NCBI GenBank assembly: GCA_001508935.1
Contig: LGFQ01000006.1
Location: 1 to 40,153 of the forward strand
Source of the DNA: Synergistales bacterium 54_24
GTDB lineage: Bacteria; Synergistota; Synergistia; Synergistales; Thermosynergistaceae
DNA: 40,153 bases
Direction: 5' to 3'
Positions 1 to 40,153 of the stretch are shown here, in pieces. The position numbers and the translations under genes were made by a program. Numbering within the stretch: position 1 is the first letter of the stretch; each line of letters starts with the position of its first letter. A model generated the notes under the pieces. It was given only the letters and a program-made list of their open reading frames with translations, was not told where the DNA came from and ran no database searches.

Positions 1-500
1 AAGACATTTGGCGAGGAAGGGTCTAATCCTAACTCTTTTAAGGCCGGCGTGTTGATGACTGCCGCATGGAGGCATACTCTGGACAGCATGACAGGCCGCT
101 TCTTCTCTACGGCATCTAGATCGTATCTCGTGGGCCACCTGTGCTCTTCGAATAGCTCCTGGTCCCATCCGTATCCCAATATCCACGGCGATTCGTCATT
201 GCGTGCGAAGGTGTCGAGTTTTCCCTTGAGCTCCTCGAGACTCTTCGTGCCTCTCAAGTCGAGAGAGCGGAGGGAGAGCCCAACTTCGTCGAGATGGGCG
301 TGAGAATCTATAAAGCCCGGAAGGAGCGTCCTTCCCTTTAAGTCTATAACTTCAGCCCCAAGCCTTTCGGCGAGATCCTTGACCTGATCCTCCCTGCCCG
401 CCGAGAGCACTCTGCCTTCGGCGACCAAGAGGCCGCCTGCCTCTTTCTTCGGACAGAAAGAGATGTAAATGTGACCGTTTAAAAAGGCTTTGACGCCCAT
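1..500 (-). CDS. Amidohydrolase, YtcJ-like (5' part only)
   Basis: Reading the minus strand from the ATG at 498-500 gives an open frame to the window edge, so about 166 N-terminal residues are visible and the C-terminus lies outside. The protein starts MGVKAFLNGHIY, and GFIDSHAHLDEVG at residues 62-74 is the metal-binding HxH motif (His67, His69) of TIM-barrel amidohydrolases. The following stretch, with ILGYGWDQELFEE and RPVMLSRVCLHAAVIN, resembles the YtcJ-like branch, metal-dependent hydrolases of mostly unknown substrate. A G-rich ribosome binding site (AAAGGGGGGG) lies about 10 nt before the start. The gene is divergent from the helicase gene at 631. Family assignment is firm; the substrate cannot be read from this fragment. 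Confidence 0.88.
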   Translation of the reverse strand, partial: MGVKAFLNGHIYISFCPKKEAGGLLVAEGRVLSAGREDQVKDLAERLGAEVIDLKGRTLLPGFIDSHAHLDEVGLSLRSLDLRGTKSLEELKGKLDTFARNDESPWILGYGWDQELFEEHRWPTRYDLDAVEKKRPVMLSRVCLHAAVINTPALKELGLDPSSPNV

Positions 501-533
501 CGAAGCGAGACCCCCCCTTTTTATGTTTGCTCC

Positions 534-541
534 ATTATAAT
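534..541. promoter_or_regulatory. Possible divergent -10 element
   Basis: ATTATAAT is palindromic and offers TATAAT on both strands (minus 534-539, plus 536-541) in the gap between the divergent amidohydrolase and helicase genes. No good -35 was found on either strand, so this is a weak candidate. Confidence 0.3.
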
Positions 542-630
542 GAATATACTCGATGAATGCTTTCGGAGAACGGTGTGCGCAATGCCTGTATCCGAAGACG
601 GGCAGAGACGAATGAAGGTGAGAAGATAGA

Positions 631-2256
631 ATGACGGAAATAGAGCTGAATGAAGGTTTCCGGAGAGCCTTGGAGTTGATGGAAAAAACCGACAATAACG
701 TCTTCATCACGGGGCGGGCTGGCACGGGCAAATCCACGCTGTTGAGATATTTTTGCGCTACAACCGCAAAGAGGATAGTGGTATTGGCTCCTACCGGCGT
801 GGCCGCCTTGAACGTCCGCGGGCAGACCATCCACTCCTTTTTTGGCTTCAAGCCGAACGTCACAGTGGAGCGCATAAAGAAGATCCCTCCCTCCAGCGAT
901 AGGGGTAACGTGTATAGGAACATCGACGCTATCGTCATAGACGAGATCTCCATGGTGAGGGCCGACCTGCTCGACTGCGTGGATAAGTTCCTGAGGTTGA
1001 ACGGCCCTCGAAAAGGCCTCCCCTTCGGGGGAATCCAGATGATTTTCATCGGCGACCTCTACCAGCTTCCCCCGGTGGTCACCGGTAACGAAAGGGCAGC
1101 CTTTGGTTCGCTCTACGAAAGCCCCTATTTTTACAGCGCCCATGTCTTCGAGTCCATCGATATGGCCTTCGTGGAGCTGGATAAGATCTACCGCCAGCAC
1201 GACCAGCGCTTCATAGATCTGCTCAACGCCATCCGGAACAAATCCGTCTCTGAAGAGGAGATAGAGCTCCTCAACGGCAGGGTCATGCCCGAGTTTGAGC
1301 CTCCGCCTGACGAATTTTACATCCATCTGACCACTACCAATAGGCAGGCCGAAGAGATCAATAGGCGCCAGCTGTCGAAGCTGAAAGGTCCTATGTATAG
1401 CTTTACAGGTTTTATAGAGGGAGAGTTTGGCGACGATTACCTGCCCACGGCGATCGAGCTACAGCTCAAGGTGGGAGCTCAGGTCATGATGCTCAACAAC
1501 GATTCTATGGGCAGATGGGTCAACGGCAGCGTAGGGAGGATCACGGATATAGTCCAATATCCTGGCGAAGAGGCGGTCATTGTCGTAGAGCTCGCCGATG
1601 GCGAAGAAGTGGAAGTGACGCCCAACACGTGGGAGATCTTCCGCTTTTTCTCGGAAGACGACAAGTTGAAATCGGAAGCCATCGGGAAGTTCACTCAATA
1701 TCCCTTGATGCTGGCTTGGGCGGTGACCATCCACAAGAGTCAGGGGAAATCCTTCGACAAAGTCATTATAGATATAGGAAGAGGCGCCTTCGCCCATGGC
1801 CAAGTCTACGTGGCGCTGAGTCGCTGCACATCCTTTGAAGGGCTCGTCCTCAAAAAACCTATCCTCAAGAAGCATATTTGGATGGACTGGCAAGTGGTAA
1901 AATTCCTGACCAGGTATCAGTATAAGAAGGCCGAAGAAGCCCTCCCCGTCAAGGAAAAGGTCAAGCTCATTGAGGAGGCCATCCTGAAGAAGGCGCCTCT
2001 GGAGATGGTCTATCTCAAGCCCAGCGACGAGAAGACCAAGAGGGTCATCTGGCCCAAAGAGGTGGGCGAGATGGAGTATAGGGGCAAAAGATATTTAGGG
2101 ATGCGGGCCTTTTGTGCGCAGCGAAACGAGGAAAGGACCTTCAGGGTCGACCGGATATTGGAGATTAAAGATATGCCTGGGCGGAGTGAGGAAAGTCACT
2201 CGGTCAAGTTCGAAATGGCTGATTTAAATGTGTTTCAGAAGAGCGACATTGTATAA
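631..2256 (+). CDS. PIF1-family DNA helicase with C-terminal WYL-like domain
   Basis: A 541-residue superfamily 1B helicase, expected to unwind DNA 5' to 3' with ATP. Walker A is GRAGTGKST at 28-36, motif Ia APTGVAA at 53-59, Walker B DEIS at 104-107 and motif III GDLYQLPPV at 141-149. The C-terminal core has TIHKSQGKSFDKVIID followed by VYVALSRC, as in PIF1/RecD2. The last roughly 80 residues (459 on) contain YRGKRYLGMRAFC and ERTFRVDRI, a WYL-like pattern; this arrangement is known from the Thermotoga elfii Pif1 helicase. WYL domains bind nucleic acid or ligands, so a regulatory or DNA-binding role is inferred. The ATG at 631 is preceded by GAAGGTGAGAAG. It stands alone, 35 bp before the next gene. 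Confidence 0.9.
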   Translation: MTEIELNEGFRRALELMEKTDNNVFITGRAGTGKSTLLRYFCATTAKRIVVLAPTGVAALNVRGQTIHSFFGFKPNVTVERIKKIPPSSDRGNVYRNIDAIVIDEISMVRADLLDCVDKFLRLNGPRKGLPFGGIQMIFIGDLYQLPPVVTGNERAAFGSLYESPYFYSAHVFESIDMAFVELDKIYRQHDQRFIDLLNAIRNKSVSEEEIELLNGRVMPEFEPPPDEFYIHLTTTNRQAEEINRRQLSKLKGPMYSFTGFIEGEFGDDYLPTAIELQLKVGAQVMMLNNDSMGRWVNGSVGRITDIVQYPGEEAVIVVELADGEEVEVTPNTWEIFRFFSEDDKLKSEAIGKFTQYPLMLAWAVTIHKSQGKSFDKVIIDIGRGAFAHGQVYVALSRCTSFEGLVLKKPILKKHIWMDWQVVKFLTRYQYKKAEEALPVKEKVKLIEEAILKKAPLEMVYLKPSDEKTKRVIWPKEVGEMEYRGKRYLGMRAFCAQRNEERTFRVDRILEIKDMPGRSEESHSVKFEMADLNVFQKSDIV

Positions 2257-2257
2257 T
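2252..2257 (+). promoter_or_regulatory. Possible -10 for the molbindin-yjbQ-cls trio
   Basis: TATAAT overlaps the stop codon of the helicase gene, 35 bp before the molbindin start. No convincing -35 is visible, so the trio may instead be read through from the helicase gene. Confidence 0.3.
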
Positions 2258-2291
2258 TGGAGTAAATATCAATGAAGGAGGTGCGAGCCCG

Positions 2292-2501
2292 ATGAAGATC
2301 AGCGCGAGGAACGTGCTAAAGGGCAAGGTCAAAAAGGTTATCCATGGAGCGGTGAATTCCGAGGTGACTTTGGAGCTCCCGGGTGGACTCGAAGTCGTCT
2401 CCATCATCACGAAGACGTCGGCGGAAAACCTCGGCCTGGCCGAGGGAAAGGAAGTCTACGCCGTCATAAAGGCTTCCAACGTGATGATCGCTACCGATTG
2501 A
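2292..2501 (+). CDS. Molbindin-like TOBE domain protein (Mop)
   Basis: A 69-residue protein made of a single TOBE/Mop domain: MKISARNVLKGKVKKVIHGA, then VNSEVTLELPGGLEVVSIIT, then SAENLGLAEGKEVYAVIKASNVMIATD. Such proteins form oligomers that bind molybdate or tungstate in the cytoplasm and are thought to store or buffer the oxyanion. The ATG follows a strong AAGGAGGTG site. No modABC transporter or molybdopterin gene is nearby. The stop lies 4 bp before the next gene, so it is probably cotranscribed with yjbQ and cls. Confidence 0.88.
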   Translation: MKISARNVLKGKVKKVIHGAVNSEVTLELPGGLEVVSIITKTSAENLGLAEGKEVYAVIKASNVMIATD

Positions 2502-2505
2502 CGAA

Positions 2506-2922
2506 GTGCGAGGGCGAAGATCTTTGCTCCAAACGATAAATATAAGGACGCAAAAGAGGACGGAGCTGGTGGATATTACGGCAGAGGTGGCAGAAGCCGT
2601 AAAGCGTTCGGGCGTGCAGAGCGGCCTCTGCCACCTCTTTTTGCCCCATACTACAGCTGCCCTCGTGATAAACGAAAACGCAGACCCCAGCGTGGCGATC
2701 GATATCGCCGAGTCCCTCGACAGGCTTATACCGTGGGACTTTGATTATCGGCATCAGGAGGGGAACGCCGCAGCCCACATAAAGTCGAGCCTGTTGGGAA
2801 ACTCCTTGACCATCTTCGTGGAAGAGGGCAAGTTGCTCTTGGGCAGATGGCAGGGGGTGTTTTTGTGCGAGTTCGACGGCGGAAGGGCGAGGAAGGTGGT
2901 GGTAAAGGTCGTCGAAGGTTAA
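2506..2922 (+). CDS. YjbQ/UPF0047 family protein
   Basis: A 138-residue protein of the YjbQ (UPF0047) family. The signature is LFLPHTTAALVINENADPSV, followed by HQEGNAAAHIKSSLLGNSLTI and LLLGRWQGVFLCEFDG. Members are small trimeric enzymes; thiamine-phosphate synthase activity has been reported for some, but the physiological role is not settled. The start is uncertain. A GTG at 2506 opens the longest frame without a good ribosome binding site, whereas the TTG at 2524 sits about 9 nt behind GAGGG and would give MLQTINIRTQKRTELVDIT, which fits the usual family N-terminus better. It lies 4 bp after the molbindin gene and 4 bp before cls. Confidence 0.88.
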   Translation: MRGRRSLLQTINIRTQKRTELVDITAEVAEAVKRSGVQSGLCHLFLPHTTAALVINENADPSVAIDIAESLDRLIPWDFDYRHQEGNAAAHIKSSLLGNSLTIFVEEGKLLLGRWQGVFLCEFDGGRARKVVVKVVEG

Positions 2923-2926
2923 TCTT

Positions 2927-4531
2927 GTGCGGCTGAAAGAGGCATTGAAAGCCCTAAAGGAGCGGATATTCGAGGAATCTTCCATCCTTTTGCCCCTTTT
3001 GGCGGTGGCGCTTTTTGCCCTTTATATCGTGAGCGCTTACTGTGGGTTGCGGCTCGGAGAATCGGGGCAGGCCGGCTCCACAGACGGGATTTTTGCCTTT
3101 TTCAGTGCGATCGGTCCATATGCCGGCCTCTTTCTAACGCTATATGCCGTCTTTGCCGCCGTCGTGATTTTTTTCGAAAACAAGAACCCCGACAGGACGA
3201 TAGCGTGGATGCTCATCCTCCTGTTTCTGCCTGTGGTCGGCTTCGTCTTGTATTTTCTCTTTGGCCCGAACTTGAACAAAAGGGCTGCCTTTAGAGAGTT
3301 GAAGCATAAGAAGAGCGCGATCATGGAGCGCTGGGCGGAGGACGAGCTAAGGGCCTTAGAGTCGATGGCGGCCTCCGTGTTCCCCTGGAAGACCGTCATT
3401 TCGCTTTTGAAGACATCAATGGCGCCACTCACGTTTAGGAATGCCTTGGAGGTCCTCACCAATGGCGATGCCACATTCTCGGCCATAAAGAACTCGCTCT
3501 CCGAGGCCGAACGCTTCATCCATATGGAATATTTTTCCATAGCAAACGATGGCATAGGCAACGAAATAAGGGGGATCCTCGAAAGGAAAGCCAAAGAGGG
3601 ATTGAGGGTGAGGCTCATATATGATAGCGTCGGCAGCTGGAATATAGGGAAGGATTACATAGAATCGCTAAAAAGCGCTGGGGTAGAGGTGTATCCCTTC
3701 GCTCCCATTTCTTTGCCGATGCTGCGCCGCAAGCTGAACCACAGGAACCATCGCAAAATCATCGTCATAGATGGCAAGGTAGGCTTCATGGGAGGGCTCA
3801 ATATAGGCGACAAATACTTGAGCCGAGATCGTCGCTTCGGTTTTTGGCGGGATACGCATTTGAAGATAGAAGGGGAAGCCGTTCACAAACTACAAGATGT
3901 CTTTTTGAGCGATTGGCGATTCTGTAGCGGCCAGGACCTGGATGAACCTGACCTCTTTCCACAGATGGGAGGACCCAGCTTGTGGACTCCCGTTCAGATC
4001 GTAAACAGCGGTCCGGACCTGGATTTGAGCCCTGTCATGGTCGGTTATTTTTCCTTGATCGCTTCGGCGACCGAGCGCATATGGATCACGACGCCCTACC
4101 TGGTTCCGGGCGAAAGCATAAAGACCGCCCTCAAAGTGGCTTCCCTGAGCGGCCTCGATGTGCGCATAATTGTGCCCGGTTTAGCCGACCATATTTTTGT
4201 GTTTTGGGCTTCCCAGGCCAATATCGACGACCTCTTGGCTGCAGGCGTGCGCATATTCAGTTACAACAACGGGTTTATTCACTCAAAAGTTGTCATCGTC
4301 GATGGGAAGGCTGCGTCGGTGGGCACGACCAATCTGGATTTGAGGAGCTTTGAGATAAACTTTGAAATTCAAGCCTTTATATATAATAAGGAAGTCGCCT
4401 CTCGGCTGGAGCAAGATTTCATGGACGACCTGACTCAGTGTAGAGAATTTACGCTGGAGGAGCGAGCGAGAAAGCCTTTTGTTCAGAAGACGAAAGAGGC
4501 GGTCGGAAGGCTTTGGACGGCTCAGGTATGA
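2927..4531 (+). CDS. cls: Cardiolipin synthase (phospholipase D superfamily)
   Basis: A 534-residue membrane enzyme that condenses phosphatidylglycerol to cardiolipin. Hydrophobic segments lie at about residues 18-35, 58-80 and 88-108, the last two as in bacterial Cls (FFENKNPDRTIAWMLILLFLPVVGFVLYFLFG). Two HKD motifs follow: HRKIIVID near residue 275, continuing into GFMGGLNIGDKY, and HSKVVIVD near 451, continuing into SVGTTNLDLRSF. The GTG start at 2927 is 8 nt behind GAAGG, which overlaps the end of yjbQ, so translational coupling is likely. Length and both catalytic motifs are normal for the family. Confidence 0.95.
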   Translation: MRLKEALKALKERIFEESSILLPLLAVALFALYIVSAYCGLRLGESGQAGSTDGIFAFFSAIGPYAGLFLTLYAVFAAVVIFFENKNPDRTIAWMLILLFLPVVGFVLYFLFGPNLNKRAAFRELKHKKSAIMERWAEDELRALESMAASVFPWKTVISLLKTSMAPLTFRNALEVLTNGDATFSAIKNSLSEAERFIHMEYFSIANDGIGNEIRGILERKAKEGLRVRLIYDSVGSWNIGKDYIESLKSAGVEVYPFAPISLPMLRRKLNHRNHRKIIVIDGKVGFMGGLNIGDKYLSRDRRFGFWRDTHLKIEGEAVHKLQDVFLSDWRFCSGQDLDEPDLFPQMGGPSLWTPVQIVNSGPDLDLSPVMVGYFSLIASATERIWITTPYLVPGESIKTALKVASLSGLDVRIIVPGLADHIFVFWASQANIDDLLAAGVRIFSYNNGFIHSKVVIVDGKAASVGTTNLDLRSFEINFEIQAFIYNKEVASRLEQDFMDDLTQCREFTLEERARKPFVQKTKEAVGRLWTAQV

Positions 4532-4555
4532 GGGAATCTTCTGCTGGCTTGTAAC

Positions 4556-4583
4556 TTGTAAGATCTATAACTATTGTTATAAT
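4556..4583 (+). promoter_or_regulatory. Promoter of the mbh operon
   Basis: TTGTAA (4556-4561), a 16-bp spacer and TATAAT (4578-4583) lie in the gap after cls, 57 bp before the first mbh start. A second TTGTAA occurs at 4549-4554. This is the only good promoter seen ahead of the 14-gene operon. Confidence 0.6.
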
Positions 4584-4639
4584 GATTTTGGGCATATTGG
4601 GTGTAAAGGATATTGCATACGTTTGAGGAGGTGGTTCGC

Positions 4640-5125
4640 TTGGTAATCTTCATCCTTTCCGCCGTCACTTACCTTTTGCTCGTCTGGAGCGGCGGAGGGA
4701 TACCGTTGTCCGAGGTCGTAATAGCGTTAGCTCTTGCGACGATAATGGCCGTCGCCGCAAAGAGCTGGAGTCCTTACGTCATGCGCTTAACGGCGCTGCG
4801 GCCAGATAGGTGGGTTCGCTTCGTCGTCTATTTGTTTGGTCCGTTCCTCGTGGCCATGGCCAAGGCCAACATCGATGTCGCATTGAGGGTCATTACAGGG
4901 AAGATCAGACCTGGCATAGTGAAGGTCAACATCGGGCTCACTAACGATATTTCCACGACTTTGCTCGCCAACTCCATAACGCTCACCCCTGGCACCCTCA
5001 CCGTCGATGTCGACGAGGAGGAGCGAGCGCTTTATATCCATTGGATCAATGTGACAAACGAGACCCCCGCTGGGTCGGAATTGTATGGCCCATTTGAGGA
5101 ATGGGCGAGGAGGATTGCGGAATGA
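4640..5125 (+). CDS. mbhA: Mbh subunit A (MrpE-like antiporter subunit)
   Basis: A 161-residue membrane protein of the MrpE/MnhE/PhaE family, part of the cation/proton antiporter half of the Mbh complex. Typical features are FGPFLVAMAKANIDVALRVITGKIRPGIVKV and the later TLLANSITLTPGTLTVDV. The start is set by GAGGAGGTGG at 4625-4634, seven nucleotides before the TTG at 4640 (MVIFILSAVTYLLLV). An in-frame TTG at 4613 has a poorer site. The stop overlaps the start of mbhB (ATGA). It is the first gene of the operon. Confidence 0.9.
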   Translation: MVIFILSAVTYLLLVWSGGGIPLSEVVIALALATIMAVAAKSWSPYVMRLTALRPDRWVRFVVYLFGPFLVAMAKANIDVALRVITGKIRPGIVKVNIGLTNDISTTLLANSITLTPGTLTVDVDEEERALYIHWINVTNETPAGSELYGPFEEWARRIAE

Positions 5126-5379
5126 CATCGTTGCTCCTCTTTGGCAGCGCTGTGTTGGGTATAGCGGCGGTTTTGATGGTAGGCCGCGCGATAGCCGGCC
5201 CCACAAATCCGGATAGAGTAGTGGCGCTTGATGCCCTTAATACCTTAGTTGTGGCCCTGATGGTCCTTTTGGCGGCCGTCTACGATTCGGTAGTTATGGT
5301 TGATGTGGCTATAGTCTATGCGGCTTTGTCTTTTGTGGGGACGATCTTTATCGCGCGCTATTTGGAGGGGGGGCTTTAG
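5122..5379 (+). CDS. mbhB: Mbh subunit B (MrpF-like)
   Basis: An 85-residue, three-helix membrane protein of the MrpF/MnhF/PhaF family. It contains VGRAIAGPTNPDRVVALDALNTLVVALMVLLA, in which GPTxxDRVVALDxL is the family signature. The ATG at 5122 overlaps the mbhA stop and has GAGGAGG seven nucleotides upstream; an in-frame ATG at 5101 lies inside mbhA. It belongs to the antiporter module. Confidence 0.92.
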   Translation: MTSLLLFGSAVLGIAAVLMVGRAIAGPTNPDRVVALDALNTLVVALMVLLAAVYDSVVMVDVAIVYAALSFVGTIFIARYLEGGL

Positions 5380-5381
5380 AA

Positions 5382-5765
5382 ATGTATGCGATCGCGTTCC
5401 TCTTGTTAGCCGTTTGCCTTTTCATAGGGCTTGCGTTTAATTGTCTTGCTACAGTTGCGTTGTATCGGTTTCCAGACGTATACACCCGCCTCCACGGCAC
5501 GACCAAATGCACGACCTTCGGCTCCATATTCACGTCGGCGGCCGTAGTGGTCTATTCCCTCTACAAGTACGGAAGTACGGGGGATGGGCGTTTCTTGGCG
5601 CTCTTCATCCACGTGGTGATTGCGGTTTTGGCGATTTTGATTACAAATGCCACTGGCGGTCACGCCATAGCCAGGGCAGCTCACAGGAGCGGGGTCAAAC
5701 CTGCCATGGCCGTGGTGGATCGCCTGGCCGAGAGAGAAAGAAAGGGCGGTGTCGCTAATGGCTGA
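5382..5765 (+). CDS. mbhC: Mbh subunit C (MrpG-like)
   Basis: A 127-residue membrane protein of the MrpG/MnhG/PhaG family. Three hydrophobic segments surround the signature RFPDVYTRLHGTTKCTTFG, followed by HVVIAVLAILITNATGGHAIARAAHRSG. The ATG lies 2 bp after the mbhB stop, with a GGAGGGGGG stretch as its ribosome site. Its 3' end overlaps mbhD by 8 bp. The C-terminal tail after residue 105 is basic and probably cytoplasmic. Confidence 0.92.
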   Translation: MYAIAFLLLAVCLFIGLAFNCLATVALYRFPDVYTRLHGTTKCTTFGSIFTSAAVVVYSLYKYGSTGDGRFLALFIHVVIAVLAILITNATGGHAIARAAHRSGVKPAMAVVDRLAERERKGGVANG

Positions 5766-6000
5766 CGTGGTGCATACAGCTGTGCTGGTCCTCATAGTGG
5801 TGTCGGCCTTTTTTGCGGCGTGGTTCAGAGATCTATTGGCGGCCGTGATTTCGCTTGCGATCATGAGCCTCATGATCTCGTTGGAGTTCTATATTCTGCA
5901 GGCCCCAGACGTGGCTATAGCCGAGGCTGGAATAGGGGCTGGCCTCTCTACGGCTATATACATGATCGCCCTGCGGGCATGCAAGCGCACCAGGAGGTGA
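5758..6000 (+). CDS. mbhD: Mbh subunit D (MrpA C-terminal region, DUF4040)
   Basis: An 80-residue membrane protein corresponding to part of the C-terminal region of the large antiporter subunit MrpA, which is encoded separately in Mbh complexes. The typical line is FFAAWFRDLLAAVISLAIMSL, then QAPDVAIAEAGIGAGLSTAIYM. The ATG at 5758 overlaps the mbhC stop (ATGGCTGA); a GTG at 5749 is an alternative start. Confidence 0.9.
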   Translation: MADVVHTAVLVLIVVSAFFAAWFRDLLAAVISLAIMSLMISLEFYILQAPDVAIAEAGIGAGLSTAIYMIALRACKRTRR

Positions 6001-6005
6001 AGCGC

Positions 6006-6284
6006 ATGAGAGGATGGCGAATCTTTTATCTATTGGGGCTCATGGTGATGTGCGGACTATTCTTCGGAGCACTTCAGGATATCCACCCCTTCGGTGAGCC
6101 CGTGGAACCTGCTATGGATGACTATTTCCTGGAGCGCGCTCAGGAAGAGAGGGCGGTCAACAACGTGGTCACTTCTATAGTCTTCGATTATAGAGGTTTT
6201 GATACGTTGGGCGAAGCCGCGGTTTTGTTTACGGCTGTCACGTCTGTGGTGGCGCTTTTTAGGAAGGGAGGTCACGAGCGATGA
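6006..6284 (+). CDS. mbhE: Mbh subunit E (MrpA C-terminal/MrpB-like)
   Basis: A 92-residue protein with an N-terminal helix (IFYLLGLMVMCGLFFGAL), an exposed middle part (PAMDDYFLERAQEERAVNNVVTSIVFDYRGFDTLGEAAVLF) and a final helix. NxVTSIxxDYRxFDTxGE is the signature of this MrpA-derived subunit. AGGAGGTG lies six nucleotides before the ATG at 6006. It overlaps mbhF by 4 bp. Confidence 0.92.
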   Translation: MRGWRIFYLLGLMVMCGLFFGALQDIHPFGEPVEPAMDDYFLERAQEERAVNNVVTSIVFDYRGFDTLGEAAVLFTAVTSVVALFRKGGHER

Positions 6285-6769
6285 ATCCCCTTTCCTTAAT
6301 AGTTAGGACGGTTTGCAATGTCTTCGCCTGGTTTATGGTGATCTTCGGCGCCTACATTATAGTTCACGGGCACCTCTCCCCGGGAGGAGGTTTTCAGGGT
6401 GGAGCTGTGGTTGCCACTTTTATAGCCTTCTTGTTGGTCGCCCATGGGGGAAAGAGGCTTCTCGGTTGGGTCAAAGAGGGATTATTCAGCGCTGTGGAGA
6501 GCACCGGGCTTTTGATATTCTTGGGGGCAGGGCTTTTCGGTATATCGACCACCTTCTTCTACAACTTTTTGGCGAAAAAGGGAGGACTCTTCGGCTCAGT
6601 CGTTCCTCTCGGCAGCAATACTGGGGTGCTGAACAGCTCGGGCACCATAGCGTTGATGAATTTGGCCGTCGGATTGGAGGTAGTTGCGGGGTTGTCGCTC
6701 ATAATCGTTTACATGTTCAAGGGAATTCGCCTGGAGCTCGATAGGGAGGAGGAGAGCCATGACAGGTAA
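6281..6769 (+). CDS. mbhF: Mbh subunit F (MrpB-like)
   Basis: A 162-residue membrane protein of the MnhB/MrpB family with four hydrophobic segments. Diagnostic features are FGAYIIVHGHLSPGGGFQGGAVVA at residues 22-45 and the later MNLAVGLEVVAGLSLI. GGGAGGTCACGAGCG precedes the ATG, and the gene is coupled to mbhE by ATGA. It overlaps mbhG by 11 bp. Confidence 0.94.
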   Translation: MNPLSLIVRTVCNVFAWFMVIFGAYIIVHGHLSPGGGFQGGAVVATFIAFLLVAHGGKRLLGWVKEGLFSAVESTGLLIFLGAGLFGISTTFFYNFLAKKGGLFGSVVPLGSNTGVLNSSGTIALMNLAVGLEVVAGLSLIIVYMFKGIRLELDREEESHDR

Positions 6770-7106
6770 CCTTCCTTTCGTCGTGGTTGGATTGCTCTTC
6801 GCCATAGGTATGGCTTTAATCCTCTTCGACAAAAACCTCATCAAGATAGCGATAGGCGTATCCATGGTCGAGGCAGCCACAAACCTGTTCCTCATAGTCT
6901 TGGGCTATAGGACGGGCGGGTCCATCCCGGTCTATACCCTGGCGGGCGAAGTTAAAAGGATGGTGTTGCCTACGCCGCAGGCGCTGACGCTTACAGCCAT
7001 CGTCATAGGTGTGGCGACGACAGCGCTGATGCTTTCCCTCATCATGTTGCTCTATCGCTATTACGGTACCCTTGACGTCCGCGAGATAAGGAGGCTGCGA
7101 GGATGA
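6759..7106 (+). CDS. mbhG: Mbh subunit G (MrpC/NuoK-like)
   Basis: A 115-residue, three-helix protein of the MrpC/NuoK family, a small channel-forming subunit. It has FAIGMALILFDKNLIKIAIGVSMVEAATNLFLI and DPxPQALxLT-like residues (PTPQALTLTAIVIGVATTALML). GGAGGAGGAG supplies the ribosome site inside mbhF. Its stop overlaps the start of mbhH. Confidence 0.93.
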   Translation: MTGNLPFVVVGLLFAIGMALILFDKNLIKIAIGVSMVEAATNLFLIVLGYRTGGSIPVYTLAGEVKRMVLPTPQALTLTAIVIGVATTALMLSLIMLLYRYYGTLDVREIRRLRG

Positions 7107-8662
7107 ACTGGCAAATCCATCTACCGGCGTTGCTCATAGCTGTACCGCTCTTGGGGGCCTTTGCGGCGCCCGCTTTCGCCAATCGTCGCCTGCGGGACGT
7201 CTGGTTTACGGTTATGATCGCCGCTACGACTGTCATAGCCTTTCTGCTTTGGCGACGAGTGGGGGCGGAAGGGATTGTGGTCTACGTAATGGGGGGCGAA
7301 AACTGGCACCTCACGCTCCCATCCGGTATGAGACTTCCCATCCGCATCATAATGGAAGTGGACGCCTTCAGCGCCTTTATGGCCCTTTCAGGGTCCATCG
7401 TTTCCTTTGCGGGGGCAATCTTCTCCCTAAGGTTTTTGGATCGCACGACCGGCGGAGAGAAGTTCGTCGCCCTCTATTTCCTCCTCACAGCTGGGATGCT
7501 CGGCATGGAGACTACTGGCGACCTCTTCAACTTTTTCGTCTTCTTGGAGATCGCTTCTGTAGCTTCTTATGGCCTCATCGCCTTTTGGCGCAATACTCCT
7601 GAGGCCATCGAAGCCAGCTTCAAGTACATGCTGCTGTCCACTATAGCGGCTCTCATGGTTTTGATAGGGGTGGGCATTCTCTACGGGCGATATGGGGCGC
7701 TCAACATGGCCGCCATAGCGAAATCCATGCAGTTAGGATTGCCGGAAAAGGTGGCACTTGCGCTCTTCGTAGCCGCTTTGGCCATGAAGTGCGGCGCTGT
7801 GCCGCTACACATGTGGGTTCCCGATGCTTATTCCCAGGCGCCGGCAGGTATATCGTGCTTCTTGGTCTCCGTGAGCCAGGCCTCCCTTTACGGCCTGTTC
7901 CGCATCTCCTTCTCCGTCTACGGTCGAGCCCTCGATACTCCTGCCGTGGCGTGGATCATAATAGTCTTCGGGATCCTCTCCATGTTTATCGCAGTTGTCA
8001 TGGCCGTCATACAGAAGGAAGTAAAGCGCCTCATGGCTTATCACGCTGTTTCTCAGACGGGCTACATGCTCTTGGGCGTCGGAGTTGGGTTGTTGGCCTT
8101 GGCGCACCCTCAGGCCATGAGCGAATACGGCTTCACGGCGATGCAAGGTGGCATTTTCCACATAATCAACCATGCCATGTATAAGGGCCTGCTCTTCCTC
8201 ACCGCCGGATCTATTTTCTATGCGTCTGGGACGCTCGATCTGAACCGGTTGGGAGGGTTGGCCAGGAATATGCCGTATACCACGGTCATGTTCGTTGTTT
8301 CTGCTGCGGCTATAGCCGGGCTTCCTCCGGTCAACGGGTTCGTGTCGAAGCTTTTGGTGTACGAGTCCTCCTTCGCCGTGCACCCCATCCTTACGGTGAT
8401 GGCGTTGGTCACGTCGATCCTCACCCTCGCTTCTTTCGTTAAGGTCTTTCAGTCGGCCTTTCTGGGTCCGGCGAGGGCGCGCTTTTCTGAGGTGAGGGAG
8501 GTTCCGAGGAGCATGCTCGTGGGCATGACGGTTTTGCTGGTGGCCATACTCTGGCTGAGCTTTATGCCCACATGGTCTTTGTCGAGGCTGGTTGGCCCGG
8601 CAGCGCAGGCTTTGGTCGATCAGGCGGGTTACATTGAGGCCGTTATGGGGAGTGGATTGTGA
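7103..8662 (+). CDS. mbhH: Mbh subunit H (MrpD/NuoM-like ion-translocating subunit)
   Basis: A 519-residue, roughly 14-helix proton-translocating subunit of the MrpD/NuoM/NuoL type. The acidic and basic residues expected in the channel are visible: Glu in FVFLEIASVASYGLIAF, Lys in ALAMKCGAVPLHMWVPDAYSQAP, Lys in KEVKRLMAYHAVSQTGYM, and His/Lys in HIINHAMYKGLLFLTAGSI. Only one such subunit is encoded, as in H2-evolving Mbh; the related sulfur-reducing Mbs/Mbx complexes carry two. The start overlaps the mbhG stop (ATGA). Confidence 0.94.
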   Translation: MNWQIHLPALLIAVPLLGAFAAPAFANRRLRDVWFTVMIAATTVIAFLLWRRVGAEGIVVYVMGGENWHLTLPSGMRLPIRIIMEVDAFSAFMALSGSIVSFAGAIFSLRFLDRTTGGEKFVALYFLLTAGMLGMETTGDLFNFFVFLEIASVASYGLIAFWRNTPEAIEASFKYMLLSTIAALMVLIGVGILYGRYGALNMAAIAKSMQLGLPEKVALALFVAALAMKCGAVPLHMWVPDAYSQAPAGISCFLVSVSQASLYGLFRISFSVYGRALDTPAVAWIIIVFGILSMFIAVVMAVIQKEVKRLMAYHAVSQTGYMLLGVGVGLLALAHPQAMSEYGFTAMQGGIFHIINHAMYKGLLFLTAGSIFYASGTLDLNRLGGLARNMPYTTVMFVVSAAAIAGLPPVNGFVSKLLVYESSFAVHPILTVMALVTSILTLASFVKVFQSAFLGPARARFSEVREVPRSMLVGMTVLLVAILWLSFMPTWSLSRLVGPAAQALVDQAGYIEAVMGSGL

Positions 8663-9003
8663 TGATGTTGGGGACTGTGCAGTCTGGTTTCGGGTATTGG
8701 AATGTATATGCCTGGATCATCTTCTTCGCCTTGGCGGCCGCGTTGGTCTTTTACTTCAGGTCCGCCGGCAGAAGCGACTATAAAGCGGGCACGTACCAGG
8801 ACGAGATATTCTACGGCGGCAACCCCGTCCCTAAAGATGGAGACGAGATAGCGGTGCCCGCCAGCTCGGCCTACTGGGGTTTCACGGAGGCCCTTTCCCC
8901 CTTTTACAAATTGCTTTTGAGCCTTCACACAGGTATCGCCAGCGATTACGTGGGCTATCTCGTCGTGACTACCGCTCTTATTTCTGCGCTCATCGTGCTG
9001 TAG
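8662..9003 (+). CDS. mbhI: Mbh subunit I
   Basis: A 113-residue protein with two hydrophobic segments (YAWIIFFALAAALVFYF and YVGYLVVTTALISALIVL) joined by a polar region that includes YQDEIFYGGNPVPKDGDEIAVPASSAYWGF. By position and pattern it matches MbhI, which links the antiporter and hydrogenase halves in the archaeal complex. The ATG at 8662 overlaps the mbhH stop (TGATG); a GTG at 8659 is possible. Assignment rests on operon position and topology more than on a strong motif. Confidence 0.82.
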   Translation: MMLGTVQSGFGYWNVYAWIIFFALAAALVFYFRSAGRSDYKAGTYQDEIFYGGNPVPKDGDEIAVPASSAYWGFTEALSPFYKLLLSLHTGIASDYVGYLVVTTALISALIVL

Positions 9004-9015
9004 GAGGCGAAAGAG

Positions 9016-9504
9016 ATGCTGAAGATGGATTTAACGAAGACGTTGGAAATCCTGCCCAGATCTATTTGGGTGTTCTTGTGCAACAGCGGTTCATGTAACG
9101 GCTGCGATATCGAGGTCGTGGCGACCTTGACCCCTCGCTATGACATCGAGCGGTTCGGCATGAAGCTCGTGGGCTCGCCGAGGCACGCAGATGCCCTCTT
9201 GGTCACTGGGCCCGTTACGAAGTATATGACGGAGAGGTTGAAGCATATCTACGATCAGATGCCGGACCCCAAGGTTGTGATCGTCGTGGGCAACTGCGGC
9301 TGTTCCGGCGACGTCTTCTACAAGTCGTACAACCTCGATGGGCCGGTGGACCAGGTGCTTCCCGTTGACGTCTATGTCCACGGTTGTCCGCCAAGGCCCG
9401 AGGCCATCATAGAGGGTGTAGCCAAGGCGGTCCTGAAGCTCGAGGCTTTGAGGGAATCGCTCAACGGCAAGGAGGCGGGTGTGGTCGATGTCGCGCAAGG
9501 CTGA
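9016..9504 (+). CDS. mbhJ: Mbh subunit J (hydrogenase small subunit, NuoB-like)
   Basis: A 162-residue iron-sulfur subunit homologous to NuoB, holding the [4Fe-4S] cluster next to the [NiFe] site. Cysteines are at 27 and 30 (SCNGCD), in VVGNCGCSGD and in VHGCPPRPEAI. Its position between mbhI and the NuoC/NuoD-like genes is the canonical Mbh order. AGGAGG lies seven nucleotides before the ATG. It overlaps mbhK by 17 bp. Confidence 0.95.
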   Translation: MLKMDLTKTLEILPRSIWVFLCNSGSCNGCDIEVVATLTPRYDIERFGMKLVGSPRHADALLVTGPVTKYMTERLKHIYDQMPDPKVVIVVGNCGCSGDVFYKSYNLDGPVDQVLPVDVYVHGCPPRPEAIIEGVAKAVLKLEALRESLNGKEAGVVDVAQG

Positions 9505-10036
9505 ATATACGGACAAGGCGATGGCTCCCGAAGCCGTGGTCAGCGCAATCAGAGAACGGCTGGGAGATGCGGTTGAAGTTGTGGAGCTAAAAGATCGGAA
9601 GGCCGGTTCGAACGATGCCGTATGTTTTCACGATCTATGGCTTCGCTGTCCAAAGGACAAGTTTCTCGAGCTCTTAGATATCCTCTTCGAGCTCGACTTC
9701 CCCCTTTTTCACGTCATGTCCGGGAACGACGAGGGGGAGGCTGTGCTTTTAAACTATCATTTTAGCTTATTTCAAGGTAGTGGTAGGGGCTCGAGGCTGG
9801 GCGTGGCTGTGAGCGTTTACCTCCCGAAGGACGATCTGGCCATGCCGTCAATACAGGACCGCATCCCCGGTGCAGAGTACAGCGAGCGGGAGATGCGGGA
9901 GATGCTCGGCATCAACTTCATGGGCATGCCGGACGAATCGCTCGTATTTTTGCCCGAAGATTGGGACGAGCGCGTTAAGCCTTGGCGGCGCGATGAAGCT
10001 GGACCAAAACCGGAACAGATACGGGAGCTGTCTTAG
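9488..10036 (+). CDS. mbhK: Mbh subunit K (NuoC-like)
   Basis: A 182-residue protein of the NuoC (30 kDa) family, a structural subunit next to the hydrogenase core. It shows HVMSGNDEGEAVLLNYHFSLF, SVYLPKDDLAMPSIQDRIPGAEYSEREMREMLGINFMGMPD and the terminal FLPEDWDE. The ATG at 9488 is 12 nt behind AAGGAGG in the 3' end of mbhJ; the GTG at 9479 is too close to that site to be preferred, but the exact start is uncertain. Confidence 0.9.
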   Translation: MSRKAEYTDKAMAPEAVVSAIRERLGDAVEVVELKDRKAGSNDAVCFHDLWLRCPKDKFLELLDILFELDFPLFHVMSGNDEGEAVLLNYHFSLFQGSGRGSRLGVAVSVYLPKDDLAMPSIQDRIPGAEYSEREMREMLGINFMGMPDESLVFLPEDWDERVKPWRRDEAGPKPEQIRELS

Positions 10037-10047
10037 GAGGGCATACA

Positions 10048-11286
10048 ATGGCTGTAGGAGAAGCTAAGACCTATAAGATACCGATAGGCCCCGTTCACGT
10101 TGGCCTCAAGGAGCCTATAACTACATGGCTTGAGGTGGACGGGGAGAGGATAGTAGACATAAAGGTTCGCCCGGGCGCCATCCATCGAGGGATAGAGTTC
10201 ATGGCTAGGGAGCGCAACCCTATCCAGGTCATATATCTGGCGGAACGTATTTGCGGGATCTGCTCCTTCGCCCACATCGAAAGCTTCGTCAGAGCCGTGG
10301 AGGACGCCGCATCGATCTCCGTACCCAAGCGAGCTCAGTACATAAGGACGATCATGCTCGAGCTCGAGAGGGTTCATTCCCACATCTTGTGGGCCGGCGT
10401 AGCCTGTTATACCTTCGGTTACGATTCGGCCTTCAACTTAGGGTTGCTGCTCAGGGAAAAGGTCATGGATGTGCTCGAGGCCATGTCCGGCAACCGTGTC
10501 AATTACGGCGTAGGCACCATAGGCGGCGTAAGGCGCGACATAACGCCAGAAGTGGCGGCGGCGCTTGAGGACCTGATAGATTATTACAGGAGGGAATTTG
10601 CGGCCTTTTACGAGGTGGCTACAGAAGACCCCATAACGAAGGCGCGGATGAGGCATGTGGGCACTCTGCCGCCTGAGGATGCAGTGCGCTACTGCGCGGT
10701 GGGGCCGACGGCGAGGGCGAGCGGCCTCCGGGTCGATCTGCGCTGGTCTTCTCCCTATGAGGCTTACGCCGATATAGAGGTGACGCCCATCGTGCCGCAA
10801 GACTACATGGGCGAGGTCTACGGCGACGTCTTCGACCGCTTCCTCGTGCGAGTCTTGGAGGTCTATCAATCGCTCGACATAATAGAAAAAGCGCTGTTAG
10901 GTTTGCCCAAAGGGCCACTCATGGCGGAGCCGAAACTGCCCAAACTATTGGCCCTTTTGAAGGCCGCCGACGGCGTCGGTTGGAGCAGTATAGAAGCTCC
11001 CAGAGGCGATGACGCGCACGTCATAAAACTCACAAAGGGTGACGAGAACGTCACGTGGTGGAAAGTGAGAGCTCCCACCTATGCCAATATCGTCTCATGG
11101 CCGATCATGTTCAGGGGACAGGAGATAGCAGATGCTCCTCTCATCGTAAACAGCATAGATCCATGCATATCCTGTATGGAGAGGGCCCTTGTGGTGGACA
11201 AAAAGAGCGGCTCGTCGGAGGTCTTGACGAAGGAGGAGCTCTTGAAGCGTTCAAGGGAGAAGACGAGGAGGTTGATGGGGCGATGA
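10048..11286 (+). CDS. mbhL: Mbh subunit L ([NiFe]-hydrogenase large subunit, group 4)
   Basis: A 412-residue catalytic subunit. Both metal-binding motifs are canonical: ERICGICSFAH with Cys69 and Cys72, and DPCISCMER with Cys373 and Cys376. The four cysteines that hold the [NiFe] centre are therefore all present in CxxC spacing, which supports true H2 chemistry rather than the sulfur-reducing Mbs/Mbx variant or complex I. Thirty-three residues follow DPCISCMER, long enough to be a cleavable maturation peptide, though processing cannot be judged from sequence. AGGAGGG lies seven nucleotides before the ATG. No hyp maturation genes are in the window. Confidence 0.96.
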   Translation: MAVGEAKTYKIPIGPVHVGLKEPITTWLEVDGERIVDIKVRPGAIHRGIEFMARERNPIQVIYLAERICGICSFAHIESFVRAVEDAASISVPKRAQYIRTIMLELERVHSHILWAGVACYTFGYDSAFNLGLLLREKVMDVLEAMSGNRVNYGVGTIGGVRRDITPEVAAALEDLIDYYRREFAAFYEVATEDPITKARMRHVGTLPPEDAVRYCAVGPTARASGLRVDLRWSSPYEAYADIEVTPIVPQDYMGEVYGDVFDRFLVRVLEVYQSLDIIEKALLGLPKGPLMAEPKLPKLLALLKAADGVGWSSIEAPRGDDAHVIKLTKGDENVTWWKVRAPTYANIVSWPIMFRGQEIADAPLIVNSIDPCISCMERALVVDKKSGSSEVLTKEELLKRSREKTRRLMGR

Positions 11287-12284
11287 GCGTCCTGATATTC
11301 GTGGCCAAGCTGATCGCAGGCGGTGCACTTCTATGTTTAGGGGTGCTACTTGCGCTGCTTTACGAGGGCGTCGATCGCATAATCAGCGCACGTATGCAGC
11401 GCAGGTTCGGCCCTCCTCTCCTGCAGCCCTTTTACGACGTATTGAAGCTCTTGGGCAAAGAGTCCATAGTGCCCCGCAGGGCGGTGGTGTGGGCCTTTAA
11501 TGGAGCTCCGTGGATGGCCCTCGTCACTGCACTCATGGTCTTTCTCTACATACCGATGGGAGCACTTCCTCCTATATTGGGAAGTGAGGGGGACTTGATC
11601 CTCATCACGTATCTCTTGGCCCTCTCTGCCGTAGCCCTCGTCGTAGGCGGCTTTGCCAGCGGCTCTCCCTATGCGAACGTGGGCTCTCAGCGCGAAATGG
11701 TGCTGATGATGAGCTATGAGTTGCCTTTGGCCCTCGTCATATCGACGATGGCCTGGCTCGTATATCGTCGAGGGATTCCCGGCCCTGCTTTCAGCCTCGA
11801 GACCTTTTCTTCCCTTTCTCTCTGGAATACGGTCGGCTGGATCGGGACACTTGGGCTCTTGTCGCTGTTGCTCGCATTGTTGGCTGTGGTGCCGGCCGAA
11901 GTGGGAAAGGTCCCCATGGACATAGCGGAGGCGAAGACGGAGATCCTCGAGGGGTTGATCTCTGAATATTCGGGGAGAAACCTGGCGCTGCTTAAGCTCA
12001 CTTACTCCGTTAGAACGTTGGCGTTGTGCGCTGTGGTCGTTGCGCTCTTCTTCCCCTGGTCTTTGGGCAAGGCGATGGGCTTCTCCGGCGTTGGGCTGTT
12101 CGTCATAGATTTCGTCTGGTTTTGGATCAAGACGTTCATCGTCCAGACTGTAGGGGTAACGACAGTGCGGACGGCCTTTGGTAGGTTCAAGATTTGGCAG
12201 GCCGCGCGCTTCTATTGGGTTCAGGTCGGCGGCTTGGCCCTGGCGGGTATGCTGCTTCTTACGCTTGAAGTGGCGATCTATTGA
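11283..12284 (+). CDS. mbhM: Mbh subunit M (NuoH-like membrane anchor)
   Basis: A 333-residue membrane protein of the NuoH/HyfC family anchoring the hydrogenase module. Typical features are DRIISARMQRRFGPPLLQPFYDVLKLLGKE near the N-terminus, ANVGSQREMVLMMSYELPL in the middle and VPADxxxVPMDIxEAxTE-like VPAEVGKVPMDIAEAKTEILEG near residue 210. The start is the ATG at 11283, overlapping the mbhL stop. An upstream extension of the same frame lies wholly inside mbhL and is not used. Confidence 0.95.
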   Translation: MSVLIFVAKLIAGGALLCLGVLLALLYEGVDRIISARMQRRFGPPLLQPFYDVLKLLGKESIVPRRAVVWAFNGAPWMALVTALMVFLYIPMGALPPILGSEGDLILITYLLALSAVALVVGGFASGSPYANVGSQREMVLMMSYELPLALVISTMAWLVYRRGIPGPAFSLETFSSLSLWNTVGWIGTLGLLSLLLALLAVVPAEVGKVPMDIAEAKTEILEGLISEYSGRNLALLKLTYSVRTLALCAVVVALFFPWSLGKAMGFSGVGLFVIDFVWFWIKTFIVQTVGVTTVRTAFGRFKIWQAARFYWVQVGGLALAGMLLLTLEVAIY

Positions 12285-12297
12285 GGAGGGAATGCCA

Positions 12298-12789
12298 GTG
12301 TTAAATCGCATGACTTTGCAGATCTTAAAACAAGTTGTCGAGAAGCCATTTACCAACCTCTTTCCGGTGCCTCATATGCCCGACAATTTGGGAGAGGTGT
12401 TGAAGGCAGCCGCCGAGGGACGCGTGCAGATCAATCCGCCCGTAGAGGTGCCGAAGCATTTTCGCGGCAAAATCGCCTACGACAAGGGAAAGTGCATAGG
12501 CTGTCGCCTTTGCACGCGCGTGTGCCCGGCCAACGCCATAACCTACATCCCTGAGGAGAAGAAGGTTATGGTGCATGTGGATCGCTGCTGTTTTTGCGCG
12601 CAGTGCACGGAGATATGCCCGGTGCAGTGCTTGTGGATGACGGAAGAGTTCCTGATCTCATCGTATGACAGGAAAGCTCAAGTGGTGGTCGATTCAGGCA
12701 AAAAAGCCGAAGAGGTGCCGCAGGTCGAGCGCATCCCATCTGAAGCGCAAAGAGTGGAGACCTCCGCGCCAGAAGCCGCCTCGTCGTAA
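12298..12789 (+). CDS. mbhN: Mbh subunit N (NuoI-like 2[4Fe-4S] ferredoxin)
   Basis: A 163-residue electron-entry subunit with two [4Fe-4S] motifs, CIGCRLCTRVCP and CCFCAQCTEICP, expected to take electrons from soluble ferredoxin. The ribosome site GAGGAGGG at 12283-12290 is only 1 nt before the ATG at 12292 but 7 nt before the GTG at 12298, so the GTG start (MLNRMTLQILKQ) is preferred. The tail after residue 130 is low in complexity (VERIPSEAQRVETSAPEAASS). It is the last gene of the operon. Confidence 0.94.
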   Translation: MLNRMTLQILKQVVEKPFTNLFPVPHMPDNLGEVLKAAAEGRVQINPPVEVPKHFRGKIAYDKGKCIGCRLCTRVCPANAITYIPEEKKVMVHVDRCCFCAQCTEICPVQCLWMTEEFLISSYDRKAQVVVDSGKKAEEVPQVERIPSEAQRVETSAPEAASS

Positions 12790-12818
12790 GCTTTTGAGCC
12801 TATGGCGCGCTTTTTGAG

Positions 12819-12859
12819 GGCGGAAGGAAGCTCCGGCCACGTCAGGGCTTCCTTCCGCC
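12819..12859. terminator. Hairpin between convergent mbh operon and gltX
   Basis: A perfect 13-bp stem (GGCGGAAGGAAGC / GCTTCCTTCCGCC) with a 15-nt loop sits 30 bp after mbhN and 5 bp from the gltX stop. There is no strong U-run on either side, so termination may be bidirectional and partly factor-dependent. Confidence 0.6.
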
Positions 12860-12863
12860 AATT

Positions 12864-14171
12864 TCAGATTAGGCTGTAATGAAATAGGCGCTTTTTTACC
12901 TCGTCGCACCCGAGTAGCTGGGCCACCTCGAAGATCCCAGGGCTAACCTTCCTTCCGGTGAGGGCCAACCGCAACGGCATCGCCACGTCTTTCAGCTTCA
13001 TTCCCCTTTCCTCGCACCAATGGCGTGCGAAGTTTTCCATCTGTGGCGCCTCCCACGGTTCTATCGCCAGAATGGCACGGAAGAAGGGGCGAAGGCTCTC
13101 CGCTTTATCTGCCAACTCCTTGCCGTCGTAGCGTTTGGTGACGCTGTCAAAATCGAAGAAATAATCCGTAAATTCGGCGATCTCTACGAGCGTCCTCCCT
13201 CTGCCCTCGAGGAGGCTTACGGCTCGCTCTAAATAGGAGCGGTCGAATTGCTCGACCGGAAGGCCGAGCTTTTTCCAGAAGGGCAGCACCGCATCGACAA
13301 GGGATTTGGGGTCCATCATCTTTATATGTTCCTGGTTGACGTAGTTGAGTTTGTCCATGTCGAAGATGGCGGCCCTCTTCACGACGCGAGAAATCTCGAA
13401 GAGCCGAATCGCCTCATCCCTCGTGAATATCTCCTTGTCGCCGCCTGGCGACCATCCGAGGAGGGCGAGGAAGTTGAAGACAGCCTCGGGTAGGTACCCC
13501 ATATCTTTGTACTCGTGGACACTCGTGGCGCCATGTCTTTTAGAGAGTTTTTTCTTGTCTTTGCCGAGTATCATGGGCAGGTGGGCGAAGTGCGGCAATT
13601 CCCAACCGAAAGCCTTGTAAAACAAAATCTGCTTGGGCGTGTTGGCTATGTGGTCTTCTCCCCTTATGACCCAATTTATGGCCATGTGATGATCGTCTAT
13701 CACTACGGCGTAGTTGTAGGTGGGGGTGCCATCGCTCTTTATCAAGACTTGATCTTTTAGCGTCTCGCTTTTGACGCTTATCGTTCCATACACGGCGTCT
13801 TCGAACGATATCGTCTCTCCCTGGGGCATTTTGAATATGATCGCTGCTCCGTCTCGATAGGCCAAACCGCGCGACACTAAATCCTCGGCGCATTCAATAT
13901 ATAGCTTCAACCTCTCAGATTGCCGATAGGGGCCGTAAGGACCTCCGCAATCCGGTCCTTCGTCCCAATCCAGCCCCAACCATCGTAATCCGGCATATAT
14001 CGTGTCTTCGTAGGCCTGCGTGGATCGCTCCCTATCTGTGTCCTCTATTCTCAACACAAAGCTTCCGCCGTGTTTTTTGGCCCAGAGCCAGTTGAAGAGA
14101 GCCGTATGGGCACCTCCTATGTGAAGGGCGCCCGTAGGGCTCGGGGCAAATCTGACGCGCACATCTGTCAT
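12864..14171 (-). CDS. gltX: Glutamyl-tRNA synthetase, compact form
   Basis: A 435-residue class I synthetase charging tRNA with glutamate. The HIGH-type motif is ALHIGGAHT (HIGG at 17-20) and the KMSKS-type motif is KKLSKRHG (208-212). RIEDTDRERS, NYAVVIDDHHMAI and VIRGEDHIANTPKQI are all typical. The protein is shorter than the usual 465-490 residues because, after AY (104-105), the region that in E. coli carries CYC through YDGRCRH is absent and the chain goes straight to GAAIIFKMPQG; about 36 residues are missing. The anticodon-binding part is present. AGGAGG precedes the ATG by about 10 nt. Confidence 0.95.
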   Translation of the reverse strand: MTDVRVRFAPSPTGALHIGGAHTALFNWLWAKKHGGSFVLRIEDTDRERSTQAYEDTIYAGLRWLGLDWDEGPDCGGPYGPYRQSERLKLYIECAEDLVSRGLAYRDGAAIIFKMPQGETISFEDAVYGTISVKSETLKDQVLIKSDGTPTYNYAVVIDDHHMAINWVIRGEDHIANTPKQILFYKAFGWELPHFAHLPMILGKDKKKLSKRHGATSVHEYKDMGYLPEAVFNFLALLGWSPGGDKEIFTRDEAIRLFEISRVVKRAAIFDMDKLNYVNQEHIKMMDPKSLVDAVLPFWKKLGLPVEQFDRSYLERAVSLLEGRGRTLVEIAEFTDYFFDFDSVTKRYDGKELADKAESLRPFFRAILAIEPWEAPQMENFARHWCEERGMKLKDVAMPLRLALTGRKVSPGIFEVAQLLGCDEVKKRLFHYSLI

Positions 14172-14293
14172 CGTGTTATCCTCCTATTTCTCATCTCGTT
14201 CCTGGCGGTGTCGGCGAAAAGGCTTTTACAGACCGGCATTCTGTGAGATTATATACAAAGATGGCTTTGTTTGCCAGGAACGGAGGGGAAAAA

Positions 14294-16855
14294 TTGGCCA
14301 AGCAAAAACTATTGCTCGTAGATGGCCATGCCTTGGCCTTCAGGGCTTTTTATGCCCTACCGGAGCTGAACGCTCCTGACGGCACACCTACGAACGCCGT
14401 TTTGGGTTTCGTGAACATGCTCCTGAAGGTTCTCAACGATGAAAAACCGACGCACGTGGCCGTAGTGTTCGATGCCAAGGGTGAGACTTTCAGACATCAG
14501 GCCTACCGTGAATACAAAGCAGGGCGCCAACCGGCACCTGACGCCTTCAAGGTTCAACTCCCTTTGATAAAGGAGCTGGTTGCGCTTTTGGGGCTGCCGC
14601 TGCTCGAAATAGAAGGGGTCGAGGCAGACGACGTCATAGCGTCGGCCGCCTTGCGCGCAGCAAGTTCTGGCGTAGAGGCTTCGATCCTCACGGCGGATAA
14701 AGACCTAATGCAGGTCTTGGCACCAGGCATCCGGGTCATCAGGCCGTCAAAGGGGGTGAGCGATTTTAAAGTTTACGATGCCGAAACCTTCACAGAAGAG
14801 TACGGCTTCCCCCCGCGAGCATTCGTCGATTATCTGGCCTTGGTGGGCGATAAGGTGGACAATGTGCCCGGGGTTCCGGGAATAGGGGACAAGAGGGCGT
14901 CTTCTCTGTTGCGCGAATACGGCTCCGTCGAGGGCATCTTTGAGCATCTGGATGAGCTGCCTTCTTCTCTGAAAGAGAAAATAAAACCCCTTCGCGACCG
15001 CATATTGGAGAGCAGGGGTTTGGCGAAACTCGAGGCCGATTTGCCAGTCGAGGTCGAAAGCTTCCTGCCCAAAGAGCCCGATATCGAAGGGCTTAAGGCG
15101 CTTTGCAGGAAGCTCGGCCTCAAAAAGTTGGCGGAGAGGCTCAAAATAGAGATAGATGATCCGAAAAAGTCGGAGGAGAGATCGGTAGCAACTGAACCTG
15201 CACCGCAAAATTCTTCCATCGATGAATTGGCAGGCGAGGACGAACTCGTCATAGCCTGGCAGGGCGAGGGAGCTTACCCCAAGCGTTTCGCCGTTAAGAG
15301 GTTGCTCATCTCGTCAAGGGATGGAAGACACTTTTTCATAGAATCTCCATCCAAAGGTTGGCCGAGTCAGGCCTTGGGTGGGCTTCGCAGCTCCAAATTT
15401 TACCTCTGGGGTTATAAGGAATTCTGCCAGGCTTTGGGGGAGTTGACCGTGCCCTGCGATCGCATCTGGGACGTAAAAGTGGGCCACTACTTGTTGCATC
15501 CTGATATGCCCGACCACGGCCTTAAGACTTCGGGAGGTCTTATGCCGGTCACCTTGCTCGAGCAGAGTAGCGCGGTATGGCATGTTAAAGAAGCGCAGGA
15601 GGCGGAGTTGGGCGATGGAACCTTGCGCAAGCTCATGATAGAGATAGACCAGCCCCTATCTCCCGTCCTCGCAGAGATGGAGGCCTACGGTCTGGCCGTC
15701 GACAGGAAGGCGCTCGAAGATTTGGCAGGAGAGCTCGTTGTCCGCATAAAGGAGGTGGAAGCCTCCATAGCGCGAATGGCCGGCACGGAGATAAACCTCA
15801 ACTCGCCCAAGCAGGTGGGGTGGCTGCTCTTCGAAAAACTTGGACTGCCTCCGACCAAAAGGACGAAGACGGGTTATTCCACCGACGTCACCGTCTTGGA
15901 GGAGCTCTCTAAGCTCGATACCGAGCTCAGCGAGGTTCCCAAGAAATTGCTCGAACACCGCGAGCTTTCGAAGTTGCTCTCCGGCTTTGCGCAGGCCATC
16001 CTGCGGGCTATCGACCGAGAGAGCGGATGTGTTCATTCCACCTTCGACCACACCTCCACCGGGACCGGCAGGCTCAGCAGCAGAGACCCCAACATCCAAA
16101 ACATCCCGGCCTATGGAGAAAACGCTTTTACGCTGCGAAAGGCGTTCGTCCCACATACGCCGGACAGGGTCTTCGTGGCGGGCGATTATTCCCAGATAGA
16201 GCTCCGCGTCCTCGCTCACCTTTCAAAAGAGGAGCGCTTATCAGAGGCCTTTTCTGCCGGGCGCGATATCCACGCCGAAACGGCTTCGTGGGTCTTTGGG
16301 GTTGCCGGAGACGCCGTTACGCCTGAATTGCGCAGGTTGGCCAAGATGATAAATTTTGGGCTCCTGTATGGCATGAGTCCCTTCGGCCTATCCCAGCGGC
16401 TCGGCATCGCGAGGAGCGAGGCGCAGAGGATAATGGAACGCTACTTCCAGGCCCTTCCCAAGGTCAAGGATTACCTCGAAAGGAGTTTTGAGGAGGCCAA
16501 GGCGAGGGGATACACCCTTTCCATATTCGGGAGGCGACGCCCCTTGGGCGAAGTATCCACTACGGAGGGAAGGGGCGCCGACGCTATGAGGCGCGTGGCC
16601 ATAAATACCCCCATTCAAAGCAGCGCTGCAGATATCGCAAAGCTCGCCATGATCGAGTTTTCGAGGAGGGCCGAGCGTTTGAGCGGCGAGGCGAGGATGG
16701 TCCTTCAGATTCACGATTCCATAGTATGCGAATGCAATGGGCGAAGCGCAGACGAAGTAGAAGAGGCGCTCAAAGAGACGATGGAGAGCGCGGTGAAGCT
16801 CGACGTGCCGATCCGAGCTCAGATGAAGCGCGGTGGGTCCTTGGCAGAGGTGTGA
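14294..16855 (+). CDS. polA: DNA polymerase I
   Basis: An 853-residue repair and replication polymerase. The N-terminal 5'-3' exonuclease (LLLVDGHALAFRAFYA; VEADDVIAS; LTADKDLMQ; VDNVPGVPGIGDK) is complete. The middle proofreading domain lacks the usual D-x-E start (ELVIAWQGEGAYP instead), so 3'-5' exonuclease activity is probably lost, as in Taq. Polymerase motifs A (AGDYSQIELRVLAHL), B (RRLAKMINFGLLYGMSPFGLS, with the Phe common to Pol I) and C (QIHDSIVCE) are present. The TTG at 14294 has GGAGGGG five nucleotides upstream; the in-frame upstream ATGs are less likely. TTTACA (14225) and TTATAT (14249), 18 bp apart, are a weak promoter candidate. Confidence 0.95.
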   Translation: MAKQKLLLVDGHALAFRAFYALPELNAPDGTPTNAVLGFVNMLLKVLNDEKPTHVAVVFDAKGETFRHQAYREYKAGRQPAPDAFKVQLPLIKELVALLGLPLLEIEGVEADDVIASAALRAASSGVEASILTADKDLMQVLAPGIRVIRPSKGVSDFKVYDAETFTEEYGFPPRAFVDYLALVGDKVDNVPGVPGIGDKRASSLLREYGSVEGIFEHLDELPSSLKEKIKPLRDRILESRGLAKLEADLPVEVESFLPKEPDIEGLKALCRKLGLKKLAERLKIEIDDPKKSEERSVATEPAPQNSSIDELAGEDELVIAWQGEGAYPKRFAVKRLLISSRDGRHFFIESPSKGWPSQALGGLRSSKFYLWGYKEFCQALGELTVPCDRIWDVKVGHYLLHPDMPDHGLKTSGGLMPVTLLEQSSAVWHVKEAQEAELGDGTLRKLMIEIDQPLSPVLAEMEAYGLAVDRKALEDLAGELVVRIKEVEASIARMAGTEINLNSPKQVGWLLFEKLGLPPTKRTKTGYSTDVTVLEELSKLDTELSEVPKKLLEHRELSKLLSGFAQAILRAIDRESGCVHSTFDHTSTGTGRLSSRDPNIQNIPAYGENAFTLRKAFVPHTPDRVFVAGDYSQIELRVLAHLSKEERLSEAFSAGRDIHAETASWVFGVAGDAVTPELRRLAKMINFGLLYGMSPFGLSQRLGIARSEAQRIMERYFQALPKVKDYLERSFEEAKARGYTLSIFGRRRPLGEVSTTEGRGADAMRRVAINTPIQSSAADIAKLAMIEFSRRAERLSGEARMVLQIHDSIVCECNGRSADEVEEALKETMESAVKLDVPIRAQMKRGGSLAEV

Positions 16856-16857
16856 TG

Positions 16858-18354
16858 TCAAAATAGCAGCATAAGCGCTAAGAGAAAGCCCGCTATCGCC
16901 CACGGCAGCGCTGAAGCCTGAGGGCTTGCCAGCCATGGTGTCATGGCGACCAGGCAAATGCCCAAAAGGAGCCTGCCTTTGTTGAGGCGGCCTTCTTTTT
17001 CGGGCGGAAATTGAATATCTTGGGCGAGCCAAAACGACCTTACCCTCTCAGCCTGCTCTTTGACCACGTCCATCGCAGCCTCAAGAGGGTGGGCCATCTG
17101 CCAGTTCGCCACCTCGTCCAGCGCTTTTTTAAGGACCTCCTCGCTGGACGAGGTGGGATCTAAGGCCATAAGGTGCCCCTCAAGCGTGGAGAGCGCTCTT
17201 ACGAGGTAGAGGAAAGGGCGCGGTATCTTGAAGCCGTGCTGTGCGGAGAGGGTGGTCAAGGCCTCAAAGATCTCCGAAAGGGAAACTCTCCCCACAGGCC
17301 GGCTCAAATAATCTTCGAGCATGTCGTACATTTGGCTTTGAAGCGCGGTGGCCTCGCGCGCAGGGGGCAGAAAGCCCAAAGATAGAAACACGCGGTGAGC
17401 CCTCTCTGCGTCTGCATTGAGCACGGCTTCGAGGAGTCTCAAAAATTTGCGCCGCATGGCTTCCGGTATAAAGACCATTGCGCCGAAGTCAAGGACTATA
17501 AGTTGTTTATCTTCGTTAACTAACAAGTTACCAGCATGGGGATCGGCGTGAACCATGCCCGCTTCTATGAACTGAATCGAATATATCTGGATGAGTTTGC
17601 TGGCCATCTCTCTTTTGGCGAGCATGGAAAGCGATGGTATAGCTTTGTCCAGACGAACTCCTTGGTGGTAGGTCATGGTGAGGACCCTCTTGCTGCACAG
17701 TTGACTTATCGGTTGGGGGACTATAATATCTGAACCTTCGGCTACTTTTGCGCGGAATCGCGCCATGGATGACGCTTCTCGCAGGAAATCCATCTCGTGC
17801 TGCATCTGCAAGGCGAGTTCGGCGACGAGGTCTTCCAGCGTGAAGGGAAGCCTCGACGGGCTCGGAAGCCACTTGGACAAGTGACGCATGATCCGGAGGT
17901 CTCTTGCAACTTGAGCCTCCAAGCCGGGGCGCCTCACCTTTATGGCCACACTTCGGCCATCGGCCAACAGGCCGCGGTATACCTGGGCTATGCTTGCAGA
18001 GCCGATGGGCTCTTCGTCGTAGTCTACTATGGCTTTGGCCGCCTCTCCCAATTCTTCGTCTATAATTGTCTTAACTTGCGAGAACGGAGCGGGTTTGACC
18101 TCGTCGAGCAGCTCGGAGAGGGCCTGCAAGACTTCGGGAGGCAGCAAATCCACGTGGCAGCTGAGCATTTGCCCGAGCTTGATGAACGTAGGCCCCAAAG
18201 CCTCCAAGACTTCTTTGAGGCTTTGTGCCTCTTCGTCTGTGAGTATTCTCTGTCTCGGCAGGCGATCGGCCTTGTAAAGGCGTGCGAGAGGAGGACCGAG
18301 CGTGATTAAGACCCGCACAAAACGCATAGCGTGAAGCAGCGAGCGCCAGTTCAT
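16858..18354 (-). CDS. ABC1/UbiB family atypical kinase
   Basis: A 498-residue protein of the UbiB/AarF/ABC1 family, membrane-attached atypical kinases or ATPases tied to isoprenoid lipid metabolism. Visible motifs are FIKLGQMLS (the KxGQ motif), the alanine-rich loop GSASIAQVY, AIKVRRPG, HADPHAGNLLV and LDFGAM. Two C-terminal hydrophobic segments end the protein. The ATG at 18354 (MNWRSLLHAM) follows AGGAGGGG by 6 nt; an extension to 18471 has no such site. It converges on polA with a 2-bp gap. No ubiquinone or menaquinone gene is nearby, so the role is open. Confidence 0.9.
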   Translation of the reverse strand: MNWRSLLHAMRFVRVLITLGPPLARLYKADRLPRQRILTDEEAQSLKEVLEALGPTFIKLGQMLSCHVDLLPPEVLQALSELLDEVKPAPFSQVKTIIDEELGEAAKAIVDYDEEPIGSASIAQVYRGLLADGRSVAIKVRRPGLEAQVARDLRIMRHLSKWLPSPSRLPFTLEDLVAELALQMQHEMDFLREASSMARFRAKVAEGSDIIVPQPISQLCSKRVLTMTYHQGVRLDKAIPSLSMLAKREMASKLIQIYSIQFIEAGMVHADPHAGNLLVNEDKQLIVLDFGAMVFIPEAMRRKFLRLLEAVLNADAERAHRVFLSLGFLPPAREATALQSQMYDMLEDYLSRPVGRVSLSEIFEALTTLSAQHGFKIPRPFLYLVRALSTLEGHLMALDPTSSSEEVLKKALDEVANWQMAHPLEAAMDVVKEQAERVRSFWLAQDIQFPPEKEGRLNKGRLLLGICLVAMTPWLASPQASALPWAIAGFLLALMLLF

Positions 18355-18523
18355 AAAAGCCCCTCCTGGAGGTAAAATTGCGGATATGCCAATGCGTCTG
18401 GATGTGTTTTCATTATAGAGCAGATGGCGATTTTTGACATCCTCAAAAAAAGAGGAAAAATCGCGTATCATTAAGAAACGTCCTCGTCGGGACGGTCAAC
18501 GAAAGGAGACGGTAGGTTTGGTT

Positions 18524-19615
18524 ATGAGAATGCTCAGGACCCAGGTGAAATGGATCATGTTGGTGGTGGCGGTGGTCTTCGTCATCTCCATATTCGCTGT
18601 CTATACATACCGGGGTAACGGAGGAGGAAATGCGGCACAAGGCGACCGCGCCGTGGCCGAGGTGAACGGCAAAAAAGTCATGCTTTCGCAGATAGACAGC
18701 GCGGTTCGTTCTTACGTGGAGCACTACGGCCTAAGGGATATAAGCCCGTCGGACCTTCCCTCGCTTCGACGGAGCGTCCTCGACAGCATAATCGTAGAAG
18801 GCGAACTCGAGAAGGAGGTCCAAGCCCGTTCGATTCAGGTGACCCAGGAAGAGATAGACGCCGCAATCGCGTATATAAGCCAGCAGTTTCCGACCAAGGA
18901 GTCGTTCGAGGATTATTTGAAGAACAACGGCATCACTATGGAGGTCTTGAGAGAAGAAATTGCCAGGCAAATTGCCCAGCGCAAGCTTCTTCAGCAGGCG
19001 TCGGAGGGGGTCTCTGTGTCCGAAGAGGAGACAAGAGAATATTACGACGCCATGAAAGAGTCTTTGTTTACGAGGCCCAAAGGATATCTGATCAACGTGG
19101 CCCGCTTTAAAGAACCTCACGTGGCGGAGATAGTCAAGGAAGATCTCTCCGATAAACCCGATGCCTCTTCTTGGAACGAACTCATGGAGCTGCATTCTAA
19201 CGATGTAATATCTCACACACCTTATGAGGACCCTGTATTTTTGAATGAAGAATCACTGAAACAGCAGTTCGGCATCCAGGAGCTAAGCAAAGGAGAGATC
19301 CTCGGACCCGAGGAGATCGCGAGCGGAGATTACGCCCTCTTTTTAGTGATGGAAGAGAAACCCGAAGAGGTGGTATCCTTCGACGTAGTTAGCGGAGACG
19401 TAGAAAAGTTCCTTTATTCTCAGAAAGCGCAGCAGCGCCAACAGGAGTTTTTAGAGGAACTCATAAAGAGGGCCGAAGTGAAACTCTTGGAGCCAGAGCT
19501 TTTTGAAGTGGCAAGCAGCGATCAGCCAGAAGTGCCCCAAGATGAGGCTGTATCTGATGATGTTGCCTCTTCGGATTTGGGATCCGAAGCGCCACAGGAA
19601 AATGCAGAGCCATAA
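18524..19615 (+). CDS. SurA/PpiD-like membrane-anchored chaperone
   Basis: A 363-residue protein with one N-terminal transmembrane anchor (residues 9-28), then a SurA N-terminal-like domain: VAEVNGKKVMLSQIDSAVRSYVEHYG, SLRRSVLDSIIVEGELEKEVQ, VTQEEIDAAIAYISQQFPTKESFEDYLKNNGI. It should act outside the membrane on unfolded exported proteins. The region after residue 200 looks like a highly diverged parvulin domain, so isomerase activity is doubtful. The C-terminal 35 residues are acidic and low in complexity. AAAGGAG and GGTAGG precede the ATG at 18524; a TTG at 18518 is possible. It is divergent from the ABC1 gene. Confidence 0.8.
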   Translation: MRMLRTQVKWIMLVVAVVFVISIFAVYTYRGNGGGNAAQGDRAVAEVNGKKVMLSQIDSAVRSYVEHYGLRDISPSDLPSLRRSVLDSIIVEGELEKEVQARSIQVTQEEIDAAIAYISQQFPTKESFEDYLKNNGITMEVLREEIARQIAQRKLLQQASEGVSVSEEETREYYDAMKESLFTRPKGYLINVARFKEPHVAEIVKEDLSDKPDASSWNELMELHSNDVISHTPYEDPVFLNEESLKQQFGIQELSKGEILGPEEIASGDYALFLVMEEKPEEVVSFDVVSGDVEKFLYSQKAQQRQQEFLEELIKRAEVKLLEPELFEVASSDQPEVPQDEAVSDDVASSDLGSEAPQENAEP

Positions 19616-19763
19616 TGCTTGGGCGATGCAGGCAGGTGCGGCAAACTATGTAATATCGGCGAGTTGGAGATGTTCGGGCGGCGTTCAGCGATGGCTAACT
19701 TGCCTTTGAAGAAGCCGCAGTAAACCTAAACGTATTTGCTGATGATCTCAGGAGGTGTGCGCC

Positions 19764-19847
19764 TTGGAAGAGCTTTCGGCTCGTGGCGAGAGGTGGTTCC
19801 CCGAAGGGTCTACTTTCAGAGAGGATATGCCCATGTCGATGGTCTGA
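19764..19847 (+). CDS. Small ORF, 27 codons, with strong ribosome site
   Basis: GGAGGTG at 19751-19757 lies six nucleotides before a TTG that opens a 27-codon frame (LEELSARGERWFPEGSTFRED then MPMSMV). The stop overlaps the ATG of the next small ORF (TGATG), a coupled arrangement. I do not recognise the peptide. It could be a real small protein, a leader peptide, or the remains of a longer gene broken by a frameshift. Confidence 0.35.
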   Translation: MEELSARGERWFPEGSTFREDMPMSMV

Positions 19848-20008
19848 TGAACATGGCGGATCGCAAGAAGGCAGTCGTATTTCCGTGGCAAGTGCCGTAC
19901 GACGTGGTGGCAGCATTGAAAGAATTAGATTTTCAGAAGATCTTGCAAAAGCCCATTGCCTATCTGTGGGAGTCTTGTGATATACTTACTGCGTCAGGTT
20001 TTTACTAA
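19847..20008 (+). CDS. Small hypothetical protein before tRNA-Leu
   Basis: A 53-residue frame (MNMADRKKAVVFPWQVPYD, then VVAALKELDFQKILQKPIAYLWESCD) starting at an ATG that overlaps the stop of the preceding 27-codon ORF. Its 3' end overlaps the probable promoter of the tRNA gene. No family was recognised. An upstream extension of this frame to 19736 would overlap the other small ORF and lacks a ribosome site. Confidence 0.35.
   Translation: MNMADRKKAVVFPWQVPYDVVAALKELDFQKILQKPIAYLWESCDILTASGFY
19956..19986 (+). promoter_or_regulatory. Possible promoter of tRNA-Leu
   Basis: TTGCCT (19956-19961) and TATACT (19981-19986) are separated by 19 bp, longer than ideal, and end 30 bp before the tRNA. 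Confidence 0.4.
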
Positions 20009-20016
20009 CCTTGTGT

Positions 20017-20104
20017 GCCGGGGTGGCGGAACAGGTAGACGCAGTGGACTCAAAATCCACCGGTGGTTGCCATCGTGCGGGTTCGAGTCCCGCCCCCGGC
20101 ACCA
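20017..20104 (+). tRNA. tRNA-Leu (anticodon CAA)
   Basis: An 88-nt class II tRNA. The acceptor stem is GCCGGGG (20017-20023) with CCCCGGC (20094-20100), followed by discriminator A and an encoded CCA. The anticodon stem GTGGA/TCCAC holds the loop CTCAAAA, giving anticodon CAA for UUG codons. A long variable arm is present, as expected for leucine, and the T arm contains GGTTCGAGTCC. Confidence 0.97.
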
Positions 20105-20158
20105 TTCTTTACAAACCCACTCGCAATCTGCATTCGTAGCTATTTAGGCTTACCCCAT

Positions 20159-20260
20159 AAAAGCGTCCTTAGTACGCACAAAAGATACGAATCCACCAAT
20201 GACGAAAGCGTTGTCCTGGTTCTATTTCAACGCCGAAAACAGGTGAAGGGAGACGCTTTT
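20159..20260 (+). ncRNA. Possible structured RNA after tRNA-Leu
   Basis: In the 502-bp gene-free stretch 20105-20606, AAAAGCGTC (20159-20167) can pair perfectly with GACGCTTTT (20252-20260), closing an internal region that holds a second perfect stem, GCGTTG (20208-20213) with CAACGC (20228-20233). CCTG in the inner loop could pair with CAGG just outside it, giving a pseudoknot. No known RNA family was recognised. The nested pairing is suggestive but was found by eye only. Confidence 0.3.
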
Positions 20261-20292
20261 CTCGCGTCGGGCCTGAGGGCAATGCCATGACA

Positions 20293-20404
20293 AGCGCATT
20301 GTGCTATGCGCTGTCGTGCTGTAGAGATAGGGGCCCTTCTGTCAGGGCTGGTGAAGAAGGGCCCCAGCCTGCGGACGTTCTTTCACGGCCGGATTAAACC
20401 GGTC
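20293..20404 (+). repeat. Three consecutive hairpins in the tRNA-ldt gap
   Basis: AGCGCAT/ATGCGCT (20293-20312, 6-nt loop), GGGGCCCTTCT/AGAAGGGCCCC (20330-20365, 14-nt loop, 11 perfect pairs) and GGCCGG/CCGGTC (20387-20404, one G-U pair) follow one another upstream of the next promoter. None is followed by a U-run, so simple intrinsic termination is not indicated. They could be part of a non-coding RNA or a processing/termination region. Confidence 0.45.
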
Positions 20405-20443
20405 TGCGCACTTGCGATAAAGGTATTCTGAATGGGCCGGTTA

Positions 20444-20473
20444 TTGAACCAGCACCAAAAGTTATGGTAATAT
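20444..20473 (+). promoter_or_regulatory. Promoter candidate for the L,D-transpeptidase gene
   Basis: TTGAAC (20444-20449), an 18-bp spacer and TAATAT (20468-20473) lie about 130 bp before the gene; TATACT overlaps at 20471-20476. Confidence 0.45.
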
Positions 20474-20606
20474 ACTTTTGCAGTCTGAAATAGCGATTTC
20501 CTCGTCGACAAGTGCCGTAGCATGACCGGATTTGTAGCATAAATAGGGCGAGGAAGGCGTTTGGGGACTCAAATCCTGTGGACTTAGGTAGGGTGATCTC
20601 ATCAAG

Positions 20607-21209
20607 ATGAGGTCTTCGTTTAAGCGCTTTTCGGAAAACCGTGTCCGCCGTAGGCGACTGTGGCTACTGCCGGTGTTGTTTCTTTTAGTGGGCCTTTCGT
20701 TTTGGGGCGTTAAAACCTTTTGGACTTCCGAGAGCGCTACCGCTGGCGGCGGTCAGAAAGAAAAGAGCGTCTCAGCCGCTTCCGTCACGGCGACCGTTCC
20801 TACTCGTGGCGGAGAGGTGTGGGTGAAAGTGGTAAAGAGCTCTCATACCCTTTATTTGTATGAGGGCGACAGGATAATCATGACCTCTACCGTTGCGGTG
20901 GGCGAGAATCCTGGAGACAAACAGAGAGTCGGCGATCGCAGGACGCCTGAGGGAGAGTTTGTCGTCGAGCAAATTCAAAATTCGAGCTACTGGAAGTATG
21001 ACTTCGGGGACGGCCCTGTGGAAGGGGCTTATGGACCGTGGTTCATACGGCTGAAGACCGGGTGGCAGGGCATAGGAATTCATGGCACCCACGATGAATC
21101 TTTTCTGGGGAAAGATGTCACAGAAGGGTGTGTGAGGATGAAAAACGAGGATCTCGAGTTTTTGAAGAGCCGCATAAGCATCGGGACGAGGGTGGTAATA
21201 GAACCTTAA
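20607..21209 (+). CDS. L,D-transpeptidase (YkuD domain)
   Basis: A 200-residue protein with a basic N-terminus, one membrane anchor (residues 18-36), a short linker and a YkuD catalytic domain from about residue 70. The active-site motif is IHGTHDESFLGKDVTEGCVRM with His159 and Cys175; the residue before GC is Glu where many members have His. Such enzymes form 3-3 cross-links in peptidoglycan or attach proteins to it, working outside the cytoplasmic membrane. The ATG at 20607 has a moderate AGGGTGAT site. Confidence 0.92.
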   Translation: MRSSFKRFSENRVRRRRLWLLPVLFLLVGLSFWGVKTFWTSESATAGGGQKEKSVSAASVTATVPTRGGEVWVKVVKSSHTLYLYEGDRIIMTSTVAVGENPGDKQRVGDRRTPEGEFVVEQIQNSSYWKYDFGDGPVEGAYGPWFIRLKTGWQGIGIHGTHDESFLGKDVTEGCVRMKNEDLEFLKSRISIGTRVVIEP

Positions 21210-21232
21210 AAGAGCGCTGGGAGGTGAAAGGA

Positions 21233-21451
21233 ATGGATAGGATTGACGCAGAAGAGATCGGAAAGACGGCGGGATTGGTATGGAATTATTTGGACAAAAA
21301 TGGGCGGAGCTCTCTCAACGCCCTCTACAGAAATTTAAGGGTTTCCAAGCGGCTGGTCGATGCGGCCATAGGTTGGCTGACCAGGGAGGGGAAGTTGTCG
21401 TTCAGCCATGAGCAGAGGGGTACCTACGTAGAGCTCCATGGGTCCAAGTAG
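21233..21451 (+). CDS. Small winged-helix protein (DUF2582-like)
   Basis: A 72-residue protein forming one winged helix: AGLVWNYLDKNGRSSLNALYRNLRVSKRLVDAAIGWLTREGKLSFSH followed by a beta wing. It resembles the DUF2582 winged-helix family, whose members are probably DNA-binding but poorly studied. GGGAGGTGAAAGGA lies directly before the ATG at 21233. It is 23 bp after the transpeptidase gene and probably cotranscribed with it and the J-domain gene. Confidence 0.8.
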   Translation: MDRIDAEEIGKTAGLVWNYLDKNGRSSLNALYRNLRVSKRLVDAAIGWLTREGKLSFSHEQRGTYVELHGSK

Positions 21452-21469
21452 CCCCTGCGGCGAAGCCTT

Positions 21470-21829
21470 ATGGCTATAATCCTCAAAATAACCGGATTTA
21501 TACTTCCCTTTTTATTACTTTCGGCGTTGGCCTGCGTCGTCAATGGCGCCGCTTCTCGTTTGCGGAGTCTGAGAGGTTTGCATCTGCGAAGGGCGTTGCC
21601 GCCTCAGAAGTTTGGCGCCTTGCGCGATCCTTACTCTGTTTTAGGTTGCCCGCCGGAAGCCACTGAGGATGAAATAAGGCGTGCGTATAAGAGTCTAGTC
21701 CTGAAATATCATCCCGACAGGGTTAAAACCCTGGGGTTGGATGAGGAGTTCGTTCAACTGGCCTCAAAAAGATTTCAAGAAATTAGGGTTGCCTACGTGT
21801 ATCTGATGGCACTTAAGCGCAAATCTTGA
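21470..21829 (+). CDS. Membrane-anchored J-domain protein
   Basis: A 119-residue protein with an N-terminal hydrophobic segment (residues 5-26) and a C-terminal J domain: DPYSVLGCPPEATEDEIRRAYKSLVLKYHPDRV, with the essential HPD at 81-83. It should recruit and stimulate a DnaK-type Hsp70 at the membrane. It lacks the Gly/Phe and zinc-finger regions of full DnaJ. No strong ribosome site precedes the ATG, which is 18 bp after the winged-helix gene, so coupling is possible. Confidence 0.88.
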   Translation: MAIILKITGFILPFLLLSALACVVNGAASRLRSLRGLHLRRALPPQKFGALRDPYSVLGCPPEATEDEIRRAYKSLVLKYHPDRVKTLGLDEEFVQLASKRFQEIRVAYVYLMALKRKS

Positions 21830-21861
21830 TATAGACCTTTAGCTAATAGGAGGGAGCGACT

Positions 21862-22710
21862 TTGGATAGTTTGAAGGATTACAAAATAGCGGTGATCGGA
21901 GCGGGTATTATAGGAGGAGCCATCGCCGATGCACTCTCTCCTTATTGTCAAGTTATGGCTACGCGGCGCAGCAAGGATAAGCTCGAGGAGATCAAGAAAA
22001 AGGGCATCGAAACGACGCAGGATAACGTTGCAGCAGCTACATGGGCAGATATGGTGGTGGTCGCCGTAAAGCCAAAGCAGATAGTGCCCGTATTGCAGGA
22101 AATAACCTCGGCGATAGAGGACAAACTCGTTATATCCTTCGCTGCAGCCATATCTTTAGATATTATGAGGCGCGTCGCACCGCGCTCGCGCTTCATCAGA
22201 GCCATGACCAATATAGCAGCGATTGTTCGCAAGGGTTACACGGTATATGCCTACGGCGATGAGGTTCTCCAAAAGGATATAGCGTTAGCCGAGGCGATAT
22301 TCGCAAACCTCGGCGAGGCGAGGGCTGTGGACGAGCAGTTTCTCGACGTCTTGACCGCCATGTCCGGCTCTGGTCCGGCGTATATCTACACCGTCGTGGA
22401 GTCCATGATTTATGGAGCCTTGAGGATGGGGTTGCCCCGCGATTTGGCGTTGCAGGCGGCTGCCCATACAGCCATTGGCGCCTCGCATCTCCTGCTTGCC
22501 TCTGGGAAGCATCCGGCCGAACTGAGGGATCTCGTCGTCACGCCGGGCGGCGTGACGATAGAGGGAATCTACGAATTGGAAGAAAGCCGCATACGCACGG
22601 CATTTATGAAGGCCATCAGCGCTGCTTCTGTAAAGGCGCAACAATTCTCCGAAGATGCGAGGGTGCAGGCGGAAAAAACCTTAGGGGACATCAGCGAGGG
22701 CTCGGATTAG
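21862..22710 (+). CDS. proC: Pyrroline-5-carboxylate reductase
   Basis: A 282-residue enzyme making proline from pyrroline-5-carboxylate with NAD(P)H. The dinucleotide-binding start is KIAVIGAGIIGGAIADAL, followed by ADMVVVAVKPKQIVPVL and, in the C-terminal part, AMSGSGPAYIYTVVESMIYGALRMGL and VTPGGVTIEGIYELE. The TTG at 21862 has AGGAGGGA in good position. Its 3' end overlaps the convergent gene at 22691 by 20 bp. No proA or proB is nearby. Confidence 0.95.
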   Translation: MDSLKDYKIAVIGAGIIGGAIADALSPYCQVMATRRSKDKLEEIKKKGIETTQDNVAAATWADMVVVAVKPKQIVPVLQEITSAIEDKLVISFAAAISLDIMRRVAPRSRFIRAMTNIAAIVRKGYTVYAYGDEVLQKDIALAEAIFANLGEARAVDEQFLDVLTAMSGSGPAYIYTVVESMIYGALRMGLPRDLALQAAAHTAIGASHLLLASGKHPAELRDLVVTPGGVTIEGIYELEESRIRTAFMKAISAASVKAQQFSEDARVQAEKTLGDISEGSD

Positions 22711-23263
22711 CGCCGGCTTTCCAGCGGATCAATTTCTTGAACAACTGGAAAGAGGTTTTATCATCCCTTGGATTCTTGTCCGAGGGATGATTTTCTGGGA
22801 TGACGTTCCCTTGGGTATTTCTTTCGCCCGCTGATTGAATTGTCCCTTCCCCTTCGCTATTTCCCTTGTCGTGCGCACATTCTTGAGGTGGTGGTGGAGT
22901 CTTATTCACAACTGCGCAATCGTGCCTTAAAAGCCTTTCTATTTCCGCCCTTATTTCCTCCAACTGGCGACGGAGGTGCGCGTTTTCGTGTGAAAGGCGG
23001 TCGACCTCAGCCTCGGTTTTCTCTAAAGATGAGAGCAGTTTTGGTATGTCATCTTTGGCTGCTGCAATGAAGCGGCCGTCCGCCTCTCGCTGTTGGACCA
23101 CGTTCCCCTTTCGGCGGCCGTAGTCCCCGATCACTTCGCAGACAAAGAAATTCAAAGGGCTTTTCGATTTCATGGAGACTGCACGCCCCGAGAACTGCCA
23201 AGGGCCAGGGGTGGCAGATTCGTGGCGCCTCCGGATCTCTTCGCGCTCTTCTTTATTTAACAA
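22691..23263 (-). CDS. Phage-like orphan protein with ATPGPW motif and coiled coil
   Basis: A 190-residue protein. The N-terminal part has RRHESATPGPW and, later, READGRFIAAAKDDIPKLLSSLE, a pairing seen in many uncharacterised phage and prophage proteins. A coiled coil follows (SLEKTEAEVDRLSHENAHLRRQLEEIRAEIERLL, about residues 80-113), then a charged, probably disordered tail. The TTG start at 23263 is supported by GGAGGGGG about 5 nt upstream. A TATAAT lies at 23335-23340 on the minus strand without a clear -35. No other phage gene is near; function unknown. Confidence 0.75.
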   Translation of the reverse strand: MLNKEEREEIRRRHESATPGPWQFSGRAVSMKSKSPLNFFVCEVIGDYGRRKGNVVQQREADGRFIAAAKDDIPKLLSSLEKTEAEVDRLSHENAHLRRQLEEIRAEIERLLRHDCAVVNKTPPPPQECAHDKGNSEGEGTIQSAGERNTQGNVIPENHPSDKNPRDDKTSFQLFKKLIRWKAGANPSPR

Positions 23264-23564
23264 GGCTACCCCCTCCGCCTAAAGGATGAAAAACCGCACA
23301 TGCTTCTCGCTGCGCAAGCGAGGTTTACTTGACTATTATAGGCAAACCGTAGCTCTTTTGCGGCATGTGTCCGTTGTAAGGGCAGCTGCGTCTCTTAGAG
23401 ATGACCAAAAAGATCAAAGGCTAAAGCCAGGCGAATAGCGTTATTGTAGATGCAGATGAAATAGACCGAAGAGTTGAAAGTGCTAAAAGTAGGCGGCACA
23501 AGGAAGTCAAAAGAAGCGCAACAGAAGCTACGAAACATTTTGCTAAGGCTCAACAAGTTGCGTT
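23264..23564. other. Gene-free stretch with a possible coding remnant
   Basis: About 300 bp without a supported gene. On the plus strand 23425-23574 is open for 49 codons with protein-like content (VIVDADEIDRRVESAKSRR, then EATKHFAKAQQ) ending in TAA inside the following inverted repeat, but no start codon or ribosome site is visible and an in-frame TAA stands just before it at 23422. It may be a decayed gene end. Confidence 0.3.
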
Positions 23565-23625
23565 TTTGCCCTAAACCATTCGGAGGGAAGGGCGCATGCT
23601 TTTGTTCCGAATGGTTTAGGGCAAA
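23565..23625. repeat. Perfect 20-bp inverted repeat
   Basis: TTTGCCCTAAACCATTCGGA (23565-23584) is exactly repeated in inverted orientation at 23606-23625 around a 21-nt loop. It begins 8 bp after the stop of the minus-strand gene that ends at 23633, so it could stop or protect that transcript, but no U-run follows on either strand. No second copy was noticed in the window. Confidence 0.85.
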
Positions 23626-23632
23626 CCAAACC

Positions 23633-23905
23633 TTATTGTGAGTTGGACTCTGGGGTTTGGGATAGTTTTTTAAGGAGCTCCCTCAAATGCCCTTCTCTTT
23701 CTATTGGCTGCATTTTGAAGTGAGCGTTCAAAAACTCAAAGGCATCTACTCCGGCCATTTCAGTTAACTTGACGAATATGTCCGCGATCTCGTCGCTGTG
23801 CTTCTTCAAAAAGCGTTGTTTTGTCTTCTCCAGCTTTTGCTGGGTTTTCTGGATCACTTCCTCTATGGAGCTCCTTCTCCTTCTTTGCCTCATTTGATCG
23901 ATCAT
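23633..23905 (-). CDS. Small coiled-coil hypothetical protein
   Basis: A 90-residue protein: a very basic start (MIDQMRQRRRRSSIEE), a helical stretch with heptad-like spacing (VIQKTQQKLEKTKQRFLKKH), then DIFVKLTEMAGVDAFEFLNAHF and a C-terminal helix. No family recognised. AGGAGGG lies six nucleotides before the ATG, which favours this frame over an overlapping one. A TATAAT is present about 50 bp upstream on the minus strand. Confidence 0.65.
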   Translation of the reverse strand: MIDQMRQRRRRSSIEEVIQKTQQKLEKTKQRFLKKHSDEIADIFVKLTEMAGVDAFEFLNAHFKMQPIEREGHLRELLKKLSQTPESNSQ

Positions 23906-24211
23906 ATTTAACCCTCCTATTTTTTAAGATCTCAGGTGTTGCTGGATAATTATACACCTTTTCTTGTAAATTTCCATATCTATCCAAAGATAGACGGCGT
24001 AATGTAACTACGCGGCTAAAAAGAACACACTATCGTTATCGTAGAGTTAATCGTACCGGTTAACCTGTGGGCTAATATAAAGATGCAGTGTGCACAAGTG
24101 CTCGGTATTTTTGGGCGCCATGAGTAGGGCATAGAAGGCAACAGTAGTATAATTTTCGAAACGGGCCATGTTCGTCGTAAGCCTTTTAATATAGCTTTGG
24201 AGGTGGATGTA
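23906..24211. other. Divergent intergenic region before pepA
   Basis: About 300 bp between divergent genes. It holds a minus-strand TATAAT near 23950 and a plus-strand TATAAT at 24148-24153, each without a convincing -35, and two small palindromes (GCGTA/TACGC near 23998 and GTTAA/TTAAC near 24047). Nothing else was recognised. Confidence 0.4.
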
Positions 24212-25666
24212 ATGCGCGTAGAGTCTATGCCCCACGATTTAACCGGTTTTGAAGGAGAATCGCTGGGGCTTTTGCTGTTCGAGGGCGATCTCGACGGTAT
24301 CAGTTGTCTGGGGGATCTGGCGCCTGAGGTGCGCTCCAGGGTTGAACTTGAACGGTTCACCGGAAAGAAGGAAAGCCTTATTAAGGCCACATTCCCTGAC
24401 GGGCGCATCAAGCGCGTAATTTTGGTCGGCCTAGGAAAGAGGGAAAAAGCCACGCCCGATACCTTTCGTACAGGCGCAGCTTTAATCGTAAAAGAGGCAG
24501 CTAAATCGGGGGCAGCTTCTTTGGCTCTTGCAACGCCAACCGCGCCAGACGCCTTGATCTCCCAAGCCCTCACCGAGGGAGCGCTGCTCGGAAGCTACAG
24601 CTTTGACCGCTACAGATCGAAGAAGGATGAACCTGAGACCAAGATAGAACAAGTTTTGGTAGCAGGCGGAGACGAGGGAGCGTTGAACAGGGGTGCGCTT
24701 TTTGCCTGTGGTCAAAACTATGCCAGGGACTTGGCTAACGAGCCGGCCAACGTGGTCAACCCACTCACCTTTTCCGGCGAGGCTCAGAAGGTGGCAAAGG
24801 AAGTAGGACTCGAGTGCACCGTATATGACGAGAGCCACCTACAAGGGATGGGCATGAACGCTCTTTTGGCAGTCGGCAAGGGGTCCGCTATTCCTCCGAA
24901 ATTCGTTCATCTGGTGTATCGCCCAGCGGAAAAGACGGCGAAGCGGGTGGCTTTTGTCGGAAAGGGGATCACCTTCGACAGCGGCGGTTTGAATATAAAG
25001 ACCGATGAACACATGAGAGGGATGAAAGGAGACAAGATGGGCGCTTGCAACGTTTTGGCCGCCATGCGCACTATTGCCCACTTGCGCCCTCCTGTGGAAG
25101 TTCATGGCCTTGTAGGACTCGCTGAGAACATGCCCAGTGGAGATGCCTATAGGCCAGATGACGTGATCAAGGCATATAATGGCAAGACCATAGAAATAGG
25201 GAGCACCGATGCCGAAGGGCGCGTCACCATGGCTGATGTCTTGTCTTATGCTTCGAAACTAAAGCCAGATTACATCATAGATATGGCTACATTGACTGGG
25301 GCGTGCATAATCGCGTTGGGTGGATATATGGCTGGCCTCTTTTCAAACGACGAGGACTTTGCAAGAGACCTCCTTTCGGCGTCGTCTCGAAGCGGCGAGA
25401 GGGTGTGGCGCCTTCCGCTCGACGACGAGCGGTTGCGGAAGCATATCGATTCCCCCATAGCTGATGTGGCAAACGTAGGGGGACGCCCTGGCGGTGCCAT
25501 CACGGCGGCCATGTTCCTTCAGGAGTTCGTGGAGGAGGGCATACCTTGGGCGCACCTCGATGTTGCTGGTGTGGACAATTACAAGGAGCCGTTCGGATAT
25601 TATGCCAAAGGGGCTACGGGCTTCGGCGTTCGCCTATTTCTTGAGTGGCTCTATTCGATAATCTGA
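24212..25666 (+). CDS. pepA: Leucyl aminopeptidase (M17)
   Basis: A 484-residue cytosolic aminopeptidase with a two-metal centre. The C-terminal catalytic half has VGKGITFDSGGLNIK, MRGMKGDKMGA and STDAEGRV, supplying the expected Lys, Asp, Asp, Asp, Glu and Arg ligands and catalytic residues. The signature usually reads NTDAEGRL; here Ser replaces Asn and Val replaces Leu. The N-terminal macro-like domain is normal. The ATG at 24212 follows GGAGGTGG; an ATG-less extension to 24197 is not used. It is a single-gene unit closed by a strong terminator. Confidence 0.94.
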   Translation: MRVESMPHDLTGFEGESLGLLLFEGDLDGISCLGDLAPEVRSRVELERFTGKKESLIKATFPDGRIKRVILVGLGKREKATPDTFRTGAALIVKEAAKSGAASLALATPTAPDALISQALTEGALLGSYSFDRYRSKKDEPETKIEQVLVAGGDEGALNRGALFACGQNYARDLANEPANVVNPLTFSGEAQKVAKEVGLECTVYDESHLQGMGMNALLAVGKGSAIPPKFVHLVYRPAEKTAKRVAFVGKGITFDSGGLNIKTDEHMRGMKGDKMGACNVLAAMRTIAHLRPPVEVHGLVGLAENMPSGDAYRPDDVIKAYNGKTIEIGSTDAEGRVTMADVLSYASKLKPDYIIDMATLTGACIIALGGYMAGLFSNDEDFARDLLSASSRSGERVWRLPLDDERLRKHIDSPIADVANVGGRPGGAITAAMFLQEFVEEGIPWAHLDVAGVDNYKEPFGYYAKGATGFGVRLFLEWLYSII

Positions 25667-25706
25667 GGGATTTGAGGCGGGTTAAAATTTTAATAGTCTT
25701 TCGCGA

Positions 25707-25748
25707 AGCGGACGGGAGGTAGCAAAACCTCCCGTCCGCTGTTTTTTT
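25707..25748 (+). terminator. Rho-independent terminator of pepA
   Basis: AGCGGACGGGAGGT (25707-25720) pairs perfectly over 14 bp with 25727-25740 around the loop AGCAAA and is followed by G and seven T. It is the clearest intrinsic terminator in the window. Confidence 0.96.
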
Positions 25749-25763
25749 GTCGGCTCACGAGCA

Positions 25764-25792
25764 TTGACAAGCAAGGATGAGGTCGCTATGAT
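25764..25792 (+). promoter_or_regulatory. Strong promoter of the rpiR-like gene
   Basis: TTGACA (25764-25769), a 17-bp spacer and TATGAT (25787-25792). Transcription should start near 25799, inside the first of two operator-like repeats. Confidence 0.85.
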
Positions 25793-25797
25793 GTAGT

Positions 25798-25846
25798 TGC
25801 ATAATTTGCTGCATATATCCAAAATAGCTGCATATTATGCTGCAGA
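25798..25846 (+). promoter_or_regulatory. Tandem operator-like repeats, TGCA-N8-TGCA
   Basis: GCATAATTTGCTGCATA (25799-25815) and GCATATTATGCTGCAGA (25830-25846) agree at 14 of 17 positions and lie 31 bp apart, about three helical turns. Each repeat belongs to a TGCA-N8-TGCA dyad (25798-25813 and 25829-25844). They sit at the predicted transcription start and run up to the RpiR-family gene, so autoregulation by that protein is the natural inference. Confidence 0.7.
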
Positions 25847-25859
25847 AAGGCGGGATCGC

Positions 25860-26693
25860 GTGATTCAAAGGCTCATTCAAGAGAGGTTAGGTGACCTCCC
25901 TCCGGGCCAGGCTGAGGTGGCGCGCTTCATAGCACAAAATCCGCAGGAGGCGGCTTTCCTCACTGCTGCTCAGATAGGCCTTAGGGTGGGCGTGAGCGAA
26001 TCCACGGTCATTCGCTTGGCGATGGCCTTGGGCTATCCTGGTTTTCCCGAGATGAAGGCAGCCTTAGCCGGCCAGGTTAAAGATCAACTTTCTACGCTTG
26101 AGCGCCTGCATCGTTATGATGAAAGTTCGGTGGAGCCTTCTCTTCTGCGACGAGCGCTTAGAGAGGACATGAGCAACCTCTCCGGGGCCCTCTTATCGGT
26201 GGACGAGGAGGCGCTTGAAGCATTGGCCTCTGCCATCGTTCAGGCTAAAGAGACTTACATTCTGGGTTTACGGAGTGCCCATTCGCTTGCCTACTATCTC
26301 TGGTTTTACCTCTCTTGGTTTTTGCCTCACGTGCAGCTTTTGGAAAGGGAGACCATCTGGGAGAGGATAACGCAGGGAACGTCGGAAACGCTCTTTGTGG
26401 GAGTGAGCTTCCCTCGCTATACGCGCCTTACCGTCGAGGCCTTGGAGGCTGCAAGGGCGAAAGGGCTTTCCACCGCAGCTATAACCGATTCCTCGGTCAG
26501 CCCCTTGGCTGCTTACGCTCAAATCGTCCTCGCCATTCCATCTAAGCCCATTTCTTTCATAGATTCGTTTTCTGCTCCGATGAGCGTCTTAAACGCTCTC
26601 ATCCTCTGCGTAGTCGAAAAATGTAAGGATCATGCTGAGGAGCGCTTGGAAGAACTCGAACACATATGGCGAGAAAGGAAAATCTACCTGTAA
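25860..26693 (+). CDS. RpiR/MurR-family transcriptional regulator
   Basis: A 277-residue regulator with an N-terminal helix-turn-helix (FLTAAQIGLRVGVSESTVIRLAMALGYPGFPEMKAAL, residues 33-69) and a C-terminal SIS domain (about 130-260; TYILGLRSAHSLAYYLWFYL, SETLFVGVSFPRYTRLTVEALEAARAKGLSTAAITD). SIS domains usually sense phosphosugars, though some members of the family control amino-acid genes. The GTG at 25860 lies 8 nt behind AAAGGCGGG; a longer TTG-started frame from 25797 would translate through the operator repeats and is not preferred. It probably controls itself and the aminotransferase/CoA-transferase genes that follow on the same strand. Confidence 0.9.
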   Translation: MIQRLIQERLGDLPPGQAEVARFIAQNPQEAAFLTAAQIGLRVGVSESTVIRLAMALGYPGFPEMKAALAGQVKDQLSTLERLHRYDESSVEPSLLRRALREDMSNLSGALLSVDEEALEALASAIVQAKETYILGLRSAHSLAYYLWFYLSWFLPHVQLLERETIWERITQGTSETLFVGVSFPRYTRLTVEALEAARAKGLSTAAITDSSVSPLAAYAQIVLAIPSKPISFIDSFSAPMSVLNALILCVVEKCKDHAEERLEELEHIWRERKIYL

Positions 26694-26753
26694 ATAAAGC
26701 GAGAAAAAGGCTCTACCGATCTTGAGTCCGGGATTAAAAAGGAGGGCATGATT

Positions 26754-28109
26754 TTGGTCGCAAACGAAAATGGTCACGTTTTTCCGAGGGATTTTACTCA
26801 AGATTTGCCAATGGCGGTCAAGGCGAGCGGCATTTATATCTATGACGATCAGGGCAAGGAGTATATCGACGGTTGCAGCGGCGCACTCATATCGAATGTG
26901 GGACACTGCGTGCCGGAAGTGGTTGAGGCAATATGCGAGCAATTGCGCCGCTTGGAATTTGCCCATACCTCTCGCTGGAGGAACGAGGCCATAGAGCGGG
27001 CTGCCGCTCAAGTCGCAAGCCTTGCCCCCGTGGGAATGAGCCATGTTTGGTTCGTCTCGGGCGGGAGCGAGGCCGTGGAATCGGCGGTGAGGCTCGCCAG
27101 GAGCTTTTATCTTGAACGAGATGGAGGAAGGTCACAGAAGCACCTCATCATAGGCAGGTGGAACTCCTATCACGGAAGCACCATGGGGGCCGTGGCGGTG
27201 GGGGGCAATATCCCAAGGCGCAGAGCCTTTGTCCCTATGTTCATGGAACATCCAAAAATCGAGACCCATTATTGTTATCGTTGCCCCTTTTCTCTCGCCT
27301 ATCCATCATGTGGTTGTCTCTGTGCGAGAAAGCTCGAAGAGGCCATAAAGCGCATAGGCCCTCAATATGTAGCGGCGTTTTTAGCTGAACCGATCGTGGG
27401 CTCGACCGTGGGGGCGCTCCCTCCGCCCGACGAGTATTGGCCCATGGTGAGGGAAATCTGCGATCGCTACGACGTATTGTTAATAGCAGACGAGGTGATG
27501 ACGGGCTTCGGCAGGACGGGGGAAAACTTCGCCGTAGATCACTGGGGTGCGATCCCGGATGTTATAGCCTGTGCAAAGGGGATGGCGGCGGGTTACGTTC
27601 CCACCGGAGGGGTTATCGTAAAAGATGCCGTAGTGGAAGTAATAAAGAAGGGAAGCGGTGCCTTTCCCATGGCACATACTTATTGCGGCAATCCAGTGAG
27701 CGGCGTTGCCGTAGAGGCCGTGATCAAATACATAAAGGCCCACAACCTCGTGGAAAATGCGCGCCTCCAGGGAGAGCTTTTGGGGTCGCTGTTAAAGGAA
27801 CTGGAAGAGATTCCCATCGTGGGCGAGGTCCGCGGCAAAGGGCTCATGTGGGGGGTGGAGCTCGTGGCCGATAAAGCTACCAAGCGCCCATTCCCCAGAA
27901 AACTCAAGGCTTCTGGCGTCGTAACGCGTGAGTGCATGAGGCGCGGTTTTGTGGTCTATCGCGGTGGAGGCATGGCTGACGGCGTGGACGGCGACAACTT
28001 CATGGTGGCTCCTCCCCTAATAGTCGAGGAAGATGAGGTGCGTGAGATAACTTCCCGCCTGAAAGGTGCCCTTGAGGCCGCCTCGGAAGCTCTGCGTGTG
28101 GGCGTATAA
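26754..28109 (+). CDS. Class III (omega-type) aminotransferase
   Basis: A 451-residue PLP enzyme that moves an amino group, typically from an omega- or beta-amino acid, to a keto acid. Landmarks are SGGSEAVESAVRLAR, RWNSYHGSTMGAVAVGG, LLIADEVMTGFGRTG and the PLP lysine in DVIACAKGMAAGYVPTGG (about Lys275). A cysteine-rich stretch near residue 172-192 (HYCYRCP, YPSCGCLCA; five Cys) is unusual for the fold but occurs in some subfamilies. GGAGGG at 26741-26746 is 1 nt from the ATG at 26748 but 7 nt from the TTG at 26754, which is therefore preferred. Substrate unknown; the CoA-transferase neighbours suggest catabolism. Confidence 0.9.
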   Translation: MVANENGHVFPRDFTQDLPMAVKASGIYIYDDQGKEYIDGCSGALISNVGHCVPEVVEAICEQLRRLEFAHTSRWRNEAIERAAAQVASLAPVGMSHVWFVSGGSEAVESAVRLARSFYLERDGGRSQKHLIIGRWNSYHGSTMGAVAVGGNIPRRRAFVPMFMEHPKIETHYCYRCPFSLAYPSCGCLCARKLEEAIKRIGPQYVAAFLAEPIVGSTVGALPPPDEYWPMVREICDRYDVLLIADEVMTGFGRTGENFAVDHWGAIPDVIACAKGMAAGYVPTGGVIVKDAVVEVIKKGSGAFPMAHTYCGNPVSGVAVEAVIKYIKAHNLVENARLQGELLGSLLKELEEIPIVGEVRGKGLMWGVELVADKATKRPFPRKLKASGVVTRECMRRGFVVYRGGGMADGVDGDNFMVAPPLIVEEDEVREITSRLKGALEAASEALRVGV

Positions 28110-28154
28110 AGCGGATAGCGCTTTAAAAAATGGACGAAGGAGGTTGGTGTAGGC

Positions 28155-28844
28155 GTGCCGACGAAAGTGATAAAACCGGTAACCTCAGCCAAAGAAGCGG
28201 TTAGCGGCATCGAAGATGGAAGCAGCATTATGGTCGGAGGTTTTAACTATGGGGGTATTCCTTACACATTGATCGATGCCCTCGTGGAGAAGGGGGTAAA
28301 AGGCCTCACTCTTATATCCAACGACACCGCCTATGAAGATGTTGGACACGGCAAACTCGTATCGGGGGGGCAAGCGAAGAAGGTGATCGCCTCTCATGTG
28401 GGGTTAAACAAGGCTACAAGTCGTCTTTACAACGAGGGCAAGCTCGAACTGGAGCTGGTGCCCCAGGGGACGCTTGTGGAGCGGATCAGGGCCGGCGGTT
28501 TCGGCCTGGGCGGCTTTCTAACTCCTACGGGAGTGGGCACTGTGGTGGAGGAGAGGCATCAAGTTTTGGAGGTGGATGGCAAGAAATTCATCCTGGAGCT
28601 CCCGTTAAAGGCGGATTTCGCCCTGATCCGAGCCCATTATGCCGATCGAATGGGCAATCTCACGTATTTCGGCACCAATAGAAATTTCAACCCTATAATG
28701 GCCACGGCGGCTGACGTCGTTGTGGCCGAGGTGGATGCCGTAGTGGATGTAGGGTGCATCGATCCTAACGATGTGGTGACGCCCGGCATCCTCGTTGACA
28801 TCTTAGTGGTGAAAGGGGACTCGTACTATGCTGCCCGCACTTAA
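28155..28844 (+). CDS. 3-oxoacid-type CoA-transferase, subunit A
   Basis: A 229-residue alpha subunit of the AtoD/ScoA family: SGIEDGSSIMVGGFNYGGIPYTLIDAL, TLISNDTAYEDVGHGKLV, VIASHVGLNKAT, then GGFLTPTGVGTVVEE and the FGTNRNFNPIMATAADVVVAEV segment. With subunit B it moves CoA between short-chain acids. The GTG at 28155 is preceded by AAGGAGGT ten nucleotides upstream. It lies 45 bp after the aminotransferase gene and overlaps subunit B by 17 bp. The exact acid pair cannot be told from sequence. Confidence 0.92.
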   Translation: MPTKVIKPVTSAKEAVSGIEDGSSIMVGGFNYGGIPYTLIDALVEKGVKGLTLISNDTAYEDVGHGKLVSGGQAKKVIASHVGLNKATSRLYNEGKLELELVPQGTLVERIRAGGFGLGGFLTPTGVGTVVEERHQVLEVDGKKFILELPLKADFALIRAHYADRMGNLTYFGTNRNFNPIMATAADVVVAEVDAVVDVGCIDPNDVVTPGILVDILVVKGDSYYAART

Positions 28845-29505
28845 CGAAGAGGAGAAAAAGCGTCGCATCGCCAAAAGGGTTGCCTTGGAGTTCAGCGATG
28901 GCGACGTCGTGAATTTGGGCATAGGCATTCCTGCGCTGGTCTCAGATTATATCCCAGAGGGGGTCAGGGTCATCCTGCAGACAGAAAACGGCGTTGTTGG
29001 AGCCGGTCCCAAACCGGACGTAGAGGATTTGCGCTTTATAGGTGCAGGGGGAAGGTGTCTTTCCATTGCACCTGGCGGGTCATGCATAGCCAGCGACTTG
29101 AGCTTCGGCATCATCCGAGGAGGGCACTTGGATGCCACCGTCTTGGGAGCTTTACAGGTGGATTCCGAAGGAAATTTGGCTAACTGGATGGTGCCGGGTG
29201 GCCTCGTGGCTGGTATGGGTGGCGCTATGGATTTGGTCGTGGGCGCCAAAAAAGTAATTATAGCTACGACCCACACGACTAAGGATGGTCGTCCTAAGCT
29301 TGTTAAGAAATGCACGCTCCCACTTACGGCTGTGAGCGTCGTAGACGTGGTCGTGACGGAGCTCGCACTCTTTCGCTTCCGCGACGGAAAGATGATCTTA
29401 GAGGAAATGGCTCCTGGTGTTACGGTGGACGATATAAGGGCTTGTACCGAGGCCGATTTTGCAGCAGCGGAGCCCGTTCAAGTTATTAAAGGCGTAGCGC
29501 AATAA
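28828..29505 (+). CDS. 3-oxoacid-type CoA-transferase, subunit B
   Basis: A 225-residue beta subunit of the AtoA/ScoB family. VNLGIGIPALVSDYIPEGV and QTENGVVGAGP carry the catalytic glutamate (Glu53), which forms the covalent CoA thioester. SFGIIRGGHLDATVLGALQVD and GMGGAMDLVVGAKKVII are also typical. AAAGGGGA precedes the ATG, which overlaps the end of subunit A, so the two chains should be made in equal amounts. Confidence 0.94.
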   Translation: MLPALNEEEKKRRIAKRVALEFSDGDVVNLGIGIPALVSDYIPEGVRVILQTENGVVGAGPKPDVEDLRFIGAGGRCLSIAPGGSCIASDLSFGIIRGGHLDATVLGALQVDSEGNLANWMVPGGLVAGMGGAMDLVVGAKKVIIATTHTTKDGRPKLVKKCTLPLTAVSVVDVVVTELALFRFRDGKMILEEMAPGVTVDDIRACTEADFAAAEPVQVIKGVAQ

Positions 29506-29552
29506 GCTGCTTCGGGCGACGGCTCATCGTTTAGGCGAGGCAAGTCGCTCGC

Positions 29553-29643
29553 AAAAAAAGGAAGTGCTACGCAAGGTCTGCGATGGGCAAGCCGCATCGG
29601 TCACTTTGCGAGACGGCTTGCCCATATCGCATCAGCGACTTCC
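29553..29643 (-). terminator. Terminator of the MatC-like transporter gene
   Basis: On the minus strand a long interrupted stem begins four bases after the transporter stop: GGAAGT pairs with ACTTCC, an inner perfect 12-bp stem ATGGGCAAGCCG/CGGCTTGCCCAT (29583-29625) fills the core, and the closing arm is followed at once by seven U (29553-29559). This fits intrinsic termination of the leftward gene; the same hairpin may slow readthrough from the CoA-transferase genes. Confidence 0.75.
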
Positions 29644-29646
29644 CTT

Positions 29647-31011
29647 CTATAAGCCCAGGATGCCGAAGAAGAACAGGCACACCACGCCGCCCACCACGGA
29701 CATGGAAAGTCCCCAGATCAAAAGATGCCGGAACAGTTTGGATTTGTCCTCCTGTTCCGGCGCGCAGGCTACACAGAGGGCCCCGAGGGTCGAAAGGGGC
29801 GACATATCCACCATGTGCGCACCCACGTCAACGGTGGAGATCAAAGCGATGGCGTACGCCACCTGTCCTGGCGTGCCCATGATGCCGAGGTTTCTCATCA
29901 ACCCGGGCACCAGCGGTAAAAACATGGGCATTACCACGCCGGAAGAGCTCGAATAGGCTGAGATGATGCCGGCTATCAGCGCTACCCAGAAGTGGAGGGT
30001 CAGCGGCGTGGATATGGAGCCGATGAGCTCGACCAGCACGTTTAGGCCTCCCGTGTTGTCCATAACTTCGACGAGCACGGTAACGCCGCAGACCAGCGTT
30101 AGGACGAACCACGGCACGCGAGCGATGGATTTCCTCACGTTTGCAGCGCCGCAGAGCATCAAGATGCCCGACAATAAGAAGGCCACGGCCCCCACGTTGG
30201 AGAAGAGGCGGATCGCCCATTTGGGAAGCGCCTGCGAAGCTCCTGGTAGCAGCGGCATGAGGATCAAGATCACGTAAGCCACTATGATCACTACAGTGAT
30301 CCGCTGTTTGCCGTCAAAAGGCTCTGGTTTAGGGGCGATTTCGTCAATATTTAAAGACCCACGCGCCTTTCGCATCCAGGCTAAACCACCCAAGAGCAAA
30401 AACCCAGCGATGTTGGTGATGCATTGGGCCACCAGAGAATTCCAGTAGACTTTCCACTGTATAGAGACCACCCTTCCCAACTCTATGCCCAAATCGCCTG
30501 CCATTTTCGATACGAGCTCCAAGGATACGATTCCCGTAGGAGATAGTGGAGAAAGTGCAGCGGCATTAGCTGTTCCTACCACTAAAAGCGTCATCAGGAA
30601 AGCCCTCAAGCCTATTCGCCCCGCGATGGCCATGGCGAAAGGAGCTATCAAGGCCACGGTGGCGATGTTGCCTGGGCCAATTGTGGTTAAAACCAACACG
30701 ATCAGGAAGATTATGAGCGGAATGAGGGCAGTGTTTCCCTTGGCCAGGCGCACGGCGCTGATGGTGAGCTTATCCAGCGTGCCGTTCTCTTGGGCCATGC
30801 CGAATAGGAATGTGACGCCAAAGAGAGTCATAAATAGCGAGGTGGGCCAAAACCCCAAGACTTTGCTTCCGCTTAAATTTCCCCAGATCGTTCCCACTAA
30901 GAGGGCGAAAAAAATTCCCAAAAGGCCCGGATTCCATTCCTCCCTGAAGCAACTTATGATGATGACGATCGCGAGAGCTACTAAGGAAAGCACTGCCGCT
31001 GTAGAAAACAT
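29647..31011 (-). CDS. MatC/SLC13-like carboxylate transporter
   Basis: A 454-residue inner-membrane transporter with about 12 hydrophobic segments. The N-terminal half (WNPGLLGIFFALLVGTIWGNLSG, LFMTLFGVTFLFGMAQENGTLDKL, SPLSPTGIVSLELV) matches the MatC dicarboxylate-carrier N-terminal family of the ion-transporter superfamily. YSSSSGVVMPMFLPLVPGLMRN near residue 370 resembles the second substrate-binding hairpin. Likely cargo is a dicarboxylate or related organic acid. GGGAGGGG precedes the ATG at 31011. It converges on the CoA-transferase genes and may take up or release an acid of that pathway. Confidence 0.85.
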   Translation of the reverse strand: MFSTAAVLSLVALAIVIIISCFREEWNPGLLGIFFALLVGTIWGNLSGSKVLGFWPTSLFMTLFGVTFLFGMAQENGTLDKLTISAVRLAKGNTALIPLIIFLIVLVLTTIGPGNIATVALIAPFAMAIAGRIGLRAFLMTLLVVGTANAAALSPLSPTGIVSLELVSKMAGDLGIELGRVVSIQWKVYWNSLVAQCITNIAGFLLLGGLAWMRKARGSLNIDEIAPKPEPFDGKQRITVVIIVAYVILILMPLLPGASQALPKWAIRLFSNVGAVAFLLSGILMLCGAANVRKSIARVPWFVLTLVCGVTVLVEVMDNTGGLNVLVELIGSISTPLTLHFWVALIAGIISAYSSSSGVVMPMFLPLVPGLMRNLGIMGTPGQVAYAIALISTVDVGAHMVDMSPLSTLGALCVACAPEQEDKSKLFRHLLIWGLSMSVVGGVVCLFFFGILGL

Positions 31012-31591
31012 CCGTTACCCCTCCCGTAAAGAGTTATATATCGCGACATCTATGCTCTCTACTTATCATATTATCTTAGAAACGTCAAGACGGAGTCCTC
31101 CATTGGAAGATGACATGGTTTCATATTAGCCATGCCGCGTGATCTGCCCGCTTAATCACTGCTTTGATCATCTGTATTATGACGTGAATTGTGAGAATTA
31201 AGAAAATACCCGGTATTATCTGTGAGGCTAATTGCTATAATGGCACATTTCAACTTAATTAGCTGCCATTTATAATATTTTCCGCACAATTTTGATGGCT
31301 TTTGTGTATAATGATTTGTCTTCCCCTTGACAAACTGAGAGATCAAGGTTAAACTAACAGTCGAGCAGCTATGGTGCATCTAGGCGATGATAACATATAT
31401 AGTGCTAAAATTACCAAGATTAGCTATGCCTAACATAATATATTATTTGAGAATTTTTAAGTATGAATTGTGAGAGACAGTTATGAAAGAACTAAATTTT
31501 AGACATAAAAGTAGTTGTGGAGGGGTATCATCATTCGGGGAAAGATATTTGAACCAATTATAAATTAGGAACTCACACGGAGGGATGAGAA
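31012..31591. other. AT-rich intergenic region before tusA
   Basis: About 580 bp without a supported gene and visibly richer in A+T than its surroundings, especially 31150-31590. An extended -10 (TGCTATAAT, 31234-31242) overlaps the left arm of an interrupted inverted repeat (TATAATGGCA at 31237-31246, TGCCATTTATA at 31264-31274). A better promoter lies at 31327-31355. A minus-strand frame at 31152-31379 has no ribosome site or coding character. Confidence 0.6.
31327..31355 (+). promoter_or_regulatory. Promoter candidate of the tusA-yeeE-dsrEFH operon
   Basis: TTGACA (31327-31332), a 17-bp spacer and TAAACT (31350-31355). A perfect dyad CCTTGA (31326-31331) / TCAAGG (31343-31348) covers the -35 and spacer and could be an operator. 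The leader would be about 230 nt. Confidence 0.5.
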
Positions 31592-31837
31592 ATGGCAGAT
31601 TACGGAGTGTCGAGGGTCATCGATGTGAGAGGTGAAGTGTGCCCTGTGCCGGACGTGGAGACGAAGAGGGCCATAAAGGGCGCAAAAGATGGCGAGATCC
31701 TCAAGGTACTCGTCGATTACCCGCTTTCGGTGGAGAGGATCCCCGAGAGTGTGAAGAAACTTGGGAGCGAGATTTTAGAAGTTAAAAAGAACGGCGGAAG
31801 CGACTGGGAGATCTATGTGAAGGTTAAAAAGCAGTAA
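31592..31837 (+). CDS. tusA: TusA-family sulfur carrier (YeeD-like)
   Basis: An 81-residue protein of the TusA/SirA/YeeD family. The signature CPxP occurs as VRGEVCPVPDVETKRAI with the sulfur-carrying Cys at 17. It should carry persulfide sulfur (or selenium) in the cytoplasm. The following gene is yeeE; the YeeD-YeeE pair is known to work together in thiosulfate uptake, which supports a joint role here. GGAGGGATGAGAA precedes the ATG. Confidence 0.92.
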   Translation: MADYGVSRVIDVRGEVCPVPDVETKRAIKGAKDGEILKVLVDYPLSVERIPESVKKLGSEILEVKKNGGSDWEIYVKVKKQ

Positions 31838-31839
31838 AG

Positions 31840-31881
31840 ATTGCGAATGGCGCCGTAGCGAGATGCGGCGCCATTCGCAAT
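31840..31881 (+). promoter_or_regulatory. Perfect 16-bp hairpin between tusA and yeeE
   Basis: ATTGCGAATGGCGCCG (31840-31855) pairs perfectly with 31866-31881 around a 10-nt loop. It begins just after the tusA stop and ends before the yeeE ribosome site (GAGGGGGAG). No U-run follows, so processing, mRNA protection or partial attenuation is more likely than full termination. Confidence 0.75.
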
Positions 31882-31903
31882 GAGCGAGGGGGAGTGTAAA
31901 AAC

Positions 31904-32926
31904 ATGATCTTCAGCGGTTTTTTGATCGGCCTGATATTTGGGGTGCTCTTGCAGAGGAGCAGGATGTGCTTCAATTCGGCCTTCAGAGACGTGTTGCTAT
32001 TCAAAGATAACTACCTGCTGAAAATGGCCTTGCTCGCCGTGGCCGTTCAGATGATCTTAGTGCACTTGCTGGCCCAGATGGGCTTGATCGCGCTTGCGCC
32101 TTCTGGTCTCAATTGGGTTGCGAACATAGTCGGTGCGTATATTTTTGGCCTTGGCATGGTTTTGGCAGGAGGTTGTGCCAGCGGCGTGACCTATAGAGCC
32201 GGAGAAGGGCTTACGACCGCATGGTTCGCCGCCATTTTTTACGGCGGGACGGCTTACGCCATGAGGAACGGCGGGGTATTCAGCGGCGTATGGAAATGGT
32301 TCCAGGGGTTTGGCGTTGCGCCATTTCAGTATTTTGATCAAACTACGGGAGAAGGGTTTTCCAAGCTATATCTGCAGAAGACAGGGCAGACGTTGCCATC
32401 CGTCTTCGGCGTCAACCCGTGGATCGTTGTGGTTATATGCGCGGCCCTGATCCTCTGGTATGTCTTCGGCACGCAGACCAGCGAGAGGGAATCGAAAATA
32501 GGATTAAAGACGGCTGCTGTGCTGTTGGGTGCCGTGGGGGCCTTTGCCTGGTATTTCAGCGAACTGGTCGGAAGGAACTACGGGATGGGGATCACCGGAG
32601 GGTGGTCCAACATATGGAGTGTTTGGCTTTCGGGTAAACCTTTCAGCTGGGATGGTTTAAGCGTCTTAGGCATAGTGGTAGGCGCTGCGATATCCGCCGT
32701 TATGGCGAAGGAGTTCAAGCTTAGGATGCCGAGGAATCCCATCACATATGTGCAAGTCATGGGCGGTGGCATCATCATGGGCTTCGGTGCCACCATAGGT
32801 GGTGGGTGAAACATCGGTCATTTCTTCACCGGCGTGCCGGTGCTCGCGATTTCTTCCATAGTTGCTTCGGTGTTTTTTGTGTTGGGAAACTGGACACTTG
32901 CCTGGTTTCTATACGGGCGAGAATAA
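31904..32926 (+). CDS. yeeE: YeeE/YedE-family transporter with in-frame TGA (probable selenocysteine)
   Basis: A roughly 340-residue, multi-helix inner-membrane protein of the YeeE/YedE family, which imports thiosulfate or related chalcogen compounds. The family has three key cysteines. The first two are visible as RMCFN near residue 23 and AGGCASG near 91. At the third the codon is TGA (32807-32809, residue 302), in the context FGATIGGG-TGA-NIGHFFTGVPVLA. The frame then stays open for 38 codons of hydrophobic, family-like sequence to TAA, and dsrE starts 21 bp later. I read the TGA as selenocysteine. A nonsense mutation is the alternative. The start is ATG 31904 behind GAGGGGGAG; an ATG at 31880 lies within the preceding hairpin. 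Confidence 0.85.
32827..32842 (+). promoter_or_regulatory. Candidate bacterial SECIS stem-loop
   Basis: CACCGG (32827-32832), loop CGTG and CCGGTG (32837-32842) form a perfect short hairpin inside the yeeE frame. Its apical loop lies 23 nt after the TGA and has a G in its first two positions, both within the range usually given for bacterial SECIS elements. The loop is small and the stem was found by eye. Confidence 0.6.
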
Positions 32927-32947
32927 CTCGACGGGAGGCTTGAAGCT

Positions 32948-33304
32948 ATGAAGATAGCCATACAAGTGATGACACCGCCTTACTCTTACCAGGATATGGA
33001 TAGCGCAATAAAGATTGCCGAGGCGGCTCTCAACAAGGGACACGAAGTAGCGATTTTTCTCTTTGCCGACGCAGTAAATGCCGCCAATTCGCGCGTTAAG
33101 CCAATCAGAGTTGACAGGAACATCCCGAAAAAGTTAGAAGAGCTTATAAAAGAGAAGGGTTTGAGGGTCGATATTTGCGGATTATGTATGGAATACAGGG
33201 GACTCGCGGAAGAGGCCCTCATAGAGGGAGCGCGCCCTAGCGGATTGCCGGAGCTGGCGAAGTTGATCGCCGAAAGCGATAGATTCTTGAGTTTTTCTGC
33301 ATGA
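32948..33304 (+). CDS. dsrE: DsrE/TusD-like sulfur-relay protein
   Basis: A 118-residue DsrE-family protein. VDICGLCMEYRGL contains Cys77 and Cys80, the second at the usual active position ahead of RGL. Together with the next two genes it has the order dsrE-dsrF-dsrH (tusD-tusC-tusB), whose products form a hexameric sulfur-transfer complex fed by TusA. GGGAGG precedes the ATG, 21 bp after the yeeE stop. Confidence 0.88.
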   Translation: MKIAIQVMTPPYSYQDMDSAIKIAEAALNKGHEVAIFLFADAVNAANSRVKPIRVDRNIPKKLEELIKEKGLRVDICGLCMEYRGLAEEALIEGARPSGLPELAKLIAESDRFLSFSA

Positions 33305-33315
33305 GGTGACGAATA

Positions 33316-33672
33316 ATGTCCAAGAAGGTGCTCTTTGTGGTTTACCAGTCCCCCGTGGGTTCTGTATGGGTCAATGAGGCATTCCGCACGGCCTTCGGCA
33401 TGTATGGCGAGGACGTGGAGCCTGCTCTCTTGCTCATGAATGAGGGTGTAGTTGCGTTGGCTCGGGAGTGTAAGCCCGAGAGGTTGGGTTTGCTTTCGGT
33501 GAAGATGGTGCAGCGCTACGTCAAACGTTATGGCACGCCCGTATATGCCGTCGGGGAAGATCTCGATGCTTACGGCGTGAGGGATGTAGATGAGGGATTT
33601 TCGGCCCAGACCGTCGGAAAGAACAAGCTCCCCGAGCTCTTCCGTCAACACGATTACGTTATATTCATGTGA
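33316..33672 (+). CDS. dsrF: DsrF/TusC-like sulfur-relay protein
   Basis: A 118-residue protein of the DsrE/DsrF-like fold: KVLFVVYQSPVGSVWVNEAFRTAFGMYGEDVEPALLLMNEGVVAL, with the C-terminal HDYVIFM. Its position between the DsrE-like and DsrH-like genes marks it as the TusC/DsrF member. It has a single cysteine (about 52). GAGGTGA lies before the ATG. Confidence 0.82.
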   Translation: MSKKVLFVVYQSPVGSVWVNEAFRTAFGMYGEDVEPALLLMNEGVVALARECKPERLGLLSVKMVQRYVKRYGTPVYAVGEDLDAYGVRDVDEGFSAQTVGKNKLPELFRQHDYVIFM

Positions 33673-33682
33673 GGTGAAGACT

Positions 33683-33952
33683 ATGTCTCTTATCTTGATA
33701 AAGTATGGTCCAGATCATCCGGCGGAAGGGGCAAAGCTTTCGAGTGCAAAGGAGGCAGATTGTGCGGTACTCATCCAAAACGGCGTCTATTGGGCTGCCT
33801 GCGATGCCCTGAAAGACGCAAAATGCCCGGTTTATGCTATAAAAGATGACTTCCTCGCCAGAGGTTACGAGGAAGGGCAATTCGATATCGAACTTATAGA
33901 CTACGATGCCTTGGTCGAGCTGATTGAGAGGAATGAAGGGTTTGTAGGTTAG
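33683..33952 (+). CDS. dsrH: DsrH/TusB-like sulfur-relay protein
   Basis: An 89-residue protein of the DsrH/TusB family: ADCAVLIQNGVYWAACDALKDAKCPVYAIKDDFLARGY and the terminal IDYDALVELIERNEGFVG. The core VLIQNGVY...VYAIKDDxxARG is typical. GAGGTGAAG lies directly before the ATG at 33683; an upstream extension overlaps dsrF and is not used. It ends the operon, followed by a hairpin. Confidence 0.88.
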   Translation: MSLILIKYGPDHPAEGAKLSSAKEADCAVLIQNGVYWAACDALKDAKCPVYAIKDDFLARGYEEGQFDIELIDYDALVELIERNEGFVG

Positions 33953-33988
33953 AAAATTTGTAAGCATTTTGTTATGGCGTTCAATTGC

Positions 33989-34023
33989 AGCGGATGGGAC
34001 AAGGCCCAGGGGTCTCATCCGCT
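33989..34023 (+). terminator. Terminator of the tusA-dsrH operon
   Basis: AGCGGATGGGAC (33989-34000) pairs with GTCTCATCCGCT (34012-34023) over 12 bp with one G-U, loop 11 nt, followed by the moderately U-rich TATTTGTT. Confidence 0.65.
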
Positions 34024-34187
34024 TATTTGTTCGCTGCTCCGTACATGCTGCTGCCTGTGCAAAAATAGAGCGGGGCATGCCCCCTTGCTGAGATTTGTGA
34101 TAATATCAAACAAAGAAACGGCAGCTTTCGAGATCGGATGAATGAGGCGTTTATCTTTAAAGATCGATGCGAAGGGGGATAAATACG

Positions 34188-35960
34188 TTGTCTTTTTTTG
34201 GATCGCTCAGGCTCAGAAGCAGGTTGTTCCTTTTGGTGCTGTTGCTCGTGGCCATCAACGCGGTCACCGGGTGGTACCTTATAACTACCTTAAAAGGGCA
34301 AGAGAAAGCTATTGAAGAGCTTTATGGCGGGGGAATGGAGATAAGCAAGGCTGCCGAGGTCAATGTCGGCGCTTCCGGTCTGTTGACCTCCATGTACAGC
34401 ACCTTTAACAGCCCGGAGGCGATATGGTTGGGCCAGGCGCTCGTTATGGAGTCGATGTTACAGAACCTCGAAAGGGCTATAAGCGGCTACGAAGAGATCA
34501 CTGTGATCGAGGGCAATAAGGCGATATGGGATGAAACGGCTAAAACATTTGCCGAGTGGAGCGTTGGCGTCAGAGAGGTGATTGAGCTTTTCCGCAACGA
34601 AGCGCCGAGAGAAGAGGTCTCGAAGAAAATTGACGGCATGTATCTCTCCACTAACGCCCTCTCACAGAGGCTGGGCGAGATATTTTCCTTCTCTCAGATC
34701 GGCCTCTATACGATCTCCAGCAACGCAACTTCTCGCTTGAACGAGGCGATAAAGGCTTCTACCATCGCTATGGTCATTGCCGCCGCCGTCGCGCTGATCC
34801 TTGGGTTCTTGGTGGCCGGCTCCATAACTAAGCCTTTGAAGAAACTCGTAACAAGCGTCCAAAACATAGCGGAAGAGTTGGATCTCACGGCGAGGGGCAA
34901 TTCCAAGAGCAGGGATGAAACGGGTGATGTGAGTCGCTCCCTCGATTATCTCCTCGAGCGCTTCTCCGAAGCTCTGAAGGAGGTCTCCGGCGTTAGCCTG
35001 AGAGTGGCAGAGTCGGCTGAGAACTTCTCGGCCTCGAGCGAGGAGACGAGTGCCAACCTTCAAGAGGTTAAATCGAGCGCAGAGGCTATGGCCGCTCAGG
35101 TGGAAAACTTGGCCGCCGGAGTGGAGGAGATAAATGCCTCTGTGGAGGAGGTAGCCGCCGGGGCTCAGACGGCTGCCCAGAGGAGCCAAGAAGTGACCGA
35201 GGAAGTAGAAATGGCTCGAGGGGCAGGAGAGGATGGAATAAGAGCTGTCCAGAACGCCGTCGCTGCCTCTGTAAATGTTGCAGATGGGGCGCTCAAGGCG
35301 TCAAATGTGGTGAGCGAGCTCGCGGAGAGAGCCAAGCAAATTCAATCGTTCGTGGATGTTATAGGCTCTATTGCGGATCAGACGAACTTGCTTGCCCTGA
35401 ACGCTGCCATAGAGGCGGCTCGGGCCGGCGAACACGGCAGGGGTTTTGCCGTGGTGGCAGAAGAGGTGAGAAAGCTCGCCGAGGCCAGCAATGAGGCCGC
35501 TCTGAAGATCGCCGATCTCGCTCAGACGATAGTGGCAGACCTTGGCGAAGTCGTCGACGTCACTAAGGAGAATGCGCGGATGGCCGATGGTGCCAAAGTT
35601 CAGGCTCAGGAGGCTGAAAGTGCGATAAGTCGTATTATGGAGGCGCTGAAATCCATCACTGCCGCTGCTCAAGACATGGCTGCGCTGGCTGAAGAACAGG
35701 CTGCCTCCAGCGAGGAGATAGCCAGTACCGTTCAAAACATGGCAGAGCGGACTCAGGACGTCGCCAGCGCCGTAGACAGCGTTCATAGGAGCATCGAAGA
35801 GGTTGCCCAGGCATCCAGGCATATCGCCGAAGGGTCCTCCGAGCTCGCAGATCTGGCCGGGAAACTTCAGGGGCTCGTGAGGCAATTTAAGATCGAGAAG
35901 GAAGAAGAGAAGGCAACAGAAGAAACGATAGCGGAGGCTGGGCTCGTGCCGGTGAGTTAA
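34188..35960 (+). CDS. Methyl-accepting chemotaxis protein
   Basis: A 590-residue receptor: a first transmembrane helix (about 11-31), a helical extracytoplasmic domain of about 150 residues of the four-helix-bundle type, a second transmembrane helix (about 191-212, [20 protein letters not shown]), a HAMP domain ([22 protein letters not shown]) and a long cytoplasmic signalling hairpin. The conserved tip is [40 protein letters not shown]. No CheR-tethering pentapeptide is seen at the C-terminus. The TTG at 34188 has AAGGGGG 8 nt upstream and is preferred to the ATG at 34167. The ligand is unknown. Confidence 0.93.
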
Positions 35961-35981
35961 ATATTGGAGGTAGAGAAGGCT

Positions 35982-36716
35982 TTGGTTTGGAAGGCAGCCA
36001 GGTTGCTCGTAGTGGCAGTGGCGGGGTGTTTGTTTTTTACGGCTGCCTGGGCTGATGTGGGATGGTCGACCAGGGTGGCGGGGTTGTTGGTAGAACTCGC
36101 CAGGGGAGACAAAGCTTACAAAGTGGTCGTAAGGAATGGCTCGCCTGATGATGTGCGTGCGGCCATCAAGGAAGCGATGGAGGAGCACGACTTTTTCCTC
36201 GACCGAGAGGAAGACGACGTGCTCCTTTTTACGAAAAAATACGGCCTCTCTCGCTACGACGTCGTTTATCGTATCAGCAGCGTTCAGAACGGCACGGAGG
36301 TGGCCGTAGCCGAGAGCATGCCGAGGAGCATCATCTTCTTCGACCCTGGTATATTGGGGCGTACATATCGCACTCCAACCTACATCAAGCCTATCTTGGA
36401 TTCGGTAAAAGATCGCTTCGACAGAATAGAAGTTCAGCCGCCGAAGACGGGGATCTTTTTAGGAAGTTCCGATGCCGGCGGTTACATCATATCTTCTGTG
36501 GTTCAAGGAAGCCCGGCAGATGAGGCGGGTCTAAAAGCCGGAGACTTGGTGACGGAGGTAGACGGCGTGCCTTTGGTGGACCTTACGCTCGATGCGGCGA
36601 AGTTTTTGGCAGAGGACGGGCTTGGGAAAGCCTCGATCCTCCTTACAGTTCACAGCGAGGGGGAGAGCCGCGTAGTGCGGTTGTATATGAAAGAGCCTGT
36701 GCATGTCACTCCGTGA
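35982..36716 (+). CDS. Exported PDZ-domain protein
   Basis: A 244-residue protein with an N-terminal signal sequence (VWKAARLLVVAVAGCLFFTAAWA, cleavage likely after AWA; the VAGC could instead be a lipobox). The middle part (about 40-150) is not recognised. The C-terminal 90 residues form a PDZ domain: GGYIISSVVQGSPADEAGLKAGDLVTEVDGVPLVDLTL. No protease domain is present, so it is probably a scaffold or sensor in the envelope. GGAGGT lies 10 nt before the TTG at 35982; another TTG at 35964 overlaps that site. It follows the chemoreceptor gene closely and overlaps the convergent glycosylase gene by 11 bp. Confidence 0.78.
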   Translation: MVWKAARLLVVAVAGCLFFTAAWADVGWSTRVAGLLVELARGDKAYKVVVRNGSPDDVRAAIKEAMEEHDFFLDREEDDVLLFTKKYGLSRYDVVYRISSVQNGTEVAVAESMPRSIIFFDPGILGRTYRTPTYIKPILDSVKDRFDRIEVQPPKTGIFLGSSDAGGYIISSVVQGSPADEAGLKAGDLVTEVDGVPLVDLTLDAAKFLAEDGLGKASILLTVHSEGESRVVRLYMKEPVHVTP

Positions 36717-37302
36717 GATTTTCTTGCAGGAAGCGCCCAAGGGCGCGAAAGTGCTCCATGGTGTCGGGGAGGAGTGAGTGGTTGTATATAATCGAGGCTG
36801 GATGGGGCATCGGGAATATGACCCTGCCCTGTACTTCGTAAGGCTTGCCAAAAAGGGCAGGTATGGTGCGATTTTCCGGCGGAACAGGCAGGCTGTGCAA
36901 TTTGAAGAGCACCTTCGCGGGGAACTTCCCCAATGTGAGGATTACCCTCGGTGATATGAGCGCTATTTCTCGCTCGAGGAAGGGAAGACAGGCGCAGATA
37001 GAGGCCCATTTGGGGCGGCTGTAGCGAGGGATCATGCACTTCAGGAGGTTCGTGCGGTATGTATCGCCGAAGGAGAGGCCAGCTACCCCCATAAAGTAGC
37101 GCAAAAGATGACCCGAAGGCCCGATGAAGGGACGGCCTACCATGTCTTCCCCCTCGCCAGGGGCTTGCCCCACTATCATGAGGAAAGCATGGCCATCGCC
37201 TTCCCCTGGCACTGCGCAAAAACGCCGCTCGCTCAAAATGCAGCGATGGCAGTCCTTCACTTCCTGAGCCAACTCTTCGAGCGCTTTTTCCTCATCTCCC
37301 AT
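36706..37302 (-). CDS. Uracil-DNA glycosylase, family 4 (Fe-S)
   Basis: A 198-residue repair enzyme that removes uracil from DNA. Motif 1 is GQAPGEGEDMVGRPFIGPSG (45-64) and motif 2 is PMPHPAS near residue 165. Four cysteines at about 18, 21, 89 and 105 are placed to hold the [4Fe-4S] cluster of family 4, common in thermophiles and many anaerobes. Length is normal. The ATG at 37302 has only a weak ribosome site. Confidence 0.93.
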   Translation of the reverse strand: MGDEEKALEELAQEVKDCHRCILSERRFCAVPGEGDGHAFLMIVGQAPGEGEDMVGRPFIGPSGHLLRYFMGVAGLSFGDTYRTNLLKCMIPRYSRPKWASICACLPFLEREIALISPRVILTLGKFPAKVLFKLHSLPVPPENRTIPALFGKPYEVQGRVIFPMPHPASIIYNHSLLPDTMEHFRALGRFLQENLTE

Positions 37303-37351
37303 ACTCTACGTAGACATCTTGCAAAGGAGCTGAAGTTATCGTAAATGTAGG

Positions 37352-37702
37352 TTAAACGGACGAAACAATGTCTGCGGCCTGATCTAAGGCGGCCTTTAGC
37401 TCATCCCATGAGGGGACGCCCCGAAAGATCACCTTGTTGTCCAGCACCCACGCTATCTCCTTTGCTTTGATCTTGTATTTAAAGATTTCGAAAAAATAGA
37501 GGACACTTCGAGGGTCTATGAGTTCTACCTCTATCTTGTCTCCGTATTCCCTCTTGATTTTCCTTAAATGCGACCCCACCCTTTCCCTCTCCCCCAAGAG
37601 GTGGAACGTCTCCATCTCTTCCATCTCGCTATAGTCGATCGGGAGGCAACAGGAGTAGATCTCAGGTTTTTCCATGAATATCTTCAGAACCGGCTTTCTC
37701 AT
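37352..37702 (-). CDS. Hypothetical thioredoxin-fold-like protein
   Basis: A 116-residue protein. KPVLKIFMEKPEIYSCCLP, VSHLRKIKREYG-like helix, DKIEVELIDPRSVLYFFEIFKYKIKAKEIAWVLDNKVIFRGVPSWDELKAAL give a beta-alpha-beta-...-beta-beta-alpha order like thioredoxin, with SCC at the end of the first strand but no CxxC. The function is unknown. GGGAGAG lies about 8 nt before the ATG at 37702. It is upstream of the glycosylase gene on the same strand and may be cotranscribed. Confidence 0.6.
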   Translation of the reverse strand: MRKPVLKIFMEKPEIYSCCLPIDYSEMEEMETFHLLGERERVGSHLRKIKREYGDKIEVELIDPRSVLYFFEIFKYKIKAKEIAWVLDNKVIFRGVPSWDELKAALDQAADIVSSV

Positions 37703-37910
37703 ATTCTCTTCTCTCCCTTCTCGCGCTGGTAATTCAGGTGACACATGTCTTTCAATCGTTTAAAACCATTATATCTTATGTCCGAAGATTTGCCGCCCTT
37801 TTGCCTTCATGCTCTGTGCTATTTTTTAATGCTCGTGCCCTGCACTGCCCTTGATTTTATGGTATTATATTGCGAAAGGGCATAATAGCTTCCTTTAGGA
37901 GGCGGTGGCT

Positions 37911-39440
37911 ATGCATATTATATGGCTCAATGGGCATTCTCTCACCATCGAGGACATCGTGCGCGTAGCCAGAGACGGTTACGGCGTTGCCCTGGATCCC
38001 GCTGCCGGAGCCTTCGTGCCGAGAGGCTCGTCTATGGTGGAGAAGTGGGCTAACGCTGGAGAAACGATTTATGGCATCACCACCGGCTTCGGCGATCTGG
38101 CGTCGACGCCTATCTCTCCTGAACTGAGCGAAAAGCTCCAAGAAAACCTCCTGAAAAGCCATTCCTGCGGAGTGGGAGAGCCATTTCCCGAGGATGTCGT
38201 CAGAGCTGCCATGCTGCTTCGCATCAACACCCTCACGAGGGGTTATTCGGGCATCAGACTGAAGACGTTGGATCAAATGGTCGCCTATCTCAACGAGGGG
38301 ATTCACCCCGTAATCCCATCGCAGGGCTCCGTCGGTTCGAGCGGCGACCTTTGCCCGCTTTCGCATCTGGCCATCACCCTTTTGGGGTTGGGAGAGGTCT
38401 TCTATCGAGGGAGGAGGGTTCCGACGCTTCGAGCTCTTAAAGAGGCCGGGCTTAAACCCCTCGATGGGCTCGGCCCTAAGGAGGGCTTGGCCTTAAACAA
38501 TGGCACTGCCGTGACGACAGCCGTTTCGGCCCTATCTCTTTACGACGCCCTCGAGCTCGCCAAGGCCGTCGATATAGCGGCGGCGCTCTCTTTGGAGGCG
38601 CTTCACGGCGTGCCAGATGCCTTTGACCCCCGCATTCATGAGCTTCGCCCGCACATGGGGCAGAAATTGGTGGCATCCAACATACGAAGGCTCATCGAGG
38701 GAAGCGAAATCGTCGAAGCCTATAGAGGCAAGAGAGTGCAAGACGCCTATTCGTTGCGCTGTATCCCCCAAGTCCACGGAGCCAGCCGCGACGCGATGGA
38801 TTTTGTGCGCCAAAGGATAGAGATCGAAATCAACTCCGTGACGGATAACCCTCTCATATTCCCAGCCGAGGGCGAGGCTTTAAGCGGCGGGAATTTCCAC
38901 GCCCAACCCATCGCGCTGGCCATGGACTTTCTCGGGATCGCCGTCGCAGAGCTTGCGGATATCTCCGAAAGGCGCGTCGCCAGGCTGGTCGACCATAAGC
39001 TTTCGGGGCTCCCGTGCTTCCTCATAAGGAACAGCGGGCTGAACAGCGGCCTCATGATCCCTCAATATACCTGTGCGGCATTGGTTTCGGAGAACAAAGT
39101 CCTCGCACATCCTGCCTCTGTCGATTCCATACCGACATCGGCCAACCAAGAGGATCACGTTTCTATGGGGGCCCATGCTGCTCGCAAGGCCAGGACTATC
39201 GTAGAGAATGCTCAGAAAGTGACGGCCATAGAATTCATGGTCGCAGCGCAGGCTTTGGACTTCAGTGCGCCACTGAAACCCGGTAAGGGCAGCGCGGCCG
39301 CTTATCGCCGCATAAGGGAGGATGTCCCTTTTTTGGAAGAGGACATTATCCTCTACCCTTTGATCGATTCAGTCTTGAGACTGGTGCGCTCTGGTGAGGT
39401 TGTGGTATCTGCGGAAGAGGCCGTTGGAGAGCTCGACTGA
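37911..39440 (+). CDS. hutH: Histidine ammonia-lyase with Ser-Ser-Gly cofactor motif
   Basis: A 509-residue lyase expected to turn histidine into urocanate and ammonia, using the self-made MIO cofactor. The cofactor tripeptide, normally Ala-Ser-Gly, is Ser-Ser-Gly here (residues 143-145, GSVGSSGDLCPLSH). Other active-site positions fit histidine lyases: Tyr54 in YGITTGFG, His84 in KSHSCGVGEP, Arg in QDAYSLRCIPQVHG, NSGLMIPQYT, SENK and the Glu in SANQEDHVSM. AGGAGG is 8 nt before the ATG at 37911. No other hut gene is adjacent. A related aromatic-amino-acid lyase is possible but less likely given SH at 83-84. Confidence 0.93.
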   Translation: MHIIWLNGHSLTIEDIVRVARDGYGVALDPAAGAFVPRGSSMVEKWANAGETIYGITTGFGDLASTPISPELSEKLQENLLKSHSCGVGEPFPEDVVRAAMLLRINTLTRGYSGIRLKTLDQMVAYLNEGIHPVIPSQGSVGSSGDLCPLSHLAITLLGLGEVFYRGRRVPTLRALKEAGLKPLDGLGPKEGLALNNGTAVTTAVSALSLYDALELAKAVDIAAALSLEALHGVPDAFDPRIHELRPHMGQKLVASNIRRLIEGSEIVEAYRGKRVQDAYSLRCIPQVHGASRDAMDFVRQRIEIEINSVTDNPLIFPAEGEALSGGNFHAQPIALAMDFLGIAVAELADISERRVARLVDHKLSGLPCFLIRNSGLNSGLMIPQYTCAALVSENKVLAHPASVDSIPTSANQEDHVSMGAHAARKARTIVENAQKVTAIEFMVAAQALDFSAPLKPGKGSAAAYRRIREDVPFLEEDIILYPLIDSVLRLVRSGEVVVSAEEAVGELD

Positions 39441-39443
39441 CTC

Positions 39444-39478
39444 AAAAAATGGGCTCCGGGCGCAAACCCCGGAGCCCA
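39444..39478 (-). terminator. Terminator of the PfpI-like gene, shared with hutH
   Basis: TGGGCTCCGGG (39450-39460) and CCCGGAGCCCA (39468-39478) form an 11-bp stem with a 7-nt loop. On the minus strand the stem is followed at once by six U (39444-39449), a good terminator for the PfpI-like gene. On the plus strand no U-run follows. Confidence 0.82.
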
Positions 39479-39508
39479 GATCGCTTTCATGGGGCCTTTT
39501 GGTGCCCT

Positions 39509-40036
39509 TTACTTGCCTGAAGTTGCCTCGATTATGGCCTTGCAGAAATGAGGCAAATCGGCGGGCGTGCGGCTGCTTATGAGGTTTTTGTCCACGACGA
39601 CGGGTTCATCCACCCAGTTTACTCCTGCGTTTACCATGTCATCTTTTATCGCGAAGAACGACGTGGCCTTTGCCCCTTTCAATATGCCAGCCGAGATGGG
39701 CACCCATCCTGCATGGCATATGAAGGCGACGATCTTCCCGGCCTTATGGAATTCCTTTGTGAGGTCCAAGGCCTTGGGGTACCTTCTGATTTTGTCGGGA
39801 GCATAGCCTCCCGGGATCAGCAGGCCGTCGAAATCTCCCGCCCTTACCTCGTCGAACGAAGAGTCGGCCTTGCATGGATAGCCGTTTTTGCCCCGGTAGA
39901 CCCGCCCCTTTTCCGGCCCAACCGTTACGACTTGAGCCCCCTCTTCAGCGAGGCGAATTTTTGGATACCATAATTCGAGGTCTTCGTATTCGTCCTCTAC
40001 AAATTGCAGAAAGCGCTTTCCTGATAAACGAGACAT
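39509..40036 (-). CDS. DJ-1/PfpI family protein
   Basis: A 175-residue protein of the DJ-1/PfpI superfamily. The nucleophile elbow is AFICHAGW with Cys107 and His108; EDEYEDLELWYP near the N-terminus carries the acidic partner; GLLIPGGYAPDKIRRYP is typical of PfpI. Members are deglycases, glyoxalases or peptidases of stress response; activity cannot be assigned here. The ATG at 40036 is preceded by GGGGGTGG. Confidence 0.92.
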   Translation of the reverse strand: MSRLSGKRFLQFVEDEYEDLELWYPKIRLAEEGAQVVTVGPEKGRVYRGKNGYPCKADSSFDEVRAGDFDGLLIPGGYAPDKIRRYPKALDLTKEFHKAGKIVAFICHAGWVPISAGILKGAKATSFFAIKDDMVNAGVNWVDEPVVVDKNLISSRTPADLPHFCKAIIEATSGK

Positions 40037-40064
40037 AAAACACCACCCCCATCTCTTTGATCAT

Positions 40065-40093
40065 ATTTTATAATCATTTTAATCGTTTTTCAA
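40065..40093 (-). promoter_or_regulatory. Promoter of the PfpI-like gene
   Basis: On the minus strand TTGAAA (40088-40093), a 17-bp spacer and TAAAAT (40065-40070), about 30 bp before the start codon. The last 60 bases of the window beyond it show no gene. Confidence 0.6.
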
Positions 40094-40153
40094 CCCTTTT
40101 AAGGCTCTATAATCTTTAGTGTGGAATTTGGCTTTGAAAATACAATGGTGGTA

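Follow-up and report, generated by a model that had tools for sequence, protein, structure and literature searches.

The yeeE gene in the window, a 40,153-nucleotide stretch of DNA from Synergistales bacterium 54_24, is best read as encoding a full-length sulfur importer of the TsuA/YeeE type, in which SelB and tRNA-Sec would decode the UGA at codon 302 as selenocysteine and Sec302 would serve as the outermost residue of the sulfur relay (probability about 0.9). The codon, its conservation, the selenocysteine (Sec) machinery and the surrounding operon are established here, and the insertion of selenocysteine itself is what we infer. The features that bear on this reading are the following.

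31592..31837, plus strand: tusA-like sulfur carrier, 81 aa with a CPxP motif (Pfam TusA, 2.3e-21), adjoining yeeE in every homologous locus checked, that of the congener included
31904..32926, plus strand: yeeE/tsuA read-through frame with predicted Sec at 302 (PF04143, 4.2e-81; NF052577, 491 bits; 6leo, E 7.9e-114)
31967..31969, plus strand: Cys22 codon (TGC), equivalent to Cys22 of Spirochaeta thermophila YeeE (StYeeE) by alignment
32174..32176, plus strand: Cys91 codon (TGT), equivalent to StYeeE Cys91 by alignment
32807..32809, plus strand: in-frame TGA, predicted Sec302, equivalent to StYeeE Cys293 by alignment; same TGA in congener G001
32827..32842, plus strand: candidate SECIS hairpin CACCGG-CGTG-CCGGTG, unchanged in G001, statistically weak
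32948..33304, plus strand: dsrE/tusD-like sulfurtransferase subunit (Pfam DsrE, 1.5e-25)
33316..33672, plus strand: dsrF/tusC-like subunit, from synteny and a weak NCBIfam TusC match (1e-4) below the cut-off
33683..33952, plus strand: dsrH/tusB-like subunit (Pfam DsrH, 6.5e-12; TIGR03011 above cut-off)

Reading frame and identity

The frame comprises 340 residues, ends in TAA and is interrupted once, by the TGA at residue 302 in the context GGG-TGA-NIGHFFTG. That this triplet takes the place of the third conserved cysteine of the family, as claimed in the first-pass annotation, was borne out by the alignment with StYeeE; its further statements, namely that the cysteines of RMCFN (Cys22) and AGGCASG (Cys91) are intact, that 38 residues are encoded 3' of the TGA, and that dsrE starts 21 bp past the TAA, are all correct.

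The read-through protein scores 491.2 bits against the equivalog model for the thiosulfate transporter TsuA (NCBIfam NF052577, cut-off 400, positions 1-330 of 330) and aligns end to end with YeeE/TsuA from S. thermophila (PDB 6leo, 8j4c, 8k1r) at 56% identity. Both proteins share the three relay positions and a TusA-like partner, whose gene in the window adjoins yeeE directly upstream; unlike the window protein, which retains Cys22 and Cys91 and has the predicted Sec at the remaining relay position, StYeeE carries Cys293 at this position. An identity as selenium transporter was considered and rejected, the scores being 129.6 bits for the YedE/FdhT model (cut-off 350) and 53.6 bits for seleno_YedE (TIGR04112, cut-off 200). 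These putative selenium transporters are distant PF04143 relatives tied to selenium metabolism, whereas the window protein is a sulfur-type TsuA that itself contains the predicted Sec.

Selenocysteine machinery and conservation of the codon

The machinery that a selenoprotein reading calls for had been named in the first-pass annotation as selA, selB, selC (tRNA-Sec) and selD, and all four are present in the genome: selB (361 bits) with selA directly upstream, a tRNA-Sec with anticodon TCA, and a selD which carries an in-frame TGA of its own at the active-site Cys/Sec position (SAAGU). In both species of the genus, grdA contains the TGA typical of this gene. A search for grdB gave no match, nor did it give one in any control genome. 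TGA is the ordinary stop of 8 of the 14 window genes tallied, so the genetic code is not reassigned.

The collection contains one congeneric species (G001); its yeeE has TGA at the identical codon, and the two proteins share 96% identity. Of the 78 codons that differ between the two genes, 67 do so synonymously and 11 nonsynonymously; upstream of the TGA, dS amounts to 0.37 and dN to 0.016 (dN/dS about 0.04), and downstream of it five synonymous changes and no nonsynonymous one were found (binomial P = 0.001 under neutrality). The codons 3' of the TGA are thus under purifying selection. Since the TGA is shared with a diverged species and the changes beyond it are synonymous only, a sequencing error is excluded and decay of the gene is very unlikely.

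The 14 other distinct full-length homologues examined, S. thermophila among them, all have Cys at column 302. Together with the UGA in the PmpA branch described below, this is the usual Cys/Sec pattern. We regard it as very probable that the UGA at 32807-32809 codes for selenocysteine. The proposal that yeeE encodes a selenoprotein is well supported by the machinery, the Sec genes selD and grdA, the TGA of the congener and the cysteine of the other homologues.

A candidate SECIS element lies downstream. The hairpin, with a 6-bp stem and a 4-nt loop, begins 17 nt past the TGA, is identical in G001, and is similar in size to the 7-bp stem that follows the selD UGA at a short distance. Its position and sequence are as first described; as evidence it is weak when taken alone, an equally strong stem occurring in 1.9% of in-frame windows of the window genes and in 8% of the sequences obtained by recoding the same peptide synonymously. 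The folding energy is not significant (z-score near zero), and the prediction gives a competing structure slightly greater stability. The hairpin arises in part from the conserved T-G-V-P codons; it may plausibly act as a SECIS.

Distribution of TsuA and a parallel UGA in PmpA-like genes

TsuA of the window type is found in 2 of the 188 genomes of the phylum, both of this genus, and predicted Sec in the canonical TsuA branch was found only in these two genomes. A scan of genome contigs returned eight close relatives of yeeE in Thermotogota and Coprothermobacter (L053-L060), located in tusA-yeeE-dsrEFH clusters with the same five genes in the same order as in the window, and with YeeE proteins 48-61% identical. 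Unlike the window gene, the seven relatives with an intact frame all have a cysteine codon (TGT or TGC) at column 302; the same residue occurs in seven further full-length homologues, from relatives and other phyla. As L142 looks the same as L056, the tally comes to 13 distinct sequences, or 14 with S. thermophila. The eighth relative, from a Pseudothermotoga MAG (L059:992-1956), has a frameshifted yeeE inside an otherwise intact tusA-yeeE-dsrEFH operon. No relatives turned up in viral contigs, and the YeeE relatives returned by tblastn against plasmids did not exceed about 41% identity. A separate YeeE-family frame (G013:C1:271178-271690, L028) contains one in-frame TAG in its N-terminal part, which may reflect a pseudogene, an error or another recoding.

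A second group of UGA-containing genes emerged from a stricter GUxSGHG pattern search of the phylum, a loose UGA pattern having been too noisy. It consists of nine half-size, PmpA-like YeeE genes from other genera (families f7 and f2) with UGA in GARLADG-UGA-PSGHGLSG, the first base of the codon lying at the positions below.

L051:742, L130:647, L131:686, L136:840, L137:756: PmpA-like UGA
L132:1022, L133:1060, L134:801, L135:892, minus strand: PmpA-like UGA

Four further GUxSGHG candidates (L138-L141) were rejected as chance frames, and the GUNIGH-like matches of the loose pattern, in G018, G025 and G040, were not YeeE frames. Like the PmpA half-size transporters (PMC11582611), the nine proteins belong to PF04143, and their UGA aligns to the same column as Sec302/Cys293, in keeping with the correspondence of the PmpA cysteine to Cys293 given in the SoxT paper (PMC11582611). 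Downstream of the UGA they share a conserved stem with an unpaired U and with a compensatory change at one of its pairs; these nine genes likely encode selenoproteins. They differ from the window TsuA in the half-length protein, the motif ADGUPSGHG, the hairpin and a separate branch of the tree. In an unrooted tree of the C-terminal region (108 columns), the well-supported branches require a minimum of two separate Cys/Sec changes. It is conceivable, though tentative, that the exchange of Cys for Sec at the outward substrate site evolved at least twice in the YeeE-family importers of the phylum (TsuA and PmpA) because a selenolate alters the chemistry of sulfur capture, for example by letting polysulfide or elemental sulfur be captured covalently through an Se-S contact, in place of hydrogen-bonded thiosulfate.

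Alternative readings of the UGA codon

If the UGA were a true stop, yeeE would encode a protein of 301 residues without the final portion of the membrane domain; such a gene could be functional or a young pseudogene. A mechanical ORF finder indeed stops at the UGA, as foreseen when truncation by standard annotation was predicted, and the hairpin is weak. Against this reading, which we regard as improbable, stand the presence of this TGA in a second species (96% identity), the purely synonymous differences beyond it, its placement exactly on the codon of a conserved relay cysteine, the intact operon, and the Sec-type selD and grdA elsewhere in the genome. An error of sequencing or assembly that turned a Cys codon into TGA would be the least probable explanation of all: the source assembly is fragmented (152 contigs), but a second, independently diverged genome, with 78 codon differences in yeeE, has the same TGA.

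Readthrough might also follow another route, either near-cognate readthrough with insertion of a different amino acid or a selenium-dependent switch between a short and a full-length product in place of constitutive Sec. Termination that depends on selenium is a known property of Sec codons, and the weak hairpin statistics could be accommodated in this way; the Sec machinery is present, however, and the column is occupied by Cys in every other full-length homologue checked and by UGA in the PmpA branch, so that we regard this route, too, as improbable. Constitutive decoding as selenocysteine remains the preferred reading.

Operon and proposed mechanism

The gene order tusA-yeeE-dsrE-dsrF-dsrH is common to the congener and to 12 of 12 other loci checked (11 distinct), and this conserved operon points to a sulfane-sulfur importer feeding a sulfur-transfer relay as the best function for the window yeeE. 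In T. maritima, which has a yeeE/dsrE/tusA cluster, yeeE is induced 42.6-fold by thiosulfate (PMC9431562), and sulfane sulfur is the presumed cargo of the type II yeeE-tusA-dsrEFH cluster in cable bacteria (PMC13293266).

For the relay, the outward site and the specificity for thiosulfate we rely on published studies of related proteins. In StYeeE, sulfur is relayed from Cys293 via Cys91 and Cys22 to the TusA-like partner (PMC11073785), and Cys91 and Cys293 were reported to be indispensable (PMC11582611). Since the relay begins at Cys293 on the outer side, Sec302 would be the first contact at the entrance of the pathway, and not, as initially supposed, part of the exit step. In the proposed mechanism, the UGA would be read as Sec by SelB and tRNA-Sec to give the full-length importer, and incoming thiosulfate or sulfane sulfur would first be bound at Sec302, which replaces the outermost cysteine; from there sulfur would pass to Cys91, Cys22, the partner TusA and a carrier of the DsrEFH type. 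We further infer that the selenolate of Sec302, deprotonated at neutral pH, would capture sulfur by a more covalent contact of the Se-S type, in contrast to the S-H-S hydrogen bond that has been suggested where this residue is Cys. An anionic substrate could be repelled by this selenolate.

Two neighboring features may be recorded here. A methyl-accepting chemotaxis-like protein (34167-35960) follows dsrH in the window and is next in the congener too, a possible link between sulfur uptake and taxis. At 4613-12789, Mrp antiporter subunits are joined to subunits similar to NiFe-hydrogenase/complex I, forming an Mbh/Mbx-type cluster whose large subunit retains both CxxC motifs (RICGIC and DPCISC).

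Relation to known selenoproteins and implications

The first-pass annotation knew of no described Sec-containing YeeE, yet such a protein has already been catalogued (WP_012471001.1; PF04143, motif GUxSG) (PMC13188914, PMC9312934). It belongs to the same Pfam family, with a predicted Sec replacing a conserved Cys; the comparison is by the catalogued motif alone, and GUxSG is compatible both with GUPSG of PmpA and with GCASG around Cys91. The window protein differs in its motif GUNIG and as a single-chain, three-cysteine TsuA inside tusA-yeeE-dsrEFH. The literature searched contained no description of Sec in the canonical TsuA branch. Thus, predicted Sec in PF04143 was already on record, and what appears to be new, as far as this literature goes, is predicted Sec in the canonical three-cysteine TsuA branch, with a different motif and a separate origin.

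Ordinary annotation drops the last 39 residues of yeeE, so that such genes are easily overlooked or labelled as pseudogenes. The recurrence of UGA at this column in the PmpA-like genes suggests that selenocysteine is favored by the site as such. Most characterized selenoproteins are redox enzymes; here, a transporter with a predicted Sec at the point of substrate contact, in a family with known structures (6leo, 8j4c, 8k1r) and a simple growth assay, would make a role of selenium in transport directly testable.
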